Of a stretch of 64,000 nt of DNA, positions 1 through 64,000 are shown piece by piece. Positions within the stretch are counted from its first letter, which is position 1; each line of letters opens with the position of its first letter. A model generated the notes under the pieces. The model was not told the DNA's origin. It did no database searches and saw only the letters and a list, made by a program, of their open reading frames with translations. Source of the DNA: Azotosporobacter soli (GTDB lineage: Bacteria; Bacillota; Negativicutes; SG130); NCBI RefSeq assembly GCF_030542965.1, contig NZ_JAUAOA010000011.1, positions 1-64,000 on the forward strand, written 5' to 3'. The translations under genes and the position numbers were made by a program.

Positions 1-25
1 TGAACTGCACCCCCAAAGTTAGACA
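1..25 (+). repeat. Left terminal inverted repeat of the IS3 element
   Basis: This 25-bp end matches the reverse complement of 1259-1283 with a few mismatches. The 9-bp block AAGTTAGACA-side is exact, and C-runs pair with G-runs. A second copy of the CCCCCAAAGTTA sequence appears inverted at 43-56, forming a short palindrome just before orfA. Confidence 0.85.
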
Positions 26-61
26 GTATAGTATACTGAAAATAACTTTGGGGGTGATTTT

Positions 62-409
62 ATGCCAAAAGGGATACCGAATCAAAAATACACTGGGGAA
101 TTTAAACTAAATGTTGTAGAAACAATGCATCGAGAGAAATTAAGTTATCGCGAGATAGCACTGCAATTTGGTATAAGTAGTCACAAGCGTGTCTCCAACT
201 GGGAACGAATCTATCTGGAAGAGGGACCTGAGGGACTTTTCATAGAACGTCGAGGGCGTGGAAGCAAAGGTCGTCCTATCGGGTTACCAAAAAAAACAGA
301 AGAAGACTTACTTGCTGAAGTCCAACGGCTGCGAGCGGAGAATGCCTATTTAAAAAAGTTGAAGGCCTTGGTTCTAGAAGAGGAACGCCAAAGCAAAAGG
401 CGCAAGTGA
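62..409 (+). CDS. IS3-family transposase OrfA (helix-turn-helix subunit)
   Basis: This 115-residue protein supplies the DNA-binding part of the IS3 transposase. An N-terminal helix-turn-helix (about residues 20-55, with YREIALQFGIS) is followed by a basic stretch and a leucine-zipper-like coiled coil (about residues 78-105). The slippery heptamer A AAA AAG lies in the correct frame at 352-358. The -1 frame is open from there into orfB, so the active OrfAB transposase is probably made by programmed -1 frameshifting. A GGGGGTG ribosome site lies just before the ATG. Confidence 0.92.
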   Translation: MPKGIPNQKYTGEFKLNVVETMHREKLSYREIALQFGISSHKRVSNWERIYLEEGPEGLFIERRGRGSKGRPIGLPKKTEEDLLAEVQRLRAENAYLKKLKALVLEEERQSKRRK

Positions 410-1248
410 TTTGGGAACTGAGGCATGAACATAAGATTTCTCTGCTGCTTGAAGTATCCAGTCTGCCGCGCGCTACCTATTACTATTATGCGAAAAAAAG
501 TACGGCAGTTGATAAGTATAGCGCGGTTAAAGAACAGATTACTGCAATCTACACGGAAAACAAAGGTCGCTATGGCTATCGACGTATCACGAATGAACTG
601 CACAATCGCGGATATGTCATTAACCATAAGACAGTACAACGGTTGATGAAAGAACAGGGTATCGTCTGTCGGGTTCGGATGAAAAGATATTGCTCCTACA
701 AGGGCGAGGTTGGCAAAATAGCTTTCAATCTTCTCGAACGGAATTTCGAGGCTGCAAAACCGAATCAGAAGTGGGTTACTGACGTTACAGAGTTCAAGTT
801 ATTTGGGCAGAAGCTGTATCTGTCACCGATACTGGATCTATGCAGTCGTGACATTGTCAGCTATGTTATTTCAGATCGCCCGGCACTCTCTATGGCACTG
901 CGTATGCTGGATAAAGCATTTGCCAAGATTCCAAACAACTCGAATCTCATTCTTCACTCAGATCAAGGCTGGCAATACCAACACAAACGCTATCGGCACG
1001 CACTCAAAGAAAAGGGCATTTCCCAAAGTATGAGCCGAAAAGGGAACTGTCTGGATAATGCCGTTATGGAAAACTTCTTCGGAATACTAAAGAGTGAACT
1101 TCTGTATCTACAGGAGTTTGACTCAGTTGAACATTTCAAGTCGGAGTTGATCGATTATCTCGACTACTACAACAACCGACGCATCAAGACAAAGTTAAAG
1201 GGTTTGCCACCCGCTCTACACAGGCAGCAAACCCTTATGGCTGCTTAA
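406..1248 (+). CDS. IS3-family transposase OrfB (DDE integrase core)
   Basis: This catalytic half of the transposase has an HTH_21-like N-terminus followed by an rve-type integrase core. The DDE triad is visible as TDVTEF, HSDQGWQYQ and DNAVMENFFGILK. The frame is written from the GTG at 406, which overlaps the orfA stop, but it is open back to the A6G slippery site at 352-358, so the natural product is likely an OrfAB fusion. No internal stop or deletion is seen, and the length fits the IS150 group. Confidence 0.92.
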   Translation: MIWELRHEHKISLLLEVSSLPRATYYYYAKKSTAVDKYSAVKEQITAIYTENKGRYGYRRITNELHNRGYVINHKTVQRLMKEQGIVCRVRMKRYCSYKGEVGKIAFNLLERNFEAAKPNQKWVTDVTEFKLFGQKLYLSPILDLCSRDIVSYVISDRPALSMALRMLDKAFAKIPNNSNLILHSDQGWQYQHKRYRHALKEKGISQSMSRKGNCLDNAVMENFFGILKSELLYLQEFDSVEHFKSELIDYLDYYNNRRIKTKLKGLPPALHRQQTLMAA

Positions 1249-1258
1249 AATAAATAGT

Positions 1259-1283
1259 TGTCTAACTTTTTGGGGTCACTTCA
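1259..1283 (-). repeat. Right terminal inverted repeat of the IS3 element
   Basis: This is the inverted partner of positions 1-25. It ends in TTCA, matching the TGAA of the left end. Translation of the disrupted helicase frame runs through this repeat, which explains the artificial N-terminus of the downstream reading frame. Confidence 0.85.
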
Positions 1284-3579
1284 CAAGTTTAGGGTTGTTT
1301 TTCAAAATACTTTTGAGATCACGGATATACGAGTGCGTAACTTGGTTCAACTTGCGTTGATGAAGTTGTTACCCGAAGCGGACAAGGCCTGCAAAGATCT
1401 TTCTAGGATGTTTTATGGTGGAAAAGAAGTGATTTTCCATGATTATGGGGCGACAATTGATGTTGCGCGGCTTCTTTTAAGTTTATGTGAATACTTGACT
1501 GTTAGCGATAATAAAAACTATGCGACCAGTATAAAGAGATTTTGCCAACGAATTGGCTTGGATATGTTGAATGGTTTACCTTATATTGAAATACTTTCAG
1601 ATGAAGAAAGTAAGGAAATCCCACCTGAACTATATAAATATAATAGAAAAGTTGGCGTTTCCTTACAAAATGCAGAAGAACAAGTGGTTCTTCATTTTAA
1701 TGAAAATCTTACTGAACTGAAAGCCAAATCGATGGGAGAAGGTAAGTTCGCTAAGGTTGATATTAATGCGAATGAGCAAAGTCGTAATATTATTAAGCAT
1801 TTTGATTTTGCAAAGCTTTCGGAAAGATGCAGACTCTATGCGGAGATACGGAGTGGGGATTACTGGGGGTTCTATCCTGAGCTTTTTGGTCTTGCAACAA
1901 ATCTGATGACTGTTGAAGGTGGAAAGACTAAATTTATGAATGCGATTGGCGCTCATCCTAACTACTATGATTTGCGCAAATGGGAATATACCATGACTTC
2001 TATAAAAAAGTTAGGTTATTTACCTTCAAATTGCAATAATTTCTGTCCTTTTAAAGATGACTGTGAGCATTCGAAAAATGTTATTGAAACTGTCAAGCTT
2101 ATTCGGGGCAGAGTTAATATAGTTGAACCGCTCAAAGCAATGTCGCTAGAAGAGGCGGAACAAAAACTTAAAGAAGCGTTTGAGAAAGCGTTAGCGTCTC
2201 AAGACAATAAAGTGTTTGTTATAAAAGCACCGACAGGAATAGGAAAGACGGAGTTATATTTGACTCTTGAAAATACGACAATTGCATTGCCGAGACATGA
2301 CTTAAAAGATGAAGTAGCGAAAAGGATGAAAGTAGAGCACAAGGTGATTCCTAAATTGTCGGAATCAAATGAAAATTTTATCGAAGAACTGGGAAAACTT
2401 TATGCGAAAGGCGATTATTGGGGCGCATCTGAATTGAAGAATAGAGTCGCCCAATATGATGATGAAGTAGCAGAATATCTGAAAACAATTGAGCTTTTTA
2501 AGAATGCGAAGGGGACTTTGCTTACAACACATGAGCGATTGATGTTTACTGATGATAATAATACCCAAGTGGTCGTAGATGAGGATGTTATATCAACGAT
2601 GCTTAAAGTGACGACGGTTGATATTAAAGATATTGCAGAAATTGCAAATAAAATTGTCGGATTTGAAAAAGTCATTGAAATCATTAGGAGCAAAAAAGTA
2701 GGTGTGCTAAACTCGGTAGACTTGGAGTTTAGATGGAATATGTCGTTGTTGCCAGAAGAAAAGGCTGAATTTCTGAAAAGTCTTAAGACGATCAATTCAA
2801 ATGTGGTAGATTTCTTAAGCTGTTGTTATTGGATGAAAAATCCTAATGAGACAATAAGCTATATCGTCAAGCGTGAGATGGGAAGAAGAAAAACGATTAT
2901 ACTATCTGCAACAGCGAACAAATTCATTTATGAAAAGCTTTTTGGGGATAGGCTAGTGTTCATTGATATCGGAGCGGTTGAAACTAAAGGAAAAATAGTT
3001 CAATACCCCCAAAGTTCTTTTAGCAGGTATCAAATAGAGCACGGAAAAGAACGCTTAAACCTAGCAAAATCTATCGTCGGGGATCAACCTGTGATTACGT
3101 TTAAGAGATATGCTTGCGAGTTTAAGAATTGTATTGCTAAATATGGAGCTCTTACAGGTACTGATGAATACGCAGGGCAAGATATGGCAATTGTAGGGAC
3201 TCCGCACATAAATGCTAATGCCTATTTATTATATGCGGCGGCATTGTGTGGGGAAGAGTTTACTAATGCTGAAATGAGATATATTCCAATTAAGCACAAA
3301 GGAATGGAGTTTTACTTCAATACATTTGAGAATGAAGTGTTAAGAGAGGTGCAACTTTTTCTAATTGAAGCGGAATTGATACAGGCGATAGGGAGAGCAA
3401 GAATATTAAGGAAAGATTGCACAGTGACAGTTCTCTCGAACTTGGCGATTCCAGGGGCAAAGTTTGTTTATTTAGATAAAAGTCAAATAAAGGAACTGAG
3501 CGAGGCGTCATTCGAGGAGGTTGGTAAAGAAGAAATATGCGAATCCCCCAAAAAACATGAACGAAAACAGTTGAATTGA
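1284..3579 (+). pseudogene. 5'-truncated P-loop helicase/primase-like protein, interrupted by the IS
   Basis: About 764 codons remain. A Walker A motif (PTGIGKTE) lies near nt 2228 and a DEDV Walker B-like motif near nt 2578. A C-terminal segment with LIQAIGRARI resembles helicase motif VI. Before the ATPase part is a cysteine group CNNFCPFKDDC (nt 2030-2065), as in zinc- or iron-sulfur-containing mobile-element helicases. The reading frame has no start of its own: it enters from the IS right repeat, so the N-terminus lies left of the IS or is lost. The exact family was not recognised. The AT-rich composition and the HNH neighbour suggest a phage or integrative-element origin. Confidence 0.6.
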
Positions 3580-3665
3580 AAGATCTGAAATCAATAGTTT
3601 CGATGAGCGCCTCAGAAAAAACAAGTGTAAATTGTCGTGAGCAAATTACGATAGGGGTGAAGGTT

Positions 3666-4742
3666 ATGCTGATGACAAAAGAGGTGATTGTAAAATGGAC
3701 TAATAGGGTAAAAAGACATTATGAAGAAAAAGGGTACTTGTTTTCCGCGATAGGCAAGGAGTTTGTTTGCAAAGTAGAGCATCTGTCGCAAGGATCGAAC
3801 GCAGGTGTTATTGTTAAATGTTCTGTTTGTGGAGATGATTGTGAAGTTAAGTTTTCCAGATATAATCAGATAGTTCAAAACCAAAGAACATATAGATGTC
3901 ACCGTTGTTCTGCTCGCAGAGTTGGCAAAATGAAAAAAACCCCAATACTGATAGTAGAAGAAGCTTTTAAAAGCATGGGATATATTCTTTTGGATAAGGG
4001 GTACAAAGGAAATAGTCAAAAAATCAAATATATGTGTCCTCAACATGGTGAACAAGTGGGAACTTACGCAGGGATCAAAAAAGGGCATGGTTGCATCCGA
4101 TGTGCTAGTTCTTTGCGTGCAAACAGACAAAGAGCGCCATTTAGTGAGGTTCAAAAGCTATTTGACGTTAGAGGACTTATCTTAATCTCAAAAGAGTATT
4201 TTAATGAAGATACACTGATGATATTTATTTGTCCTAAACATCCTGAAAAGGAGCAGGTAACAAATTGTGCAAAACTTCGAGCTGGCTGGGGTGGGTGTCG
4301 ACTTTGCTCTAATGAAGGGCGAAGAGGCGAGAACTCATATAGATGGAAAGGTGGCATATCTAAACTTCAGGAAATTGCTAGGCATACAATGATTTATTCT
4401 TGGAAATTAGAGTCACTAGCAAAAGCGAACTATAGGTGTGATGTTACTGGTATGAATGGAAAATTAGACATTCACCACTTATACCCATTTTCAGATATCT
4501 TTGAACAGGCATTGAAAAACACTGGAATTCCCATATATGACAAAGTCAATCAATACACAGAAGCAGAATTGGAGGTGTTTTCAAAAGAACTTAGTAAAAT
4601 ACATTTTGAAAAGGGGTTAGGAGTGTGCTTGTTGCCTAAAATACATAAGGAGTTCCATAATATTTATGGAAAAATTGATAATAATCCAGAGCAGTATTTT
4701 GAGATAAAGCCATATTTAATGAAAAAGTATAAAGTGAGATAG
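3666..4742 (+). CDS. HNH endonuclease with repeated zinc-binding modules
   Basis: The protein has about 358 residues. The ATG at 3666 follows GGGTGAAGG and a second ATG lies two codons later; the open frame extends upstream but has no ribosome site. Three CxxC/CxxH-type modules come first (CSVCGDDC with CHRCS; CPQHG with CIRCA; CPKHP with CRLCS). Next comes a YRWKGG stretch typical of homing-type HNH proteins, then the HNH core: CDVTGMNGKLDIHHLYPF and a later HKEFH. The zinc modules probably recognise DNA. It could be a homing endonuclease, a phage nuclease or a restriction enzyme. It starts 87 bp after the broken helicase and may have shared a transcript with it. Confidence 0.75.
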   Translation: MLMTKEVIVKWTNRVKRHYEEKGYLFSAIGKEFVCKVEHLSQGSNAGVIVKCSVCGDDCEVKFSRYNQIVQNQRTYRCHRCSARRVGKMKKTPILIVEEAFKSMGYILLDKGYKGNSQKIKYMCPQHGEQVGTYAGIKKGHGCIRCASSLRANRQRAPFSEVQKLFDVRGLILISKEYFNEDTLMIFICPKHPEKEQVTNCAKLRAGWGGCRLCSNEGRRGENSYRWKGGISKLQEIARHTMIYSWKLESLAKANYRCDVTGMNGKLDIHHLYPFSDIFEQALKNTGIPIYDKVNQYTEAELEVFSKELSKIHFEKGLGVCLLPKIHKEFHNIYGKIDNNPEQYFEIKPYLMKKYKVR

Positions 4743-5606
4743 AAGGCTGAAAAAGAGCATGAAGCTTATTAAGCACTAATCGAAATGTTGGAGTTATATA
4801 AAACAAGTGACTGAATGAAGGCCAAAATTGCAAATAAATTGCTTAATAGAGCGTGTTATATGAGAAGGACGAAAAGGAAATATAGACGGACTTCCTTGAA
4901 TTTTAGTGGCAAGGCATGTTGAATGTTACGGTTGTGGAATAAGGACATAGCAAATGAAAGTAAACACAATCATAGCAGTGAAATTGTGATATAAAGAATG
5001 TTTTTTAACCTAGGATTACCCTCTTTTTTCATATGGATTTGATGTGTTTTGAGTCTGCTTTAGTTAAGAAAAGAAGCTTTGAGTTCTCAATGTTTTTAAT
5101 AAAAAGATTGGTCAAGTGTAGTGCAAATAAGGATTTTGGTCGAACATCAGGAGCAGGTTTGTCTGTGAATGTTGGTTTGACGTTTGGATTAAAGCAACAA
5201 GTGAGGTTGTTTTGATAATCGTAAGGGGGGCGAAACACCGTAACAGGAGAAGTAAAGCCTGACTCTCCGTAATATTTTGGAGCAGTAGTGTGGAGTATGA
5301 GGGGAGGGGGTGGGGCTTCTATATGGGGCTGCCCTGTGGCTTGATGGTAGGCAATAATTAATTAGTAAGCTTTTTGCTTTTGCATTAAAAAGTCTAAAAA
5401 AGAAAGTCTAAAAAAATTTTTTTGAATTTTTAAAAGTCTCCTACAGCAATGTCATGAAGAAGTATAAGCTAAGAGGGAGCATCATTGAAGCTGAGAAATC
5501 CTTGGGGCTCAAGTCCAAAGTATTAAAGAAGAACATAGATGATCAAAGAAGTGCAGAGTGCTATATTCAACTGAGCTAGCTAACGTACATAAGAGGGGGT
5601 TGAATT
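4743..5606 (+). other. AT-rich 860-bp stretch without a convincing gene
   Basis: No frame here has both a start with a ribosome site and a recognisable product. A 41-codon frame at 5454-5579 (starting MKKYKLRGS) is open upstream of its ATG and may be a gene fragment. An unusual G-rich tract occupies about 5221-5335, in contrast to the AT-rich surroundings. Short direct repeats of AAAGTCTAAAAAA lie at about 5387-5418. Degenerated mobile DNA is the simplest reading. Confidence 0.5.
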
Positions 5607-5846
5607 ATGTTAGTAATGAATGCAACAACAGCAAGGAAAAATTTATTCAAGTTGATAGATGAAGTGATCTTAACGCATGAGCATATCTGTATTACTGGGA
5701 AAAACGGAAACGTAATAATGATCTCTGAAGAAGATTGGAAGTCAATTCAAGAAAGACTATATTTATCATCTGTGTTAAATATAAAAAGGAAAATATTAAA
5801 AGGATTAAACACCCCTTTAAGTGAATGCGTGGAGGATAATGAATGA
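5607..5846 (+). CDS. Phd/YefM-family antitoxin
   Basis: This 79-residue protein has the typical antitoxin N-terminus MLVMNATTARKNLFKLIDEV followed by HEHICITGKNGNVIMISEEDW, the dimerisation fold of YefM-type type II antitoxins. In the family it binds DNA and neutralises a RelE/YoeB-like RNase. GAGGGGGTTG lies upstream of the ATG. The following frame overlaps its stop by 8 bp, the usual toxin-antitoxin layout, but that toxin is cut short, so the antitoxin appears to be an orphan. Confidence 0.85.
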   Translation: MLVMNATTARKNLFKLIDEVILTHEHICITGKNGNVIMISEEDWKSIQERLYLSSVLNIKRKILKGLNTPLSECVEDNE

Positions 5847-5946
5847 GACGGGAAGATATACTGCTATTATCATGAAGAAAATGGCTGTACTCAGATGGGC
5901 AGTAAGCAACGATAGAGAGGCTGAAAAGTTGTGTAAGATATATTGA
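5839..5946 (+). pseudogene. Remnant of a RelE/YoeB-like toxin
   Basis: The frame starts at ATG 5839, overlaps the antitoxin stop, and ends after 35 codons. The visible part (GRYTAIIMKKMAV, then NDREAEKL) resembles the first strand and helix of YoeB/Txe toxins, which are normally about 85-90 residues. The active-site region is missing and a terminator follows directly, so this looks like a deletion rather than a frameshift. The similarity is judged by eye only. Confidence 0.4.
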
Positions 5947-5979
5947 AAGCACAAGGGGGCAACGACCTTGTGCTTTTTT
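5947..5979 (+). terminator. Rho-independent terminator after the antitoxin/toxin remnant
   Basis: Stem AAGCACAAGG (5947-5956) pairs with CCTTGTGCTT (5966-5975) and runs into a T tract. The stem begins right at the toxin-remnant stop. Confidence 0.85.
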
Positions 5980-6234
5980 GGTAGGGTAGTATGAAAATAA
6001 GGTTTTCAGAGGGTGTAAGAGCATTTTAGTCGGATAACTATATTAGAACAGGGGATGTTCACGACAAATTAATGTGGTATGAAAAAAAGATAATGCATAA
6101 TAATGGAGATCGTTTTGGAGAGAAATCATTGGAAAGAGAAGGGAAATGATGATTATTAGAAGAAATGCTTAAAAAGATGCTTTGTGTAAAACAATGACAA
6201 TGAAAATATAGAGAAATGATTGGGGCTTGTAAAT

Positions 6235-7542
6235 ATGAGATTAATCGGAGAAAAACCAAATGTATTTTCAGAGGATATTTTAGGAAGAGAATCAATAGCA
6301 GATGGGTTGGAGGCTGTAATTCAAGCAGGCAAAAAAAGTATAGTCCTTAGTATTGATGCGGGTTGGGGGAAAGGGAAGACTACATTCATAAATATGTGGA
6401 TTAATAGATTAAGTGAAGCGAAAACATACGAAGTGCTACATTTTAATGCTTGGGAAAATGATGATAGTGGCGATCCATTGTTGGCGCTTATTTGTGAGTT
6501 TGAAGAACAGTTAAAAGGAGAAAGTGAGAAAAAGTACATAGATAAAATTAAGACGTGTGGTAGAATGCTTTTTAAAGCATCTTTATCTACAATGTTAAAG
6601 ATTGTAACCAATAATACGATAAATGCAAGTGACCTAGGCATAGGCGAAGCAAATAGCAAACACCTAGTCGATGGGGCAGGAAAGCTTGGAGAAGTAGAAC
6701 TGTTTCAGGCACAGAAAAAGACCAAGCGAGAGTTTAAAAAAGCTTTACAAGAATATCAAGAACATAAAAATAAAAAGATCATAATTTTTATTGATGAATT
6801 AGATAGATGTAGACCCACCTTTGCGATAGAAACACTAGAAACAATTAAGCATTTGTTTAACATTGACAATTTTATTTTTATACTTGCATTAGATAAGTCA
6901 CAATTATCGTGTTCTGTGCAAACTTTATATGGAAAAGAAATCGATTCAATTGGATATTTGAGACGATTTATTGATGTGGATTTTATACTTCCAGAAGCAA
7001 ATAGGACTATATATACAGATTTTCTATTTGAAAAATATAGTATGACAGGAGAAAATATTAAAATATTTAAGGATTACCTGAAATTATATATTGAGGAGTA
7101 TGATTTGAGTTTGCGTGACTTGGACAAATTGTTCTACCATCTATCTTTGGTACTTCCGATGACGCCGCTAATGAATGAAACGAAATATACACATATCTAT
7201 CTAGAAATGTTTAGTGTTGTTTATGCTCTTTTATCAATAGTGAAAATTAAAGAGCATAAAGGTTATCAAAGGCTGTTAAAAAAAGAAATGTTATATGGTG
7301 GTGAGCTTAAAACGCTAAGAGGCGATATGTCAAGAACAAACTATAATGAGATCATGAATCCCTTTGTAGCTTTAGTTAGTGAGCTTGCTTCAAATAGTAA
7401 AGAGTTTAATTATGATAAGCTTGAAGTCGGAAAAGGTAATTTTGGAGAAGTGATTTCTGTGATAAGTTTACTAGACACAGAGAAAAAAAACATAGTTTTC
7501 TTAAAGCAGCTTGAATTTTCCGACAATTTCAGATCTGGATGA
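6235..7542 (+). CDS. KAP-family P-loop NTPase
   Basis: The protein has 435 residues from the ATG at 6235; a TTG five codons earlier is possible, and neither start has a strong ribosome site. Walker A GWGKGKTT lies near residue 43. The KAP signature HFNAWEND follows. Walker B IIIFIDELDR lies near residue 184, and a LRRFIDVDF sensor-like block is also seen. KAP NTPases often carry membrane segments between the Walker motifs; here only a short weakly hydrophobic insert (about residues 100-120) is seen. It is the first gene of a three-gene set with the DUF262 and HEPN genes (74-bp gap), suggesting an ATP-driven sensor or switch for that module. Confidence 0.85.
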   Translation: MRLIGEKPNVFSEDILGRESIADGLEAVIQAGKKSIVLSIDAGWGKGKTTFINMWINRLSEAKTYEVLHFNAWENDDSGDPLLALICEFEEQLKGESEKKYIDKIKTCGRMLFKASLSTMLKIVTNNTINASDLGIGEANSKHLVDGAGKLGEVELFQAQKKTKREFKKALQEYQEHKNKKIIIFIDELDRCRPTFAIETLETIKHLFNIDNFIFILALDKSQLSCSVQTLYGKEIDSIGYLRRFIDVDFILPEANRTIYTDFLFEKYSMTGENIKIFKDYLKLYIEEYDLSLRDLDKLFYHLSLVLPMTPLMNETKYTHIYLEMFSVVYALLSIVKIKEHKGYQRLLKKEMLYGGELKTLRGDMSRTNYNEIMNPFVALVSELASNSKEFNYDKLEVGKGNFGEVISVISLLDTEKKNIVFLKQLEFSDNFRSG

Positions 7543-7616
7543 GTGATCGAAGTACGCGTGATATGAGAATATGAGAGAAATTTAGAATGGTTTAATAAAA
7601 TTGAGAGGTGTAATGA

Positions 7617-8792
7617 ATGCTGAGCAGTGATGAAGAAAAAAAAGAGATAGATGAGATGTTTGAGAATGAAAGTGAAGAAGACCTAATAGAAGATGAAATA
7701 GCGGAATCGGATAGACGTCTTGTTACGACAGCTTATGATTTTATTGTTCGGTCACTGAAAGACCAGATTGCTGATGAGACTATTATTGTAGATGCAACAT
7801 GGCAAAGGAAGTACGTATGGGATGATATTAAAGCGAGTAAACTAATAGAGTCATTAATTTTAAATGTTCCAATACCAGTATGTTATTTTGCGGAAGAAGA
7901 AAAGTCGGGGCAATATTTGGTTATTGATGGACAACAGCGCTTATGGTCGATTTTTCGTTACTTGAACAATGAATTTTCACTTAGAGGATTAATAACGCTA
8001 GGCCATTTGAATAAAAAACGATTCCATGAATTGGACACGAAATATCAACGATTAATAAGTACTAGAGCAATTCGTTGCATTATATTAACAAGTGAATGTC
8101 ATCCAGAGTTGCGTTTTGATGTTTTTGAACGATTGAATTATGGGTCTGTTCCATTAAATCCACAGGAGTTAAGGCATTGCATTTATCGCGGAGCCTTTAG
8201 TGATCTATTGGCAAAATTAGTGGAAGATAGAACATGGCTTAATTTGATTGGAAAAAAAGAAAGTGACGAAAGACTTCGAGATCAGGAGTTAATTCTACGA
8301 TTTTTAGCATTGCATTTCAGGCTATCAAAGTATAAACCATCCCTCAAGACTTTTCTAAACTCGTTTATGAGAGATCATAAACGAATGTCGAAAAAAGATG
8401 AGACAGACTACAAGGCTCTTTTTGATCGCACAACAAGCAACTTGTGGAAAATGTTTGGTGAAAACGCATTTAGGCGACACGTGAAAAAAAGTGGTGAGGA
8501 GAGTTATGATAAAAATATAAACAAGGCATTATTTGATTTGCAAATGCTTGTAGCAAGCCATCTTGAAATAAATTGCAGTGATTTAAAAATTGCTAAAATA
8601 AGAGACGTATTTTTCCATCTAATGCATGATGATAAATTTATTGATCTGATTTTACGAGCGACGGATCACCGAACTCGTGTTGTAAGCAGATGTGAAATGC
8701 TTAGAGAAAAATTAATTGATAATGGGATAAAGATGGAAGAATTGTTTGAAAAAATTGAATCGATGTCAAAGTTGAGCGTGGAGGCCAACTAA
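7617..8792 (+). CDS. DUF262 (ParB/GmrS-like) domain protein
   Basis: The protein has 391 residues. An acidic N-terminal tail (about 35 residues) precedes a DUF262 domain: WQRKYVWD, then YLVIDGQQRL near residue 102, then FERLNYGSVPLNPQELR. DUF262 proteins share the ParB/sulfiredoxin-like fold and include the GmrS half of type IV restriction enzymes; the DGQQR motif is the catalytic-loop signature. There is no GmrD-type HNH domain at the C-terminus. A GAGAGGTG site precedes the ATG. The next gene starts 1 bp after its stop, so the two are translationally coupled and probably interact. Confidence 0.85.
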   Translation: MLSSDEEKKEIDEMFENESEEDLIEDEIAESDRRLVTTAYDFIVRSLKDQIADETIIVDATWQRKYVWDDIKASKLIESLILNVPIPVCYFAEEEKSGQYLVIDGQQRLWSIFRYLNNEFSLRGLITLGHLNKKRFHELDTKYQRLISTRAIRCIILTSECHPELRFDVFERLNYGSVPLNPQELRHCIYRGAFSDLLAKLVEDRTWLNLIGKKESDERLRDQELILRFLALHFRLSKYKPSLKTFLNSFMRDHKRMSKKDETDYKALFDRTTSNLWKMFGENAFRRHVKKSGEESYDKNINKALFDLQMLVASHLEINCSDLKIAKIRDVFFHLMHDDKFIDLILRATDHRTRVVSRCEMLREKLIDNGIKMEELFEKIESMSKLSVEAN

Positions 8793-8793
8793 A

Positions 8794-9510
8794 ATGTTTT
8801 ATAAGAGATCATATGCACTGCAAAAGTATCGCGGAAGACAGCGAGAAGTTTTTGGACTATTAAAGGTTTCCAGAAAAGCATATCCTGAAGTAACATTAAG
8901 AAACTTATCTGCGCTGAAACCAATATATCGTGGTGCAATAGTGTTACTTTATAGCCATTTAGAGGGCTATATTGAAGATGTGATTGAAGAAAGTGTGGAA
9001 TATCTGAATCGTGCTTGTATAAAATCAAATCAATTACCTGGACGGTTAAAGATTGCAAATTGTGAAAAAGTAATTGCAGAAATTAGCGCAACTACCGATC
9101 CAGTAAAAAAGGAACAATTAATCGAAGCTTTGATAATAAACAATTATCCTTTTTGGAGCGATGGAGAATTGCCACCGGCAAAGCTAGAGGCTGATTTTTT
9201 AACATCTGATTTTGCAAACCCATCGCCGAGGAAAATCGAAAAGCTGTTGAAGAAGATGGGGATTGAAAAAATTTTCAGTGAGATGTTTAATTTGGGTTTT
9301 AACAAACGTCGTGTAGGAACTTTAAGTACAAAGATAGAAGCTCTTGCAGAGATTAGGCATGATATTGCGCATGGGAATTTTGCTACGGCATGCACAGATG
9401 ATGATTTGATTGATTACTTAAAAAGCGTTAAACTTTTTTGTAGGTGCTTAGATGCGAAAATTGGATTGCATTTGGAAGAAATAACAAAAGAATTTCCTTG
9501 GAAAAACTAA
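8794..9510 (+). CDS. HEPN-domain protein (MAE_28990/MAE_18760-like)
   Basis: This 238-residue protein has an N-terminal helical block ending in LYSHLEGYIEDVIEES and a later RHDIAHG near residue 188. The R-x4-H spacing is the HEPN RNase signature. The YSHLEGY element is typical of HEPN proteins of the MAE_28990 type, which are known to occur next to DUF262 genes. Coupling to the DUF262 gene (1-bp gap) supports a toxin-like RNase controlled by its partners. Cleavage activity is an inference from the motif. Confidence 0.8.
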   Translation: MFYKRSYALQKYRGRQREVFGLLKVSRKAYPEVTLRNLSALKPIYRGAIVLLYSHLEGYIEDVIEESVEYLNRACIKSNQLPGRLKIANCEKVIAEISATTDPVKKEQLIEALIINNYPFWSDGELPPAKLEADFLTSDFANPSPRKIEKLLKKMGIEKIFSEMFNLGFNKRRVGTLSTKIEALAEIRHDIAHGNFATACTDDDLIDYLKSVKLFCRCLDAKIGLHLEEITKEFPWKN

Positions 9511-9560
9511 AGTCTTTATATAGTGTATTGGTAATTCAAGAAGATGATATAAAAGTAGGA

Positions 9561-9592
9561 GCGATTCCCAATTTGTTTTAAGGTTGGGTCGC
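9561..9592 (+). other. Stable hairpin after the HEPN gene
   Basis: GCGA and CCCAA (9561-9571) pair with TTGGG and TCGC (9584-9592), with a 2-nt bulge. There is no T tract, so it may stabilise the 3' end of the operon transcript rather than terminate it. Confidence 0.4.
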
Positions 9593-9693
9593 CAGAACTC
9601 GCATTAATATGGTATAATAAACATGGACGTAGGTTAAGAAACGCTAGTGTTTATGCGCGTAGCGAGGTTTTTGTTCCCTGTTAACTCATGGCT

Positions 9694-9739
9694 CTTCCCA
9701 AGCCGTGGGTCGAGGGTTCGAATCCCTTTGCCCGCTCCA
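9694..9739 (+). tRNA. 3' fragment of a tRNA-Gly(CCC) gene, attachment-site scar
   Basis: The sequence gives the 3' side of the anticodon loop (TTCCCAA), the 3' anticodon-stem strand GCCGT, a T arm (GAGGG-TTCGAAT-CCCTT), the acceptor strand GCCCGC, and TCCA. The matching 5' half (a GCGGGC start and D arm) is absent from the preceding 100 bp, so this is not a whole tRNA gene. Such fragments are left at the distal end of elements that integrate in a tRNA gene. A terminator follows, as after normal tRNA genes. The AT-rich island lies to the left. Confidence 0.75.
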
Positions 9740-9748
9740 GGAAAATGC

Positions 9749-9775
9749 AGACGTGACAAGAGTCGCGTCTTTTTT
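9749..9775 (+). terminator. Rho-independent terminator of the original tRNA gene
   Basis: A 9-bp stem AGACGTGAC/GTCGCGTCT (one G-T pair) with loop AAGA is followed by TTTTTT. Confidence 0.9.
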
Positions 9776-9789
9776 ATTAGGAGAGAGAA

Positions 9790-9957
9790 ATGAGCAGACA
9801 ACGACAAATTGCAAAGAAAGCCCAGAGCAAGAAACCGCAGGCGACCGACGAACCGCGTTCCTTCAAACAGACGATCGACGAGATGGAACCGATGCCGCTC
9901 TGGGCAAAGATCGTCGTCGTAATCTTGCTGGCGGGGCTGGCGTATAAGTTTTATTGA
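9790..9957 (+). CDS. Small single-span membrane protein
   Basis: This 55-residue frame has an ATG at 9790 preceded by GGAGAGAGAA. The first 35 residues are charged (SRQRQIAKKAQSKK); the last 20 form one membrane segment ending AYKFY. A terminator lies 8 bp after the stop, so it forms a one-gene unit between the tRNA scar and the channel gene. No family was recognised. Confidence 0.65.
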   Translation: MSRQRQIAKKAQSKKPQATDEPRSFKQTIDEMEPMPLWAKIVVVILLAGLAYKFY

Positions 9958-9964
9958 GAACGGG

Positions 9965-9999
9965 AAAAGACATGGCGCAGGGGTGCGGCCATGTCTTTT
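9965..9999 (+). terminator. Rho-independent terminator after the small membrane protein
   Basis: A perfect 12-bp stem AAAAGACATGGC/GCCATGTCTTTT (9965-9976, 9988-9999). The A-rich and T-rich ends make it usable in both directions. Confidence 0.9.
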
Positions 10000-10113
10000 C
10001 TGTTTAGCGAAACGCAAAAAGGCGGAAAAAAGGAATCGGGTGGGAATGGGTGGAATGAAGAATTTAGGAGAATAAATCACTTAAAAAGATGTTTGATAGG
10101 AGACGAGACTAAA

Positions 10114-10902
10114 TTGAATTCTTTTCTTTGTTTTCTTGAAAAATACCGCCTGCCGTATGATCTATTCATGGCTGCCTTAGCTTGTGTGATTATCACATCA
10201 ATGTTTGCGCAAAACCGCATAGAACTAAGCGAACAGGAACTGTTGTTGCTTAAACGGGCGGACTTCGTTATCTTACTGATCTTCACAGTGGATTACATCG
10301 TTCGTCTGCTCCTTGCAAAAGGCAAGATTACCTTCGTTCGAGAAAATATCATCGACCTAATATCGATCATTCCGTTTGATATGATGTTCCAGGGCTTGCG
10401 TGCTGTACGTCTTTTACGTGTTCTTTATATGTTGCGTCTGTTTGTTTACACGACGCGCTTGTTCAAACGCATAACCGTCGTGATCAAAACGAATGACTTT
10501 CATCACATTATCTGGTTCACCGCATCAACGATATTTTTTGGCGCGGTTGCCATATCGTATATTGAAGACATGGCGATTGATGACGCGCTGTGGTGGTCGT
10601 TTGTAACCACCACCACAGTTGGTTATGGCGACATCGCGCCCCAGTCAGGAGCCGGACGTCTTGTCGCAGTTTGCTTGATGCTGATCGGCATCGGCTTTCT
10701 CAGCACCTTGACCGGCACGGTTGCCACCTATTTTTTATCTCAGACAAAGAAGACATACAAACATGAAGCGGTCCAAAATGCTATTGAACGACTGCACGAT
10801 TTTAATTCACTCTCTGCTTCCGATCTACGAGAAATGAGCGCAGTTTTGATTGCCTTGAAAGAAAATGAAATGGAAGGGGAGGGTCAATATAAAAATAGGT
10901 AG
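10114..10902 (+). CDS. Voltage-gated-type potassium channel
   Basis: The protein has 262 residues from the TTG at 10114, which follows AGGAG by 11 nt. The frame is open up to 9991, but that start lies inside a terminator hairpin. Membrane segments S1-S4 occupy about residues 10-130, with an arginine-rich S4 (RAVRLLRVLYMLRLF). The pore loop carries the selectivity filter TTTVGYGD near residue 168, then S6. The short cytoplasmic tail lacks an RCK/TrkA-N domain. The family conducts K+ across the plasma membrane. It sits between an island boundary and defence-like genes; a defence role is only a possibility. Confidence 0.85.
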   Translation: MNSFLCFLEKYRLPYDLFMAALACVIITSMFAQNRIELSEQELLLLKRADFVILLIFTVDYIVRLLLAKGKITFVRENIIDLISIIPFDMMFQGLRAVRLLRVLYMLRLFVYTTRLFKRITVVIKTNDFHHIIWFTASTIFFGAVAISYIEDMAIDDALWWSFVTTTTVGYGDIAPQSGAGRLVAVCLMLIGIGFLSTLTGTVATYFLSQTKKTYKHEAVQNAIERLHDFNSLSASDLREMSAVLIALKENEMEGEGQYKNR

Positions 10903-10913
10903 GAGAGTTTAAT

Positions 10914-10996
10914 AAAAAAGAGACGACTTCGATGTGTTTCCCAAGGAATAAAGCTAAAGCGAGCAAGATAATCGAACGACAGAAGCGTCCATTAAC
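10914..10996 (+). repeat. Imperfect 80-bp direct repeat, copy 1
   Basis: It aligns with 13796-13876, sharing AAAAAAGA, TTTCGA/CTTCGA, GTTTCC, ATAAAG-TAAAGC-AGCA, ATCGAAC-AC and GCGTC-CATT/CCGTCCCATT blocks (roughly three quarters identical). Each copy can pair TTCGA with TCGAA around a central A-rich loop, while outer pairs differ between copies (GACG/CGTC here, AATGG/CCATT there). The two copies bracket the helicase-nuclease gene. Confidence 0.7.
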
Positions 10997-11022
10997 ACTA
11001 ACGAAAGGAACGATAAAGCAAA

Positions 11023-13755
11023 TTGAATCTTGAAAAGCATCTAATACTTGTAAAGGGCGAGGATAAGACAGAATCGATAAGCCGTTGCGTATATGAGAAG
11101 GGTAAATGGAAGATTGAATTTGGCAAAGAAAAGACGTATTCCTATGGCTATCAGAACGTTCAGTGGTATAGAAATCCCAATTCACTCGATCCGACAACAA
11201 GTGTTGTGTTTCAAAGCAATCAAGCTTTGAAAGGGATTGAAAAATTATTCGTTTTTGAAAAGCATGTGAGAATTTTTTTCGAGACAGGATTGAAAAAAAT
11301 ATATGAGCGGCATGAAATAACGCTTGAGCAAAACATCATTAGCAATCCTAAAGCTGGCAATTGCTTGGAATACCTCAAACAACTGGCGAAGATTGTTGGT
11401 GTTGCCAACGGGGAAGAAAGCAGCTTTCTATATAAGCAGTATGAAAAAATAACCTGCGTAACTTCAAACAGCGTATTGGCGCAATACCTAAATCCTGCCG
11501 CAATGAACAGGCCCTCAGGTGGGAGAATGCCGATATTCCCCTTCGGTTTTAATTTAAGCCAGAAAACTGCGACAGAAAATGCCTTGAACGAACAAATTAG
11601 TGTCATTGAAGGGCCGCCTGGAACCGGGAAAACCCAGACCATCCTAAACATTATCGCCAATGCAGTTGTTAATGAAAAAACAGTTGCCGTTGTTTCCAAC
11701 AACAATGCGGCAACTGCAAATGTTTTAGAGAAACTGGAAAAATACGGCGTGGCTTTTATAGCTGCATACCTAGGCAACAAAGAAAACAAAGAGAAATTTT
11801 TTGAAGGTCAACAACAGAACTATCCGGAGATGGCGACTTGGCTGATGGCTTCTCAAGAGTATGATGCCTTAGAAAAAGTGCTTGAGGCAAGTGGAAAAAA
11901 CCTGATGAAGATGCTTGAAGTAAAAAACACGCTGGCCGCTTTAAAACAAGAACGATCAGCATTCGGTGTAGAAAAAGAATATTTTAATACCTATTTTAAT
12001 GAAACAGGAGAAGAAATTTCAGCCTATCGTTCTTTATATAAGCACAAAGCAGACACTGTCATGGCGTTGTGGCTTGATTTTCAACAGCAGATAGAGAAAG
12101 ATACGGTTATAAAGCTGAAATATAAACTGAAAAATTTGCTGCGGTACGGTATTTTAAGTTTTTCCTTTTATGATAATTCAAATGAAACGATTATCGCTTT
12201 TTTCCAGAAGTTATATTATGAACGTAAGATGGCGGAATTAAACGAAAAAATTCAGGCGCTAACGGGGCTTCTCGATAGCTATCGCTTTGACAAAGCGATA
12301 GAAGAATACACAATGAACTCAATGCGGTTGTTCAAAGCAAAATTAGCGGAACGATTCTCCAAGAATACGCAGCGAAAATTGTTTTCCAATGAATCGTTAG
12401 GGAAATATTTCGGCGCTTTCGTTAAAGAATACCCGGTTGTTTTGAGTACGACACATTCTTTACGAGGCTGTGCCTCTCCGAACTATCTGTTCGACTATTT
12501 GGTTATCGATGAAGCGTCGCAGGTGGATATTGTTTCAGGAGCGTTGGCCCTGTCGTGTGCAAAGAATGCCGTCATCGTTGGTGATGTAAAGCAATTGCCT
12601 AATGTCGTATCGGGTGAAATTTCCGAAGAAACGGATCGGATTTTTGAAAGATATGAAGTAGACCTTGCATACCAGTATTCTGCGAACAGCATGCTTTCAT
12701 CAATTACGACGTTATTCAATACAGTTCCCAAAACATTATTAAGAGAGCATTATCGCTGTCATCCTAAAATCATTGGTTTTTGTAATCAAAAATTCTATAA
12801 TAAGGAACTTATTGTGCTGACGGAAGAAAAGGCGCAGCAAAAACCGCTGATTGTGTACAAAACAGCAAAAGGAAATCATGCAAGGCACAATTATAATCAA
12901 AGACAAATTGATGTGATAATGGAAGAAGTCGTGCCGGATCAGATTGCAAACAATACAGACCAATCCGTGGGAATCATTTCACCGTATCGACTGCAAGCGG
13001 ATAAACTTAATGAGGCTATTGGAAAACGGGACATTGAAGTGGATACGGTGCATAAGTATCAAGGACGCGAGAAGGATGTCATTATCCTTACAACCGTAGT
13101 AAATGAAATTAATGATTTCGTTGACAACCCCAATTTAATAAATGTAGCCGTTTCTCGCGCAGTGGATAAGCTGATTGTTGTTGTGTCAGACAATGAAAAA
13201 AATAGTAATTCTAATATTGGCGATCTAATAAGATACATTGAATACAATAATTTTGAGATTATTAACAGCAGCATCTACTCGGTGTTCGACTTGCTATATC
13301 ATAGCTATTCTGAACGACTGCTTGCAATCAGGAAAAATAAAAAGAACGTGTCTGCCTATGAGTCAGAAAATCTAATGAATGTCATAATCGAAAAGGTTTT
13401 AAATTCGCCAGAATTCCGCGAACTCGACCATGTAATCCATCAGCCCTTAAAAATGCTTATCCGAGACCTGAACAAGCTTGATGACGCTGAGCGTAGATTT
13501 GTTATGAATGCTTTAACGCATACTGATTTTGTCATCTTTAACAAGTTGGACAAAAGCCCTGTATTGGTTGTTGAGGTCGATGGATATGCATTCCACGCCA
13601 ATAATCCCAAACAGCTGAAGAGGGATAAAATGAAGGATACTATATTAGAGAAATACGGCATCCCGATTTTAAGAATCAAGACCAATGAAAGCGGCGAGGA
13701 AGGAAAGTTGCGCAACAAACTTATGCAGATTTTGAAGTTTAATGAAAAGCAGTAG
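11023..13755 (+). CDS. Superfamily-1 (UPF1/DNA2-like) helicase fused to a Vsr/DUF2726-like nuclease domain
   Basis: The protein has 910 residues starting at TTG 11023, about 12 nt after GAAAGGAA. Walker A GPPGTGKT lies near residue 198, Walker B VIDEAS near 494, and later motifs include GDVKQLP, REHYRCHP, VDTVHKYQGREKD and NVAVSRA. The C-terminus (about 825-905) has TDFVIF, PVLVVEVDG and ILRIKTNE, the layout of a PD-(D/E)XK fold of the Vsr/DUF2726 kind. Helicase-nuclease fusions of this shape are common in defence islands, where they unwind and cut DNA; this function is inferred. The gene stands alone between two direct repeats. Confidence 0.85.
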   Translation: MNLEKHLILVKGEDKTESISRCVYEKGKWKIEFGKEKTYSYGYQNVQWYRNPNSLDPTTSVVFQSNQALKGIEKLFVFEKHVRIFFETGLKKIYERHEITLEQNIISNPKAGNCLEYLKQLAKIVGVANGEESSFLYKQYEKITCVTSNSVLAQYLNPAAMNRPSGGRMPIFPFGFNLSQKTATENALNEQISVIEGPPGTGKTQTILNIIANAVVNEKTVAVVSNNNAATANVLEKLEKYGVAFIAAYLGNKENKEKFFEGQQQNYPEMATWLMASQEYDALEKVLEASGKNLMKMLEVKNTLAALKQERSAFGVEKEYFNTYFNETGEEISAYRSLYKHKADTVMALWLDFQQQIEKDTVIKLKYKLKNLLRYGILSFSFYDNSNETIIAFFQKLYYERKMAELNEKIQALTGLLDSYRFDKAIEEYTMNSMRLFKAKLAERFSKNTQRKLFSNESLGKYFGAFVKEYPVVLSTTHSLRGCASPNYLFDYLVIDEASQVDIVSGALALSCAKNAVIVGDVKQLPNVVSGEISEETDRIFERYEVDLAYQYSANSMLSSITTLFNTVPKTLLREHYRCHPKIIGFCNQKFYNKELIVLTEEKAQQKPLIVYKTAKGNHARHNYNQRQIDVIMEEVVPDQIANNTDQSVGIISPYRLQADKLNEAIGKRDIEVDTVHKYQGREKDVIILTTVVNEINDFVDNPNLINVAVSRAVDKLIVVVSDNEKNSNSNIGDLIRYIEYNNFEIINSSIYSVFDLLYHSYSERLLAIRKNKKNVSAYESENLMNVIIEKVLNSPEFRELDHVIHQPLKMLIRDLNKLDDAERRFVMNALTHTDFVIFNKLDKSPVLVVEVDGYAFHANNPKQLKRDKMKDTILEKYGIPILRIKTNESGEEGKLRNKLMQILKFNEKQ

Positions 13756-13795
13756 GTTTGTAATATTCGCAAGCGTGAACATCGCATTGACAAAT

Positions 13796-13876
13796 GAAAA
13801 AAGAATGGTTTCGACCGTTTCCTAAAGCATAAAGTTAAAGCAAGCAGGAAAATCGAACAACGGAGCCGTCCCATTG
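13796..13876 (+). repeat. Imperfect 80-bp direct repeat, copy 2
   Basis: Partner of 10914-10996 in the same orientation, starting about 40 bp after the helicase-nuclease stop. AATGG/CCATT and TTTCC/GGAAA can pair in this copy. A terminator follows at 13906. Confidence 0.7.
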
Positions 13877-13905
13877 TTTCTGGAGCAAATGAGTTTTGGG
13901 TAGCA

Positions 13906-13939
13906 AAGAGCGCCGAGCGTAAAAGTTAGGCGCTTTATT
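13906..13939 (+). terminator. Rho-independent terminator after the helicase-nuclease gene
   Basis: Stem AGCGCC/GGCGCT with flanking A and T runs, ending in TTTATTTT. Confidence 0.75.
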
Positions 13940-14023
13940 TTGCATGTGCGAGAGAGGAATATCGGCACAGAGCGGGAACTTTTAAACAGTGGGAATGTAA
14001 ACGGCGATAGGGGGAAGAGATAT

Positions 14024-14839
14024 TTGCAACGGTATATATCGAAGGAACTGACTCATTTTGTAGGGCGTGGATTGCCGACAGAAGAGGATAAATACAATTT
14101 ACTGGTGAAGATAATTCGCGGTGGCTGGCTAACATATCCTCCCCATGATAAGCAGGGGAAGCCACCGAAACTCACTTTTAAAAACGCCGTTCCTATTAAT
14201 GAGAAGGCATCTGGAGAGGGAAAATCGTTTGAGAAAGAATTAAGATTAAGGCGAAATATAAAAGCCACGAGCTTTGAAGACAATAACTTGTATAACGCGA
14301 ATATGGTTTGTTTTTGTGATATTCCGGTTGGCGACCTAGCGATACACATGAAAAAATATAGTGGATTTGGTCTTGCTTTCAATAAAGAACTGCTTGCGAA
14401 GAAAGGTGTAAGACCTGTGAATTACATTCCAATAGGGGCTAGAAATGTAGGAACAAGAGAACCCCTAGGGGGTTATTTAAATGAAATGGCGCGATTGGTG
14501 GAAAGTACAGCGGATCAATCTTCTTATCTAAGTAGAGCTGAAAGTGATTTTCCGGTCCAAGGAACAGAAATAAGTCTAGATCAAATAAAAGAAAACATTG
14601 AGAAAGGACGGCAACTGCTGCTATGGGAATGGTTTTCTTTTATCAAGTTTTTCGACGAATTACTGCCAGATGATGACGAGGGTAATTACTACTTTGAACG
14701 TGAGTGGCGTTCGCTGTATGATGTGGATTTTGCCTTTGCGGATATTAGGCGGATTATATTGCCAGAGGAATATGCAACCCGGTTTAGAGATGATCTTCCC
14801 GAGTACTGCGGGGAACTGGTTTTCAGCCATGTGCCGTAA
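14024..14839 (+). CDS. AbiGi-like abortive-infection protein
   Basis: The protein has 271 residues. The best start is TTG 14024, eight nt after AGGGGGA; the upstream in-frame start at 13940 overlaps the preceding terminator. The N-terminus RYISKELTHFVGRG and the block MVCFCDIPVGDLAIHMKKYSGFGLAF match the AbiGi (DUF2743) family, described as the antitoxin-side protein of the AbiG abortive-infection system. No AbiGii-like partner is visible on either side, so it is an orphan or acts alone. A repeat unit with a terminator starts right after the stop. Confidence 0.75.
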   Translation: MQRYISKELTHFVGRGLPTEEDKYNLLVKIIRGGWLTYPPHDKQGKPPKLTFKNAVPINEKASGEGKSFEKELRLRRNIKATSFEDNNLYNANMVCFCDIPVGDLAIHMKKYSGFGLAFNKELLAKKGVRPVNYIPIGARNVGTREPLGGYLNEMARLVESTADQSSYLSRAESDFPVQGTEISLDQIKENIEKGRQLLLWEWFSFIKFFDELLPDDDEGNYYFEREWRSLYDVDFAFADIRRIILPEEYATRFRDDLPEYCGELVFSHVP

Positions 14840-14929
14840 ACTATGCTGAGGACAAACAAGGAGACGGTTCCGCTGTTTCAAACGTTCTTTTCTCTTCCGT
14901 CTTATGAAAAATAATCTCGACCAATAAAA

Positions 14930-14968
14930 ATGCGGCAAACGGAGAAAAATCGTCTGCCTCATTTTTTT
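14930..14968 (+). terminator. Terminator at the head of repeat unit A
   Basis: ATG-GGCA-ACG pairs with CGT-TGCC-CAT around GAGAAAAAT and is followed by seven Ts. The same hairpin heads repeat units B and C. Confidence 0.8.
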
Positions 14969-14998
14969 GCGTCTTCGAAATCAGCGGCGTCCCTAATT

Positions 14999-15213
14999 CC
15001 CCGTCGTTGCGGTTTTTTCAGAACATGGAGTCCGAGGAAAGGCGGACATGGTTTGGCGGGCAAGAGCGTGGAGACGTACGACAGGGAGGTCGTACGCCGG
15101 TGGAGCAACAGGGAGGTTGCTTTCACCGGGAATGTCCGCGATCGCCGACCGCCAAGCCTTGGCCGATCCGACGGACGTGGTCGCTTCTGAAAAAATCGCG
15201 ACGACGAAAGGGG
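14999..15213 (+). repeat. 215-bp structured repeat, copy A
   Basis: One of three copies (others 17110-17324 and 18663-18877), each exactly 215 bp and roughly 90% identical. A long closing stem joins the ends (GTCGTTGCGGTTTTTTCAGA with TCTGAAAAAATCGCGACGAC, plus CCCC/GGGG). Inside are TTGGCGG/CCGCCAA, CGTGGA/TCCGCG, the hairpin CGTACGAC-agggag-GTCGTACG, and CCGGTG-AGCAAC/GTTGCT-CACCGG. In this copy the CCGGTG/CACCGG pair replaces CCGGCG/CGCCGG of the other two, a compensated change. The conserved unit is longer than the core: a terminator lies upstream and another at 15307-15345. Confidence 0.8.
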
Positions 15214-15306
15214 CATAGCTGTCGATAGAGGGAGGCAAAATCAAGTTGGATTTGCCGAAGCAAGCAAAATCGGTTTTGGTTTAAGCAGCATCGTTTACGA
15301 AAACGG

Positions 15307-15345
15307 GCAGCAAGATTTCCAAGTATGGCACTCTTGCTGCTTTTT
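15307..15345 (+). terminator. Terminator at the tail of repeat unit A
   Basis: GCAGCAAGA pairs with TCTTGCTGC and runs into TTTTT. An inner TTCCA-n4-TGG element is shared by all three units. Confidence 0.8.
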
Positions 15346-15413
15346 GCGTTGTGTGCGTAAAGATGAACGTGAGGAAGAATTTAGACTTTTTAGATTTTAA
15401 AAATTAAATAATA

Positions 15414-15441
15414 TTGACGAAAAAAGCAAACCGAATATAAT
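15414..15441 (+). promoter_or_regulatory. Sigma-70-type promoter
   Basis: TTGACG (15414-15419), 16-bp spacer, TATAAT (15436-15441), within an AT-rich stretch. No reading frame starts in the next 200 bp before a strong terminator. Confidence 0.8.
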
Positions 15442-15447
15442 ACAAGT

Positions 15448-15658
15448 ACGCAATACACTTTTCTTAAAGCAGCTGTATGTTTTGCCTAAAAGGGTAATTA
15501 ACGATTGCGGCAGTGTGCTTTGAAATCGCCAAGTTTTTTCTGTGAAAATTTTGATGCGGACGCGATGAATAACGATCTATATTTGGACACTTGGATCGTT
15601 AGGAGTAAATAGTGTAACCGGCCATACCATGACTAGTCATGGAGTGACCGGTTTTTTT
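15448..15658 (+). ncRNA. Candidate small RNA of about 210 nt, or a terminated leader
   Basis: The segment lies between a consensus promoter and a strong terminator and has no translatable frame with a ribosome site. Possible helices are CGCAAT/ATTGCG near the 5' end, GCG-gac-GCG, and AACGATC/GATCGTT before the terminator. The terminator lies 71 bp before the GGDEF gene, so the segment could also be an attenuating leader. It did not match 6S, SRP, tmRNA or the c-di-GMP-I riboswitch by eye. Confidence 0.55.
15616..15658 (+). terminator. Terminator of the candidate small RNA
   Basis: Outer stem AACCGG/CCGGTT and inner perfect palindrome CCATGACTAGTCATGG, followed by seven Ts. Confidence 0.9.
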
Positions 15659-15728
15659 ATATTTGATGAAGTGTTTCACGGGATAACAGAATTTTATTTT
15701 CAAAGGATTAATGAAGGGGGAAGGTAAC

Positions 15729-16991
15729 ATGTTTTCGTTGCTGCATATCGATAATAATTTTTTTTACAAGGAAATTCTGCGTGATTTATCTGAACAGAAT
15801 GATTTTCGATATTTCTCAGCCAAAACACCGCAAAAAGCATATGAGATTTTAGTTGCCCATGATATTGATCTTATTGTGACCGGACTGGAATTTAAAGGAG
15901 AAAATAAAGAACGCTTCATTTCCACGCTGATGCGCAAAAAAAGGGAGACGACACCGGTAATTGTTCTTTCGGCAATCAATGATATGAAGCTTAAAGCAGA
16001 GCTTTTCCAAAAGGGTATTTCCGATTATCTAACAAAAGATCACTTCATGGAGTATTTAATGACGCTGATCAAAAAAAATAAAGGGGGGGATGCGATTGCC
16101 GCAGAACTGCGAAACCTTTGGATTGCCGTTTTAGATGACAGTGTGATGCATCTGAATGGGATGCGCGCGTTTTTTGAACATAATGCGATGCCGCAGGTCG
16201 ATTATTTTATAAATCCGGCTGCACTTTTGACGACAGCCAAGACATACAATATTTATTTAATTGATAACGTTTTGCCGGATATTTCAGGTGAAGAAGTGAT
16301 TCGCGAAATTCGGAAACGGGATGAGTATGCGGTAATCATAGCGGTTTCATCGGTTAATAGTCATGCGGTTATTTCCAACATTTTAAGTAATGGTGCGGAC
16401 GATTATATTGTAAAACCATTTTCGGAAAATCTTTTTATGGCGCGTCTTAAAGCAAATGTTCGAACCTATTCGTTAATGCAGCAGTTAAAAGAAAAAAACA
16501 GGCTTTTGGCTCAAGTGGCGCAAGAAGATGGTCTTACCGGTCTTTATAATCGTCGTGCAATAATGGAAAGGTTAAACAGGGAAATCGATTTTGCGACACG
16601 CAGTAAAGAACCGCTTACGGTGCTGATGTTTGATATTGATCGCTTTAAAATGATTAATGATACCTATGGGCATCATTTGGGCGACGAGGTGCTCAGACAG
16701 TTGGGGCAGTATTTGAAGAACGCGTTTCAGAAAAATGTCATTACGGGACGGTATGGCGGAGAAGAATTCATTTGCGTTTTTCCAGGGCTTGCGCTTTCTG
16801 GCGCGGTCGTTTACGCGGAACGTCTTCGACGCGAATGTGGCGAAATGCGTTTTAGTGAAGACGCTCTTTCCATTACTGTCAGCGGCGGGGTTGCGGCATA
16901 TTCGGATGAAAACGCAGATGAATTTTTAAAACGGGTGGATGAGCTTTTATATAAGGCCAAAAAGAACGGGCGCAATCGAATGGAATACTAA
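15729..16991 (+). CDS. Response regulator with two receiver domains and a GGDEF domain
   Basis: The protein has 420 residues from the ATG at 15729, preceded by AAGGGGGAAGG; an in-frame ATG at 15711 lies upstream of that site. The first receiver domain (about 1-120) is degenerate: the phospho-acceptor position reads IVTGLEF with no aspartate. The second (about 130-250) keeps YLIDNVLPDISG and a PFSE switch lysine. The C-terminal GGDEF domain has RYGGEEF near residue 343, so diguanylate cyclase activity (2 GTP to c-di-GMP) is likely. No RxxD product-inhibition site precedes it. No histidine kinase is adjacent. Confidence 0.9.
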   Translation: MFSLLHIDNNFFYKEILRDLSEQNDFRYFSAKTPQKAYEILVAHDIDLIVTGLEFKGENKERFISTLMRKKRETTPVIVLSAINDMKLKAELFQKGISDYLTKDHFMEYLMTLIKKNKGGDAIAAELRNLWIAVLDDSVMHLNGMRAFFEHNAMPQVDYFINPAALLTTAKTYNIYLIDNVLPDISGEEVIREIRKRDEYAVIIAVSSVNSHAVISNILSNGADDYIVKPFSENLFMARLKANVRTYSLMQQLKEKNRLLAQVAQEDGLTGLYNRRAIMERLNREIDFATRSKEPLTVLMFDIDRFKMINDTYGHHLGDEVLRQLGQYLKNAFQKNVITGRYGGEEFICVFPGLALSGAVVYAERLRRECGEMRFSEDALSITVSGGVAAYSDENADEFLKRVDELLYKAKKNGRNRMEY

Positions 16992-17041
16992 AGCGATTCT
17001 TTTTTCGTTGCTCGTATGAAAAATAATGTCGATTAATAAAA

Positions 17042-17078
17042 GGAGGCAAACGGAGAAAAATCCGTCCGCCTCCTTTTT
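17042..17078 (+). terminator. Terminator at the head of repeat unit B, after the GGDEF gene
   Basis: GGAGGC and ACGGA pair with TCCGT and GCCTCC around GAAAAA, followed by TTTTT. Confidence 0.9.
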
Positions 17079-17109
17079 GCGTCTTCGGATGCAGCGGCGT
17101 TCCCTGACT

Positions 17110-17324
17110 CCCCGTCGTTGCGGTTTTTTCAGAACATGGAGTCACAAGGCATGGCGGACATGGTTTGGCGGGCAAGAACGCGGAGACGTACGACAGGGAG
17201 GTCGTACGCCGGCGGAGCAACACGGACGTTGCTTTCGCCGGGAATCTCCGCGAGCGCCGACCGCCAAGCCTTGGCCGGCCCGAAGGACGTTGTCGCTTCT
17301 GAAAAAATCGCGACGACGAAAGGG
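17110..17324 (+). repeat. 215-bp structured repeat, copy B
   Basis: Same length and fold as copies A and C. Here the inner stems are CGCGGAGA/TCTCCGCG and CCGGCG/CGCCGG. The first small hairpin (GTCCG/CGGAC in A and C) is altered around 17142-17158. The conserved flanks run from the head terminator to the tail terminator at 17427-17465. Between about 17381 and 17426 the sequence differs from the other two units. Confidence 0.8.
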
Positions 17325-17426
17325 ACGTAGCTGTCGATAGAGGGCAGCACAATCAAGTTTGATTTGCCGAGGTAATCAAAATTTTGTTTGATCGGCGGCG
17401 ATCGGTATCAGCGAGTACAACAGTTG

Positions 17427-17465
17427 GCAGCAAGGATTCCAAGCGTGGAAACCCTGCTGCTTTTT
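17427..17465 (+). terminator. Terminator at the tail of repeat unit B
   Basis: GCAGCAAGG/CCCTGCTGC with inner TTCCA-AGCG-TGGAA, then TTTTT. Confidence 0.85.
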
Positions 17466-17667
17466 ACGTTGCGCAAGCGAGCGGAGAAGCAAGGTAACGG
17501 TTCGAAGCCACTGAAAACGATCTGATTGGCATTCCTAAAGTCAGGGGCCATTTAAATTATCGTGGATGATGAACGTATCTACGTGAATGCCGATACACAG
17601 GAAATGCACAATGGAAATAAGCGTTCCTTGGCTATGTCGGCCAAAATAAAATTTAGGGGGAATTTAC

Positions 17668-18486
17668 ATGTCTTACAATTCAAATTTACCAGTGGACAAT
17701 ACAGCCGATATTCGGGAAAACTTTCGGGCGCTCAAAGATGACAAGATTGTTGCGGCGGCTACGGCGATTACTGCTGAGAGTGCTGAAAAATTAGCAAATG
17801 CAAGAAAAATATCTCTTAAGGGGGATGCTACGGGTAGTACAAATTTTGATGGTTCGGCAGATGTGACGATCAGCGTAGATGTAGTTAGCGCGGATGTTTC
17901 GTCTTCATGTACCGGCAATGCTGCAACTGCAACAAAGTTAGAAACAGCACGAAATATTAATGGCGTATCCTTTGATGGCACAAAGGATATTACGATTAGA
18001 GCAGAAGCTGACGGTGGGAATGCGGATACTGTAGATGGGAAACATGCGAGTGATTTTGTATCCGCTGGATATGGTGTCCCGGTTGGTTCGGTGGTATATC
18101 TTGCACAGCAATCCGCACCAGAGGGGTGGTTAAAAGCTGATGGCTCAGCGATTTTAAGGACACAGTATGCTGATTTATTTACCGCAGTTGGTACTATGTT
18201 TGGCGCTGGTGATGGCAGCACTACATTTAACTTGCCAGACCTTCGTGGTGAATTTGTACGCGGATTTGATGATGGACGTGGAATTGATGGTAATAGAGCA
18301 TTGGGGAGCTGGCAGAATGATATGTTGCGATCACACCAACATACATTTCCAGCAGGCGATGTGTCTGGCGGACCTGCATTGCAGGCTAATAGGACAATTG
18401 GATATAATACAGCGCACACTACTTTTGTTGGTGGTGAGGAAACGCGTCCTCGTAACATAGCACTGCTAGCTTGTATTAAATATTGA
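17668..18486 (+). CDS. Phage tail-collar / tail-fibre-like protein
   Basis: The 272-residue protein follows an AGGGGGAA site. Residues 1-125 contain tail-fibre-type repeats (ARKISLKGDATGSTNFDGS and ARNINGVSFDGTKDI). A tail-collar domain follows (VPVGSVVYLAQQ, APEGWLKADGS, FNLPDLRGEFVRGFDDGRG, SWQNDMLRSHQH), ending ETRPRNIALLACIKY. In phages this domain caps receptor-binding fibres. No other phage structural gene is nearby, so it is either a stranded fragment of a prophage or tailocin or a reused adhesin. It lies between repeat units B and C. Confidence 0.85.
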   Translation: MSYNSNLPVDNTADIRENFRALKDDKIVAAATAITAESAEKLANARKISLKGDATGSTNFDGSADVTISVDVVSADVSSSCTGNAATATKLETARNINGVSFDGTKDITIRAEADGGNADTVDGKHASDFVSAGYGVPVGSVVYLAQQSAPEGWLKADGSAILRTQYADLFTAVGTMFGAGDGSTTFNLPDLRGEFVRGFDDGRGIDGNRALGSWQNDMLRSHQHTFPAGDVSGGPALQANRTIGYNTAHTTFVGGEETRPRNIALLACIKY

Positions 18487-18594
18487 TCAAAGAACGGAAC
18501 ACAACTGTCAAAAGGGCAAACAAGGGGATGGTTCCGATGTTTCAAACGTTCTTTTCTCTTCCGTCTTATGAAAAATAATGTCAGCCAATAAAAG

Positions 18595-18631
18595 GGAGGC
18601 AAACGGAGAAAAATCCGTTTGCCTCCTTTTT
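18595..18631 (+). terminator. Terminator at the head of repeat unit C, after the tail-collar gene
   Basis: A perfect 13-bp stem, GGAGGC plus AAACGGA pairing with TCCGTTT plus GCCTCC, loop GAAAAA, then TTTTT. Confidence 0.92.
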
Positions 18632-18662
18632 GCATCTTCGGATGTAGCGGCGATCCCTGACT

Positions 18663-18877
18663 CCCCGTCGTTGCGGTTTTTTCAGAACATGGAGTCCGAG
18701 GAAAGGCGGACATGGTTTGGCGGGCAAGAGCGTGGAGACGTACGACAGGGAAGTCGTACGCCGGCGGAGCAACATGGACGTTGCTTTCGCCGGGAATCTC
18801 CGCGAGCGCCGACCGCCAAGCCTTGGCCGACCCGATGGACGTTGTCGCTTCTGAAAAAATCGCGACGACGAAAGGGG
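18663..18877 (+). repeat. 215-bp structured repeat, copy C
   Basis: Third copy. Units A and C also share a longer 5' extension (from about 14853 and 18516: CAAACAAGG, GGTTCCG, GTTTCAAACGTTCTTTT and CTTATGAAAAATAAT). Inner stems are CGTGGAGA/TCTCCGCG and CCGGCG/CGCCGG. The tail terminator is at 18966-19009. Confidence 0.8.
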
Positions 18878-18965
18878 CGTAGCTGTCGATAGAGAGAAGT
18901 ACAATCAAGTTTGATTTGCTGAAGCAAGCAAAACCGGATTTGTTACAAGTCACAGCCTTTATAAC

Positions 18966-19009
18966 AAAAAGCAGTGAGGCTTCCAAGCGTGGAAACTTTG
19001 CTGCTTTTT
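18966..19009 (+). terminator. Terminator at the tail of repeat unit C
   Basis: AAAAAGCAG pairs with CTGCTTTTT with the inner hairpin TTCCA-AGCG-TGGAA also seen in units A and B. Confidence 0.8.
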
Positions 19010-19099
19010 ACTTTGCGCAAGCAAATGAATAATACTTGCTGCATCTCGGCAGGAGATCGGGAGTATAAATGCAATTAATAACTGTGGAATGAAAAATCG

Positions 19100-19678
19100 A
19101 TGAAAGAGGTGACGCAGTTGAATCGATCGGCCTTTATGCTTACTTTTTCTGCAATCTGTTTGGCGATCAATCTGGTGCTTGGGATGGTGATGCAGAGCTT
19201 GAAAATTCCGCTTCTGTATCTCGATACGCTGGGGACGATGCTGGGCGCAGCTGTCTTGGGTCCTTGGTATGGTGCGGCGATCGGCGGCTTGACGAATGTG
19301 GTGCAGGGCGTGTTGACCAATCCGGTCAACATCCCCTTTGCGCTTGTGAATGTGGCGATCGGCCTGACGGTGGGCTGGGTTGCGCGGCGCTACGGTTTCG
19401 GCTGGAAAGTGGCCTTGCCGACCGGCCTTTTTCTTGCGGTGGCCGCACCGCTGGTCGGGACGCCGATTGCCATCTGGATTTTTGGCGGTTTGGGCGGCAG
19501 CGGCACCGACTTTTTGGTGTTGTGGTTATTAAAGAGCGGGCAGGGGATTTTTTCGGCGGCGTTTTGGCCGCGGATTGTCGGGAATTTGGTCGATAAGATC
19601 GGCTGTGCGCTGTTGACGGCCTTTTTGTTGAAGCGAATCCCGCTTGCGCAGCTGTTGCCCGGCAAAAGGATGCTGTGA
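19100..19678 (+). CDS. ECF transporter S component, CD3073-like
   Basis: This 192-residue membrane protein has about five to six hydrophobic segments and conserved S-component features: LDTLGTMLGAAVLGPWYGA, GGLTNVVQG and PFALVNVAIGL. S components bind a small molecule and use a shared EcfAAT energising module, which is not in this window. The stop overlaps the start of the next gene, a TudS-related protein. That pairing is the CD3073/CD3072 arrangement known from clostridia. The substrate is unknown; a thiolated base or vitamin is a guess from the partner. Confidence 0.8.
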   Translation: MKEVTQLNRSAFMLTFSAICLAINLVLGMVMQSLKIPLLYLDTLGTMLGAAVLGPWYGAAIGGLTNVVQGVLTNPVNIPFALVNVAIGLTVGWVARRYGFGWKVALPTGLFLAVAAPLVGTPIAIWIFGGLGGSGTDFLVLWLLKSGQGIFSAAFWPRIVGNLVDKIGCALLTAFLLKRIPLAQLLPGKRML

Positions 19679-20166
19679 GCGAAATGAAAAGAGGCAAAGA
19701 ACTGGCGCTCGTCTGTCATTGTATATTGAATCAAAACAGCGTGGTTCATCCATTGGCGAGAAATCGCGGCGCGATGGTTGATGTGATGGCTGGATTGATG
19801 CGTAGAGGCTTCGGCATCTATCAGCTGCCCTGTCCGGAACTCTTGTACGGCGGTCTGCAGCGCTGTCCGAAAACGTATGCACAATACGACGCGGCGGAGT
19901 ATCGTGCGCTGTGCGGCGAACTGGCAAAGCGTAGCGGGCAGGAACTGGAAGGTTTTGCGGCAGACGGCTGCCGGATCGGCCTCTTGGTCGGCGTTAGCGG
20001 CAGCCCAACCTGTTCGATCGGCGGACGGCAAGGGCATTTTATGGAAGCCTTATTGCCGCGCCTTGCAAAATGGGAAAAGGAAATGCGTCTGCTCGAAGTG
20101 CCGCAGGATTATGAAGAGGGAAAAGATAAACCTGTTTGGCTGCGCGACGCGCTGGGCGAAGTGTGA
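19675..20166 (+). CDS. TudS-related putative desulfidase, CD3072-like
   Basis: This 163-residue protein starts at GTG 19675, overlapping the previous stop; ATG 19684 is an alternative. It has LVCHCILNQNSVV, then LPCPELLYGG, then GVSGSPTCSIG. The three cysteines in these motifs match the cluster-binding cysteines of TudS/DUF523-type proteins, which remove sulfur from thiouracil-like compounds using a [4Fe-4S] cluster. Co-translation with the S component suggests uptake and desulfuration of one substrate. Confidence 0.75.
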   Translation: MSEMKRGKELALVCHCILNQNSVVHPLARNRGAMVDVMAGLMRRGFGIYQLPCPELLYGGLQRCPKTYAQYDAAEYRALCGELAKRSGQELEGFAADGCRIGLLVGVSGSPTCSIGGRQGHFMEALLPRLAKWEKEMRLLEVPQDYEEGKDKPVWLRDALGEV

Positions 20167-20203
20167 AAAGAAGTGTCTAAAAATTGTTGAATACGAAAAG
20201 AGG

Positions 20204-20251
20204 GCGGTCTTGAAATAGCGGTAACAGGCTATTTCAAGACCGCTTTGTTTT
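20204..20251 (+). terminator. Terminator after the CD3072-like gene
   Basis: A perfect 16-bp stem GCGGTCTTGAAATAGC/GCTATTTCAAGACCGC followed by TTTGTTTT. Confidence 0.93.
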
Positions 20252-20415
20252 ATCTCCATGCGTTGTGTGAAAAAGCTCTCGCAAAAGTTATCGACGTTTT
20301 CAATTTTAGCGTTTAATAATAGGCCTGTGCGAAATATATGTAAATGAGATCAATATCATAAATGGCATAAGAAAGTAAAAGATATTGATGATGAAAAATG
20401 GAGGAGGTAGTTATA

Positions 20416-21408
20416 ATGGCTATTAAATGGGAAAGTCGCGAAGGCTGTGCGGTGACCGACAATGGATTGACAGCTACAACAACAGGTTATCTAATTCCGG
20501 CGGTAAGTGACACGAGTAAAAAAACAGGAAAGTGGTATTTTGAACTGAAATGGAACAATGGTTTGGCAGAAGATTTTATTGGAATTGCCGCGGCTGGGGT
20601 TACTTCGTATCATGATGCGAAGACGGTGTTGCTATACCGCAGAAACGGAGTGATCTATTCAGGGTATGTCAATGAAACAGGGCCGCTTGTTGAGTTTTCG
20701 ACGTCTGATATAATGGGGATTTCGGTTGATATTGATAACAATTTGGTGACGTTTTATAAGAATGGCGTACTGTTGGGCAGTTGGAATCAGACGAATATTA
20801 AAAGCTGGGACGGCGTATATGCGTATGCGCAAAGCGGAACATCTTCTTCGGGGACTTCGGTAACCGCGAATTTTGAAGGGCCGTTCGTGTATCCGAATCC
20901 AAATGGAACTCCCCTGGAAGCGCCAAGTTTGACGGCGGTTGACGGAGATGGGAACGTTGCTCTGAAGTGGAACTCTGTGAGCGGCGCAACCGGTTATAAC
21001 GTTAAACGAGCCCTAACGGCTGGCGGTCCGTATACGCTGATTGCCGGCAATGTAGCAGACGTAAATTATACCGATACGTCTGTAACAAACGGCACAAAGT
21101 ATTACTATGTGGTCACTGCATTGACAAGCGGCGGAGAAAGCGCTGCTTCGAACGAAGTTTCGGCTACGCCTGCTAAGACGCCGCCGCTGACAACAAAAAG
21201 CGAACTGCTGCGCGTTACGATGCTCGATTCGAGTGAGCGCATCTATAATGTGACGTCGGCGGAGGCCGAAGGGTTCGTCGCCTGGTTCAAGCGTCCGCTG
21301 AATACGGGCGACAGTTGTTACGCGATCAGTGATGCGGTCGAGGGCGGCAAGGAATATCTGGCGTTCGACAAGATCATTAGTTTTAAGGTCTGGTCGATGA
21401 AGAAATAA
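20416..21408 (+). CDS. SPRY-like and fibronectin III domain protein
   Basis: The 330-residue protein follows GGAGGAGGT. Residues 1-155 form a SPRY/concanavalin-like domain (KWYFELKW, GIAAAG, SVDIDNNLVTFYKNG). Residues about 165-255 form a fibronectin type III domain (VALKWNSVSGATGYNVKR, YYYVVTA). The last 70 residues (LLRVTMLDSSERIYNVT, YLAFDKIISFKV) form a small C-terminal domain of the sort seen in phage tail or surface proteins. There is no signal peptide. It is probably a carbohydrate- or surface-binding protein, possibly phage-derived like the tail-collar gene 2 kb upstream. Confidence 0.65.
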   Translation: MAIKWESREGCAVTDNGLTATTTGYLIPAVSDTSKKTGKWYFELKWNNGLAEDFIGIAAAGVTSYHDAKTVLLYRRNGVIYSGYVNETGPLVEFSTSDIMGISVDIDNNLVTFYKNGVLLGSWNQTNIKSWDGVYAYAQSGTSSSGTSVTANFEGPFVYPNPNGTPLEAPSLTAVDGDGNVALKWNSVSGATGYNVKRALTAGGPYTLIAGNVADVNYTDTSVTNGTKYYYVVTALTSGGESAASNEVSATPAKTPPLTTKSELLRVTMLDSSERIYNVTSAEAEGFVAWFKRPLNTGDSCYAISDAVEGGKEYLAFDKIISFKVWSMKK

Positions 21409-21503
21409 GAAAATGTTCACATTTTTGACACAAAGTCGCCAATATACCGTCATGAACCCTCGCTATAATGAGATCATAGACAAAACTACAAGGGGGAATT
21501 GAC

Positions 21504-21890
21504 ATGGTAAAGAAGAGTTTGCTTGCTGCATTGGCGGCAGGAACAATTTTGGCGACGGCGGCGATCGGGTTTGCCTCTCCTCCGATGGGGCGCGATATGG
21601 GCCCGGGACCGGGCGGTGAGCGACCTTGCATGATCGATAGTGCAAACTGGACCGCTGCGCAAAAAGCGGAGTTCCAGCAGGATATGTTGCAGCAGCAGGA
21701 AAAGATGATGGAACTGCAAAAAACGTTCCTGAACCAGGAAGTGGCCAAAGGGTTAGTGTCGCGCGACTGGGCCGACCAGCAGATCAAGTGCATGCAGGAG
21801 CGCCTAGACTGGCAAAAGGCACATCCGGGCGAAGCGGAACCGCGCCCCGGCATGAAACCGGGCGCGCCGCAAAAAGCGCCGCTGGAATAA
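21504..21890 (+). CDS. Exported DUF2680-like protein
   Basis: This 128-residue protein has a signal peptide (LLAALAAGTILATAAIGFA). A proline- and glycine-rich linker, a helical segment (WTAAQKAEFQQDMLQQQEKMMELQKTFL, written here in part) and a proline-rich tail follow. WTAAQKAE and the spacing to VAKGLVSRDWADQQI fit small envelope proteins of the DUF2680 type, of unknown function. It is monocistronic with a ribosome site AAGGGGGAA. Confidence 0.6.
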   Translation: MVKKSLLAALAAGTILATAAIGFASPPMGRDMGPGPGGERPCMIDSANWTAAQKAEFQQDMLQQQEKMMELQKTFLNQEVAKGLVSRDWADQQIKCMQERLDWQKAHPGEAEPRPGMKPGAPQKAPLE

Positions 21891-21997
21891 AGAAAGACAG
21901 CGCGGCCGCCTTGCGGCAGAGCCTCTCTGCTGCAAAAAAGGGGACTGTAGACAAAACGAAATCAAGTGAGACGTTTTTTTTACACGAAGAGTCGAAG

Positions 21998-22035
21998 AAG
22001 GGACTGTCATCAAAGGTTTGATGACAGTCCCTTTT
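21998..22035 (+). terminator. Bidirectional terminator between convergent genes
   Basis: AAGGGACTGTCATCAA pairs perfectly with TTGATGACAGTCCCTT and is followed by TTT. It ends just before the stop of the minus-strand gene. Confidence 0.9.
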
Positions 22036-22039
22036 TGTC

Positions 22040-22387
22040 TTACGGGGCGGCATCGGCGCGTTTCCATTTCGCGCCGACATTGACCGACCAGGCTTTGCTT
22101 TGGTCTCTGGAGATGAAGGAGCCGACGCGGACGTGTTTTTCGTTCGGCTGCATCAAGAGGATGCCGGAGATCAGAGCGCCGTTCACGTTTTCTTGCGAGA
22201 TGATGTAGGGACTGACGTAGATTTCTGCATTGACGTCACTGTCGACAAAGAATTCTGCGCCATAGTCATAGCCGCTTGCATCGGTCAGATAGACGCCGTA
22301 GATCGTGACGTTCTCCTCTGCGCTGGCTCTGGCAAAACTGCCGAAAGCCAGTGCGGTCAGCAAAAAAAGAAAGAACAGCTTTTTCAT
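22040..22387 (-). CDS. Exported protein of unknown function
   Basis: The protein has 115 residues. The start at 22387 is supported by AAGGAGGGATC; the open frame upstream lacks one. The signal peptide is KKLFFLFLLTALAFGSFARA. The mature part (VTIYGVYLTDASGYDYGAEFF in part, then GSFISRDQSKAWSVNVG) looks like a small beta-rich domain. The family was not recognised. Confidence 0.7.
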   Translation of the reverse strand: MKKLFFLFLLTALAFGSFARASAEENVTIYGVYLTDASGYDYGAEFFVDSDVNAEIYVSPYIISQENVNGALISGILLMQPNEKHVRVGSFISRDQSKAWSVNVGAKWKRADAAP

Positions 22388-22638
22388 CGCGAGATCCCTC
22401 CTTATCGCTTTGTCTGAAATGCAAAACGGAAGCAAAAGGTTGTCGCCGCGCTTGATTTTATATACTAAGGATACTTTCAGTGTACAAGAGTGGGGGAAAT
22501 ATTTCAAGATAAATTGGTAAAAAAAGGATGATGGTGTGTTCGATTTGTCGCTGGACAAGAAAGGGCAGGCAGGTTAAAATCGAGCGTATAACGTAAAAAA
22601 ATAAGCTGCTCTGCGGCGATGAGAAAGAAGGTTGGTGT

Positions 22639-23271
22639 ATGCAAAAGTTGCTGGACGGGCTGGTTCGTTTTCGCAGCAAAGATTTTGAAGAGCATCGCGA
22701 CTTGTTCAAGGGGCTGAAATCGCAGCAAAAGCCGCATACGCTTTTTATCGCCTGTTCGGATTCGCGCGTCGATCCGAATCTGATCACCGGTACGCTGCCC
22801 GGCGAGCTGTTCATCGTCCGCAACATCGCCAACCTTGTGCCGCCGTATCGCGATGCCTCAGAGTTTTTGGCGACGACGTCGGCGATCGAATATGCGGTGC
22901 TGGTGCTCGGCATTGAAAATATCATCGTCTGCGGGCATTCGAACTGCGGCGGCTGCGCGGCCTGTCTTGGCCCGGCGGAGAAGCTCGATGAGCTGCCGCA
23001 TACGAAAAAGTGGCTGGAACTGGCGCATCCGGTGCGAAACCGGATCCTGCGCGAAATACCGGCGGATGAACCGGAGGCGCGCGAATGGATGATGGAGCAG
23101 GCCAACGTGGCGGAACAGCTGAAGCATCTTTTGACCTATCCTTGCATCGCAGAGCGGGTCGAGGCAGGGACGCTTGCGATTAGCGGCTGGCATTATATCA
23201 TAGAGACCGGTGAAGTGTTCGTCTATGACAGCGCGGGCGGCGAATTCCGGCTGGCGAACAGTTTGTGGTGA
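22639..23271 (+). CDS. Beta-class carbonic anhydrase
   Basis: This 210-residue protein interconverts CO2 and bicarbonate using zinc. The zinc ligands and catalytic dyad are visible as ACSDSRVDP near residue 40 and HSNCGGC near residue 100. VRNIANLVPP and the C-terminal GWHYIIETGEVFVYD are typical of the plant-type beta subgroup. There is no signal peptide, so it is cytoplasmic. It is a single gene preceded by a weak AAGG site. It may supply bicarbonate for carboxylation or handle CO2 from decarboxylases; this is inference. Confidence 0.92.
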   Translation: MQKLLDGLVRFRSKDFEEHRDLFKGLKSQQKPHTLFIACSDSRVDPNLITGTLPGELFIVRNIANLVPPYRDASEFLATTSAIEYAVLVLGIENIIVCGHSNCGGCAACLGPAEKLDELPHTKKWLELAHPVRNRILREIPADEPEAREWMMEQANVAEQLKHLLTYPCIAERVEAGTLAISGWHYIIETGEVFVYDSAGGEFRLANSLW

Positions 23272-23351
23272 GGAAATGTTTAAAGATTGTTTAATCTCTC
23301 GCTGCGTTTTTTATGATACAGTGAAGAAAAACGAAGAGGCGGGATGAGAGC

Positions 23352-24473
23352 ATGAATCATCATTTGCAAATGTTGCGACGGGCAGCGCTGTTTTGCGCCG
23401 TGTTGCTGTCGTTTTTCTTTTCCGCTTCGGCCGCGGAGCCGGTCGAGGTGCTGAAATATCCGTATCAGGTGCAGGCCGGCTATGTGCTGCTGCCTTGGGT
23501 CGAAGGCATGGCCGACAAGGACCTGCAGGGATTCGTCAATCGGCAATTGTTGCAAAGCGTGCTGGAATTGGCTGATTCGGCGTCGGAAAGTTCGCTGAAT
23601 GGAAATTTTGACGTCTCTTTTTACAATGAGAATATGATCGGCATACGTTTCAGCGGCTACAGCTATTTGCCGCGGGCCGCACACCCAACGAAACTGGAAC
23701 GCGGCATCCATGTGGATCTGCGCAGTGGAAAACGTTACTCTCTGGCGGAGCTCTTTAAAGCGGACGTTGATTATCACGCCCGGATTAAGGAACTGTGCGG
23801 ACAGGAAGGCGAGCCGTACCGCGTGACGACCGGACTGCCGGAAGCGGCTTGGACGTATCGCTCGTTTGCCGCGGCCTGGGATGAACCGGAAGAGATATTT
23901 TTGCTGGGCAGCGACGGCATAAGGGTGTATGCGGTGCCGTCTTTCGCGCAAGGGGCCATCAGCGGGTATCAGATTCCCTATGAAAAACTGATGGACGTCA
24001 TCGACCGTCAAGGCGAACTGTGGCAGGCGATCAGCAGTAAAAAAGCGCAGCCGGTCACCTGGGGGGCGAGCCGCCAGAACAACAAGTTCAATAAAGACCA
24101 GCTGCAGGTCGGCGATCGGGTAGCCGGACTGCTGACGCGAACGGTGGAGCGAAACGGTGCGTATTTGAGCAAGGCTGTTTTCTTCGGCGAGATTGAGCTG
24201 AGCGGAACCGGTGCATGGAGCAATGACAGCGGCGACGGCCGGGCGTATCTGCTCACTGTCGACCGCGCGTATGAGCGGCGCTTGCCGCGCTGGGACGACT
24301 GGCAGCAGGAAAGCGTGATACGCTTGGATGCGGGCAGCGATGCGAAGCTGCTGGCGCAATTGCCCGAGAGCGCGCTTCGGATCAAAGTGGTTATTGCAGA
24401 TTATTCGCTCGGCGAGCGTCAGATTTTGCGTGTGGCGAGATTGGTAAAAGTGCGGGAAATAGGCTTGCGCTAA
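23352..24473 (+). CDS. Exported DUF3298/RsiV-like domain protein
   Basis: This 373-residue protein has a signal peptide (about residues 8-27). The central part (about 35-235) contains GIHVDLRSGKRYSLAELFK and IFLLGSDGIRVYAVP, characteristic of DUF3298 domains found in RsiV and PdaC. The C-terminal 130 residues are unassigned. Domains of this kind bind lysozyme or peptidoglycan fragments in some proteins; no such role is established here. It is monocistronic. Confidence 0.65.
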   Translation: MNHHLQMLRRAALFCAVLLSFFFSASAAEPVEVLKYPYQVQAGYVLLPWVEGMADKDLQGFVNRQLLQSVLELADSASESSLNGNFDVSFYNENMIGIRFSGYSYLPRAAHPTKLERGIHVDLRSGKRYSLAELFKADVDYHARIKELCGQEGEPYRVTTGLPEAAWTYRSFAAAWDEPEEIFLLGSDGIRVYAVPSFAQGAISGYQIPYEKLMDVIDRQGELWQAISSKKAQPVTWGASRQNNKFNKDQLQVGDRVAGLLTRTVERNGAYLSKAVFFGEIELSGTGAWSNDSGDGRAYLLTVDRAYERRLPRWDDWQQESVIRLDAGSDAKLLAQLPESALRIKVVIADYSLGERQILRVARLVKVREIGLR

Positions 24474-24542
24474 GCGGCGGAATGGATTATGATAAAGACC
24501 CGCCGCAGTGTGCGGGAAATAAATGAAATGAGGCTGTAATTG

Positions 24543-24869
24543 ATGTGCTGTTCATGTAATGAAACATATACGATTTTTTCACTTTCGTTTGTCGTCGCCG
24601 AACCGGTCGAGAACAATATGGAAATGTATCATGCGATTGCCAATTGTTTATTTAAGAACAAGGTGATCTCCAATATCAATGTGGCGAAGAACCGGGCGCT
24701 AACAGAGGACGGCAAGAATCTCTTCTGTTTTGAGCTGCATTTGAGCAATACAAACCATGCAGAGGCTTTAACGCTGGAAAATGTGCAAAAGGCCTTAGCC
24801 GACCTGACTGCGCAGTTTCCCGGCTATTCCGATATGCAGATCAAGCCGCATGTGCATGTGCACGCATAA
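24543..24869 (+). CDS. Small protein with cysteine-rich N-terminus and histidine-rich C-terminus
   Basis: This 108-residue protein starts at ATG 24543; a TTG one codon earlier is in frame. It begins MCCSCNETY and ends KPHVHVHA, so both ends could bind metal. The middle (VKNRALTEDGKNLFCFELHL in part) has an alternating alpha/beta look. The family was not recognised. A strong terminator follows. Confidence 0.6.
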   Translation: MCCSCNETYTIFSLSFVVAEPVENNMEMYHAIANCLFKNKVISNINVAKNRALTEDGKNLFCFELHLSNTNHAEALTLENVQKALADLTAQFPGYSDMQIKPHVHVHA

Positions 24870-24880
24870 GGCGACTGCGT

Positions 24881-24933
24881 AAAAAGACTGTCTCAAACAA
24901 GCGGAGGGATGCTTGCTTTGCGACAGTCTTTTT
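24881..24933 (+). terminator. Bidirectional terminator between convergent genes
   Basis: AAAAAGACTGTC pairs with GACAGTCTTTTT, with an inner CAAGC/GCTTG stem. It serves the plus-strand gene on the left and the minus-strand gene on the right. Confidence 0.9.
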
Positions 24934-24955
24934 CTTTGCTTTATCGTTTTTTCGT

Positions 24956-25276
24956 TTATTTTTCTTCTGCACACATCATGCTGTGCGCCAAAAGGTGCAT
25001 GACGCGGCGCTGCGCAGGAGAGACGCTGCCCTTCTTGCGCAGCAGATGAAGCGTTCCGACCTCTTCTTCGAGGCAGGCGGTACAGAGCGAAACGGCGTCG
25101 GGTGCACCGAAGGCCGAGCCGCAGGCGCGGCAGGTCAGTTTGGGTTTGGCGCGGCCGTCGGCATAGCCCTGCTGCCAACTCTTAGTGTCCAAATCGTCAG
25201 GGCACGCAGCGTCTTCTTCGTTAAGACCGGCAATGAATCCGGCATGCCAAGCGGCGGCATTTATGCTTGCACTCAT
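24956..25276 (-). CDS. Small zinc-ribbon protein
   Basis: The protein has 106 residues. The start at 25276 follows GTGAGG; the six-codon upstream extension has no site. An N-terminal helical part (NAAAWHAGFIAGLNEEDAAC, WQQGYADGRAK) is followed by two CxxC pairs (CRACG and CTACL) that form a probable zinc ribbon. The family was not recognised. Confidence 0.65.
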   Translation of the reverse strand: MSASINAAAWHAGFIAGLNEEDAACPDDLDTKSWQQGYADGRAKPKLTCRACGSAFGAPDAVSLCTACLEEEVGTLHLLRKKGSVSPAQRRVMHLLAHSMMCAEEK

Positions 25277-25487
25277 GAAAAGCCTCACTTTCAATAGAAT
25301 TTTGCGAAAAAGGTAGAGTAAAAGGAGATATGGTTGCTAGATTCTTCTTTTTGCGAAAAAATCCTTTGTAGAAGCAAGCGATTCAGAGAAGCAATGCGCA
25401 AAGACAAGGAACTGACGCGTTTTTGTCGAAGTAATACCGTTGTGAAAAATGTGAGCGATGCAGGCGAGAAGGCAGGTGTGCGAAGAA

Positions 25488-26759
25488 ATGACGGCGCAGA
25501 AAAAAACGGAAATAAAAGAATGGGTAGAAAAAATCGCAGCAGCAAACCAGGAACAATCTTCGCGCTGCTTTGGCATTGATTCGGTGCAGGAGTTATATCC
25601 GCCCTGCCCGGAGGCGGAACTTCGCCTCTATGAACAGTCGCTTGGCCGCCCGCTGCCGCCGAGCTATCGCAAGTTCTTGCGGCTGCACAACGGCTGGGGC
25701 GGTTTCAGCCGCAACATCTCCTTGCTGGGTACGCGTTATCGTCAGGAAAAGGATTTGCTCGCGGCGATCGAAGAGTTTCAGGCGATCGAGGCGTTGGACG
25801 GAAAAATGGGCGCGGCTACCGGAATTTTTGTCGCCGCTGCGCCGGACGGACGTTATTTCTTATATTATGATATCCATACGCGGCGTAAAAACGGCGAGAT
25901 GGAACTGGTCGAATATATCTATCCGAAGGGCGAGGTCTGCTGTTATCCCGATCTCACGACCTATCTGATGAAACATTTCGAGACCTATTGCGGCGGAGGC
26001 GGCGAGACGCTGGTACCCAGCCTGAACGAAGAAATGCGCATGGTCCTGGTCGATGCGGCGCATGGCCAGGAACTTTTGGCGCAGCGTGACCTGAAAGGGT
26101 TAAAGGCGCTCTGGGCGGAGAAGGAATGGGTGCGCAGCAGTCTGCTGCAGTCGATGGCGATCAATGTTCCGCCCTGGGCGGCAACGGACCGGAACCTGCT
26201 CCTGGCGTTTCAGGAAGAGCTGCTCGGCGAAGCCGGGCCAGTCGATCTGCGTGGCTTGGCAATCGCGGCGTTTCTCGAATATGACCTGGAGCTGTTTGAC
26301 AAAGTGGCGTTGACGATGGGCGACAATGTTGCGGGACTCGAGTTTTTTGCGCAGGACTTACTGGCGCAAAAGAAATATGCAGAGGCGCTCAAGGTGCTGA
26401 TTGCGGTCGTGAACAGTTCCAAAGCATCGCTCGATGCGTGGAGCCAGCTGGTCGATGCGCTGCTCGAAGTCGAAATTCCGGAGTTTGATACCAGCGCGCT
26501 TTTGCTCAGGGCGGAGGCCAGAGGGCGCAGCCGGGGCGAGATCTTTCACAAGGTGGCGCGCGTTTGGCTGAAACTGGGCAAAGAGGATCGCGCGTTGGCC
26601 GCGATTGCAAATGCGGTGCGCAGCGGTCAATTGAAACTCGAGGACTTGCACAAGGACGGCCTCTTGGCCGACCTGCATCAGGATCCGAAATTCAACCGCT
26701 TGTTTTTGGAGGCGTACCAGCGGGAAACGCCGAGCAGCAAGCTGAACCGGCGCGTTTGA
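25488..26759 (+). CDS. SMI1/KNR4-domain protein with a helical-repeat C-terminus
   Basis: The protein has 423 residues from ATG 25488 (upstream alternative 25458; both sites are weak). Residues about 30-175 form a SMI1/KNR4 domain (PCPEAELRLYEQSLGRPLP, YRKFLRLHNGWGGF, FLYYDI). The rest is all-helical with TPR-like repeats (YAEALKVLIAVVNSSKASLDAW, KLGKEDRALAAIANAVRSG). SMI1/KNR4 proteins often serve as immunity proteins to polymorphic toxins, but standalone chromosomal versions have varied roles. No toxin gene is adjacent. Confidence 0.75.
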   Translation: MTAQKKTEIKEWVEKIAAANQEQSSRCFGIDSVQELYPPCPEAELRLYEQSLGRPLPPSYRKFLRLHNGWGGFSRNISLLGTRYRQEKDLLAAIEEFQAIEALDGKMGAATGIFVAAAPDGRYFLYYDIHTRRKNGEMELVEYIYPKGEVCCYPDLTTYLMKHFETYCGGGGETLVPSLNEEMRMVLVDAAHGQELLAQRDLKGLKALWAEKEWVRSSLLQSMAINVPPWAATDRNLLLAFQEELLGEAGPVDLRGLAIAAFLEYDLELFDKVALTMGDNVAGLEFFAQDLLAQKKYAEALKVLIAVVNSSKASLDAWSQLVDALLEVEIPEFDTSALLLRAEARGRSRGEIFHKVARVWLKLGKEDRALAAIANAVRSGQLKLEDLHKDGLLADLHQDPKFNRLFLEAYQRETPSSKLNRRV

Positions 26760-26775
26760 CGCGAAATGATAAGAA

Positions 26776-26809
26776 GGAGAGAGAAGCGGCAGCGCTTCTC
26801 TCTCCTTTT
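26776..26809 (+). terminator. Terminator after the SMI1/KNR4 gene
   Basis: A perfect 13-bp stem GGAGAGAGAAGCG/CGCTTCTCTCTCC followed by TTTT. Confidence 0.92.
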
Positions 26810-26909
26810 CAGCGTATAGACAGGGGAAAAAATCTTGCGGCCTTCCCTTCTTCAACTCTTCTTGTAAAAACGTCCCGCTTGCTTCCGTTTTGTCGACAGT
26901 CGCAAAGGA

Positions 26910-27464
26910 TCAAGGTATGTTTTTCAGGAGATTTGCGACCGCGGTCTGTCCGGCGGACTGCCATTTTTCCGTGCCGAGCTTGTTGTTTTCGCTGCCGAAG
27001 CTGAGCGTGATGTAATAGTCGCCTTTTAGGATATGAAGACCGGGCGGCGCGAGGAAGTTGTCGTCGCCGACGTTTTCAAGCTGTTTGGCGTTCGGGAAAT
27101 TCTTCTTCAAGGCTTCAAAGATGGCTTTGGGGGATTGCCCGGCGGCGAGGTTCTCGGCGGTCATCGCGCCTTTTTGCGTGAGCGTGACCTGGCAGAAAGC
27201 ATCTTCCTTCGCATAGACGCAGAGCTTTTGTCCGACGACCGGTTGGCTGCTGAGTTTGCCGGGCGTCAAGATGCGGTTGAGCAAGTGTTCGGCGTCGGAT
27301 TGCGTGAAGACCGCGCTGGCTTCAATGACCTTGGCGTCGAGCGGTGGAGAAGCGCTCGGCGGTTTCGCCGCTGCGGGCGCTTCGGTCGGAGGCGGACTGC
27401 CGCCGCAAGCGGCTAAGAGCAGACAGGCGGATAAGGCAAGTACGAGTAAAAACAGTTTGTGCAT
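26910..27464 (-). CDS. Lipoprotein of unknown function
   Basis: The 184-residue protein has a lipoprotein signal (LLVLALSACLLLAAC with the lipobox cysteine near residue 20). A proline/alanine-rich linker and a globular domain (VFTQSDAEHLLNRIL, FPNAKQLENVGDDNF, DYYITLSFGSE) follow. It lies 56 bp downstream of the CsgG-like gene on the same strand and is probably co-transcribed with it. The family was not recognised. Confidence 0.7.
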   Translation of the reverse strand: MHKLFLLVLALSACLLLAACGGSPPPTEAPAAAKPPSASPPLDAKVIEASAVFTQSDAEHLLNRILTPGKLSSQPVVGQKLCVYAKEDAFCQVTLTQKGAMTAENLAAGQSPKAIFEALKKNFPNAKQLENVGDDNFLAPPGLHILKGDYYITLSFGSENNKLGTEKWQSAGQTAVANLLKNIP

Positions 27465-27519
27465 AAAAGAGCCTCCTTATATTCGGCGGAAATCTGGTGC
27501 AAGAAAAAGGACTTCAGTG

Positions 27520-28386
27520 CTAGGGCTGCAAGACTTTCATGCCGGTTTCGATGCCGTCGGCTAAGCCGGAGACGACGGAGCAGATCGACAATTTTTCTTT
27601 TACCGTCGTGACTTCAAGCGTGGCTATTTCACTGAGCGTTTCATCAAGCACTTCTTTGCTGATCGGGTCGCGCAGCACTCTGGTCTGTCCGACGATCAGG
27701 CGCTGGCCGACGCTGACGCCTTCCCGCGAGCCGCGGTTGATGTAGATGCTGCCGTTTTCATTCAGCACGACCAAACCGGACCATTTGATCGCCGGCAGCT
27801 GCTGGTCCATCCAGACGACGGACTGCGCGATCGCGTTTTCCACCGCTTTGCCCATGTTGTCCTTGTGCTGCGTGCCGAACACCGCGCCGCCGCCGCCAAT
27901 CAGGACGCCGCCGCCGCTCGATTTGCCGACGATGCTTTTCGAGGCGAGCACACGGCCGCTGGCGGTATCGACGATATACATTGTTACGTTGATTTCGGAT
28001 TCCGACTGCGCGCCGCCGAACAGGACGCCGCCAAAGCTGATGCCGCCGCCGCTGTTCGAGGTGTTTTGCACATGCGTAATCACGCCTTTAACCAAGAGCT
28101 GCGCGGCGCTGCCCGCCTGGCCGCTTTCGCTGGCCGCATCGCTGCGCATGTCTTTTTCGCCCAGCACGATGTATTTGCCGGATTGATTGAGTACATCGGT
28201 GAGAACCGCGCCGTACGCGTCGCCGAGCTGATATTGCCCGCTCCAGTTGGAACGGTTTTCAAACTGGGAAACCGCAATCGTATAGCGCAAGCCGGCAGCA
28301 AAGGCGCTGCTGCTTGCCAGAAGTCCGAGAAGTAGAACGAGGCTGCAGAAAATGAGCGCGCGAAACGGTTTCGACGTTGCCATCAT
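27520..28386 (-). CDS. CsgG/curli-assembly-like envelope protein
   Basis: The protein has 288 residues. The start at 28386 is eight nt from GGGAGG; ATG 28392 is only two nt from it. A signal peptide is followed by YTIAVSQFENRSNWSGQY, YGAVLTDVLNQSGKYIVLGE and LLVKGVITHVQN, the pattern of CsgG-type domains, with a glycine-rich loop and TMYIVDTASGRVLAS. A C-terminal domain (VLNENGSIYINRGSREGVSVGQ in part) resembles FlgT/CsgG-associated regions. In didermic Negativicutes such proteins act at the outer membrane. Pore formation here is not shown. Confidence 0.75.
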   Translation of the reverse strand: MMATSKPFRALIFCSLVLLLGLLASSSAFAAGLRYTIAVSQFENRSNWSGQYQLGDAYGAVLTDVLNQSGKYIVLGEKDMRSDAASESGQAGSAAQLLVKGVITHVQNTSNSGGGISFGGVLFGGAQSESEINVTMYIVDTASGRVLASKSIVGKSSGGGVLIGGGGAVFGTQHKDNMGKAVENAIAQSVVWMDQQLPAIKWSGLVVLNENGSIYINRGSREGVSVGQRLIVGQTRVLRDPISKEVLDETLSEIATLEVTTVKEKLSICSVVSGLADGIETGMKVLQP

Positions 28387-28567
28387 GATCATGTCCTCCC
28401 TTATGCCGATTTGAATGAACTAGGGTATTCTTTCTGCATCAGAAGAGCAAATCCTTTCCGGATAGAAGAAGATCCTTGCTGGAAAGAAAGTTCAATTTTT
28501 CCTATGAGAGGATTTGGCCTTTTGCAGTCGAATAGAAGGAACAGGGAGTACTGGGAGGGATGCGGTT

Positions 28568-28831
28568 GTGGCTAAGATGATAGGGACGGTCTACATTGAG
28601 ACGGAATTGAACGAAGCGTTGCTATTGCAATCCGTACGGGAAAAATGGCAGACGAATCCTGGTTACGGCATTGCGGTACCGATCGAGTGGGCGCGGAATG
28701 AAAAATACTGTCATATCTATGTGGAGGATATATCGGATATCGAAACGGTCGAAGCGAAAGTAGCCCGTTTTTTTGCCGAGTTCAGCAACGTTAAGATCCG
28801 ACAGGTCTCCTGGGGCAAGGAAAAATCGTAA
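28568..28831 (+). CDS. Small conserved-looking protein of unknown function
   Basis: The protein has 87 residues from GTG 28568, seven nt after GGGAGGGA. Text such as MIGTVYIETELNEALLLQSV and EDISDIETVEAKVARFFAEF suggests a small alpha/beta fold. It is followed by a hairpin (AGCCGC/GCGGCT, 28846-28866) and a T-rich run. The family was not recognised. Confidence 0.6.
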   Translation: MAKMIGTVYIETELNEALLLQSVREKWQTNPGYGIAVPIEWARNEKYCHIYVEDISDIETVEAKVARFFAEFSNVKIRQVSWGKEKS

Positions 28832-28845
28832 AGAAGCATGGCTAG

Positions 28846-28871
28846 CCGCTCGCTGGGGGCGGCTTTTCTTA
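28846..28871 (+). terminator. Short terminator before the pncB gene
   Basis: AGCCGC and GCGGCT form a 6-bp stem followed by TTTTC. It separates the small upstream gene from pncB. Confidence 0.6.
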
Positions 28872-29042
28872 TGAAACTTGTTCCGTGGCGCGAAAATACG
28901 CTTCACTGGTTTACAGAAAGAGAAGAAGCTGTTCGAGTTATGGTTGACAGATTGAGGACGATGCATGCAAAATGAAGGGAAGACATTCGGAGCAAATAAA
29001 GCGAAGATTTTTGACGCTGCAGGGAAGTTGAAGGGTGGTAAT

Positions 29043-30491
29043 ATGATGGTAAACAATATGACTCTGTCTTTACTTACTGATTTTTATGAACTGACCATGG
29101 CGAACGGCTATCTGAAAAGCGGTCTGGCGGAAAAAACGGCGTACTTTGACATGTTTTTTCGCAGGATACCGGATAATGGCGGTTTCGCGATCATTGCAGG
29201 CGTTGAACAATTGATCGCCTATTTGCAGGAACTGAGCTTTACGGAGGCGGACATCGAATATTTGCGCGGCAAAGCGCTTTTCAGTGAAGAGTTTCTCAAT
29301 TATCTGAAGGACTTTACCTTTAGCTGCGATATCTGGGCGATTCCGGAAGGGACGCCGGTCTTTCCGAACGAACCGATCGTGACGGTGAAAGGGCCGGTGA
29401 TCCAGGCGCAGCTGATCGAGACGATGCTGCTCCTGACGATCAACCACCAGAGCCTGATCGCGACGAAGGCGAACCGCATCGTCCGAGCGGCGAAAGGACG
29501 CAGCGTGATGGAACTCGGCACACGCCGGGCGCAGGGCGTCGACGGCGCACTGCTCGGCGCGCGGGCGGCCTTCATCGGCGGCTGCATCGGTACGGCCTGC
29601 ACGGCGGCGGAAAGCGAATTCGGCATTCCGGCGATCGGCACGATGGCGCATAGCTGGGTACAGATGTTTCCGAGCGAATACGAAGCGTTCAAGGCGTATG
29701 CCGAGACGTATCCGGAGGCCTGCACGCTGTTGGTCGATACGTACAATGTGTTGAAATCGGGGCTGCCGAACGCGATCCGTGTCTTTAATGAAAACGTCGT
29801 GCCGAAAGGCTTTCGTCCGCAGGGCATTCGGATTGACAGCGGCGACATCGCCTATCTGTCGCGCGAAATCCGCAGCCAGCTCGATGCGGCCGGGTTTCCC
29901 GACTGCAAGATCATCGCTTCCAATTCGCTCGACGAGTACATCATCCGCGAACTGCTGCTGCAGGGCGCGAACGTCGACTGCTTCGGCGTCGGCGAGCGTT
30001 TGATCACCGCGAAGTCGGATCCGGTTTTTGGCGGCGTATATAAATTGGTCGCAGTTGAAGATGAAGGGGTTGTGATCCCGAAGATCAAGCTGAGCGAAAA
30101 CGTGGAAAAGATCACGAATCCCGGCTTCAAGCAGGTTTGGCGTCTCTTTGACCGGCGCAACAATAAGGCGATTGCCGACGTGATCACGCTGGCGGACGAA
30201 GAGATCGATGAGCTGAAAAGCTATGAACTGTTCGATCCGGAATTTACCTGGAAACGCAAGCGGGTAAGCGGATTTTACGCCAAGAAGCTGCAGGTGCCGC
30301 TCTTTGAGAAAGGGCGCTGCGTTTATGAAAGTCCGTCGCTGACCGCCGTGCAATCGTATTGCCGCGAGCAGGTCGATAGTTTATGGAGCGAAAGCCTGCG
30401 CTTTGAAAATCCGCATAAATATTATGTGGATTTGTCGCAAGCGCTCTGGGAGATCAAGAACGAACTGCTGCGCCAGTATACGATGGAGTAA
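29043..30491 (+). CDS. pncB: Nicotinate phosphoribosyltransferase
   Basis: This 482-residue protein makes nicotinate mononucleotide from nicotinate and PRPP in NAD salvage. The starts at 29043 and 29046 both follow AAGGGTGG; the 26-codon upstream extension lacks a site. Family marks include LLTDFYELTMANGYL, ELGTRRAQGVDGALLGARAAF (in part), TMAHSWVQMF, IRIDSGDIAYLS and FGVGERLITA. A possible promoter (TTGACA at 28944, CAAAAT at 28968, 18-bp spacer) lies upstream. No neighbour belongs to NAD metabolism. Confidence 0.93.
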   Translation: MMVNNMTLSLLTDFYELTMANGYLKSGLAEKTAYFDMFFRRIPDNGGFAIIAGVEQLIAYLQELSFTEADIEYLRGKALFSEEFLNYLKDFTFSCDIWAIPEGTPVFPNEPIVTVKGPVIQAQLIETMLLLTINHQSLIATKANRIVRAAKGRSVMELGTRRAQGVDGALLGARAAFIGGCIGTACTAAESEFGIPAIGTMAHSWVQMFPSEYEAFKAYAETYPEACTLLVDTYNVLKSGLPNAIRVFNENVVPKGFRPQGIRIDSGDIAYLSREIRSQLDAAGFPDCKIIASNSLDEYIIRELLLQGANVDCFGVGERLITAKSDPVFGGVYKLVAVEDEGVVIPKIKLSENVEKITNPGFKQVWRLFDRRNNKAIADVITLADEEIDELKSYELFDPEFTWKRKRVSGFYAKKLQVPLFEKGRCVYESPSLTAVQSYCREQVDSLWSESLRFENPHKYYVDLSQALWEIKNELLRQYTME

Positions 30492-30535
30492 GGTCTGGCA
30501 AAAGAAAAGGCTCCTGAGAAAAGGAAGGGTGCGCG

Positions 30536-31978
30536 ATGACGGAAAAAAGCGAAGGCAAAAGCGCCGCGTTGACGGTGGAAAGTGCGGAAGAAGCCAAATT
30601 AATGCTGGAAGCAATCATCGATGCGACGCAGGACATCATCTCGGTCGCAGGGCTTGACGGCCGGCTGCTTTTGGTCAATCAGGCGTATACCCGCGTGATC
30701 GGACTGAGCAAGGCGGAGGTGATCGGGCAACCGGCAACGGTCGATATCAGCGAGGGCGAGAGCATGCATCTGCATGTCATGCAGACGCGCGAGCCGGTTG
30801 TCGGCGTACCGATGCAGGTCGGGCCGCAAAAGCGCGAGGTCATCGTCAACGCCGCGCCGGTGCTTGTCCAGGGCGAACTGAAGGGCAGCGTGATCGTTGC
30901 GCATGACGTCTCGGAAATCCGTCGCCTGACCGAAGAACTGAAACGGATAAAATCACTTGTGCGCAAGATGCAAAGCCGCTATACGTTCGCGGACATCATC
31001 GCAGTCGGCGCTGAAATGAGTGATGTCGTCGCCGCCGCAAAGCGCAGCGCGGAAAGTTCGGTGACCGTGCTTTTAAGCGGTGAGAGCGGCACCGGCAAGG
31101 AACTGTTCGCGCATGCGATTCACCACGCCAGTCCACGCCGCAACGAACCGCTGATTCGCGTGAACTGCACCGCGATTCCGGAAACGCTGATTGAAAGCGA
31201 ACTGTTCGGCTATGAAGCGGGCGCGTTTACCGGCGCGCTGAAGCGCGGCAAAAAAGGCTTGTTTGAAGAATCGGGGCATGGCACGATTTTTCTCGATGAA
31301 ATAGGCGAGATACCGCTGCATGTGCAGGCCAAGCTGTTGCGCGTTCTGCAGGAAAAGGAAATTATCCGGGTTGGCGGGACACGGTCGATCCCGGTCGACA
31401 TCCGGGTAATCGCGGCGACGAACCGCAATCTCTGGGAAGCGGTTCAGCAGGGCTCGTTTCGTGAAGACTTATATTACCGGATTCACGTTTTCCCGATCGC
31501 GATCCCGCCGCTGCGTAAACGGCGCGATGAATTCGCCTATCTGGTGCGTCATTTGCTGACGAAACTCAACGGCGAATACGGCCGCAACGTGGCGAAGGTT
31601 TCAAATGAAGCGATGGCGCTGTTGCTGCAGCATGACTGGCCGGGAAATGTGCGGGAACTCGAAAATGTTCTGGCGCGCAGCATGATCAGCATGCAGTTTT
31701 CGGAAACGGTGCTGCAGGCGGCGCATCTGCCGCAACTTGCGCAAACGGAACGCCGTCCGGCAAAAACGACTCCGGGCGCGCCAGCCTGCGCCGCGCTGAC
31801 GCTCGCGGCGGCAGTAGAAGAGACGGAACGTGCGGCCATCCTCGCCGCGCTGCAAGCGGCGGGCAACAATAAGACGCTCGCGGCGAAACACCTTGGCATC
31901 ACGGTGCGCAATCTATATTACAAACTGGAAAAATATCGCATCACGACCGGCGGACACGATATCGAGTGTGAAAAATAA
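30536..31978 (+). CDS. Sigma-54-dependent activator (PAS-AAA-Fis)
   Basis: This 480-residue protein has an N-terminal PAS domain (about 22-135), an AAA+ domain with Walker A GESGTGKE near residue 183, the sigma-54 contact loop GAFTGA near 228, and a C-terminal Fis-type helix-turn-helix ([20 protein letters not shown]). Such proteins bind upstream sites and remodel sigma-54 polymerase. The next gene, methionine gamma-lyase, has a near-consensus -24/-12 promoter, so it is the obvious target. The PAS ligand is unknown. Confidence 0.93.
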
Positions 31979-31990
31979 ATCACTGAAAAA

Positions 31991-32032
31991 AACGACAGGG
32001 AGTCTGAAAAATATTTCAGACTCCCTGTCGTT
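31991..32032 (+). terminator. 19-bp perfect inverted repeat between the activator and megL
   Basis: AACGACAGGGAGTCTGAAA (31991-32009) pairs exactly with 32014-32032 around AATA. A-rich sequence lies before it, but there is no T run after it. It is probably the activator-gene terminator. It also sits 40 bp upstream of the sigma-54 promoter, so a regulatory role cannot be excluded. Confidence 0.65.
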
Positions 32033-32070
32033 ACGTGCGACAAACGGCGGTTAACAACAGAGCCGATTTT

Positions 32071-32086
32071 TGGCATGCATTTTGCG
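32071..32086 (+). promoter_or_regulatory. Sigma-54 (-24/-12) promoter for methionine gamma-lyase
   Basis: TGGCAT-GCATT-TTGCG has the exact GG/GC spacing of the sigma-54 consensus. It lies 55 bp before the megL start and next to an activator gene. Confidence 0.85.
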
Positions 32087-32140
32087 TATTAATAAGAGAA
32101 AGCGTAAATGGTTTTGCTAAATTGAGGAGGTACGAAGGAA

Positions 32141-33330
32141 TGCGTGACATTAAGACAGCCGGATTCAATACGCAGATGGTGCATGCCGGGCAGAAGCCGG
32201 ACCCGTTGACGGGGGCATTGAGTACGCCGATTTACCAGACGTCCACTTTCGTGTTTGACAGTGCGGAGCAGGGGGCGGCCCGTTTTGCCTTGGAAGAACC
32301 GGGCTATATCTATACGCGTCTGGGAAATCCGACGCAGGATCAGCTCGAAGAAAAGATGGCGGTCTTGGAACGGGGCGAGGCTGGGTTGGCGGTCGCTTCC
32401 GGCATGACCGCGATTGCTGCGCCGCTCTGGACGCTGTGCAGCGCCGGAGACCATATCGTCGCGGCGAACACGCTCTACGGCTGCACGTTCGCCCTCTTGT
32501 CGCATGCGATGCCGAAGTTCGGCATCGAAGTCACGTTTGTCGACGCGACCGATCCGGAGAATGTCGACAAAGCAATGAAGAGCAATACGAAAGCGGTCTA
32601 TATCGAAACGCCGGCGAATCCGACGATGACGATCATGAACATCAAGGCGCTGGCCTCGATCGCGCATCGTCACGGTGCGCAGCTGATGGTCGACAACACG
32701 TTCATGTCGCCGTATTGCCAGCGCCCGCTTGAACTGGGCGCCGACATTGTCGTGCACAGCGCGACGAAATATCTGAACGGACACGGCGACGTCATCGCCG
32801 GTGTTATTGTCGGACGCAAAGATTTTGTCACGCAGGTTCGTTTAGAGGGCGTTAAAGACATCACGGGCGGCTGCATCAGCCCGTTCAACGCCTGGCTGAT
32901 TCTGCGCGGTTTGAAGACCCTGGGCGTCAGAATGGACCGGCACTGCAGCAATGCGATGCAGGTGGCGCAGCACCTGGCGCAGCATCCGAAGGTCGAAGCG
33001 GTCTATTATCCGGGTCTTGAAACGCATCCGCAGTATGCACTGGCCAAACAGCAGATGACCTCGTTCGGCGGCATCATCAGCTTCGAAATAAAAGGCGGCG
33101 TAGCCGCCGGACGCAAGGTGATGAACAGCGTGGAGCTTTGTTCACTCGCAGTCAGCCTCGGCGATACGGAAACGCTGATCCAGCATCCGGCCTCGATGAC
33201 GCATTCGCCGGTTCCGCCGGAAGAACGCTTAAAGGCGGGCATCAGCGACGGACTGATCCGCCTGTCGGTCGGTTTGGAAGATGTCGCGGACATTATCGCC
33301 GACTTGGATCAGGCCTTGGCCAAAATATAA
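32141..33330 (+). CDS. megL: Methionine gamma-lyase
   Basis: This 396-residue PLP enzyme splits methionine into methanethiol, 2-oxobutyrate and ammonia. The start at 32141 has GGAGG upstream; the longer frame from 32035 crosses the promoter. The PLP lysine is in [12 protein letters not shown] (near residue 210). The cysteine in [10 protein letters not shown] (near 114) is the methionine gamma-lyase marker that separates it from cystathionine lyases. The sigma-54 promoter and adjacent activator suggest induction by an amino-acid signal for catabolism. Confidence 0.9.
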
Positions 33331-33338
33331 GCAGGAAA

Positions 33339-33381
33339 AAGCCGCTCCTTACGGGAAAATACGTAAGGAGCGGCTTTGTTT
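33339..33381 (+). terminator. Terminator after megL
   Basis: AAGCCGCTCCTTACG pairs perfectly with CGTAAGGAGCGGCTT around GGAAAATA, followed by TGTTTTG. Confidence 0.92.
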
Positions 33382-33467
33382 TGCGAAAAGCGAGCGAGCT
33401 TGCAGGAAAATGGCAAAAGATGTAAAATAAAAACAATAGCAAGCGGTAAGTAAAGGAGGCGGCGAGT

Positions 33468-33938
33468 GTGGATGAGCAAGTGGTTGCCTTTATGCTGGGC
33501 AGTGAGGAATATGGCATTGAAATCAGCCGGGTCAGGGAAATCATTGTTTATAAAGGCGCGACGCCGATGCCGAAAGCGCCCGCTTACATGGACGGCATCG
33601 TCGACATACGCGGCATGATTATCCCGGTCATCGATCTTGGCGTCAAGCTGGGCGTTGCAACGCAGCAGGAAGAAGAAAAGCATGCGCTGGTGGTCGAATG
33701 CGGTACGCAGCAGGTGGCGCTTCGCGTCGATCGGGTGACGGAGGTGCGATTTATCGCGGATGAGCAGATCGACTGGACGGACAAGATTGAAATGCCGGGC
33801 AGCAAAGGGGATCGCTCAATTCGCGGCATCGGCAAGATCGACAGCAAACTTTGCATTTTACTTGATGTGGATCGGATCTTCTCCGCTGACGAGTGGACGA
33901 AACTCGGCGAAACGAGTGCAGGGTCACAGGCCCTATAA
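33468..33938 (+). CDS. cheW: CheW-like chemotaxis coupling protein
   Basis: This 156-residue single-domain protein starts at GTG 33468 after AAAGGAGGCGG. CheW marks include FMLGSEEYGIEISRVREII, PKAPAYMDGIVDIRGMIIPVIDL (in part) and LRVDRVTEV. CheW links chemoreceptors to the CheA kinase. No CheA is in the window; a chemoreceptor lies 13 kb away at 46819. Confidence 0.92.
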   Translation: MDEQVVAFMLGSEEYGIEISRVREIIVYKGATPMPKAPAYMDGIVDIRGMIIPVIDLGVKLGVATQQEEEKHALVVECGTQQVALRVDRVTEVRFIADEQIDWTDKIEMPGSKGDRSIRGIGKIDSKLCILLDVDRIFSADEWTKLGETSAGSQAL

Positions 33939-33942
33939 ACGG

Positions 33943-33999
33943 GCGGGGTGACGCAAAAGAGGTACATACCTTCTTTTGCGCCACCCCGCTTTGCTTTTT
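33943..33999 (+). terminator. Bidirectional terminator between cheW and the alarmone synthetase
   Basis: GCGGGGTG and CGCAAAAGA pair with TCTTTTGCG and CACCCCGC, followed by TTTGCTTTTTT. Confidence 0.9.
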
Positions 34000-34800
34000 T
34001 CATTTCTGTTGCAAAAGGTCACTTAAGCGCCGGATCTCGGCGTCTTTTTTCTGCAGGACCGCGTCATACTGATCCTGTATTTCAATCAGGTTTTTGTTCA
34101 GCAGATGGATGAAGGAGGCCATCTCGTCCGAACTGCCTGCGATGCGGTTGAACAGCAGGAGATTGGAGGCGAGAATTTCGGGGATTTCCTTGTGGCAATA
34201 ACGCAATTGATGATCGATCTCGCCGTAGCCTTCCTCGAAGATCGTGCGGACTTGAATTTCGGCGATGACGCGCTGGTTCGTCGGAAAAAATTCGATCAGA
34301 TAATGTACCGAGCGGTAGCCCGATTTACGGGAATGAAGTTTGATCGAAAGTTCTTCAAAGCGCGTAGTGTCGTCGCCGTCACGGACGTTGGCCGTGATTT
34401 CCATGACATGCCAGGTCGCTGTGATGAAATTATGAATCTCTTCCCAGTCTTCTTTGAATAAATGAATGATGCGGATACCGATCAGGTCGGTGATCTCATC
34501 TTTGTAGTTTTCGAGCGTGAATTGAAAATCGGCTGCGCGCGTCAGCTGGCGCTGCGGCGTTTTGCGAATGATCTTTTCCAAAAGACGGTCAGGTTCTTTG
34601 ATTCTCGATTTAACGGAGTGAATCTGGGGATGCGTGCGCAAGGTGCTGGCGATAAACTCTGCCTGCGTTTGGTAAGTCGCAGCGTAATCAATGAAATCAA
34701 AGTAGATCGCCTCGAGAACATTCCAGTCGAGCGCGCAACTTTCCAGATCCTGTGCGGCCAAACGGTGTTTGGCCAAAAAATCGTATTTGTCTAACTTCAT
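34000..34800 (-). CDS. RelA/SpoT-domain small alarmone synthetase-like protein
   Basis: The 266-residue protein has no HD hydrolase, TGS or ACT domain. The synthetase core carries VKSRIKEPDRLLEKI, DLIGIRIIHLF, KSGYRSVHYLI and EIQVRTIFEEGYGEIDH, including residues expected for pppGpp synthesis. The N-terminal 40 residues and the C-terminal coiled coil (NLIEIQDQYDAVLQKKDAEI) are longer than in RelQ or RelP types. GGGAGGC precedes the start. It is likely a stand-alone (p)ppGpp synthetase, perhaps of the longer RelA/SpoT-domain type. It is upstream of nothing on its strand, and the AlaX gene lies just behind it. Confidence 0.85.
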   Translation of the reverse strand: MKLDKYDFLAKHRLAAQDLESCALDWNVLEAIYFDFIDYAATYQTQAEFIASTLRTHPQIHSVKSRIKEPDRLLEKIIRKTPQRQLTRAADFQFTLENYKDEITDLIGIRIIHLFKEDWEEIHNFITATWHVMEITANVRDGDDTTRFEELSIKLHSRKSGYRSVHYLIEFFPTNQRVIAEIQVRTIFEEGYGEIDHQLRYCHKEIPEILASNLLLFNRIAGSSDEMASFIHLLNKNLIEIQDQYDAVLQKKDAEIRRLSDLLQQK

Positions 34801-34824
34801 ACTAAGCCTCCCGTTGCAAGGGTT

Positions 34825-35472
34825 TTAGTCGCAGAGCGTGATTTCAATGCGTTCCTTGTCTTTGCCGAGTCCCTTGCCGCGTTTCAGGTGCACGCTGCCG
34901 ACCTCGCCGGTTCGGCGAGGGTGCGTGCCGCCGCAGTCGACCGTGGCAAAGCCGTCAATCTTCCAGGTGCGCAGCTCCGCAGCCCGGTCGCGAAAGGAAC
35001 TGACGATCTCGTGATCGGCGGCGATCATGAGATCGAGTTTTTCGCTGAGCAGCGGCAAAATGGATGTGATATTGCCGGACCAGGAAAAATCGAGACGTGC
35101 CTTGTCGGCTGAGATGTTGGCGCCCAATTTTTCCGGACGGTCAAAGAGCTGATTAACTAGCTCGAGAACGAGTTCGGCGGCGAAATGCAAACGCATTAAG
35201 CGCAGGCGTCGTGCGCCGTCGATCGCGACCAGCACCGAATCGCCAGCGGCGAGACCGGCGGCAGAGTCCAGCGTATAAAAAATCTCAAGGCCGTCCTTGC
35301 GCGCTTCGAGGACATGGCGTCCGCCGATCGTACCGCTGTCGGAGGCCTGGCCGCCGGAAAAGGCGAAGAAGATCGTCCGGTCAAGCGTGATGACGGAGCC
35401 GTCAAGCGTCTGAATACGAGCCTCAAGTGTCGTGGCATAGGGATCCTGCCAGAAAAGTTTGCTAACGGACAT
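34825..35472 (-). CDS. AlaX-type alanyl-tRNA editing protein
   Basis: This 215-residue protein resembles the editing half of alanyl-tRNA synthetase and should hydrolyse mischarged Ser- or Gly-tRNA(Ala). It has FFAFSGGQASDSGTIGG, which is the family loop, and CGGTHPRRTGEVG for two zinc ligands. The first zinc motif, normally HxxxH, reads LHFAAELV, so the second histidine is replaced by glutamate. GGAGG precedes the start. It lies 24 bp upstream of the alarmone synthetase and 15 bp downstream of another gene, forming one minus-strand operon. Confidence 0.85.
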   Translation of the reverse strand: MSVSKLFWQDPYATTLEARIQTLDGSVITLDRTIFFAFSGGQASDSGTIGGRHVLEARKDGLEIFYTLDSAAGLAAGDSVLVAIDGARRLRLMRLHFAAELVLELVNQLFDRPEKLGANISADKARLDFSWSGNITSILPLLSEKLDLMIAADHEIVSSFRDRAAELRTWKIDGFATVDCGGTHPRRTGEVGSVHLKRGKGLGKDKERIEITLCD

Positions 35473-35487
35473 TGGATACCTCCAACG

Positions 35488-35862
35488 CTAATTAGTTTTT
35501 GCCTCCGGATCGGCGCGGAACAAGGGGCCGCCGTCTTCGTCACGCAGATTGGAGCCGACGGAATACTGGCTGCCGCTTGGCAAATGGCTGCGGATCAGAT
35601 AGTCGAGTTCGCGCGGCAACGACGCCTTGTTTTTAAAGTCGGAAGCCTGGATAATGATCGTCGGCGTTTCGGAAAAACGGTCTTCGCAGTCGAGTCGCCC
35701 GATCTTGCGACTTACGGCCATCGCAAGCAGCAATGTTTTAACCTGCAAATCCTCGGTATCGAGCAAGTCGATTTGCAGCGAAGCAAAAACGATATCCGTA
35801 TCGTCGGTAATGGGCGCTTCCAGATACCGTTCCAGTTTGTGGCGCAGTTCCAGGTCGGTCAT
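35488..35862 (-). CDS. Protein of unknown function in the AlaX operon
   Basis: The protein has 124 residues; the start at 35862 follows AAAGGGGGG. Text such as DTDIVFASLQIDLLDTEDLQ and DFKNKASLPRELDYLIRSHLP gives no recognised family. It is the first gene of the operon with AlaX and the alarmone synthetase. Confidence 0.65.
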   Translation of the reverse strand: MTDLELRHKLERYLEAPITDDTDIVFASLQIDLLDTEDLQVKTLLLAMAVSRKIGRLDCEDRFSETPTIIIQASDFKNKASLPRELDYLIRSHLPSGSQYSVGSNLRDEDGGPLFRADPEAKTN

Positions 35863-36003
35863 GACGGAGCCCCCCTTTAATTGCATATCCACTCATAGAG
35901 GTTTGATTCGCTGCCGAAGAGAAAAAAACCTTGGTTGGCGCAAGAAAAAATACTGCAGCATAGAGAGAAAAAAAGCAAGTGTTTTTGTAGGCCTGAAAAA
36001 TAG

Positions 36004-36111
36004 TTACGCACAGGCGTCTAATAGTTTGTGGATAAAAAAGCGAAGAAAAACCGGGCAACGGACAAAGTTAACCACAGGTTGTTAATAGTTTGTGGATAAC
36101 TTTGTGGAAAA
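36004..36111 (+). promoter_or_regulatory. Cluster of DnaA-box-like 9-mers
   Basis: TGTGGATAA, the reverse complement of the consensus DnaA box TTATCCACA, occurs at 36027-36035 and 36091-36099, both within a 17-bp direct repeat TAATAGTTTGTGGATAA (36019 and 36083). Near-matches are TTACGCACA (36004), TTAACCACA (36068) and TGTGGAAAA (36103). No dnaA, dnaN or rpmH is nearby. The rest of the 470-bp gap (35863-36364) shows no gene. Confidence 0.6.
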
Positions 36112-36364
36112 TGATGAAATGTTTTCAGCAGATAACTAGAAAGGGAATTGGAAGAGTAAAATTCGCCTGAAAAAAACATCTTGCGAAAGCAGCAGAAGCA
36201 TTCAACAGAATCTATGCTCCGGCATATTCCGCGCAGGGTCATTTTTTTGAGTATATGCGCATTGATTCAAGGTAACAGTGAAGGAGAACAATGAATTTTG
36301 CCGAATAAAAAACAAGTTTAAGCATAAAGAAACGGTGCGATAGATTTTGCTAAGGAGAGAAAGA

Positions 36365-37516
36365 ATGGGCGTTTTTTCAAATAAGAACATGACGACGTCG
36401 AGCGAAGCGAGCGCGGGAGGCTGGATCAGCGTTTTGGCAAAACTCGGCGTGGCGATAGAGACTTTTAAAATTGCGTTGGCTTCGGGCATTTCCTGGTGGA
36501 TTGCATCGAGCGTCACGGAAAACCCGTATCCGGTGTTTGCGCCGCTGGCGGCAATTTTGACGACGCAGGTAACGATTGCCGATTCGCTGGAAAAAAGCGT
36601 GTACCGCATTGTCGGCGTAATTTTTGGCGTGACGATCGGCGGTTTTTTCGGGAACTTTTTTACGGTAAATGCGCTGAGCGTTTTTGTTGTGATTGGCTTG
36701 GGTCTTGTGCTGGGGAATCTTTTACGGTTGCACCCGCAGATTACGTCGCAGATCGGCGTCAGTACGCTCTTGGTGCTGCAGTACGGCCACAGCCAGGGGT
36801 ATATGACGGGGCGGATTGTGGAGACGATCATCGGCGCGATGGTTGCCGTGGCGATTAATCTGCTGATCAGTCCGACGCAGTCCGGTTTTCTGGCGAAAAA
36901 GACCGTCATGCAGTCGATTCTCCAGCTGACCGCTATCGTGGATGGCATGTCCAAGGCGGAAAAAACGGACGATTTGGCTGCGGGACTGTATCAAGCCAGG
37001 CAGGCGGTGCAACAAATTCGCAGCGAACAAACCGGTATCATCCAACTGGTGCAGGGGCTTCGCTTTACGCCGTTTCGCCACGCCGAGCGAAATAAGCTAA
37101 AAGAGCTGGCGCTCGTTATGAACCGCATCGAGCATATTAGCGTGCAGGCGAGGGGGATTGCCCGCAGCCTCTTTGACCTGGCGGAAGCCGAGGGACAATG
37201 GAAGCAGTTTCAGCAGGTGCTGCATGATGTGGCCGTATGCCTGACCATTTTTGGCCGCTGCATCGAGGGCGAGCGCAACGAATTGCTGCAGGAAGCGCTG
37301 CAAATGGCGGTGCGGGAAATGCGCGGGAATTTTTCGCGCTATTTCATTGAGATGCAGCAAAACGCAGAATATCTGGTGCCGGAAGCGGGAGCAATCTTCT
37401 CCGATTTGGGCCGGATTTTAGATGAAATTGAAGATAAATTTCCCGATTTAAATGAAAAAGATGTGCAGTTTCGTAGTCAGCATTTGGGGAAAAGTGAAGT
37501 GAGCGCCAATGAATGA
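36365..37516 (+). CDS. FUSC/aromatic-acid-exporter-family membrane protein
   Basis: The protein has 383 residues from ATG 36365, behind AAGGAG. The N-terminal 150 residues contain about five to six membrane segments (SSVTENPYPVFAPLAAILTTQ, SVYRIVGVIFGVTIGGFFGNFF in part). A long cytoplasmic helical domain follows (about 165-370). This is the layout of the ArAE_1/FUSC family, linked to export of aromatic acids or to envelope stress. It is a single gene, followed by a weak hairpin (GACAGGCTG/CAGCCTGTC, 37541-37570). Confidence 0.8.
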   Translation: MGVFSNKNMTTSSEASAGGWISVLAKLGVAIETFKIALASGISWWIASSVTENPYPVFAPLAAILTTQVTIADSLEKSVYRIVGVIFGVTIGGFFGNFFTVNALSVFVVIGLGLVLGNLLRLHPQITSQIGVSTLLVLQYGHSQGYMTGRIVETIIGAMVAVAINLLISPTQSGFLAKKTVMQSILQLTAIVDGMSKAEKTDDLAAGLYQARQAVQQIRSEQTGIIQLVQGLRFTPFRHAERNKLKELALVMNRIEHISVQARGIARSLFDLAEAEGQWKQFQQVLHDVAVCLTIFGRCIEGERNELLQEALQMAVREMRGNFSRYFIEMQQNAEYLVPEAGAIFSDLGRILDEIEDKFPDLNEKDVQFRSQHLGKSEVSANE

Positions 37517-37775
37517 TGCGAAATAGCTGCAAAAGAGAAGGACAGGCTGTTTCAAACGAAGCAGCCTGTCTATGTTATTTAAAATTAAAAAGGGGCAGAT
37601 GCTGTGCTGAACGGATGAAGGAGAACGGCTTTGTGAGTGAACGAGCTGGGCCTAAACCGGAGATACAAGGCATAGAGCTAAAAAAAGTGCAGTCGCGCTC
37701 CAAATGGGATATAATGGATATAAAAGAAGGCGACGCTATACGGCCAAAGCGCGCATCAAAAAGGGGGCGATCAAA

Positions 37776-38186
37776 GTGACGGTCAAGCTCTTGGGGCCAT
37801 TGGCGAAAAATGAAAACTGGAAAAGCGTAGGCAAGGAGATCGAAAGGCAGATGGAAGCGGGCGGACTGGCGGAATATACGATCGCAGTTCGCATTGCAAC
37901 GCCGGAAGAAGAGGAAAAGTTTGAACTCGACCGGGAAAGCGTTCAGTGTGAATATGACGCCGAAACGAAGACGATGGAGTATTTGCTGGGCATACGGATG
38001 CCGCGCGATTTGCCGCCGGTCTATGAAGACGAAGTGGGTGAGGCGGCGGAAGCGGAGCGGATTTGTTTCGCGATCGACGGGATCGCTTCGGGCATGCTGA
38101 TTGAAGCGAGTGCGGTCGTCAGGGCCAATTTCATTGAGACGCTGCGCGAATTGGTCGAAGACGAAAGAGAAAGCCAGTTCATCTGA
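37776..38186 (+). CDS. Protein of unknown function
   Basis: The 136-residue acidic protein starts at GTG 37776 behind AAAAAGGGGG. Readable parts are LGPLAKNENWKSVGKEIERQ and AERICFAIDGIASGMLIEAS. It has no signal or membrane segment. The family was not recognised. A strong terminator follows the stop directly. Confidence 0.65.
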   Translation: MTVKLLGPLAKNENWKSVGKEIERQMEAGGLAEYTIAVRIATPEEEEKFELDRESVQCEYDAETKTMEYLLGIRMPRDLPPVYEDEVGEAAEAERICFAIDGIASGMLIEASAVVRANFIETLRELVEDERESQFI

Positions 38187-38187
38187 A

Positions 38188-38232
38188 AAAAGATCTGCGG
38201 CAAAGAAGCGTTTCTTTGCCGCAGATCTTTTC
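38188..38232 (+). terminator. Bidirectional terminator between convergent genes
   Basis: A perfect 19-bp stem, AAAGATCTGCGGCAAAGAA at 38188 pairing with 38212-38230, loop GCGTT, T-rich on both ends. Confidence 0.93.
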
Positions 38233-38238
38233 TAGGCG

Positions 38239-38667
38239 CTATTCGTCCTGTTTTTCTTTGTCTTTATCCTGGATGGCCTGAACGCCTTCTTCGATGACGC
38301 GCTGCGTGGTATAATGGCGCTTTTCCGCTTCGGTCAGACCGTCGCCAGCGTCTTTTACCGCCCAGTACCCTTTTAGCAGGCTGAAGCCCGTTTCGACCAA
38401 AGACATGGAAAGGCCGCAAGCCAGGAAAACGGCGAGGTTCTCGATCTCGCTGCTGATCGGCATGGAGAAAAGTACCGCCATGACCAAGACCGTGAAGAGG
38501 CCGCGTTCCCAGAACGCCAGGTTCGGCGCGCTGACGAACGAGCGCAGCAGGGTCGAATTCTGGCTGCGCACCGCCCAGTTAAACAGAGCGGAAAATAACT
38601 TCTCGCCGATGAATCTGCCCAGAGAAAGCATGGCAAATAACAGGGCAAAGTAAATGATCGTGTTCAT
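38239..38667 (-). CDS. Membrane protein of unknown function
   Basis: The protein has 142 residues. Membrane segments lie at about residues 2-22, 50-72 and 78-98 (the SLGRFIGEKLF loop after the first). A charged C-terminal tail ends DKDKEKQDE. AGGAGG precedes the start. The family was not recognised. Confidence 0.7.
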   Translation of the reverse strand: MNTIIYFALLFAMLSLGRFIGEKLFSALFNWAVRSQNSTLLRSFVSAPNLAFWERGLFTVLVMAVLFSMPISSEIENLAVFLACGLSMSLVETGFSLLKGYWAVKDAGDGLTEAEKRHYTTQRVIEEGVQAIQDKDKEKQDE

Positions 38668-38791
38668 AGTACCTCCTAGATGTTGCTGCTTGGGCTTACG
38701 GCATTGCGGCCAAGCATGCGAAAAGATATCTTTCTCCTATTCGGCAAGAAGTGAATAAATCCTGCTGCTAAAAAGGCGGTCGAGGGAGTGG

Positions 38792-39205
38792 TTAAGGTTT
38801 GGGGAGCGGCTTTGCCAGCCAATCGACATAGTTTCTGTCGTCCACATTGATGTGGGTTAGCCACCAATCTTTAAGGAAGTGAAGCGCTTTATCCGGTTCG
38901 TGATGCAGCGCCGCAGACGCCAATACGGTCTTGGTTTGATTCGTCAGTTCGCAGTGGAGGCGATGATGACGCTCCAGACCCGGATAGCGGGCGTGTTCCA
39001 TAATTCTTTCTTCTGTTTCAAAATGAAGAATAGAGTATTGCTCCATGATGCGCAAGGTAGGCAGCAGTGCGTCATAGCCCTTGCCCTGGCTGACGAAATA
39101 ATACAAGGAATTGATGGTGGACACGATGCCGCGATGCTGTTCATCAATGATCGGGATGCCAAGATTGCAGCTGTCCGTCCAGATGATGTACATGGGCTGA
39201 TTCAT
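38792..39205 (-). CDS. Bacteriohemerythrin
   Basis: The protein has 137 residues. The start at 39205 is six nt after GGGGAGGA; the ATG two codons earlier touches the site. Di-iron ligands are visible in DEQHRGIVSTIN, HFETEERIMEH, LERHHRLH and THINVDD. Hemerythrins bind O2 or act as O2 or iron sensors, plausible for an oxygen-sensitive anaerobe. It is a single gene. Confidence 0.9.
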   Translation of the reverse strand: MNQPMYIIWTDSCNLGIPIIDEQHRGIVSTINSLYYFVSQGKGYDALLPTLRIMEQYSILHFETEERIMEHARYPGLERHHRLHCELTNQTKTVLASAALHHEPDKALHFLKDWWLTHINVDDRNYVDWLAKPLPKP

Positions 39206-39359
39206 GACCATTCCTCCCCAATTTTGTTGTCTGTCGTATATATTGCACAACGCGGCCGGGAATCCCTTTCTTGTCGCAGCGGCAAGAAGATTTTTAAAGA
39301 GGAAGACGGCGCTATACGGCGAAAGAAAAAAGAAAATGATAACGGGGATGTGACGGTGA

Positions 39360-39593
39360 ATGCGGGAACTTGAAAAAGTGGCGACGCTGGAAAATGAGTT
39401 TGAGACGCAATTATTGGAAGAGATCCTCAAGGAAAGAGGCGTCGACGCCTTTTTTAAACACTATCATGATATGGCGTACGACGGTCTGTATACGAACACG
39501 CTCGGCTGGGCCGGCGTTTACGGGGCGAGAGAAGATGCCGCGGCAATCTGCGCGGCGCTGGCGGAAATCAGGCAAAGCGCCAGGCAGGAATAA
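39360..39593 (+). CDS. Small DUF2007-like protein
   Basis: The 77-residue protein begins LEKVATLENEFETQLLEEIL and continues ERGVDAFFKHYHDMAYDGLY. A small fold binding two strands after a helix, with this sequence order, resembles short putative signal-transduction proteins of the DUF2007 sort. This is a weak assignment. A strong terminator follows. Confidence 0.55.
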   Translation: MRELEKVATLENEFETQLLEEILKERGVDAFFKHYHDMAYDGLYTNTLGWAGVYGAREDAAAICAALAEIRQSARQE

Positions 39594-39595
39594 AA

Positions 39596-39630
39596 CAGAG
39601 GCCTTCACGATGCTGGCGTGAAGGCCTCTG
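39596..39630 (+). terminator. Bidirectional terminator between convergent genes
   Basis: A perfect 14-bp stem CAGAGGCCTTCACG/CGTGAAGGCCTCTG. On the minus strand it is followed by TTTTATT, ending the decarboxylase operon. Confidence 0.9.
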
Positions 39631-39699
39631 CGTTTCCCCGCGTTCAAATCCGAAACGAGCGTCTGCTTCGGCGTATGAAAACGTTGTGGAGGGACAGGG

Positions 39700-41046
39700 T
39701 TAAAAGTTGAGCAGACCGAAGAAGATATAGCAGGCAACGGCGCCGACAACTGACATCGACAAGCCCCAGAAGAGCAGACGCCGGAAGAGTACCGACTTGT
39801 CCTCATGTTCACCGGCGCAGGCAATGCAGAGCGCGCCCAAGGTGGATAAAGGAGAGGTGTCGACGAGATGTGCGCCGACATTGATCGAAGAGATCATCGC
39901 GATCGGGTTGCCGCCGCCGATTTCCTCGATCAGACCGGGAACCATCGGCAGGAACATCGGCATGACGACGCCGGATGAGCTGGAATAGGCGGAGATTGCG
40001 CCGGTGATCAAAGCCAGCCAGCCGTTGATCGTGGTCGGATTTGAGATGACGGCCAGTACTTTGACCAGTGCGAGCAGGCCGCCGGAGCGGTCGATGATGT
40101 CGATCAAAACGGATACGCCGCAGACCATCATGATGACGCTCCAAGGCACTTTGCCGATCGCGGCTTCGCTGTCGCCGGCTCCGACCAGCATCAGCAAACC
40201 GCCTAAGATGAAGGCGATCGTGCCGACATTGGCGAACATGCTCATCGCGACCGGGCCGAATAAGGCTTTCGTGGCCGGCAGGCCGGGCAGGACGACGAGG
40301 AGAATCAGGACGCCAATCGAAGCGAGCGTGATCCACTGGTTACGATTGAAGGGTTCGGGTTTCGGAGCCAGTTCTTCGATGTCGAGTGAAGAGCCTTTTT
40401 GTTTTTTCATCCAGGCCCAACCGCCGAGGACAAAGAAGCCGCCGATATTGACGAGGCCTTGACCCAATTCGGAGTTGAAATGGATTTTCCAGGCAAGAGC
40501 GTTAAGGTCGGTGATGCCGAGCATCGGAGCCATCTTGGCGATGATGCCGTTCGAGATGATGCCGGTCGGGGCGAACGGTGAGAATGCCGCGCCGTTCGAC
40601 GCGCCTACGACCAGCAGCGTCATCAGGAATGCTGATAAGCCGACGCGCGAGGCGATCGCCATCGCGACCGGAGCCATCAGCGCGGTGCCGGCGATGTTGC
40701 CGGGGCCGATGCTGGTGATGATCGTGGTCAGAAGATAGATGATAATCGGCACGAGCGCGGTATTGCTTTTGCAAAGACGGATCGAATACGCGGTGAGTTT
40801 TTCCATCGTTCCGTTGGTCTGCGCTATGCCGAACAGGAAGGTGACGCCGACCAAAATCATAAACAGGCTGGTCGGAAACGATTCTACAAGGATCTTAGCG
40901 CCGGACAAGCCGCTCCAGATTGCGCCGACGATAATGGCGAAACCGATGCTGAGAAAACCGACGTTAAGGTCTTCGTTGACGCAACTGATGAGGACGACGA
41001 TGCCAAGCGCCACGATTGAGGCAATGGCGGCAGCGGAAATATCCAC
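39700..41046 (-). CDS. MatC-like dicarboxylate carrier
   Basis: This 448-residue membrane protein starts at GTG after AAAGGGGGT. About eleven hydrophobic segments are seen. SCVNEDLNVGFLSIGFAIIVG, FLFGIAQTNGTMEKL and SIGPGNIAGTALMAPVAMAIA (in part) match the MatC N-terminal family, known for malonate and other dicarboxylates. It is the last gene of the decarboxylase operon, 41 bp after the small gamma-like subunit, so it probably imports the acid that the pump decarboxylates. Confidence 0.85.
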   Translation of the reverse strand: MDISAAAIASIVALGIVVLISCVNEDLNVGFLSIGFAIIVGAIWSGLSGAKILVESFPTSLFMILVGVTFLFGIAQTNGTMEKLTAYSIRLCKSNTALVPIIIYLLTTIITSIGPGNIAGTALMAPVAMAIASRVGLSAFLMTLLVVGASNGAAFSPFAPTGIISNGIIAKMAPMLGITDLNALAWKIHFNSELGQGLVNIGGFFVLGGWAWMKKQKGSSLDIEELAPKPEPFNRNQWITLASIGVLILLVVLPGLPATKALFGPVAMSMFANVGTIAFILGGLLMLVGAGDSEAAIGKVPWSVIMMVCGVSVLIDIIDRSGGLLALVKVLAVISNPTTINGWLALITGAISAYSSSSGVVMPMFLPMVPGLIEEIGGGNPIAMISSINVGAHLVDTSPLSTLGALCIACAGEHEDKSVLFRRLLFWGLSMSVVGAVACYIFFGLLNF

Positions 41047-41087
41047 GACAGTACCCCCTTTATATTTTTGTCGGGCCGTTCGGAAAA

Positions 41088-41240
41088 TTAATCGTCATCG
41101 CCTTCAAGTTCTTCGCTTTCCGCCGGAAACGCCTTGTGCAGCAGTTTGGTGGCCAGCATGAAGATGAGGATGACGGCGAACATGGTGGGCAATGCGATGC
41201 CCATCATGGTCAGAGCTTTTGCGGTTGCAGCCGTTAGCAT
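41088..41240 (-). CDS. Small OadG-like membrane subunit
   Basis: This 50-residue frame has one membrane segment (LTMMGIALPTMFAVILIFML) and an acidic tail ending EELEGDDD. Position and shape match gamma-type subunits that anchor sodium-pump decarboxylases. It starts 13 bp after the stop of the beta-subunit gene. It was missed by size filters. Confidence 0.75.
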   Translation of the reverse strand: MLTAATAKALTMMGIALPTMFAVILIFMLATKLLHKAFPAESEELEGDDD

Positions 41241-41253
41241 TCAATTGCCTCCT

Positions 41254-42411
41254 TTACTTGGCCAGCGCCGGAATCAGTGCCAATACGAGTCCGCCAGCCA
41301 CTACCGAAGCGACTTGGCCGGCTACATTGACGCCGATGGCATGCTGGATGATGAAGTTGGTCGGGTCTTCTTTAAGCGCCATCTTGGCAATGACGCGGCC
41401 GGACATCGGGAAAGCCGAGATGCCGCAGGCGCCGATCATCGGGTTCATTTTTTCTTTGCTGAAGATGTTCAACAGTTTGGCGAAGAGGACGCCGCCTGCG
41501 GTATCAAAGACGAAGGCGACAGCGCCGAGCGCCATGATCATCGCGACTTCGACCGTCAGGAACCGTTCGGCTGACATCGTGCCGCCGATTGTGATGCCGA
41601 GCAGCAAGGTGACCAGGTTGGCCAGTTCGCTTTGCGCGGCGTTGGAGAGATTGTCTACGACTCCGGATTCTTTCAGGATGTTGCCGAACATCAGCGAGCC
41701 GATCAGCGCGACCGAGATCGGTGCGACCATGCCTGCGATCAGGACGATCAGGATCGGGAAGAGGAATTTTGCTGTGCGCGAGACCGGTTCTTCATTTTCA
41801 TAGCCCATCTTGATCTTGCGTTCGGCCGAGGTCGTCAACGCTTTGATGACCGGCGGCTGAATAACAGGGACAAGCGACATGTACGAGTAGGCCGCTACCG
41901 ATAATGGGCCAAGCAGATCCTGGGCAAAGCGGCTGGCGACGTAGATCGTCGTCGGGCCGTCGGCTGCGCCGATGATGCCGATCGAAGCGGCATGTTCAAA
42001 GGAAAAGCCCATCAATGTGGCGAGGACCGCGGTCGCAAAGATGCCGAACTGCGCCGCCGCGGCGAAGAGCATGACGATCGGCCGCCGGATCAGCGGCGTA
42101 AAATCACACATCGCGCCGATCGCGACAAAGATAAGGACGGGAAAGAGTTCGTTGGCAATACCGCCCTGGTATAAGACCCAAAGAAAGCCTTCTTCGCCGA
42201 CGACTTTGGAAATGGCCGACGAATGCGGGATGTTGGCCAGTACCGCGCCGAAACCGATCGGCAGCAGCAGCGCTGGTTCATAGTCTTTTTTCACGGCGAG
42301 ATAAATCAAAGTTGCGCCGATCAGCCACATGACGACGTGCTTCCAGGATAGACCGAGAAAACCCATCAGCAGTTCATCAAGCCAGGGATATTGGATTAAC
42401 ATTGCTTCCAT
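41254..42411 (-). CDS. Sodium-translocating decarboxylase beta subunit (OadB/GcdB/MmdB family)
   Basis: This 385-residue integral membrane protein decarboxylates carboxybiotin and pumps Na+ outward. IGIIGAADGPTTIYVAS contains the essential aspartate of the family; PHSSAISK, GNILKESGVVDNLSN and ACGISAFPMSGRVIAK are further signatures. GAGGAGGA precedes the ATG. Sequence alone does not tell which acyl substrate the complex uses. It lies between the biotin carrier and the OadG-like gene. Confidence 0.92.
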   Translation of the reverse strand: MEAMLIQYPWLDELLMGFLGLSWKHVVMWLIGATLIYLAVKKDYEPALLLPIGFGAVLANIPHSSAISKVVGEEGFLWVLYQGGIANELFPVLIFVAIGAMCDFTPLIRRPIVMLFAAAAQFGIFATAVLATLMGFSFEHAASIGIIGAADGPTTIYVASRFAQDLLGPLSVAAYSYMSLVPVIQPPVIKALTTSAERKIKMGYENEEPVSRTAKFLFPILIVLIAGMVAPISVALIGSLMFGNILKESGVVDNLSNAAQSELANLVTLLLGITIGGTMSAERFLTVEVAMIMALGAVAFVFDTAGGVLFAKLLNIFSKEKMNPMIGACGISAFPMSGRVIAKMALKEDPTNFIIQHAIGVNVAGQVASVVAGGLVLALIPALAK

Positions 42412-42444
42412 GGAAAATCCTCCTCATTATAGTGCTGTGTGAGA

Positions 42445-42846
42445 TCAGGCGAGAACGAGCATGACTTGGCCCGGCTTTACGCCGTCGCCGGTACTGACGT
42501 TGATCGCTTTGACGACGCCGTCGACCGGAGAGCCGATTTCGTTTTGCATTTTCATCGCTTCTAAGAGCATCAGGACTTGGCCCTGTTTCACCTTGTCGCC
42601 GACCTTGACCGAAACCTTGCTGACCTTGCCCGGCATCGGAGCGGCGATGTTCGTTTCGCCGGCTGCCGCTGCAACCGGTGCGGCTTTGGGCTGCGCAGCC
42701 GGTGCGGCCGCGGCGACCGGCGCCGGAGCGGCGACTACCGTCGGCGTAGGCGCTGCTTTGACGGCGCCGCCCTGTTTGCTGACTTTTTCGACCTCTACGT
42801 TGTACGTTACGCCGTTTAGCGTGATATTGAGTTCAAAACTGCTCAT
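42445..42846 (-). CDS. Biotin carrier subunit of the sodium-pump decarboxylase
   Basis: This 133-residue protein has an N-terminal strand region, a long alanine/proline-rich flexible linker (about 28-65), and a biotinyl domain with LLEAMKMQNEI, in which lysine 99 should carry biotin. It moves the carboxyl group from the carboxyltransferase to the beta subunit. TAGGAGGC precedes the start. It lies directly upstream of the beta subunit. Confidence 0.92.
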   Translation of the reverse strand: MSSFELNITLNGVTYNVEVEKVSKQGGAVKAAPTPTVVAAPAPVAAAAPAAQPKAAPVAAAAGETNIAAPMPGKVSKVSVKVGDKVKQGQVLMLLEAMKMQNEIGSPVDGVVKAINVSTGDGVKPGQVMLVLA

Positions 42847-42869
42847 TTGAAAAGCCTCCTAAAAATTTA

Positions 42870-43139
42870 TTAACCGGATCGTGCATCCATTAACTGCTGC
42901 CTGCCTGCCATCGCCCACGAATTTGAAACGCGTACGATGCGGAAGGTGCTAAAATCAGAACCTCCTTCTAAGATCACGTAGGCTGCGGCGGCTGCCGACA
43001 ACAGCGCTAACGTCTCTGGTGAAAGATTCGCGCTGAGGTCTGGCGCTGTCTCCGTTGGTGCAGTCGCCTGCTGGACGCGAATCTTGGTTTTTTTGCTCGG
43101 CTTCGCCTTGCTGCCGCTGAGAAAATCGAAAAATCCCAC
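42870..43139 (-). CDS. Delta/GcdD-like small decarboxylase subunit
   Basis: The 89-residue protein starts at GTG 43139 behind a perfect AAGGAGGTGA. A lysine-rich N-terminus is followed by LSPETLALLSAAAAAYVILEG and the C-terminal STFRIVRVSNSWAMAGRQQLM (in part). The SWAMAGRQ-type ending is typical of the small peripheral subunits of methylmalonyl-CoA and glutaconyl-CoA decarboxylases. The usual N-terminal membrane anchor is missing; the separate OadG-like gene may provide it. It is the first gene of the operon. Confidence 0.7.
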   Translation of the reverse strand: MGFFDFLSGSKAKPSKKTKIRVQQATAPTETAPDLSANLSPETLALLSAAAAAYVILEGGSDFSTFRIVRVSNSWAMAGRQQLMDARSG

Positions 43140-43285
43140 GTGTGGTCACCTCCTTGCTGCAAACTCTACTGTCGGAAAGTAGGAATGGTGTCATAGAGGA
43201 GTAATTTGACTTTGCAAAATATTCTTCCTATTTTGGTCAGTTTGTTGTGCTGTTTCGTAATTAAAGTAATTTTGCGCAATGAAAA

Positions 43286-43331
43286 AAAGAGGCATCGCCA
43301 AACAGGTTTTCTACCGGTTTGGCGACGCCTC
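43286..43331 (-). terminator. Terminator of the two-component gene pair
   Basis: On the minus strand GAGGC(G)TCGCCAAAC pairs with GTTTGGCGA(T)GCCTC and is followed by seven Ts (43282-43288). The decarboxylase operon therefore has its own promoter in 43140-43285, where AT-rich TTTGCAAAG and TTTTGCGCAA motifs lie as possible regulator sites. Confidence 0.88.
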
Positions 43332-43343
43332 GTCAGGAAACGC

Positions 43344-44048
43344 TTAAAAATAACGTGTGATTAGCGGACTGTTCGGATTCAGGCAACGGTACTTATAAAT
43401 CGGTCGACCGACCGAACCGTAACTGATCTCATGTTCCAACAGATCGAGCTGTTTGATGAATTCGAGATATTTGCGCATTGAAATGCGCGTCAGACCGACG
43501 AGATTGGCCAGTTCTTCGGTCGAAAAACTCTGCCCGCCAGACTGCTTGATGCGATGCCATACCGTTTGCAGCGTCTTGCGGTCGATGCCTTTCGGGACTT
43601 GTTGAGGAAAGGATTGCTCTTTGCGCTGGCGCAGCTGATCGACGTCGGATTGACGGACCGTGGGTTGGCTGGTTACCGCGGTTGCCCACTCCCGGTAGGC
43701 GTTGAGCGATTCCTGCAGCCGTTCGAACTCAAAAGGCTTGATCAGATAATCGACTGCGCCGAGGCGCGTCGCGGCGAGGATGTGTTTTTGATCGCAGGCG
43801 GCCGAGACGACGATCGCGTCAGTCGGCAGCCCTTGCAGGCGAATGGCCGTCAGCAGTTCGATCCCGGTCTTGCCCGGCATGAAGATATCCAAAAGAACCA
43901 GGTCGATATCATGTTCTTTGAGCAGAGCGAGCGCTTCGTCGCCGGAACGGGCGACCGCGACGACCTGAAAGCCTTCGACCAGAGCGACATATTGTTTGTT
44001 GAATTCCGCGACCATCGGATCGTCTTCGACAATGAGTACGTTAATCAA
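43344..44048 (-). CDS. CitB/DcuR-family response regulator
   Basis: The protein has 235 residues. The start is TTG 44048, overlapping the kinase stop and preceded by AAAGGAGG; the upstream open frame lies inside the kinase gene. The receiver domain has IVEDDPMVAEF, VLLDIFMPGKTG and DYLIKPF. The C-terminal part (STEELANLVGLTRISMRKYLE, in part) is the helix-turn-helix of CitB/DcuR regulators. Overlap with the kinase gives translational coupling. Its likely target is the decarboxylase operon just downstream. Confidence 0.93.
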   Translation of the reverse strand: MINVLIVEDDPMVAEFNKQYVALVEGFQVVAVARSGDEALALLKEHDIDLVLLDIFMPGKTGIELLTAIRLQGLPTDAIVVSAACDQKHILAATRLGAVDYLIKPFEFERLQESLNAYREWATAVTSQPTVRQSDVDQLRQRKEQSFPQQVPKGIDRKTLQTVWHRIKQSGGQSFSTEELANLVGLTRISMRKYLEFIKQLDLLEHEISYGSVGRPIYKYRCLNPNSPLITRYF

Positions 44049-45654
44049 TCTCGGGACCTCCTTTTTCCGGATAAGGCAGTTGGACGACAAAGGTCGTACC
44101 GTTTGCATCACTGCGTTCGATCTGAATGTTGCCGCCAAGGCGAAGAGCGCTGTTCAGCGCCAGATGCAAACCGATGCCGCGGTTTGGCCCTTTGCTGGAA
44201 AAGCCATGGTCGAAGATGCGCGGCTGCATCGCAAGCGGAATGCCGGGGCCGCTGTCGGAAATACGAGCGGTCAGGCAGGCGTCTTGATGCGTCAGTTCAA
44301 GGCGGATATTCTTTTCATCGGCGTCTTGCAGTGCTTCCATCGCATTATCGATCAGATTACCGAGGATTGTGATCAGATCATGCACGGTCTCTTCCGAGGC
44401 CGCCTCCGGCAGGCTCGACGCTTCCTGCAGCTGCAAAAGAACGTTGAGTTCGCGGCCGCGGCTGATCTTGCCCAGGATGAAACCGGCCAGGACAGGGTCT
44501 TTGATGCGCCGGATCACCGAACCGACTTCGACCTGATAATGCTGTGCGATCTGTGAGACATAGGGCTGGATATGGTCGAATTTTCCTAAACGAACCATGC
44601 CGAGAATGACATGCAGTTTGTTCATGAATTCATGCGTCTGCGAGCGCAGCGCTTCGGCGTAGTTTTGAATGCCGACCAGTTTCTGCGCGAGCGTTGTGAT
44701 CTCGGTCATGTCGCGGAAGGTCGAAATCGCGCCGACGATCCGGCCGGAAACGCGCACCGGAACGCGGTTGGTCAGCCAGGTCACGCCGTGCAGATTCTGT
44801 TCATGATCATATTCAGGATTCCCGTTGACCAATACTTCATACAGGCGGGTATTGGGGATGCATTCCTCGACGTTTTCACCGCGAATGTCATGCCGGATGC
44901 CGACCGCGGCGAGCAATTTCATCGCGGCCGAATTGACCAGCGTAACGCGCCCCTCGCCGTCGATCGCGATCATACCTTCACGCGTAGCCTGCAGCATCGC
45001 ATTTCGTTCTTCGAGCAGCTGTGCGATTTCCGAAGGTTCCAGACCGAACATCGCTTTTTTGATATGGTTGGCCAGCAGCAATGCGCCGCTCAGGCCGACG
45101 AACATGCCGAGATAAATGCCGACAAAGACGCCGGCCCGGCTTACGTCGACGGCCTGCTCGACTTCGTTCAGCAGGATGCCGACCAGAACGACGCCGATCT
45201 GGCGTCCGTCCGGGCCGAAGACCGGAACGAAGGTGCGCAGCGAAGGGCCGAGCGAGCCGCTGGCGGTGGAGATGGTTTCCTGGCCGGCGAACGCGGGATC
45301 GGCGTCCGACAGTTCATAGACCTTGCCGATGTTTTCCGGATCGGGGTGCGATTTTCGCACGCGGTTCATGTCCATGACGGTGACGAACTGGACATTGGCC
45401 TTCTTAAGAATCCGGTTGGCGAAAATTTGAATATCCCCTTCGTCGTCAAGTCCCGAGAGGCACTCGATGACGGTGATGGAATTGGCCATGATGCTGGCCA
45501 CCATCCGGGAACGGTCGACCAGTTCCTGATGCGTGTTGGCGGCGACCTGTTTGGAGACGATCAGGTCGGTGACCATCAGCGAAAAGGCGACGACGAGGCA
45601 GACGAAAAGACCGATCGTTACATTCAGCTTCAGGCGTTTCTTATGGTGCGGCAT
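44041..45654 (-). CDS. CitA/DcuS-family sensor histidine kinase
   Basis: This 537-residue protein has two membrane segments (about 10-32 and 172-195) flanking an extracytoplasmic CACHE domain (MDMNRVRKSHPDPENIGKVY in part). A PAS domain (about 215-320) follows, then the phospho-acceptor helix SQTHEFMNKLHVI and the ATPase domain NLIDNAMEAL, DSGPGIP, GIGLHLA. Kinases of this type sense citrate or C4-dicarboxylates. Together with the next gene it should control uptake and decarboxylation of such an acid. Confidence 0.93.
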   Translation of the reverse strand: MPHHKKRLKLNVTIGLFVCLVVAFSLMVTDLIVSKQVAANTHQELVDRSRMVASIMANSITVIECLSGLDDEGDIQIFANRILKKANVQFVTVMDMNRVRKSHPDPENIGKVYELSDADPAFAGQETISTASGSLGPSLRTFVPVFGPDGRQIGVVLVGILLNEVEQAVDVSRAGVFVGIYLGMFVGLSGALLLANHIKKAMFGLEPSEIAQLLEERNAMLQATREGMIAIDGEGRVTLVNSAAMKLLAAVGIRHDIRGENVEECIPNTRLYEVLVNGNPEYDHEQNLHGVTWLTNRVPVRVSGRIVGAISTFRDMTEITTLAQKLVGIQNYAEALRSQTHEFMNKLHVILGMVRLGKFDHIQPYVSQIAQHYQVEVGSVIRRIKDPVLAGFILGKISRGRELNVLLQLQEASSLPEAASEETVHDLITILGNLIDNAMEALQDADEKNIRLELTHQDACLTARISDSGPGIPLAMQPRIFDHGFSSKGPNRGIGLHLALNSALRLGGNIQIERSDANGTTFVVQLPYPEKGGPEID

Positions 45655-45948
45655 CGATGCGTCCTTTCTTCGTCGGCATGAAATTGCGCGAGTCGCTCGT
45701 TTGCGCGGAAACCGACAAGTGGAGAATAATGGCGAAAAACGTCAATATAGGCAAAAAGCTTCGCCGCATAAAAGCGAAATCCTGCTGCGATGCTTGGCAT
45801 GCCGTTTGACGACGTCTTAAAAGGAAACGGGCAGACAATGGCTGTGAAAGGGTGAATACGGCGTTCAAACGGATTCGACAAAGTGCAGAAATTTGTTTTA
45901 CAATGGAGATAGTCTTGGCAACAGTCGAGACGAAAAAGGAGGAGTTTC

Positions 45949-46659
45949 ATGAAACGATATTTGAAATACGGCATTGCAATGGTGCTGGGCTTATTGCTAT
46001 TTATCCCGGCAACATCGCAGGCCAGTGAAGCGAAGACGATCACGGTGCAGGGACAGGCGCAGTTTTATCTGCAGCCGGATCGCGCCGACATCGAGATTGC
46101 GGTGCAAAGTAATGGCGCGACGCTTGCGGAAGCGCAAAACGAAAACGCGAGAATCGCGCAAGCGGTGCAAAACAAGCTGCTGGCGCTTGGCGTAGAGCGC
46201 GACCAGATCCAGACCTCGCACTTCAATGTATACCCGGTCTATAGCGATGCAAATGGCCACCGGCCGGGCGAAATTTCCGGCTATCAGGTCAGCAATGCCG
46301 TGTCGGTAAAGCTACAGGATGTTGCTTTGGTAGGGCCTGTCATTGACGGTGCATTGTCTTCCGGCGCTACGCAAATTTCCAATTTGCGTTTTGGCAAAAA
46401 GGATGAAATGCATTGGAAGCAAAGCGCGCTGCAATCGGCAGTGAAGGATGCGATGGGCAAAGCGGAAGCAATTGCCGGTGCACTTAATCGGCCGATTATT
46501 GGGCCGCTCTCAGTAAGCGAATCGTCGGTTCATTTCGGCGGCAATGAAAACACGCGAGACTATATGATGTTTAAGGCCAGTGCCATGCGTGAAAGAACTC
46601 CGATAGAAACCGGTTTGATTCAAGTGCAGGCTACGGTGAATCTGGTAGTTGAAATCTAG
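45949..46659 (+). CDS. SIMPL-domain (DUF541) exported protein
   Basis: This 236-residue protein has a signal peptide ending SQASEA. The SIMPL domain contains ITVQGQAQFYLQPDRADIEIA, AEAQNENARIAQAVQNKLLA, ISGYQVSNAVSVKL, and LRFGKKDEM. Such proteins sit in the periplasm or envelope; functions are unclear. AAAAGGAGGAG precedes the start. The 294 bp upstream show no gene. Confidence 0.9.
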   Translation: MKRYLKYGIAMVLGLLLFIPATSQASEAKTITVQGQAQFYLQPDRADIEIAVQSNGATLAEAQNENARIAQAVQNKLLALGVERDQIQTSHFNVYPVYSDANGHRPGEISGYQVSNAVSVKLQDVALVGPVIDGALSSGATQISNLRFGKKDEMHWKQSALQSAVKDAMGKAEAIAGALNRPIIGPLSVSESSVHFGGNENTRDYMMFKASAMRERTPIETGLIQVQATVNLVVEI

Positions 46660-46668
46660 TTCCTGTCA

Positions 46669-46712
46669 AGAGAAGAATCCTGGGGAGGATGCCAGGCTTC
46701 TTCTCTTTTTTT
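46669..46712 (+). terminator. Terminator after the SIMPL gene
   Basis: AGAGAAGAA and CCTGG pair with CCAGG and TTCTTCTCT, followed by TTTTTTT. Confidence 0.9.
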
Positions 46713-46818
46713 GCGAGCGGACGGAAAACGAATGAAAAGAGCAGGGAAAAAATGTCAGATGTCGAAGTGCTCTAGGAAGAAAGTGGGAGGATGATCGAGA
46801 GAAAAAGGAGGTTTACGC

Positions 46819-48516
46819 ATGGGGAGCAAGATGAGTCTGATGAAGAAGATGTTGCTTTGTTTTTCTGCAGTGGTGTTGGTGAGTCTTCTGGCCTTTGCTT
46901 TTGTGATATACAGTACGGTTCAGATCGATAAGGCCGTAAACGAGACAAGACAGGAAGCGCTGCCGCGTCTGTTGCAGACGGCGGCGATTGCACGGAACAC
47001 GGAAAATATGTTTGCGTCACTGCGCGGCTTTCTCCTGTCTGCGGATGCCGTATCGCTCGAGAACTACCGGCGGGTGACCGCAGAGAATGAGAAATTCAGT
47101 AAAGAACTGTTGGAAGCGGCGCGGACTGATGAAGGCAAGAAGGTCGTCGGCGAATTGATTGCGATGCAAAAAAGATATGCCGATATCGCGGAAAAACAGG
47201 TCATCGTCTTAAAGCAGGCCGGAAAAGACCAGGAAGCAATCGTGCTGATGAATGGCGAACTGACGACGTTGGGACGGGGGCTGCGGCAAAAGGCGAAAGA
47301 GTATATGGACCTGCGGGAGAATCAGATCAATAGTGCGATGCTGGCTTCTACGCAGGCCTGCAATGTGGCCAAGAGCGTCGCTTTGGGCGGCGGTGCGCTC
47401 AGCGTTCTCTTGGGACTGAGCATCGGCGCGTATACGGCGCGCAATATAGCAAGGAAGATCAGGAGCATGGCGGAGGCGGCAGAACAAATCGCCAAAGGCG
47501 ATCTGACCGTCGAGATCGAAGCGAAGAGCGGAGATGAGATCGGTCTGCTGGCCGGCTCGCTCGGTTTGATGGTGCACAGTCTGCGGACGCTGGCGAAGGA
47601 GATGCGAAACAATGCGGATCATCTGGCGGCTTCTTCACAAGAGCTGATGAGCAGTGCGGAACAATCGGCGGACGCCGCAAACCAGGTAGCGCAATCCGTC
47701 ACCGATGTGGCGGCCGGCGGCGCGGTGCAGATGACGCGGTCGGCGGAAGCGACGGAAACGGTGCGGCAGATGTCGGGCGGTATCGAGAGCATCGCGGTCA
47801 ACACCACCAATGTGGCGGAAACTGCCGACCAGACAGCCGGTGCGGCCTATGAAGGAAAAATGGCGGTGGAAAAAGCTGCTGCGCAGATGGACAATATTGA
47901 AAAAGTGGTCAATGAATCCGCGCAGATGGTCGGCAGACTGGGCGAGCGTTCCAAGACGATCGGCAAGATCGTCGATACGATTTCCGGCATCGCCTCGCAA
48001 ACGAACTTGCTCGCGCTCAATGCCGCGATCGAAGCGGCGCGGGCTGGCGAACAGGGACGCGGTTTTGCCGTGGTGGCGGACGAGGTAAGGAAACTGGCGG
48101 AACAGTCGCAGGAAGCGGCCAAGCAGATCTCGGATCTGATCAATGAAATCCAAGGCGACACCGAGCTGGCGGTTTCGGCGATGGGAAGCGGAACGCAGGA
48201 GGTCAAGCGCGGCACGGAAGTCGTTGCTGCTGCCGGCGTCAGTTTTGAAAAGATCCGGCAGTTGGTCGAAAAGGTTTCGGACGAGATGCGCGACGTGTCC
48301 GCCGCGATCGAGGAATTGGCTGGAGGCAGTCAGGCCGTGGTGCAGGCGGTGAGTGAAATCGGTGAAGTGACAAAGGATACCGCGTTGCAGACGGAGACCA
48401 TCTCCGCGGCATCCGAAGAACAGTCGGCGACGATGGAAGAGATCGCGATCGCCAGCAAGACGCTGGCGAAGATGGCGGAATCGTTGCAAAGCGCTGTCGG
48501 GGTGTTCAAGACATGA
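46819..48516 (+). CDS. Methyl-accepting chemotaxis protein
   Basis: The protein has 565 residues from ATG 46819 behind AAGGAGG. A membrane segment (about 10-32), a four-helix-bundle-type ligand domain with a small periplasmic region (about 33-190), a second membrane segment (about 190-212) and a HAMP domain (KIRSMAEAAEQIAKGDLTVEI in part) precede a signalling domain. The hairpin tip reads GIASQTNLLALNAAIEAARAG. It signals through CheW to CheA. The ligand is unknown. Confidence 0.95.
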   Translation: MGSKMSLMKKMLLCFSAVVLVSLLAFAFVIYSTVQIDKAVNETRQEALPRLLQTAAIARNTENMFASLRGFLLSADAVSLENYRRVTAENEKFSKELLEAARTDEGKKVVGELIAMQKRYADIAEKQVIVLKQAGKDQEAIVLMNGELTTLGRGLRQKAKEYMDLRENQINSAMLASTQACNVAKSVALGGGALSVLLGLSIGAYTARNIARKIRSMAEAAEQIAKGDLTVEIEAKSGDEIGLLAGSLGLMVHSLRTLAKEMRNNADHLAASSQELMSSAEQSADAANQVAQSVTDVAAGGAVQMTRSAEATETVRQMSGGIESIAVNTTNVAETADQTAGAAYEGKMAVEKAAAQMDNIEKVVNESAQMVGRLGERSKTIGKIVDTISGIASQTNLLALNAAIEAARAGEQGRGFAVVADEVRKLAEQSQEAAKQISDLINEIQGDTELAVSAMGSGTQEVKRGTEVVAAAGVSFEKIRQLVEKVSDEMRDVSAAIEELAGGSQAVVQAVSEIGEVTKDTALQTETISAASEEQSATMEEIAIASKTLAKMAESLQSAVGVFKT

Positions 48517-48525
48517 CTGTTTAAA

Positions 48526-48555
48526 GGAGGGCGCCGGGAGGCGCCCTCCCTTTTT
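48526..48555 (+). terminator. Terminator after the chemoreceptor gene
   Basis: A perfect 10-bp stem GGAGGGCGCC/GGCGCCCTCC followed by CTTTTT. Confidence 0.92.
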
Positions 48556-48619
48556 GCGATGCAAAAGGAACGACGCAAGGGGCGGAAGGAAATCACTGGT
48601 TTTATATAGAATAGGAAAC

Positions 48620-48795
48620 AAATAAGTTCCTGGGAAATGCCAGGAGAACCGGGCCGACGGGAATCGGTTCTTTTAAGGGGAAATCAGAAACCGGTTACAG
48701 CTTTAGCGTGGATCAAACCCGCCATGCGAAAAACGAAGTGAGAGAGAAAGTTCTGCGATGACGCCGTCGTGCAGGCGTCGTCTTTATTATTTGTC
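48620..48795 (+). other. Structured non-coding stretch upstream of the molybdenum hydroxylase cluster
   Basis: The stretch holds the hairpins CCTGG-gaaatg-CCAGG (48629-48644) and GAACCG/CGGTTC (48645-48670) and a terminator-like hairpin GACGCC/GGCGTC with a T-rich tail (48759-48790). All lie upstream of the sigma-54 promoter at 48812, so they are not in its leader. It could be a short RNA gene, a riboswitch relic, or activator-binding palindromes. No start or promoter is certain. Confidence 0.45.
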
Positions 48796-48811
48796 ATATG
48801 ATTTTAAAACT

Positions 48812-48828
48812 TGGCAAGAAAATTGCTT
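48812..48828 (+). promoter_or_regulatory. Sigma-54 (-24/-12) promoter of the molybdenum hydroxylase cluster
   Basis: TGGCAA-GAAAA-TTGCTT fits the consensus TGGCAC-N5-TTGCW with correct spacing, 49 bp before yqeB. Confidence 0.88.
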
Positions 48829-48876
48829 AACATAGCAGCAGAAGAAAAAAGGAAAGCCGGTTAGAGGAGGCTCCTG

Positions 48877-49707
48877 ATGAAGCAGCAATTGATTTTGATT
48901 AAAGGAGCGGGCGACATGGCGAGCGGCATCGCTTGCCGCCTGTTTCATAGCGGTTTTTCTGTTGTAATGACGGATCTTGCCGCACCGACGGTCATTCGAC
49001 GTACGGTCAGTTTTGCTCAGGCGGTATTTGAGGGCAGCATGACGGTGGAAGGGATAAGGGGACGTTTGGCGGTCTTAAGCGAGATTGAAAAAGTAATCAG
49101 GGCGGGCGAAATTCCAGTCGTTGTCGATCCGGATGGCGCTGCTGCTGCGCTTTTAAAGCCCTGGGCGGTGGTAGATGCCATTTTGGCAAAAAAAAATCTG
49201 GGTACGGAGCGGATGCAGGCGGAGATTGTGATCGGCGTCGGGCCGGGGTTTACGGCCGGTGAGGATGTCGATGCCGTCATCGAAACGAAGCGGGGCCATT
49301 ATCTGGGGCAGGTTATTCTGGAAGGCAGTGCGATTCCCAATACCGGCATACCGGGGGAAGTCGGCGGCTACACGATTGAGCGGGTGATTCGTTCGCCGCG
49401 CGCCGGCGTCTTCAAAAGCGACAGGAAGATCGGCGCTTTGGTGCAGGCGGGCGACGTGCTTGGCTGGGTGGACGAAGAACCGGTATTGGCGACAATCAGC
49501 GGCGTGCTGCGCGGCTTGCTGCAGGACGGACTGAGCGTGCCGGCCGATTTCAAGATCGGCGATATCGACCCGCGCTGCGCAGTGGAACATTGCTTTACCG
49601 TCTCGGATAAAGCGAGAGCGATCGGCGGCGGCGTATTGGAAGCGCTGCTGCGTTTGGCAAGAGAGAAACGAACGAAAAATTGGGGCGTAAAACAGGACGG
49701 GAGATAG
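48877..49707 (+). CDS. yqeB: Selenium-dependent molybdenum hydroxylase maturation protein YqeB
   Basis: This 276-residue protein belongs to the EF2563/YqeB family, found with selenium-dependent molybdenum hydroxylases and related to XdhC-type maturation factors. The N-terminus LILIKGAGDMASGIACRLFHS (in part) is a Rossmann-like motif; VVVDPDG, GVGPGFTAGEDVDAVIETKRG (in part) and GDIDPR follow. GGAGG precedes the ATG. It is the first gene behind the sigma-54 promoter. Its presence points to a labile selenium atom in the hydroxylase cofactor, by analogy with known clusters. Confidence 0.9.
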   Translation: MKQQLILIKGAGDMASGIACRLFHSGFSVVMTDLAAPTVIRRTVSFAQAVFEGSMTVEGIRGRLAVLSEIEKVIRAGEIPVVVDPDGAAAALLKPWAVVDAILAKKNLGTERMQAEIVIGVGPGFTAGEDVDAVIETKRGHYLGQVILEGSAIPNTGIPGEVGGYTIERVIRSPRAGVFKSDRKIGALVQAGDVLGWVDEEPVLATISGVLRGLLQDGLSVPADFKIGDIDPRCAVEHCFTVSDKARAIGGGVLEALLRLAREKRTKNWGVKQDGR

Positions 49708-49711
49708 AAGG

Positions 49712-50470
49712 ATGGCGCAAATCTGGCGGGATATCCTGGCGGCGCTGCCGCAGCCGAGGCTGGTCACGCTGGTCGGCGGCGGCGGCAAGACCTCGCTGCT
49801 TTATCATCTGCAGATGGTCTGTCGGCAAGAGGCTTGGCCTGCCGTGGCGACCAGCACGACGAAAATGGCGGCCGCGCCGTCACCCTGGCGTGCGTATCGC
49901 CCGGTCGGCAGCGAAGAGGAATTATGCGCGGCCGCCGCGCAGGCGGAAGAAAATGCGCTGATCGCCGAAGGCCAAGCGGCTCTGCACGGCAAAGTTGACG
50001 GCTTGCCGCAGGAATGGATCGCCAATGCGGCTCGGCGGATGCCGGACACCTACTTTCTTGTCGAAGGAGACGGTTCTGCCGGACGGTCGCTAAAGGGACA
50101 CCTGGCGCATGAACCGGTGATTCCGGGCAATAGCAGCCTGGTCATCTTCGTGCTCGGGCTCGATGCGATCGGTCAGATTCTTGATGAACGTAGCGTGCAC
50201 CGGCCGCAGCGCGTGGCGGAACTCGCCGCCCTGTCGCTCGGCGCGATCCTTGATGAGGAGCGGATCTGCGCCCTCTTGCTGCAGCCCGAGGGTTGGCTTA
50301 AGAACTGCCCGGACGGCTGTGCGCTCGTGATCTACTTGAACAAGAGCGATTTGCCGGGCGCGCAGGCAAAAGCCGCGCGTCTGGCGGCGCTTTTGAAGAA
50401 AACATGGGGCGCGCGTTTGCAGCAAGTGGTCTCCGGCAGCCTGCGCGAAGGGACGTTTTGTCTGGAATGA
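49712..50470 (+). CDS. yqeC: Selenium cofactor biosynthesis protein YqeC
   Basis: This 252-residue protein has a P-loop variant LVGGGGKTSLLYHL near residue 20, ATSTTKM, FLVEGDGSAGRSLKGHLAHEP (in part) and VIYLNKSDLP. These are the marks of YqeC proteins of selenium-dependent hydroxylase clusters, thought to be NTPases in cofactor maturation. It follows yqeB by 4 bp. Confidence 0.88.
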   Translation: MAQIWRDILAALPQPRLVTLVGGGGKTSLLYHLQMVCRQEAWPAVATSTTKMAAAPSPWRAYRPVGSEEELCAAAAQAEENALIAEGQAALHGKVDGLPQEWIANAARRMPDTYFLVEGDGSAGRSLKGHLAHEPVIPGNSSLVIFVLGLDAIGQILDERSVHRPQRVAELAALSLGAILDEERICALLLQPEGWLKNCPDGCALVIYLNKSDLPGAQAKAARLAALLKKTWGARLQQVVSGSLREGTFCLE

Positions 50471-50618
50471 GATCGCTAAGCGGACATTGCATTTTCTCGT
50501 GCGCTGTGAAGCTTGAAAATAAATGCGTGAATCTAGGCGTGAACCTCGCTGCTGCACCAGAGAGTGCCGCAGAAGTAAAACGTTGCATAAGTTTATACCT
50601 TGGCAGGAGGTAGCAGAA

Positions 50619-51638
50619 ATGAAAAAAGTGAAAGTCGAAGATGCGGTGGGGATGGTGCTCGGACACGATCTGACGAAGGTCGTGCCGGGCAGCTACAAAG
50701 GGCCTGCGTTTCGCAAAGGTCATATCGTGCGTGAAGAAGACATCCCGCACCTGAAAGATATCGGCAAAGAGCATATTTATCTCTTCGAACTGGGCGATAA
50801 GAAACTGCATGAAGATGATGCGGCGCTGGCGATCGCGCAGGCGGCGGCCGGGGCAAGGATCGAATGCGCGCCGCCGTCGGAAGGCCGCGTCAATCTCAAG
50901 GCGCAGGCGGACGGCTTGCTGAAGGTGAATCGCAGCGCGGTCGATGCTGTCAATAATGTCGAGCACATCGCGCTGTCGACGCGGCACAGCAACCAGCTGG
51001 TCAAGGCCGGGGACGTAGTGGCGGCGGTGAAGATCATTCCGCTGGTCGTCGATAAGGCCGCGGTGCAGGGCGTCGAGGCGAACCTGAAACGGTACGGCGA
51101 AGTGCTGGCCGTGCATCCGTTGGCAAAACTGAAAGTGGCGGCCGTGATCACCGGCAATGAAGTCTTTTACGGGCGGATCGAGGATCGTTTTGCAAAGCAG
51201 ATCGCCGACAAGGTCGCCTTCTACGGCGGCGTGCTGCAGGAGACGCTGTATCGGCCGGACGATCCGGCGCAGATCGCGGAAGCGATCGTGAGCTGCCGCG
51301 CCAACGGGGCTGAGATCGTCATCGCTTCGGGCGGCATGTCGGTGGACCCGGATGATGTGACGCCGGAGGCGATCCGCGCGACCGGCGCGGATGTCGTGAC
51401 GTATGGCACGCCTGTCCTGCCGGGTGCGATGTTCATGCTGGCTTATCTGGAAGAGATCGCGATCATCGGTCTGCCGGCCTGCGGCATGTTTGCGAAGACG
51501 ACGGTGCTCGATCTCGTCCTGCCGCGCATTTTGGCCGGCGAACGGCTGAGCAAAAACGATATCGTCTCGCTCGGTTACGGCGGACTGTGCAGCCAGTGCG
51601 AGCAGTGCGTCTATCCGCATTGCCCGTTCGGCAAATAA
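50619..51638 (+). CDS. Molybdopterin-binding protein (MoeA/MogA-like)
   Basis: The protein has 339 residues from ATG 50619 behind GGAGG; the longer frame from 50523 lacks a site. VAAVITGNEVFYGRIEDRF, IASGGMSVDPDDVTPEAIR and GLPACGMFAKTTVLDLVLPR form the molybdopterin-binding MoCF fold. The N-terminal 160 residues resemble those of proteins found next to molybdenum hydroxylases. The last residues CSQCEQCVYPHCPFGK form a four-cysteine cluster. It probably handles molybdopterin loading. A 148-bp gap separates it from yqeC. Confidence 0.85.
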   Translation: MKKVKVEDAVGMVLGHDLTKVVPGSYKGPAFRKGHIVREEDIPHLKDIGKEHIYLFELGDKKLHEDDAALAIAQAAAGARIECAPPSEGRVNLKAQADGLLKVNRSAVDAVNNVEHIALSTRHSNQLVKAGDVVAAVKIIPLVVDKAAVQGVEANLKRYGEVLAVHPLAKLKVAAVITGNEVFYGRIEDRFAKQIADKVAFYGGVLQETLYRPDDPAQIAEAIVSCRANGAEIVIASGGMSVDPDDVTPEAIRATGADVVTYGTPVLPGAMFMLAYLEEIAIIGLPACGMFAKTTVLDLVLPRILAGERLSKNDIVSLGYGGLCSQCEQCVYPHCPFGK

Positions 51639-52244
51639 ATGAAGATCTATGCTGTGATCCTGGCGGCTGGGCAGGGCAGCCGGATGGGGGACGTAAAGCA
51701 ATTATTGGAACTGGGCGGCAAGCCGGTGATTCGCTGGGTGGCCGAAGCCGCCTGTGCTGCACGCCTGGACGGCGTCATCGTGGTGCTTGGCGCAGAAGGC
51801 GCGCAGGTTGCGAAAGCGCTCACCGGCTTACGTTTGACGGTCGTGCAGAATGAAGCCTGGCTAAGCGGGCAGGCCAGCAGCCTGCGTTGCGCGCTTGACG
51901 CCTTGCCGGACGATTGCGCTGCGGTGCTTTTTCTGTTGGCGGATCAGCCGCTGCTCGACGCGTCGCTGCTTGAACGCCTCGTAAAACACTACCGGAAAAG
52001 CGGCGGTGCGACCGTCGCCCCGGCCTATCAGGGGCGGCGGGGCAATCCGGTGCTCTTCGACCTGAAACATTGGCGTACGGCGCTGCTCGGACTTTCAGGC
52101 GACGAAGGCGCGCGTGCGTTGCTGGCGGACCAAGAGGCGATTGAACTTGTCGAGGTGGAGGACGAAACGGTCTTTGACGACCTCGATACGCCGCAGGATT
52201 ACGAAAGAATGAAGCTTATCTGGCGCCGCTGGCGCAGATCTTAG
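51639..52244 (+). CDS. mocA: Molybdenum cofactor cytidylyltransferase MocA-like
   Basis: This 201-residue protein of the MobA-like NTP transferase superfamily shows the nucleotide-binding LAAGQGSRMGDVKQLLEL, the metal site LADQPLLD and the loop GRRGNPVLFD. MocA attaches CMP to molybdopterin for xanthine dehydrogenase-type enzymes. The start directly follows the previous stop (no gap), so the two genes are coupled. The position in the cluster supports MocA over MobA. Confidence 0.9.
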   Translation: MKIYAVILAAGQGSRMGDVKQLLELGGKPVIRWVAEAACAARLDGVIVVLGAEGAQVAKALTGLRLTVVQNEAWLSGQASSLRCALDALPDDCAAVLFLLADQPLLDASLLERLVKHYRKSGGATVAPAYQGRRGNPVLFDLKHWRTALLGLSGDEGARALLADQEAIELVEVEDETVFDDLDTPQDYERMKLIWRRWRRS

Positions 52245-52265
52245 GAGAAGAGCGGGGAGTGCAGA

Positions 52266-54014
52266 ATGAAAGCATCGATATTGCAAGAGATACAGGCATC
52301 AGTGCTTCAATACGCCGAGATCATTGCGCATGTGATCAAGGTCGACGTCGAGATCGTCGACAGCGGCCTGGTCAGGATCGCGGGAACCGGAGTCTATAAG
52401 GATCGGATCAATGAAGACATGTCGCACGAAGGCTTTGTCTACCGTCAGGTAATGCAAAGCGGCGAGATGCAACTGATCGAAGAACCGGGCCAGCATGAGC
52501 TGTGCACGAATTGTCCGCGGCGCGGTTGCTGCGATGAAAAGATGGAACTCTGCACGCCGATCAAGCTGAAAGAGGAGATCATCGGCGTGATCGGTCTGAT
52601 TTGCTTTGCCGATGCGCAAAAAAAGCGGCTGCTCGAAGATCTCGAAGTACAAAAACTTTTTTTGCTGCAGATCGCCGAATTCATCAGCGCCAAGGCCTAC
52701 GAACACCGCGAACTCGAGCGGAACCGGCGGCAGATGGAACTCTTGCTGCTCGTCATGAACAACGTCGACAAGGGCGTCTTGGTGTTGGATCAGGACAAGC
52801 ACATCCTGCAGATCAACCAGAGCGCGCAGAAGCAACTGCAGCTGAGCGAAGATTGCCTCAACAAGAAGGTGACGATCGAAAGCACCGGCGACTCATTATT
52901 GGGCTCGGAAGAATACCGCGTCACGATCGGCAGCAAGACCTCGTATCTGATGGGAGAGCTGCTCCGCGTGGAACCGGAGATCAAAGAACAGGATCAGGTC
53001 TTTATTTTCAATGAGATCAAGAGCATCAAGTCGGGCATCTATGATCTGACCAATGTTTCGACAAGCGTCACAGTTGACAATATCTTAGGTCAGTCCGAGG
53101 TGATTCGGCAACTGAAGACGAAGATCGCCAAGATCGCCGAATCCAATTCCACCGTGCTGGTCACCGGCGAGAGCGGTACCGGCAAGGAACTGATCGCGCG
53201 TGCGATTCATGCAGCGAGCAACCGGCGAACGCAGCCGTTCATCGGCATCAACTGCGGCGCGATCCCGGACACGCTGCTGGAAAGCGAACTCTTCGGCTAT
53301 GTGAAGGGCGCCTTTACCGGTGCGGATCCGCGCGGCAAGATCGGTAAGTTCGAGCTGGCCAATAAGGGAGTGCTCTTTCTCGATGAAGTCGGCGACATGC
53401 CTCTTTATCTGCAGGTGAAGCTGCTGCGCGTCCTGCAGGAAAGAAAGCTGGTGCGCATCGGCTCCAACCAGCTGATCACGCTGAACGTGCGCGTGATCGC
53501 GGCGACGAATAAGGATCTGAAAGAGCTGATCAAAGAAAAGAAGTTTCGCGAGGATCTCTATTATCGCCTCAACGTCATTCCGATGGAAGTGCCGCCGCTG
53601 CGTCAGCGCATGGAAGACGTCGATCTGCTGGTCGATGCGATGGTGCAGAAATATCGTCAGCTGTTTCGCAAAGAGGTTTACGGGACTGATAAGGAGACCG
53701 CGCAGCTTTTGCGCTGTTATCCGTGGCCCGGTAATATACGCGAACTCGAGAACACCGTCGAGTTCATGATCAACATGGCTGATCCGCAGGGGTTTCTGAC
53801 GAAAGAGACGTTGCCAGGCAATATCCTCAGCTATGCGGAGAACGGGCCGCGCGCAGGCGACGTCGGCGTTAAGACGCTGCGCGAAGTGGAGCGCGAACAC
53901 ATCCAAAAGACGATCCAGATGTACGGCGATTCGACAAAGGGCAAGCAGGCAGCGGCGCGTCAGCTTGGCATCGGCATCGCTACGCTGTACCGGAAGATCA
54001 ACGAACTGTTGTAG
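52266..54014 (+). CDS. Sigma-54-dependent activator of the molybdenum hydroxylase cluster
   Basis: This 582-residue protein has an N-terminal sensor region (about 1-150) with a cysteine group CTNCPRRGCCDEKMELC, a PAS-like region (about 155-230), and an AAA+ domain with Walker A GESGTGKE near residue 301 and GAFTGA near 347. A Fis-type helix-turn-helix (GKQAAARQLGIGIATLYRKI in part) ends it. The cysteines could bind a metal or iron-sulfur cluster. Palindromes just after its stop and a sigma-54 promoter before the next gene suggest direct control of the downstream operon, and perhaps of the upstream promoter at 48812. Confidence 0.93.
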   Translation: MKASILQEIQASVLQYAEIIAHVIKVDVEIVDSGLVRIAGTGVYKDRINEDMSHEGFVYRQVMQSGEMQLIEEPGQHELCTNCPRRGCCDEKMELCTPIKLKEEIIGVIGLICFADAQKKRLLEDLEVQKLFLLQIAEFISAKAYEHRELERNRRQMELLLLVMNNVDKGVLVLDQDKHILQINQSAQKQLQLSEDCLNKKVTIESTGDSLLGSEEYRVTIGSKTSYLMGELLRVEPEIKEQDQVFIFNEIKSIKSGIYDLTNVSTSVTVDNILGQSEVIRQLKTKIAKIAESNSTVLVTGESGTGKELIARAIHAASNRRTQPFIGINCGAIPDTLLESELFGYVKGAFTGADPRGKIGKFELANKGVLFLDEVGDMPLYLQVKLLRVLQERKLVRIGSNQLITLNVRVIAATNKDLKELIKEKKFREDLYYRLNVIPMEVPPLRQRMEDVDLLVDAMVQKYRQLFRKEVYGTDKETAQLLRCYPWPGNIRELENTVEFMINMADPQGFLTKETLPGNILSYAENGPRAGDVGVKTLREVEREHIQKTIQMYGDSTKGKQAAARQLGIGIATLYRKINELL

Positions 54015-54018
54015 CATT

Positions 54019-54162
54019 TTATCATTTTGATAAGGAAAGCGAAAGAAATAAGCGTAATTTTTTTAAAAAGGCTTTGCAGACTTTGTGTTTGCAGGTCTTT
54101 TTCTTGTAAAAGAAGAAAAAGAAGGTGTCTTATCAAAGTGATAGAATTTATCGTTTTGATAA
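54019..54162 (+). promoter_or_regulatory. Three TTATCA-n3-TGATAA palindromes, probable activator sites
   Basis: TTATCA-TTT-TGATAA (54019-54033), TTATCA-AAG-TGATAG (54130-54144) and TTATCG-TTT-TGATAA (54148-54162) lie 165-310 bp upstream of the sigma-54 promoter at 54327, a usual distance for enhancer-binding proteins. The other 170 bp of this 367-bp gap hold no gene. Confidence 0.8.
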
Positions 54163-54326
54163 GGGTAAATCGCGCAGGAAGTCGCAGCGAGGCGGAAAAC
54201 GGAGCGAATCGGGAAAATAAATGCGGCGTGCAAAAAAAATATGGGCCGCCGAAAAGAAAGATTGCGCAGGCAATACCAGGAAAGGTTGGAAAACGCAGGT
54301 TGCCTGCCCCGAAAGCAAAGCAGCCT

Positions 54327-54343
54327 TGGCATCTTTTTTGCAT
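54327..54343 (+). promoter_or_regulatory. Sigma-54 (-24/-12) promoter of the 8-oxoguanine deaminase-xdh operon
   Basis: TGGCAT-CTTTT-TTGCAT matches the consensus with exact spacing, 39 bp before the start codon. Confidence 0.9.
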
Positions 54344-54381
54344 GATAAATAGGCAGGAGCAGCCATAAAGAGAGGTGACGC

Positions 54382-55740
54382 ATGAAAAGCATCCTGATTC
54401 AAAATATAAAAGCCATTGTCACACTCGATAAAGAGGATCGTGTGCTGGAAGGACAGCATCTTCTGATTGAAGACGGACGGATCGCCTATCTCGGTACGGA
54501 GCAGAGGAATGCCGAAACGGTGATCGACGGCAAGGGGCTGTTCGCCTATCCGGGATTGATCAACACGCACCATCATCTCTATCAGACGTTCACGCGCAAT
54601 CTGCCGCAGGTGCAGAACATGGAACTGTTTCCCTGGCTGAAGACGCTTTATGAGATCTGGCGCGGTTTGACGCCGGAGATGATTTATTACAGTTCGCTGG
54701 TCGGCATGGCCGAACTGCTGAAATACGGCTGCACCACCTGTTTCGACCAGCATTATGTCTTTCCCCGCGCTCGCGCGAAGCATCTTATCGATCATCAGTT
54801 CGCGGCTGCGACGGACCTTGGCATCCGCTTTCACGCGGCGCGCGGCAGCATGGCGCGCGGCAGAAGCGATGGCGGCTTGCCGCCGGACGATCTGGTGCAG
54901 ACGGTCGATGAGATCCTCGCGGACAGCCAGCGTCTGATTGAAGAGTATCATGATCCGAAACCGGGTGCGATGCGTCAGGTGGCATTGGCGCCCTGTTCGC
55001 CGTTCAGCGTATCCGGCGAACTGATGCGTGAGACGGCGCTCTTGGCGCGCAGCAAGAAGGTGCGTTTGCATACGCATCTGGCTGAAACCAAAGATGAGGA
55101 AGAATATTGTCTGCAGCAATTCGGCCTGCGGCCGCTCGCGTATATGGACAGTCTTGGCTGGCTGGGCAGCGATGTCTGGTATGCGCACGGCATCCATTTC
55201 GACGATACGGAACTGGAATTACTGGCTGCGACGCAGACAGGCGTCGCACATTGCCCGAGCTCGAATCAGAAGCTCGCGTCCGGTGTGGCGAAGATTCCGC
55301 GCATGCTCGAACTCGACGTGCCACTCGGTCTTGCAGTCGACGGTAGCGCCAGCAATGACGGCTCGAACATGCTGCAGGAATTGCGCAGCGCGTATCTGAT
55401 GCATCGCCTGCACTACAGTTCGACAGCGCCGAGCGCTTATCAGCTTTTGCAGCTGGCGACGCGCGGCGGCGCAAGATTGCTTGGGCGCGACGACATCGGC
55501 AGCCTCGAGGTCGGCAAGGCGGCGGATCTGTTTTTGATCAATATGGAAAAGATCGAATATGTCGGCGCGCAGTTTGATCCACGAGCGGTTCTGAGCACGG
55601 TCGGAATCGCGCGGCCGGTCGATTATACGATTGTCAACGGGCGGATCGTCGTTAAGGACGGACGCATCGAGGGTTTGATCGACGAGGACAAGGTGGCGGA
55701 AGTGGCCAACAAATTGGTTCGGCAGTTGAATGAGCGATAA
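54382..55740 (+). CDS. 8-oxoguanine deaminase (amidohydrolase superfamily)
   Basis: This 452-residue protein carries amidohydrolase metal ligands in LINTHHHLYQTFTR, LHTHLAE, YAHGIHF and VDGSASND. Family-specific blocks RFHAARGSMARGRSDGGLPP and APCSPFSVSGELM fit 8-oxoguanine deaminases rather than plain guanine deaminase or SsnA, although SsnA-like enzymes are also found in such clusters. The expected reaction turns 8-oxoguanine into urate plus ammonia, feeding the purine route encoded downstream. It starts with GAGGTGA upstream, behind the sigma-54 promoter. Confidence 0.82.
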   Translation: MKSILIQNIKAIVTLDKEDRVLEGQHLLIEDGRIAYLGTEQRNAETVIDGKGLFAYPGLINTHHHLYQTFTRNLPQVQNMELFPWLKTLYEIWRGLTPEMIYYSSLVGMAELLKYGCTTCFDQHYVFPRARAKHLIDHQFAAATDLGIRFHAARGSMARGRSDGGLPPDDLVQTVDEILADSQRLIEEYHDPKPGAMRQVALAPCSPFSVSGELMRETALLARSKKVRLHTHLAETKDEEEYCLQQFGLRPLAYMDSLGWLGSDVWYAHGIHFDDTELELLAATQTGVAHCPSSNQKLASGVAKIPRMLELDVPLGLAVDGSASNDGSNMLQELRSAYLMHRLHYSSTAPSAYQLLQLATRGGARLLGRDDIGSLEVGKAADLFLINMEKIEYVGAQFDPRAVLSTVGIARPVDYTIVNGRIVVKDGRIEGLIDEDKVAEVANKLVRQLNER

Positions 55741-55764
55741 GATCATCTTAGGGAGGACTGCATC

Positions 55765-58080
55765 GTGGCTAATGTAGGAAAGAGCGTAAGACGGGTCGAC
55801 GCGTTCGACAAAGTGACCGGACGCGCCAAATACACCGACGATCTATGCGACAAGAGTGCGTTGATCATCGTGGTCGTGCATTCGACGATCGCGCATGGCT
55901 ATGTGAAAGCGATTGACGTTTCCGAGGCGAAGAAGATACCGGGCGTCATTGACGTCATCACCTGTTTCGACGTGCCGGAGATTGATTTTCCCACCGCGGG
56001 TCATCCCTGGTCGACCGATCCCCGCCATCAGGACGTTGCGGACCGTCGTCTGCTGAACCGCCATGTCCGCTATTATGGCGACGATGTCGCCGCGGTCGTG
56101 GCCGAGGATGAAGTGGCTGCGGCGCAGGGCGCACGTGCCGTTAAGGTAGAATATGAGGAATTGCCGTTCGTGCTTGATCCGCAGGCGGCGATGCAGGACG
56201 GCGCGCCGCTCATTCACAAAGAGTTTCCGAACAACATTCTCAAACATACGAATATCAACATCGGCAACTATGAAGAAGCGATAAAGGAACCGGGACTGAT
56301 CTGCATCGATAAGTGGTACGATACGCCTGTCGTGCAGCATTGCCATATTGAGAATTTCATCACCTATGCGTACGGCGAGAACGGCAGGACGGTCGTGGTC
56401 AGCTCCACGCAGATTCCGCATATCGTACGGCGCACGATCGGTCATGCGCTCGGCATACCCTGGGGCAGCGTCCGCGTCGTCAAGCCTTACATCGGCGGCG
56501 GCTTCGGCAACAAGCAGGACACGCTCTATGAACCGCTGGCCGCCTATCTTTCGATCCGCCTTGGCGGCCGCCTCGTCAAGCTTGATGTGCCGCGCGAGGA
56601 CACCTTCGTCAGCAATCGCGTTCGTCATGCGATCCGTTTCCATGTCGTTTCCTGGGTAAGGCCGGATGGGAGCTATGTCGCCCGCAAGATCGAGTGCTTT
56701 TCCGATCAGGGCGCATACGCATCGCACGGACATTCGATCGTGGCCAAGGGGATGGGAGCGTTTCCTCAAATGTATCCTTGTCCCAACGTGCAGGGCGACG
56801 CCTATACGATCTATACGAACAAATCCGTCGCGGGTGCGATGCGCGGCTACGGCATTCCGCAGGCGATGTTCGCGGTGGAAAGCCATACCGATGATGTCTG
56901 CAAGGCGCTCGGTCTTGACCCGGAATCGTTCCGGCGCAAAAACATCATGCCGGTAGGCTACAAGGACAATTTCTCGAAGAACGAGAACTACTTCGACAGT
57001 TTCAATCAGTGTCTCGACAAGGCGATCGCGTATATGGACTATCGCAGGAAAGCCGAAGAATACAAAAAGCAGAGCGGACCAATCCGCAAGGGGATCGGCA
57101 TCTCCTGCTTATGGTACAACACGGGCGTATGGCCGATCGCTTTGGAGCATTCGTCCTGCCGCATGGTCATGAATGAAGACGGTTCGATCCAGTTGCAGGT
57201 GGGAGAAACCGAGATCGGTCAGGGCGCGGATACCGCATATGCGCAAATGGCGGCTGATGTGATCGGCATCAGAGATTACGAGGATGTCCATGTCGTGTCC
57301 TGCCAGGATACCGACGTCACGCCGTTCGGTCTCGGCGCGTATGCCTCAAGGCAGACTTACGCCTGCGGCTTTGCGATCTGCCAGACTGGGCGCATCCTTA
57401 AGGCAAAGGTTTTGAAGCACGCCAGCGCGCTGACCCGCGTAGATATCGCTGATTTGGATGTGGAGGAGAGCAACATCATCCGCAAGACCGACAAAAGAAT
57501 CCTGATGTCGCTTGGCGATCTGGCGACAGAGGTGCTTTACAGTCTTGAGAACAGCGAGCATATCACCGCAGAATCGAGCTATCAGATCAAGAACAACGCC
57601 TACTCCTTCGGCTGCTGCATCGCGGAGGTCGAGGTCGATATCCCGATGTGCAGGGCGCAGCTCGTGAAGATCATCAATGTTCACGATTGCGGCCGACTGA
57701 TCAATCCGGCTTTGGCTGAGGCGCAGGTGCACGGCGGCATGTCGATGGGCATCGGATATGCATTGAGCGAGCAGTTGCTCTTCGACCCGAAGACGGGCAA
57801 ACCGCTGAACAATAACCTGCTCGATTATAAACTCTCCACCTTTGTCGATCATCCGCACCTGGAGGCGCAGTTTGTGGAAAACTTCGAACCGACGAGTCCT
57901 TATGGGGTGAAGGCACTGGGTGAGCCGCCCGCAACGCCGGTCGCTCCGGCGATCCGCAACGCGATTCTCAACGCGACCGGCGTCGCGATCGACAAACTGC
58001 CGCTGAATCCGCACATCCTGTTCCGGCGCTTCAGCGAAGAAGGGCTCATTCAAGATCCTTGGAAGGAAGAGGGGAAATAA
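55765..58080 (+). CDS. xdhA: Xanthine dehydrogenase molybdenum-binding subunit
   Basis: The 771-residue protein starts at GTG 55765 behind GGGAGG. It follows E. coli XdhA closely in layout: RVDAFDKVTGRAKYTDD, QIPHIVRRTIGHALGIPW, KPYIGGGFGNKQD, AGAMRGYGIPQAMFAVES and GETEIGQGADTAYAQMAADV (in part), with the active-site glutamate in LGEPPATPVAPAIRNA. It hydroxylates xanthine or hypoxanthine at the molybdenum site. With xdhB and xdhC it forms the three-subunit enzyme. The yqeBC neighbours suggest a selenium-dependent version. Confidence 0.94.
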   Translation: MANVGKSVRRVDAFDKVTGRAKYTDDLCDKSALIIVVVHSTIAHGYVKAIDVSEAKKIPGVIDVITCFDVPEIDFPTAGHPWSTDPRHQDVADRRLLNRHVRYYGDDVAAVVAEDEVAAAQGARAVKVEYEELPFVLDPQAAMQDGAPLIHKEFPNNILKHTNINIGNYEEAIKEPGLICIDKWYDTPVVQHCHIENFITYAYGENGRTVVVSSTQIPHIVRRTIGHALGIPWGSVRVVKPYIGGGFGNKQDTLYEPLAAYLSIRLGGRLVKLDVPREDTFVSNRVRHAIRFHVVSWVRPDGSYVARKIECFSDQGAYASHGHSIVAKGMGAFPQMYPCPNVQGDAYTIYTNKSVAGAMRGYGIPQAMFAVESHTDDVCKALGLDPESFRRKNIMPVGYKDNFSKNENYFDSFNQCLDKAIAYMDYRRKAEEYKKQSGPIRKGIGISCLWYNTGVWPIALEHSSCRMVMNEDGSIQLQVGETEIGQGADTAYAQMAADVIGIRDYEDVHVVSCQDTDVTPFGLGAYASRQTYACGFAICQTGRILKAKVLKHASALTRVDIADLDVEESNIIRKTDKRILMSLGDLATEVLYSLENSEHITAESSYQIKNNAYSFGCCIAEVEVDIPMCRAQLVKIINVHDCGRLINPALAEAQVHGGMSMGIGYALSEQLLFDPKTGKPLNNNLLDYKLSTFVDHPHLEAQFVENFEPTSPYGVKALGEPPATPVAPAIRNAILNATGVAIDKLPLNPHILFRRFSEEGLIQDPWKEEGK

Positions 58081-58083
58081 GCG

Positions 58084-58968
58084 ATGTATGATATGAAGGA
58101 GTTATATGAGGCGCAAAGCATCCAAGATGCGATCCGGCTTCGCGTCGAGCATCCGGAAGCCGAGATCCTCGCCGGCGGAACCGATGTCCTGGTGCAGATG
58201 CGAGAAGGTAAACGCGCCGGCAAGGAACTGATCTCCATCCAGACGATCGACGAGCTGCGCGGCGTGCGCTTCGATGCGGCGGGCGCGATCCGCATCGGCT
58301 CGCTGACGAGCTTTTCTCACATCACCCGCGACCCGATCATCCAACAGTACATCAATGTGTTGGGCGAAGCGGTTGATACGATCGGCGGCCCGCAAATTCG
58401 CAATGTCGGCACGATCGGCGGCAATACCTGTAACGGCGTGACTTCGGCAGACTCCGCGTCGACGCTGCATGCCTGGGAAGCGATTGTCGAACTTGCGGGC
58501 CCGGATGGCATTCGTCAGTTGCCGATCAAGGAGTTTTACATCAAGGCCGGCGTCGTCGACATCCGTCCCGGAGAAATACAGACCGCGCTGATCATCCCAA
58601 GAGAGAGTTACGAAAACACGCACGGCTTTTACATCAAGTACGCGATGCGCAACGCGATGGATCTGGCGACGCTTGGCTGTTCGGTTAACGCCAGCCTTGC
58701 GGCGGATAAGAAGAGCTTTGCGCGCGTGCGCATCGCATACGGCGTCGCCGGGCCTGTACCAATGCGTACGCCAAGCGCAGAAGCGGCGGCAAACGGTCAG
58801 CCGGTCACGCAGGCGACGCTCGAGGCGTTCAGCCGGGCCGTCCTGAACGATATCAACCCGCGCGACTCCTGGCGCGCGGCAAAGGATTTCCGTCAGCATA
58901 TCGCGGTCGAAATGGCCAAACGCTGTCTGAATGAAGCGGTGAAGCGCTGTGGAGGTGAGGTCCTGTGA
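58084..58968 (+). CDS. xdhB: Xanthine dehydrogenase FAD-binding subunit
   Basis: This 294-residue protein carries the FAD-binding motifs EILAGGTDVLVQMREGK, GGPQIRNVGTIGGNTCNG and SADSASTLHAW. It passes electrons from the molybdenum and iron-sulfur sites to NAD+. It starts 4 bp after the xdhA stop and overlaps xdhC. Confidence 0.93.
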   Translation: MYDMKELYEAQSIQDAIRLRVEHPEAEILAGGTDVLVQMREGKRAGKELISIQTIDELRGVRFDAAGAIRIGSLTSFSHITRDPIIQQYINVLGEAVDTIGGPQIRNVGTIGGNTCNGVTSADSASTLHAWEAIVELAGPDGIRQLPIKEFYIKAGVVDIRPGEIQTALIIPRESYENTHGFYIKYAMRNAMDLATLGCSVNASLAADKKSFARVRIAYGVAGPVPMRTPSAEAAANGQPVTQATLEAFSRAVLNDINPRDSWRAAKDFRQHIAVEMAKRCLNEAVKRCGGEVL

Positions 58969-59534
58969 TCAATCAGTATCGTCTTGTGGAATGCAACCTT
59001 AACGGAAAAGACGTCTCCTGCATGGTCGATGCGAGGGCTTCTTTGACCGATATGCTGCGCAACGACTACCGCATGACTTCGGTCAAGAAAGGCTGCGAGG
59101 TCGGTGAATGCGGCGCCTGCAATGTGCTGATCGACGGCGAATGTTATAATTCCTGCCTCTATCTGGCGGTTTGGGCGAAAGGCAAGCGCATCCGCACGCT
59201 GGAGGGCCTGCTCGGTCCGGGTGGAGAACTCAGCGATATCCAGCAGGCTTTCATTGATGAAACGGGCGTGCAGTGCGGTTTCTGCACGCCGGGCTTCATC
59301 ATGACCGCGCTCGAAGTGCTTGAGACCGGGCAGGAGTATGACGATGACGAGCTGCGCAAACGATTGAGCGGCCATCTTTGTCGCTGCACCGGCTATGAGA
59401 ATGTCCTGCGTGCGGTGAAAAGGACGATGTATAAGCGGCTCGGCAAAGCGCTGCCGCCGGAATTCGAAAGAGCGGGCGAGCCGCTGCAGGCTAAGCAGCA
59501 GGGCGAAACCTGCGCGCAAAACGGTTGCCGCTAA
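58965..59534 (+). CDS. xdhC: Xanthine dehydrogenase iron-sulfur subunit
   Basis: This 189-residue protein starts at GTG 58965 (ATGA-type overlap with xdhB), behind GGAGGTGAGG. Two [2Fe-2S] clusters are expected from KKGCEVGECGACNVLIDGE and CGFCTPGFIMTALE with CRCTGYENVLRAV. The C-terminal 30 residues beyond the usual domain end in CAQNGCR, adding two cysteines. Named after the E. coli order; this is the small electron-transfer subunit and not the XdhC maturation factor of other bacteria. Confidence 0.92.
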   Translation: MINQYRLVECNLNGKDVSCMVDARASLTDMLRNDYRMTSVKKGCEVGECGACNVLIDGECYNSCLYLAVWAKGKRIRTLEGLLGPGGELSDIQQAFIDETGVQCGFCTPGFIMTALEVLETGQEYDDDELRKRLSGHLCRCTGYENVLRAVKRTMYKRLGKALPPEFERAGEPLQAKQQGETCAQNGCR

Positions 59535-59862
59535 GCGGCGCTTCCTTTTGACAAACCTTCCCGCAGGCGCTGCGTGTGCAGGCGTCTGGACGGGGTTTGT
59601 ACTGACCGCCGTCGCCTTGGCGGAAAGTGGCAAGAGATAAAAGAGGCGGAACGCGCAGAATATGCCCGAGCAGAGGCGTCGCTGCGACGGATGGCGAAAA
59701 GCCGCGAAACGGCTCGCCAGGATGGGTGCGCAAGATGCTCTGTGTGAAACGCGATCATCAGGCAAAAGAAAAGGAGGTGAGGCACGGCAAGGGAAAGCAG
59801 CAAAGGCAAGAGTCGGTACTGGGTCAGAAAGGAATGGCAATGATTTCATAAGGGGGAATAGT
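59535..59862 (+). other. 328-bp gap before the purine permease gene
   Basis: No convincing gene. ACAAACC/GGTTTGT (59550-59600) encloses a CGCAG/CTGCG hairpin, and CCGCC/GGCGG follows at 59607-59624. A strong AAAGGAGGTGA lies at 59768-59778 without a well-placed start. No T run, purine-riboswitch core or sigma-54 site was seen, so the permease may be read from the xdh transcript. Confidence 0.5.
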
Positions 59863-61230
59863 ATGAGCGCCAATCTGAAGGAGGCTTCTCGAATGGAACC
59901 GCCCAGAACGCAAGAGGGAATCCTGGAACGGATTTTTAAGCTGAAAGAAAAAAATACCGACGTAAAAACAGAGTTAATTGCTGGACTTACTACCTTCGTC
60001 GCACTCGCATACATTATTTTCGTCAATCCGAACATTCTGGCCGATGCCGGAATTCCAAAAGAAGCGGCGATCGCATCGACGATCTGGGCGACCGCGACCG
60101 CATCGCTGGTGATGGGGGCCTGGGCGAACATGCCGATCGCCGTTGCGCCGGGCATGGGACTCAATGCCTTTTTCGCCTACTATGTCGTAGGCGTGCTGCA
60201 TCTGCACTGGACCGTCGCGCTCGGCGCCGTGTTCTTTTCCGGCATCCTGTTCCTGATCCTGACGCTCGGCGGAATCCGCCAGGCGATCATCAAGGCCGTA
60301 CCGATGAATCTGAAATGCGCGATCGGCGTCGGCATCGGACTCTTCATCGCCTTTATCGGTCTTAAGAACGCAGGCATCATCGTTTCCGACAAAGCGACGT
60401 TCGTCAGCGTCGGCCACTTGACGCAGGCCGAACCGCTCTTAGCCTGTATCGGCATCATTTTTACCGCGGCGCTGATGGCGCGCGGCGTAAAAGGAGCGAT
60501 GCTGATCGGCATCATGGCGGTGACCGCGCTCGGCATGGCCTTCGGCGCAGTACCGGTACCGAAAGGAATCGGCGATATCCTGAGCTTCCAACTGCCGAGC
60601 ATGTCGGCGACGTTCATGCAGATGGACGTGCGCGGCGCATGGGAATACGGTTTGTTTTCGATCATTTTTACATTTACGATCGTGGAATTGTTTGATAATA
60701 TGGGAACACTGATGGGCTTGACGCGCAAGGCCAAACTGATGGACGACAAGGGCGAGATTGAAAACATCGATAAAGCGCTCACCACCGATGCGATGGGTAC
60801 GATTGCCAGTGCGGCTTTCGGCACATCGACGGTGACGTCCTATGTCGAAAGCGCCGCAGGCATCGCCGAAGGCGGGCGAACCGGTCTCACGGCGATCGTC
60901 GTCGCCGCTCTCTTCGTCGTCTCGCTGATCTTCGCACCGCTGATCGGCATCGTGCCGGGCTTTGCGACCGCACCCGCGCTGATTCTGGTCGGCGCTTTGA
61001 TGATGGCCGAAATCAGCAGCGTCAGTTTCGTCGATTTCACGGACGGCCTGCCGGCTTTCCTGACGATCATCATGATGCCGCTGACGTTCAGCATCGCGAA
61101 CGGCTTCGCTTTCGGCTTCATCAGCTACACGTTTTTGAAAGTGTTAACCGGTAAAGGAAAAGATGTGAGCTGGATCATGTGGGCGGTCAGCATCGCATTT
61201 CTCGTTAATTTCTATATGCGGCTGCATTAA
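59863..61230 (+). CDS. Purine permease of the AzgA type (NCS2)
   Basis: The protein has 455 residues from ATG 59863 behind AGGGGGAA; the frame is open further upstream without a site. ELIAGLTTFVALAYIIFVNP, APGMGLNAFFAYYVV, VELFDNMGTLMGLTRKA and FGTSTVTSYVESAAGIAEGGR (in part) are AzgA-family marks. Members import adenine, guanine or hypoxanthine by proton symport. It feeds the adjacent adenine deaminase and xanthine dehydrogenase. Confidence 0.92.
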   Translation: MSANLKEASRMEPPRTQEGILERIFKLKEKNTDVKTELIAGLTTFVALAYIIFVNPNILADAGIPKEAAIASTIWATATASLVMGAWANMPIAVAPGMGLNAFFAYYVVGVLHLHWTVALGAVFFSGILFLILTLGGIRQAIIKAVPMNLKCAIGVGIGLFIAFIGLKNAGIIVSDKATFVSVGHLTQAEPLLACIGIIFTAALMARGVKGAMLIGIMAVTALGMAFGAVPVPKGIGDILSFQLPSMSATFMQMDVRGAWEYGLFSIIFTFTIVELFDNMGTLMGLTRKAKLMDDKGEIENIDKALTTDAMGTIASAAFGTSTVTSYVESAAGIAEGGRTGLTAIVVAALFVVSLIFAPLIGIVPGFATAPALILVGALMMAEISSVSFVDFTDGLPAFLTIIMMPLTFSIANGFAFGFISYTFLKVLTGKGKDVSWIMWAVSIAFLVNFYMRLH

Positions 61231-61248
61231 GCAAAAGGAGGGGTGGTC

Positions 61249-62997
61249 ATGCAAAAACCGTTGCAGGACTTGGTGGCTGTTGCGGCCGGAGAAAAACCGG
61301 CCGATCTGGTTCTCAAGAATGCCCAGGTCTTCCATGTCTTTACCGGTGAATTCCTGCCCGGGGACGTGGCCATCCAAGGCGGCTACATTGCCGGAGTGGG
61401 ACGTTACAGCGGCAGGGAAGAGGTCGATCTGAAAGGGCGATATCTAACGCCCGGTTTTATCGATGGGCATGTCCATCTGGAAAGCGGGCTGGTCAGCCCA
61501 ACCGAATTCGCCCGTCTGGTCGTGGCCGCCGGTACGACGACCGTCATCGCCGATCCGCATGAAATCGCCAATGTCGTCGGCGAACGCGGCATCCAGTTCA
61601 TTCTTGACGCGACGGAAGATCTGCCGCTACGCGTCTATGTCATGCTGCCGTCCTGCGTGCCGGCAAGCCCGCTCGAACAGTCGGGCGCGGATCTTTCGGC
61701 GCAGGAACTGGAGCCGTTTCTAAAGCATCCCCGTGTCATCGGTCTGGGCGAAGTCATGGATTTTCCCGGCGTGCTCAACCAGGATGAAGCGGTTTTTGCA
61801 AAACTGCGCATGGCGGGAAACCGTCCGATCGATGGACATGCACCCGGTTTGGAAGGCTATGCCTTAACGGCCTATATTGCGGCAGGTATCGGCAGCGATC
61901 ATGAATGCGTGACGCCTGAGCAGGCGCTTGAGCGTTTGCGCCAGGGCATGTATCTGATGCTGCGCGAAGGCTCGGCCGCGAAAAATCTTCTGCAGCTTCT
62001 GCCGGTTGTGACGCCTAAGACCGCCTGGCGCTGCATGTTCGTCACCGATGACCGTCATCCGGAAGATCTGGTGAACCTCGGACACATCAACCATCTGGTG
62101 CGGCTTGCGGTAAAAGAAGGGCTGGACGTCAGTCTGGCGCTGCAGATGGCGAGCATCAATGCGGCGAACTGCTTCGGCCTGCGCGATGTCGGCGCGATTG
62201 CGCCCGGTTACCGGGCCGATCTCCTGGCGTTTAGCGACCTTGTCTCTTGGCAGCCTGAAAGGGTCTGGCAAAACGGCGTCCTTGCCGCGGAAAACGGTCA
62301 GGCGCTGCAGGTCAACGCCCGCGTCGATGAGCGAATCGTACGCGACACGATGCATCTGGCCAGGGTCGATAAAGAGCAGCTGCGTCTGCCTGCCCAATCG
62401 CCGATCGCCAGGGTGATCGGCCTGATTCCTGGTCAGCTGGTCACGGAAGACCTGGAGCTGCCGGTAAAGGTCGTTGACGGCGCTTTTATCGCACAGCCGG
62501 AAAAGGATATCATCAAGCTGGCCGTATGGGAACGGCATAAAGGAAGCGGGCGGGTCGGCGTCGGCCTGCTGCGCGGTCTCGGCCTGAAACGCGGTGCGAT
62601 TGCATCGACTGTTGCGCATGACAGTCACAATTTAGTGGTGGCTGGCGTGAATGACGAGGATATGCTGCTCGCCGTGAGACAGGCGGAACGGATGCAAGGC
62701 GGTCTGGTGGCCGTCGCCGACGGGTTGGTGCTCGGTTCCCTGCCGCTGCCGCTGGCGGGTTTGATGGCGGATCGCGAAGTGGAGTGGGTGCAGGAAGAGC
62801 TGGCGATTTTGCAGACGGTGGCGCGCGATCTGGGCATCCGGCCCGATTATGATCCATTCATGACGCTGGCGTTTCTTAGCTTGCCGGTCATACCGGAATT
62901 GAAACTGACCGATGCGGGGCTCGTCGATGTCGCAAGTGCGAAGATCGTTCCGGTATCCGTTTTGCAAAGCCGTACGGCAAACAGCAACGGCGCCTGA
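61249..62997 (+). CDS. ade: Adenine deaminase
   Basis: The protein has 582 residues from ATG 61249, seven nt after AAAGGAGG; GTG 61243 is less likely. It converts adenine to hypoxanthine and ammonia. Metal and family motifs are GFIDGHVHLESGLVSPTEFA, TVIADPHEIANVVG, GLGEVMDFPGV, IDGHAPGL and SDHECVTPEQALERL, with VAHDSHNLVVAG near the C-terminus. It starts 18 bp after the permease gene, so adenine uptake and deamination are coupled. Confidence 0.95.
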   Translation: MQKPLQDLVAVAAGEKPADLVLKNAQVFHVFTGEFLPGDVAIQGGYIAGVGRYSGREEVDLKGRYLTPGFIDGHVHLESGLVSPTEFARLVVAAGTTTVIADPHEIANVVGERGIQFILDATEDLPLRVYVMLPSCVPASPLEQSGADLSAQELEPFLKHPRVIGLGEVMDFPGVLNQDEAVFAKLRMAGNRPIDGHAPGLEGYALTAYIAAGIGSDHECVTPEQALERLRQGMYLMLREGSAAKNLLQLLPVVTPKTAWRCMFVTDDRHPEDLVNLGHINHLVRLAVKEGLDVSLALQMASINAANCFGLRDVGAIAPGYRADLLAFSDLVSWQPERVWQNGVLAAENGQALQVNARVDERIVRDTMHLARVDKEQLRLPAQSPIARVIGLIPGQLVTEDLELPVKVVDGAFIAQPEKDIIKLAVWERHKGSGRVGVGLLRGLGLKRGAIASTVAHDSHNLVVAGVNDEDMLLAVRQAERMQGGLVAVADGLVLGSLPLPLAGLMADREVEWVQEELAILQTVARDLGIRPDYDPFMTLAFLSLPVIPELKLTDAGLVDVASAKIVPVSVLQSRTANSNGA

Positions 62998-63049
62998 GCA
63001 AGAAGAAAAATAAATAGGCGATAAGGAATAAAAGATGAGGTGATCAGGC

Positions 63050-64000
63050 ATGGGGGAAAAATCATGTCACCCGGTTGACCAAATGCTGCCGTTCGGACAG
63101 CTTTTCATCTATGGCTTGCAGCACGTTCTGGCGATGTATGCCGGCGCAGTTGCGGTTCCTTTGATTGTGGCCAATGCACTCGGTCTCGGTAAAGAGCAAC
63201 TTATTTTTCTCATTAATGCGGACTTGTTTACCTGCGGTATCGCGACGCTGATCCAGACGCTCGGTTTCGGCAACATGGGGATTCGGATTCCGATGATTCA
63301 AGGGGTTACCTTTGCGGCGGTGACGCCGATGATCATTATCGGCCAGACCAACGGACTGCCGGCGGTATACGGCTCGATTATCGTCGCCGGTCTGGTGACG
63401 TATCTCCTCGCACCCTATTTCAGCAAGCTGCTGCGGTTTTTCCCGCCGGTCGTCACCGGCAGCATCATTACGATCATCGGCATCACGCTGATGCCGGTCG
63501 CGGTGATGTGGGCAGCGGGCGGCAACCCGAAGGCGCCTGACTTTGCCAGCATGAAATATATTGCGATGGCGTTCACGGTCATGCTGATCGTACTGGTCAT
63601 GTACCGCTTTTTCACCGGGTTTATCAGCAACATTGCGGTACTGATGGGCTTGATCATCGGCACGATCATCGCGATTCCATTTGGCATGGCCAATTTTTCG
63701 CAGGTGAGCGGCGCGGCCTGGGTCGGCATCACGACGCCGTTCTGGTTCGGCTATCCGACTTTTGACATCGCTTCGATCGTATCGATGGTTCTCGTGATGT
63801 TGGTCGTCATGACGGAAACGACCGGCGACAGCATCGCGATCGGTGAGATCATCGACAAACCGGTGACGAGCAATGACCTGGCGCGTTGCCTGCGCGCCGA
63901 CGGATTTTCGACCGTCCTGGGCGGGATACTGAACAGCTTTCCTTATACGGCCTTTGCGCAGAATGTCGGCCTGGTCGGCCTGACGCGCGTCAAAAGCCGC
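63050..64000 (+). CDS. Xanthine/uracil permease family (NCS2) protein, cut by the window end
   Basis: The 317 codons seen start at ATG 63050 behind GATGAGGTGA; the stop lies outside. FGQLFIYGLQHVLAMYAGAVAVP (in part), GNMGIRIPMIQGVTFAAVTPM (in part), TETTGDSIAIGEI and GGILNSFPYTAFAQNVGLVGL (in part) mark the xanthine/urate branch of NCS2. Probable xanthine or urate uptake by proton symport, matching xdh and 8-oxoguanine deaminase. It starts 52 bp after ade and is probably in the same operon. Confidence 0.92.
   Translation, partial: MGEKSCHPVDQMLPFGQLFIYGLQHVLAMYAGAVAVPLIVANALGLGKEQLIFLINADLFTCGIATLIQTLGFGNMGIRIPMIQGVTFAAVTPMIIIGQTNGLPAVYGSIIVAGLVTYLLAPYFSKLLRFFPPVVTGSIITIIGITLMPVAVMWAAGGNPKAPDFASMKYIAMAFTVMLIVLVMYRFFTGFISNIAVLMGLIIGTIIAIPFGMANFSQVSGAAWVGITTPFWFGYPTFDIASIVSMVLVMLVVMTETTGDSIAIGEIIDKPVTSNDLARCLRADGFSTVLGGILNSFPYTAFAQNVGLVGLTRVKSR

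Follow-up and report, generated by a model that had tools for sequence, protein, structure and literature searches.

Three copies of one repeat behind unrelated genes

The window analyzed, a 64,000-nucleotide stretch of the Azotosporobacter soli genome, contains three copies of one repeat on the plus strand, with cores at 14996–15215 (copy 1), 17107–17326 (copy 2), and 18660–18879 (copy 3). Their positions agree with a previous sequence-only reading, which had also correctly named the genes that they follow: an AbiGi antitoxin gene (PF10899, copy 1), a response regulator-GGDEF gene (PF00990, copy 2), and a phage tail collar gene (PF07484, copy 3). Homology among the copies extends over approximately 300 nt (14990–15289, 17102–17401, and 18654–18953) with 79–91% identity and no gaps; the cores of about 220–230 nt are 91–95% identical. 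The previous reading had overlooked the GGA loops described below and roughly 29 further genomic copies, as well as a c-di-GMP-II riboswitch at 15549–15632, ahead of the GGDEF gene, found as an Rfam match.

Related terminator-like segments flank the homologous region on both sides. Just upstream of copy 2, an intrinsic-terminator hairpin (17038–17078, plus strand; repeat families D2 and I1) has equivalents at ~14927–14967 for copy 1 and ~18590–18630 for copy 3. The one downstream of copy 2 (17427–17465, plus strand; repeat families D3, I2, and I3), a hairpin with a T-run at −16 to −17 kcal/mol, corresponds to those at 15307–15346 (copy 1) and 18971–19009 (copy 3).

An end-to-end stem, previously given as 20 bp, closes each core and comprises 21 bp (alignment columns 7–27). 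At least three inner helices had been claimed, and more are present, namely a lower arm and, at a three-way junction, two apical hairpins (H1 and H2). The base changes cited between the window copies preserve pairing. For copy 1 (covariance model score 238 bits, E = 4.6e-60 in its own genome; −121.8 kcal/mol), the predicted H1 is at 15074–15096 with the loop AGGGAG (GGA at 15085), and H2 is at 15097–15129, again with AGGGAG (GGA at 15112). Copy 2 (237 bits; −123.2 kcal/mol) is predicted to form H1 at 17186–17208 (AGGGAG, GGA at 17197) and H2 at 17209–17241 (ACGGAC, GGA at 17224), and copy 3 (244 bits) H1 at 18738–18760 (AGGGAA, GGA at 18749) and H2 at 18761–18793 (ATGGAC, GGA at 18776), all on the plus strand. 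In the minimum free energy folds of the window copies, only the two apical GGAs are unpaired, at a distance of 27 nt. Copy 3 folds at −124.1 kcal/mol versus −82.5 ± 4.8 kcal/mol for dinucleotide shuffles (z = −8.6); its reverse strand folds less well (−99.7 kcal/mol, z = −6.3).

Behind the core follows a conserved 3′ tail motif, AATCAAGTTGGATTTGC in copy 1 (15239–15255), with counterparts at 17351–17367 (copy 2) and 18903–18919 (copy 3), all on the plus strand. In 23 of 28 genomic copies, the shared form, ATCAAGTTnAATTTGC, follows the core at a distance of 24–27 nt; a pyrimidine-rich start is likewise common to almost all copies. A peptide-coding tail was dropped on inspection, as start codons and ribosome sites vary between copies.

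The copies form a structured RNA family dispersed over the genome

A first DNA search yielded copies on other contigs, and a covariance model (R1) was built from nine copies. The genome contains at least 32 copies, 30 of them full-length with strong R1 matches and two weak ones confirmed by a second model, the number being a lower bound from contigs searched with covariance models. Some copies (C18, C8b, and C14:77246) contain extra inserted hairpins, again with GGA loops.

Twenty-eight copies of this genome were aligned by fitting to the structure (alignment A3; mean identity 60%, lowest 41%). Two-sided changes occurred in 59 of 69 base pairs, and 90.8% of the cells pair. The covariation score of 0.602 was reached by none of 500 shuffles (0.210), and slid controls gave ≤0.134. 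In agreement, an independent MAFFT alignment (A1) had two-sided changes in 33 of 69 pairs and scored above all 500 shuffles. In A3, G-U cells outnumbered A-C cells (117 versus 51), favoring the strand with the GGA loops, on which the consensus fold was also better (−87 versus −70); both point to RNA, or single-stranded DNA, of that strand. Thus, the repeats are a structured RNA family sharing one branched fold, as the sequence-only reading had proposed with a covariation check in mind.

The other proposal made there, a module importing accessory genes by recombination, was not supported. Such a cassette, integron-like or IStron/HEARO-like, would capture accessory genes, and the window indeed has repeats alternating with three genes that are unrelated to each other and include a defense gene; around copies 1 and 3, duplication also extends over longer stretches (repeat family D4). 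Yet most of the copies flank single ordinary genes, such as those for glmS, a HIT protein, valS, an H+-pyrophosphatase, and MFS transporters, several lack a co-oriented upstream gene, and three tandem copies on another contig (C21, 66836–67710) enclose nothing. The attC core pair (R″/R′, RYYYAAC … GTTRRRY) was present at the ends of 0 of 28 copies, and the Rfam comparison that had been suggested gave no match to HEARO/omega RNA, group II, or integron-type RNAs, nor to any riboswitch other than the separate c-di-GMP-II one. We consider a cassette function very improbable.

The 28 copies are intergenic and dispersed in all orientations. The upstream gene is co-oriented in 17 and opposite in 11 of them, which does not differ from random orientation. 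Upstream of the copies, the best scores for a sigma-70 promoter signal were not above those of shuffled sequences. Terminator-like hairpins were found downstream of 15 of 28 copies, compared with 3 of 28 after shuffling.

The apical loops match CsrA recognition elements

GGA was present in all 28 H1 loops and all 27 H2 loops (55 of 55; one copy is without the second hairpin). In both loops, the entropy of the three GGA positions is zero and the preceding A is nearly fixed, while the N positions of the loops vary freely (1.25–1.7 bits) and the stems average 0.95–1.2 bits with compensating changes. The loop-closing pair is C-G in 28 of 28 H1 hairpins and in 25 of the 26 H2 hairpins having both letters. 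With a count of 222, GGA was in excess over shuffled sequences (146 ± 8).

The ANGGAN hexaloop and the SELEX consensus RUACARGGAUGU are published RsmE/CsrA recognition elements (PMC7652899). The loops of the repeats have the ANGGAN pattern with C-G closing that RsmE/CsrA recognizes and come near the SELEX consensus, which makes them putative CsrA-binding sites, and the 27-nt spacing of the two GGAs would suit a single CsrA dimer. Several properties count against a function as CsrA decoys: the stems are longer than those of typical SELEX CsrA ligands, the two exposed GGAs per window copy are far below the 22 of CsrB, and the copies have no sigma-70 promoter signal above shuffles, with an opposite upstream gene in 11 of 28.

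Since cis action of CsrA on mRNAs is known, the repeats could alternatively be 3′-UTR or terminator-associated elements that recruit CsrA or RNase III and affect the stability of, or read-through from, the upstream AbiGi, GGDEF, and tail collar genes. All three window copies lie 116–174 nt behind a same-strand gene and between terminator hairpins, as expected for such elements, and an upstream gene is co-oriented in 17 of 28 copies overall. This proportion is, however, the random one noted above, 11 copies are without a co-oriented upstream gene, upstream terminators would exclude the element from the mRNA, and the neighboring genes have no common function. A role in cis has therefore little probability in our view.

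The family is related to TwoAYGGAY and co-occurs with csrA

A model built from the copies of this genome (R2) was used to search 398 genomes of the phylum at E ≤ 0.001, and matches, either full-length or restricted to the apical 72 nt, were obtained in 40 of them. Twelve RNA-positive genomes were searched more thoroughly and gave 6 to 71 matches each; one examined genome (G545) has 80 or so copies. In the remote matches from other families, GGA was found in both loops of 33 of 34, a count that is partly circular because GGA is part of the model, although the stronger matches would pass the threshold even without GGA. These matches had their own stem covariation in 66 of 69 pairs.

Many R2 loci (R2 E-values down to 1e-13) also match the Rfam family TwoAYGGAY (RF01731, clan CL00106); the E. 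coli CsrB control was assigned to RF00018 of the same clan. The RF01731 gathering threshold was reached by relatives in other genomes only (L132, L127, L116, L129, and L124). RF01731 gave no match to the window copies up to E = 5, and on 20 loci with other copies of this genome the best score was 32.1 bits, below the gathering score of 43. In 2010, TwoAYGGAY was catalogued as a probable RNA with probably no cis-regulatory role (PMC2864571); Gardner and Eldai predicted that CsrA is its binding partner (PMC4333381). As the apical domain belongs with this known, uncharacterized family, the repeats do not form a new category and appear to be a variant of TwoAYGGAY that is missed by Rfam here.

Close relatives were not found by a plain-DNA search of 99 other genomes, and among 299 further genomes from this class a single weak, partial match of 55 nt was obtained, indicating that the family is patchy. 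An exact 20-mer search of genome contigs gave three matches in unrelated phyla, which were taken as chance. A phage or plasmid origin was rejected, as 72,556 plasmid records and 50,697 phage records contained nothing similar at the DNA level. The element was also absent from viral contigs, where three matches of one search carry no model match.

The gene for CsrA (PF02599) was present in 39 of 40 RNA-positive versus 246 of 358 RNA-negative genomes (Fisher p = 1.3e-5, 398 phylum genomes), and by family in 24 of 24 RNA-positive versus 84 of 117 RNA-negative ones (p = 8e-4), an association in which kinship is controlled to the family level only and which genome size or completeness may confound. 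The single csrA-negative genome with the RNA is 63% complete, and its RNA match is borderline. Thus, the family is present almost only where csrA is. The co-occurrence counts as independent support, since the search for csrA uses no RNA information.

The window genome itself contains two csrA and two fliW genes. The csrA gene adjoining fliW, whose product reads MLALTRR…VKIYRGEIY, retains the RNA-binding residues L4 and R44. Directly downstream of this csrA lies flaG, the start codon of which is within a GAC-ATGGAT-GTC hairpin, a plausible candidate for a CsrA target.

Copies in a related lineage are flanked by duplicated terminators

Genome G545 (family f98) contains about 80 copies of the element in 2.4 Mb, with sharp ends, TCAGACTGTAGACAAA…TTTGTCAACAAACTGA, that form imperfect 16-bp inverted repeats. 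At each site, the same terminator-like hairpin occurs on both sides of the element, and it differs from site to site. In 33 of 36 copies (18 of 20 and 15 of 16), the duplication was above the 99th percentile of mismatched-locus controls. Such duplicated, site-specific hairpins are expected from insertion into a terminator with target duplication. G670, from the same family, likewise has its copies flanked by a duplicated terminator. The element thus appears to have moved in a MITE-like manner in at least one related lineage. In the window genome, neither target duplication (0 of 25 copies) nor inverted ends were visible; here, it is the dispersal of the copies that suggests mobility. No transposase linked to the elements was found. 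An autonomous transposon in G545 was sought among 20 extra left ends; 17 of these have the H1-type GGA motif, and none leads, as judged by its right end, to an element large enough for a transposase.

These properties raise the alternative that the copies are selfish MITE-like or REP-like repeats, in which the hairpin is a single-stranded DNA signal for a trans-acting transposase and the likeness to CsrA sites has no cellular role. It would account for the intergenic dispersal in all orientations, for the high copy number, sharp imperfect inverted ends, and duplicated terminator hairpins in G545, and for the lacking sigma-70 promoter signal; even covariation could arise from an evolving master copy. 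Against it, the loops keep the exact ANGGAN pattern with free N positions and C-G closing, as read by CsrA, and csrA co-occurs in 39 of 40 genomes. In addition, the ends and duplications are lineage-specific (0 of 25 in the window genome), in contrast to the GGA domain, which every lineage has, and the homologous RNA is placed by Rfam in the CsrB clan. On this evidence, purely selfish repeats seem unlikely, less so than either a cassette or a role in cis.

Discussion

The repeats probably represent a dispersed, partly mobile multi-copy family that acts as decoys for CsrA, a reading for which we infer CsrA binding, transcription, and titration. The long closing stem presents at its tip a three-way junction with the two ANGGAN-loop hairpins, and the loops, 27 nt apart, could be gripped by both RNA sites of a CsrA dimer. 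Enough copies would have to be transcribed, either by read-through from neighboring genes or from unrecognized promoters, and the copy-bearing transcripts would then sequester CsrA, freeing the mRNAs that it targets. The family also spreads, its copies in the related lineage lying between duplicated terminator hairpins.

More tentatively, MITE-like mobile repeats of Firmicutes might carry CsrA-decoy RNA as cargo. As they multiply in or near terminators, transposon copy number might set the activity of a global regulator, whether the repeats serve as a domesticated sRNA system or manipulate the host selfishly. We hold this as possible rather than probable; if true, the setting of sponge copy number by transposition would be a new means of adjusting a global regulator.

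The conservation of the loops versus the covariation of the stems and the co-occurrence with csrA lend independent support to the 2015 prediction of Clostridial CsrA sponges (TwoAYGGAY). They concern a TwoAYGGAY-type family that is far larger than known and multi-copy, with 6 to 80+ copies per examined genome. The divergent multi-copy form described here, the high copy number in many families, the csrA association, and the terminator-duplicating mobile carrier are new. In a literature search that covered few subscription journals, no paper was found on this form, its copy number, the csrA link, or the mobile carrier, nor one testing the 2015 prediction.

The repeats resemble TwoAYGGAY, reported from Clostridiales, in having two adjacent hairpins with A-N-GGA-N loops, and differ from it by a much longer closing arm, the conserved 3′ tail, and at least 32 dispersed copies; TwoAYGGAY is filed by Rfam as ‘Cis-reg’. 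With bacterial MITEs and REP, BOX, and RUP repeats, the family has in common that it is short, non-coding, multi-copy, hairpin-forming, and dispersed, in G545 also with inverted ends and target duplications. Unlike these, it contains a strongly conserved RNA domain of a protein-binding type, and the duplicated target is a whole terminator hairpin. A published parallel is IS1272 (IS1182 family), an insertion sequence that targets inverted-repeat stem-loops (PMC5678879). Its mechanism is described as inverted repeat-replacing, in contrast to the duplication in G545, and no linked transposase was found for the elements described here.

The closest functional parallels are CsrB/CsrC and RsmX/Y/Z of Gammaproteobacteria, which belong to the same Rfam clan and also expose GGA in hairpin loops, in CsrB/Rsm for the sequestration of CsrA. 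The CsrA-sponging sRNAs that have been reviewed are from Gammaproteobacteria, and Firmicutes are described as relying on the protein FliW in their place. CsrB is a single gene with ~22 GGAs, its own promoter, and regulated decay, whereas the repeats offer two exposed sites per copy in dozens of copies with no recognizable promoter, in a host that also has the antagonist FliW.

Copies with added hairpins, contig ends and tandem arrays

Some repeat copies in the A. soli genome hold additional inserted hairpins with GGA loops of their own, GCGCC[ATGGAT]GGC among others. Such copies were located on contigs C8 (62356-62631, minus strand), C18 (49730-50005), C4 (43865-44130 and 50614-50882, both minus strand) and C14 (77246-77479, minus strand), and they look as if CsrA-type sites had been gained. 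In two other genomes, G302 and G451, the apical twin-GGA domain itself recurs in tandem, each unit being about 280-300 bp long (loci L115 and L117).

Identical A. soli copies spaced 1,106 bp were found at contig ends (L024, 10554-10776 and 11660-11882; L025, 95-318), with a T-box leader and valS as neighbours, and the assembly break falls within the repeat.

Mobility

An IS200/IS605-type TnpA gene lies close 3' of one A. soli copy and the apparent 3' end of such a gene close 3' of another (L088/L095; C14:77.6k, C2:403k); both proximities are possibly due to chance. In genome G545 a 260-bp MITE-like element is present in about 80 copies (L157-L176, L178-L197). The copies have inserted into intrinsic terminators, and the terminator hairpin is duplicated on the two sides of each. 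No autonomous partner of this element was found among the G545 loci examined.

Neighbouring genes and csrA

In the window, a Cyclic di-GMP-II riboswitch (15549-15632; 68 bits, gathering threshold 53.5) is located between repeat copy 1 and a response regulator-GGDEF gene (15711-16991), and would place a c-di-GMP synthase gene under the control of c-di-GMP. Upstream of the repeats, a defence-like cluster (7617-14839) comprises genes for a GmrSD_N/NsnA-like protein, a RiboL-PSP HEPN protein, an ion channel, a Mko-like helicase with DUF2726 and an AbiGi antitoxin.

A divergent second csrA of A. soli (C30:7873-8022, L028) is distant from the flagellar cluster. In the csrA-fliW cluster, flaG directly follows csrA on its 3' side and has its start codon within a GAC[ATGGAT]GTC hairpin (L035, C2 at about 262175); it is a possible CsrA target.
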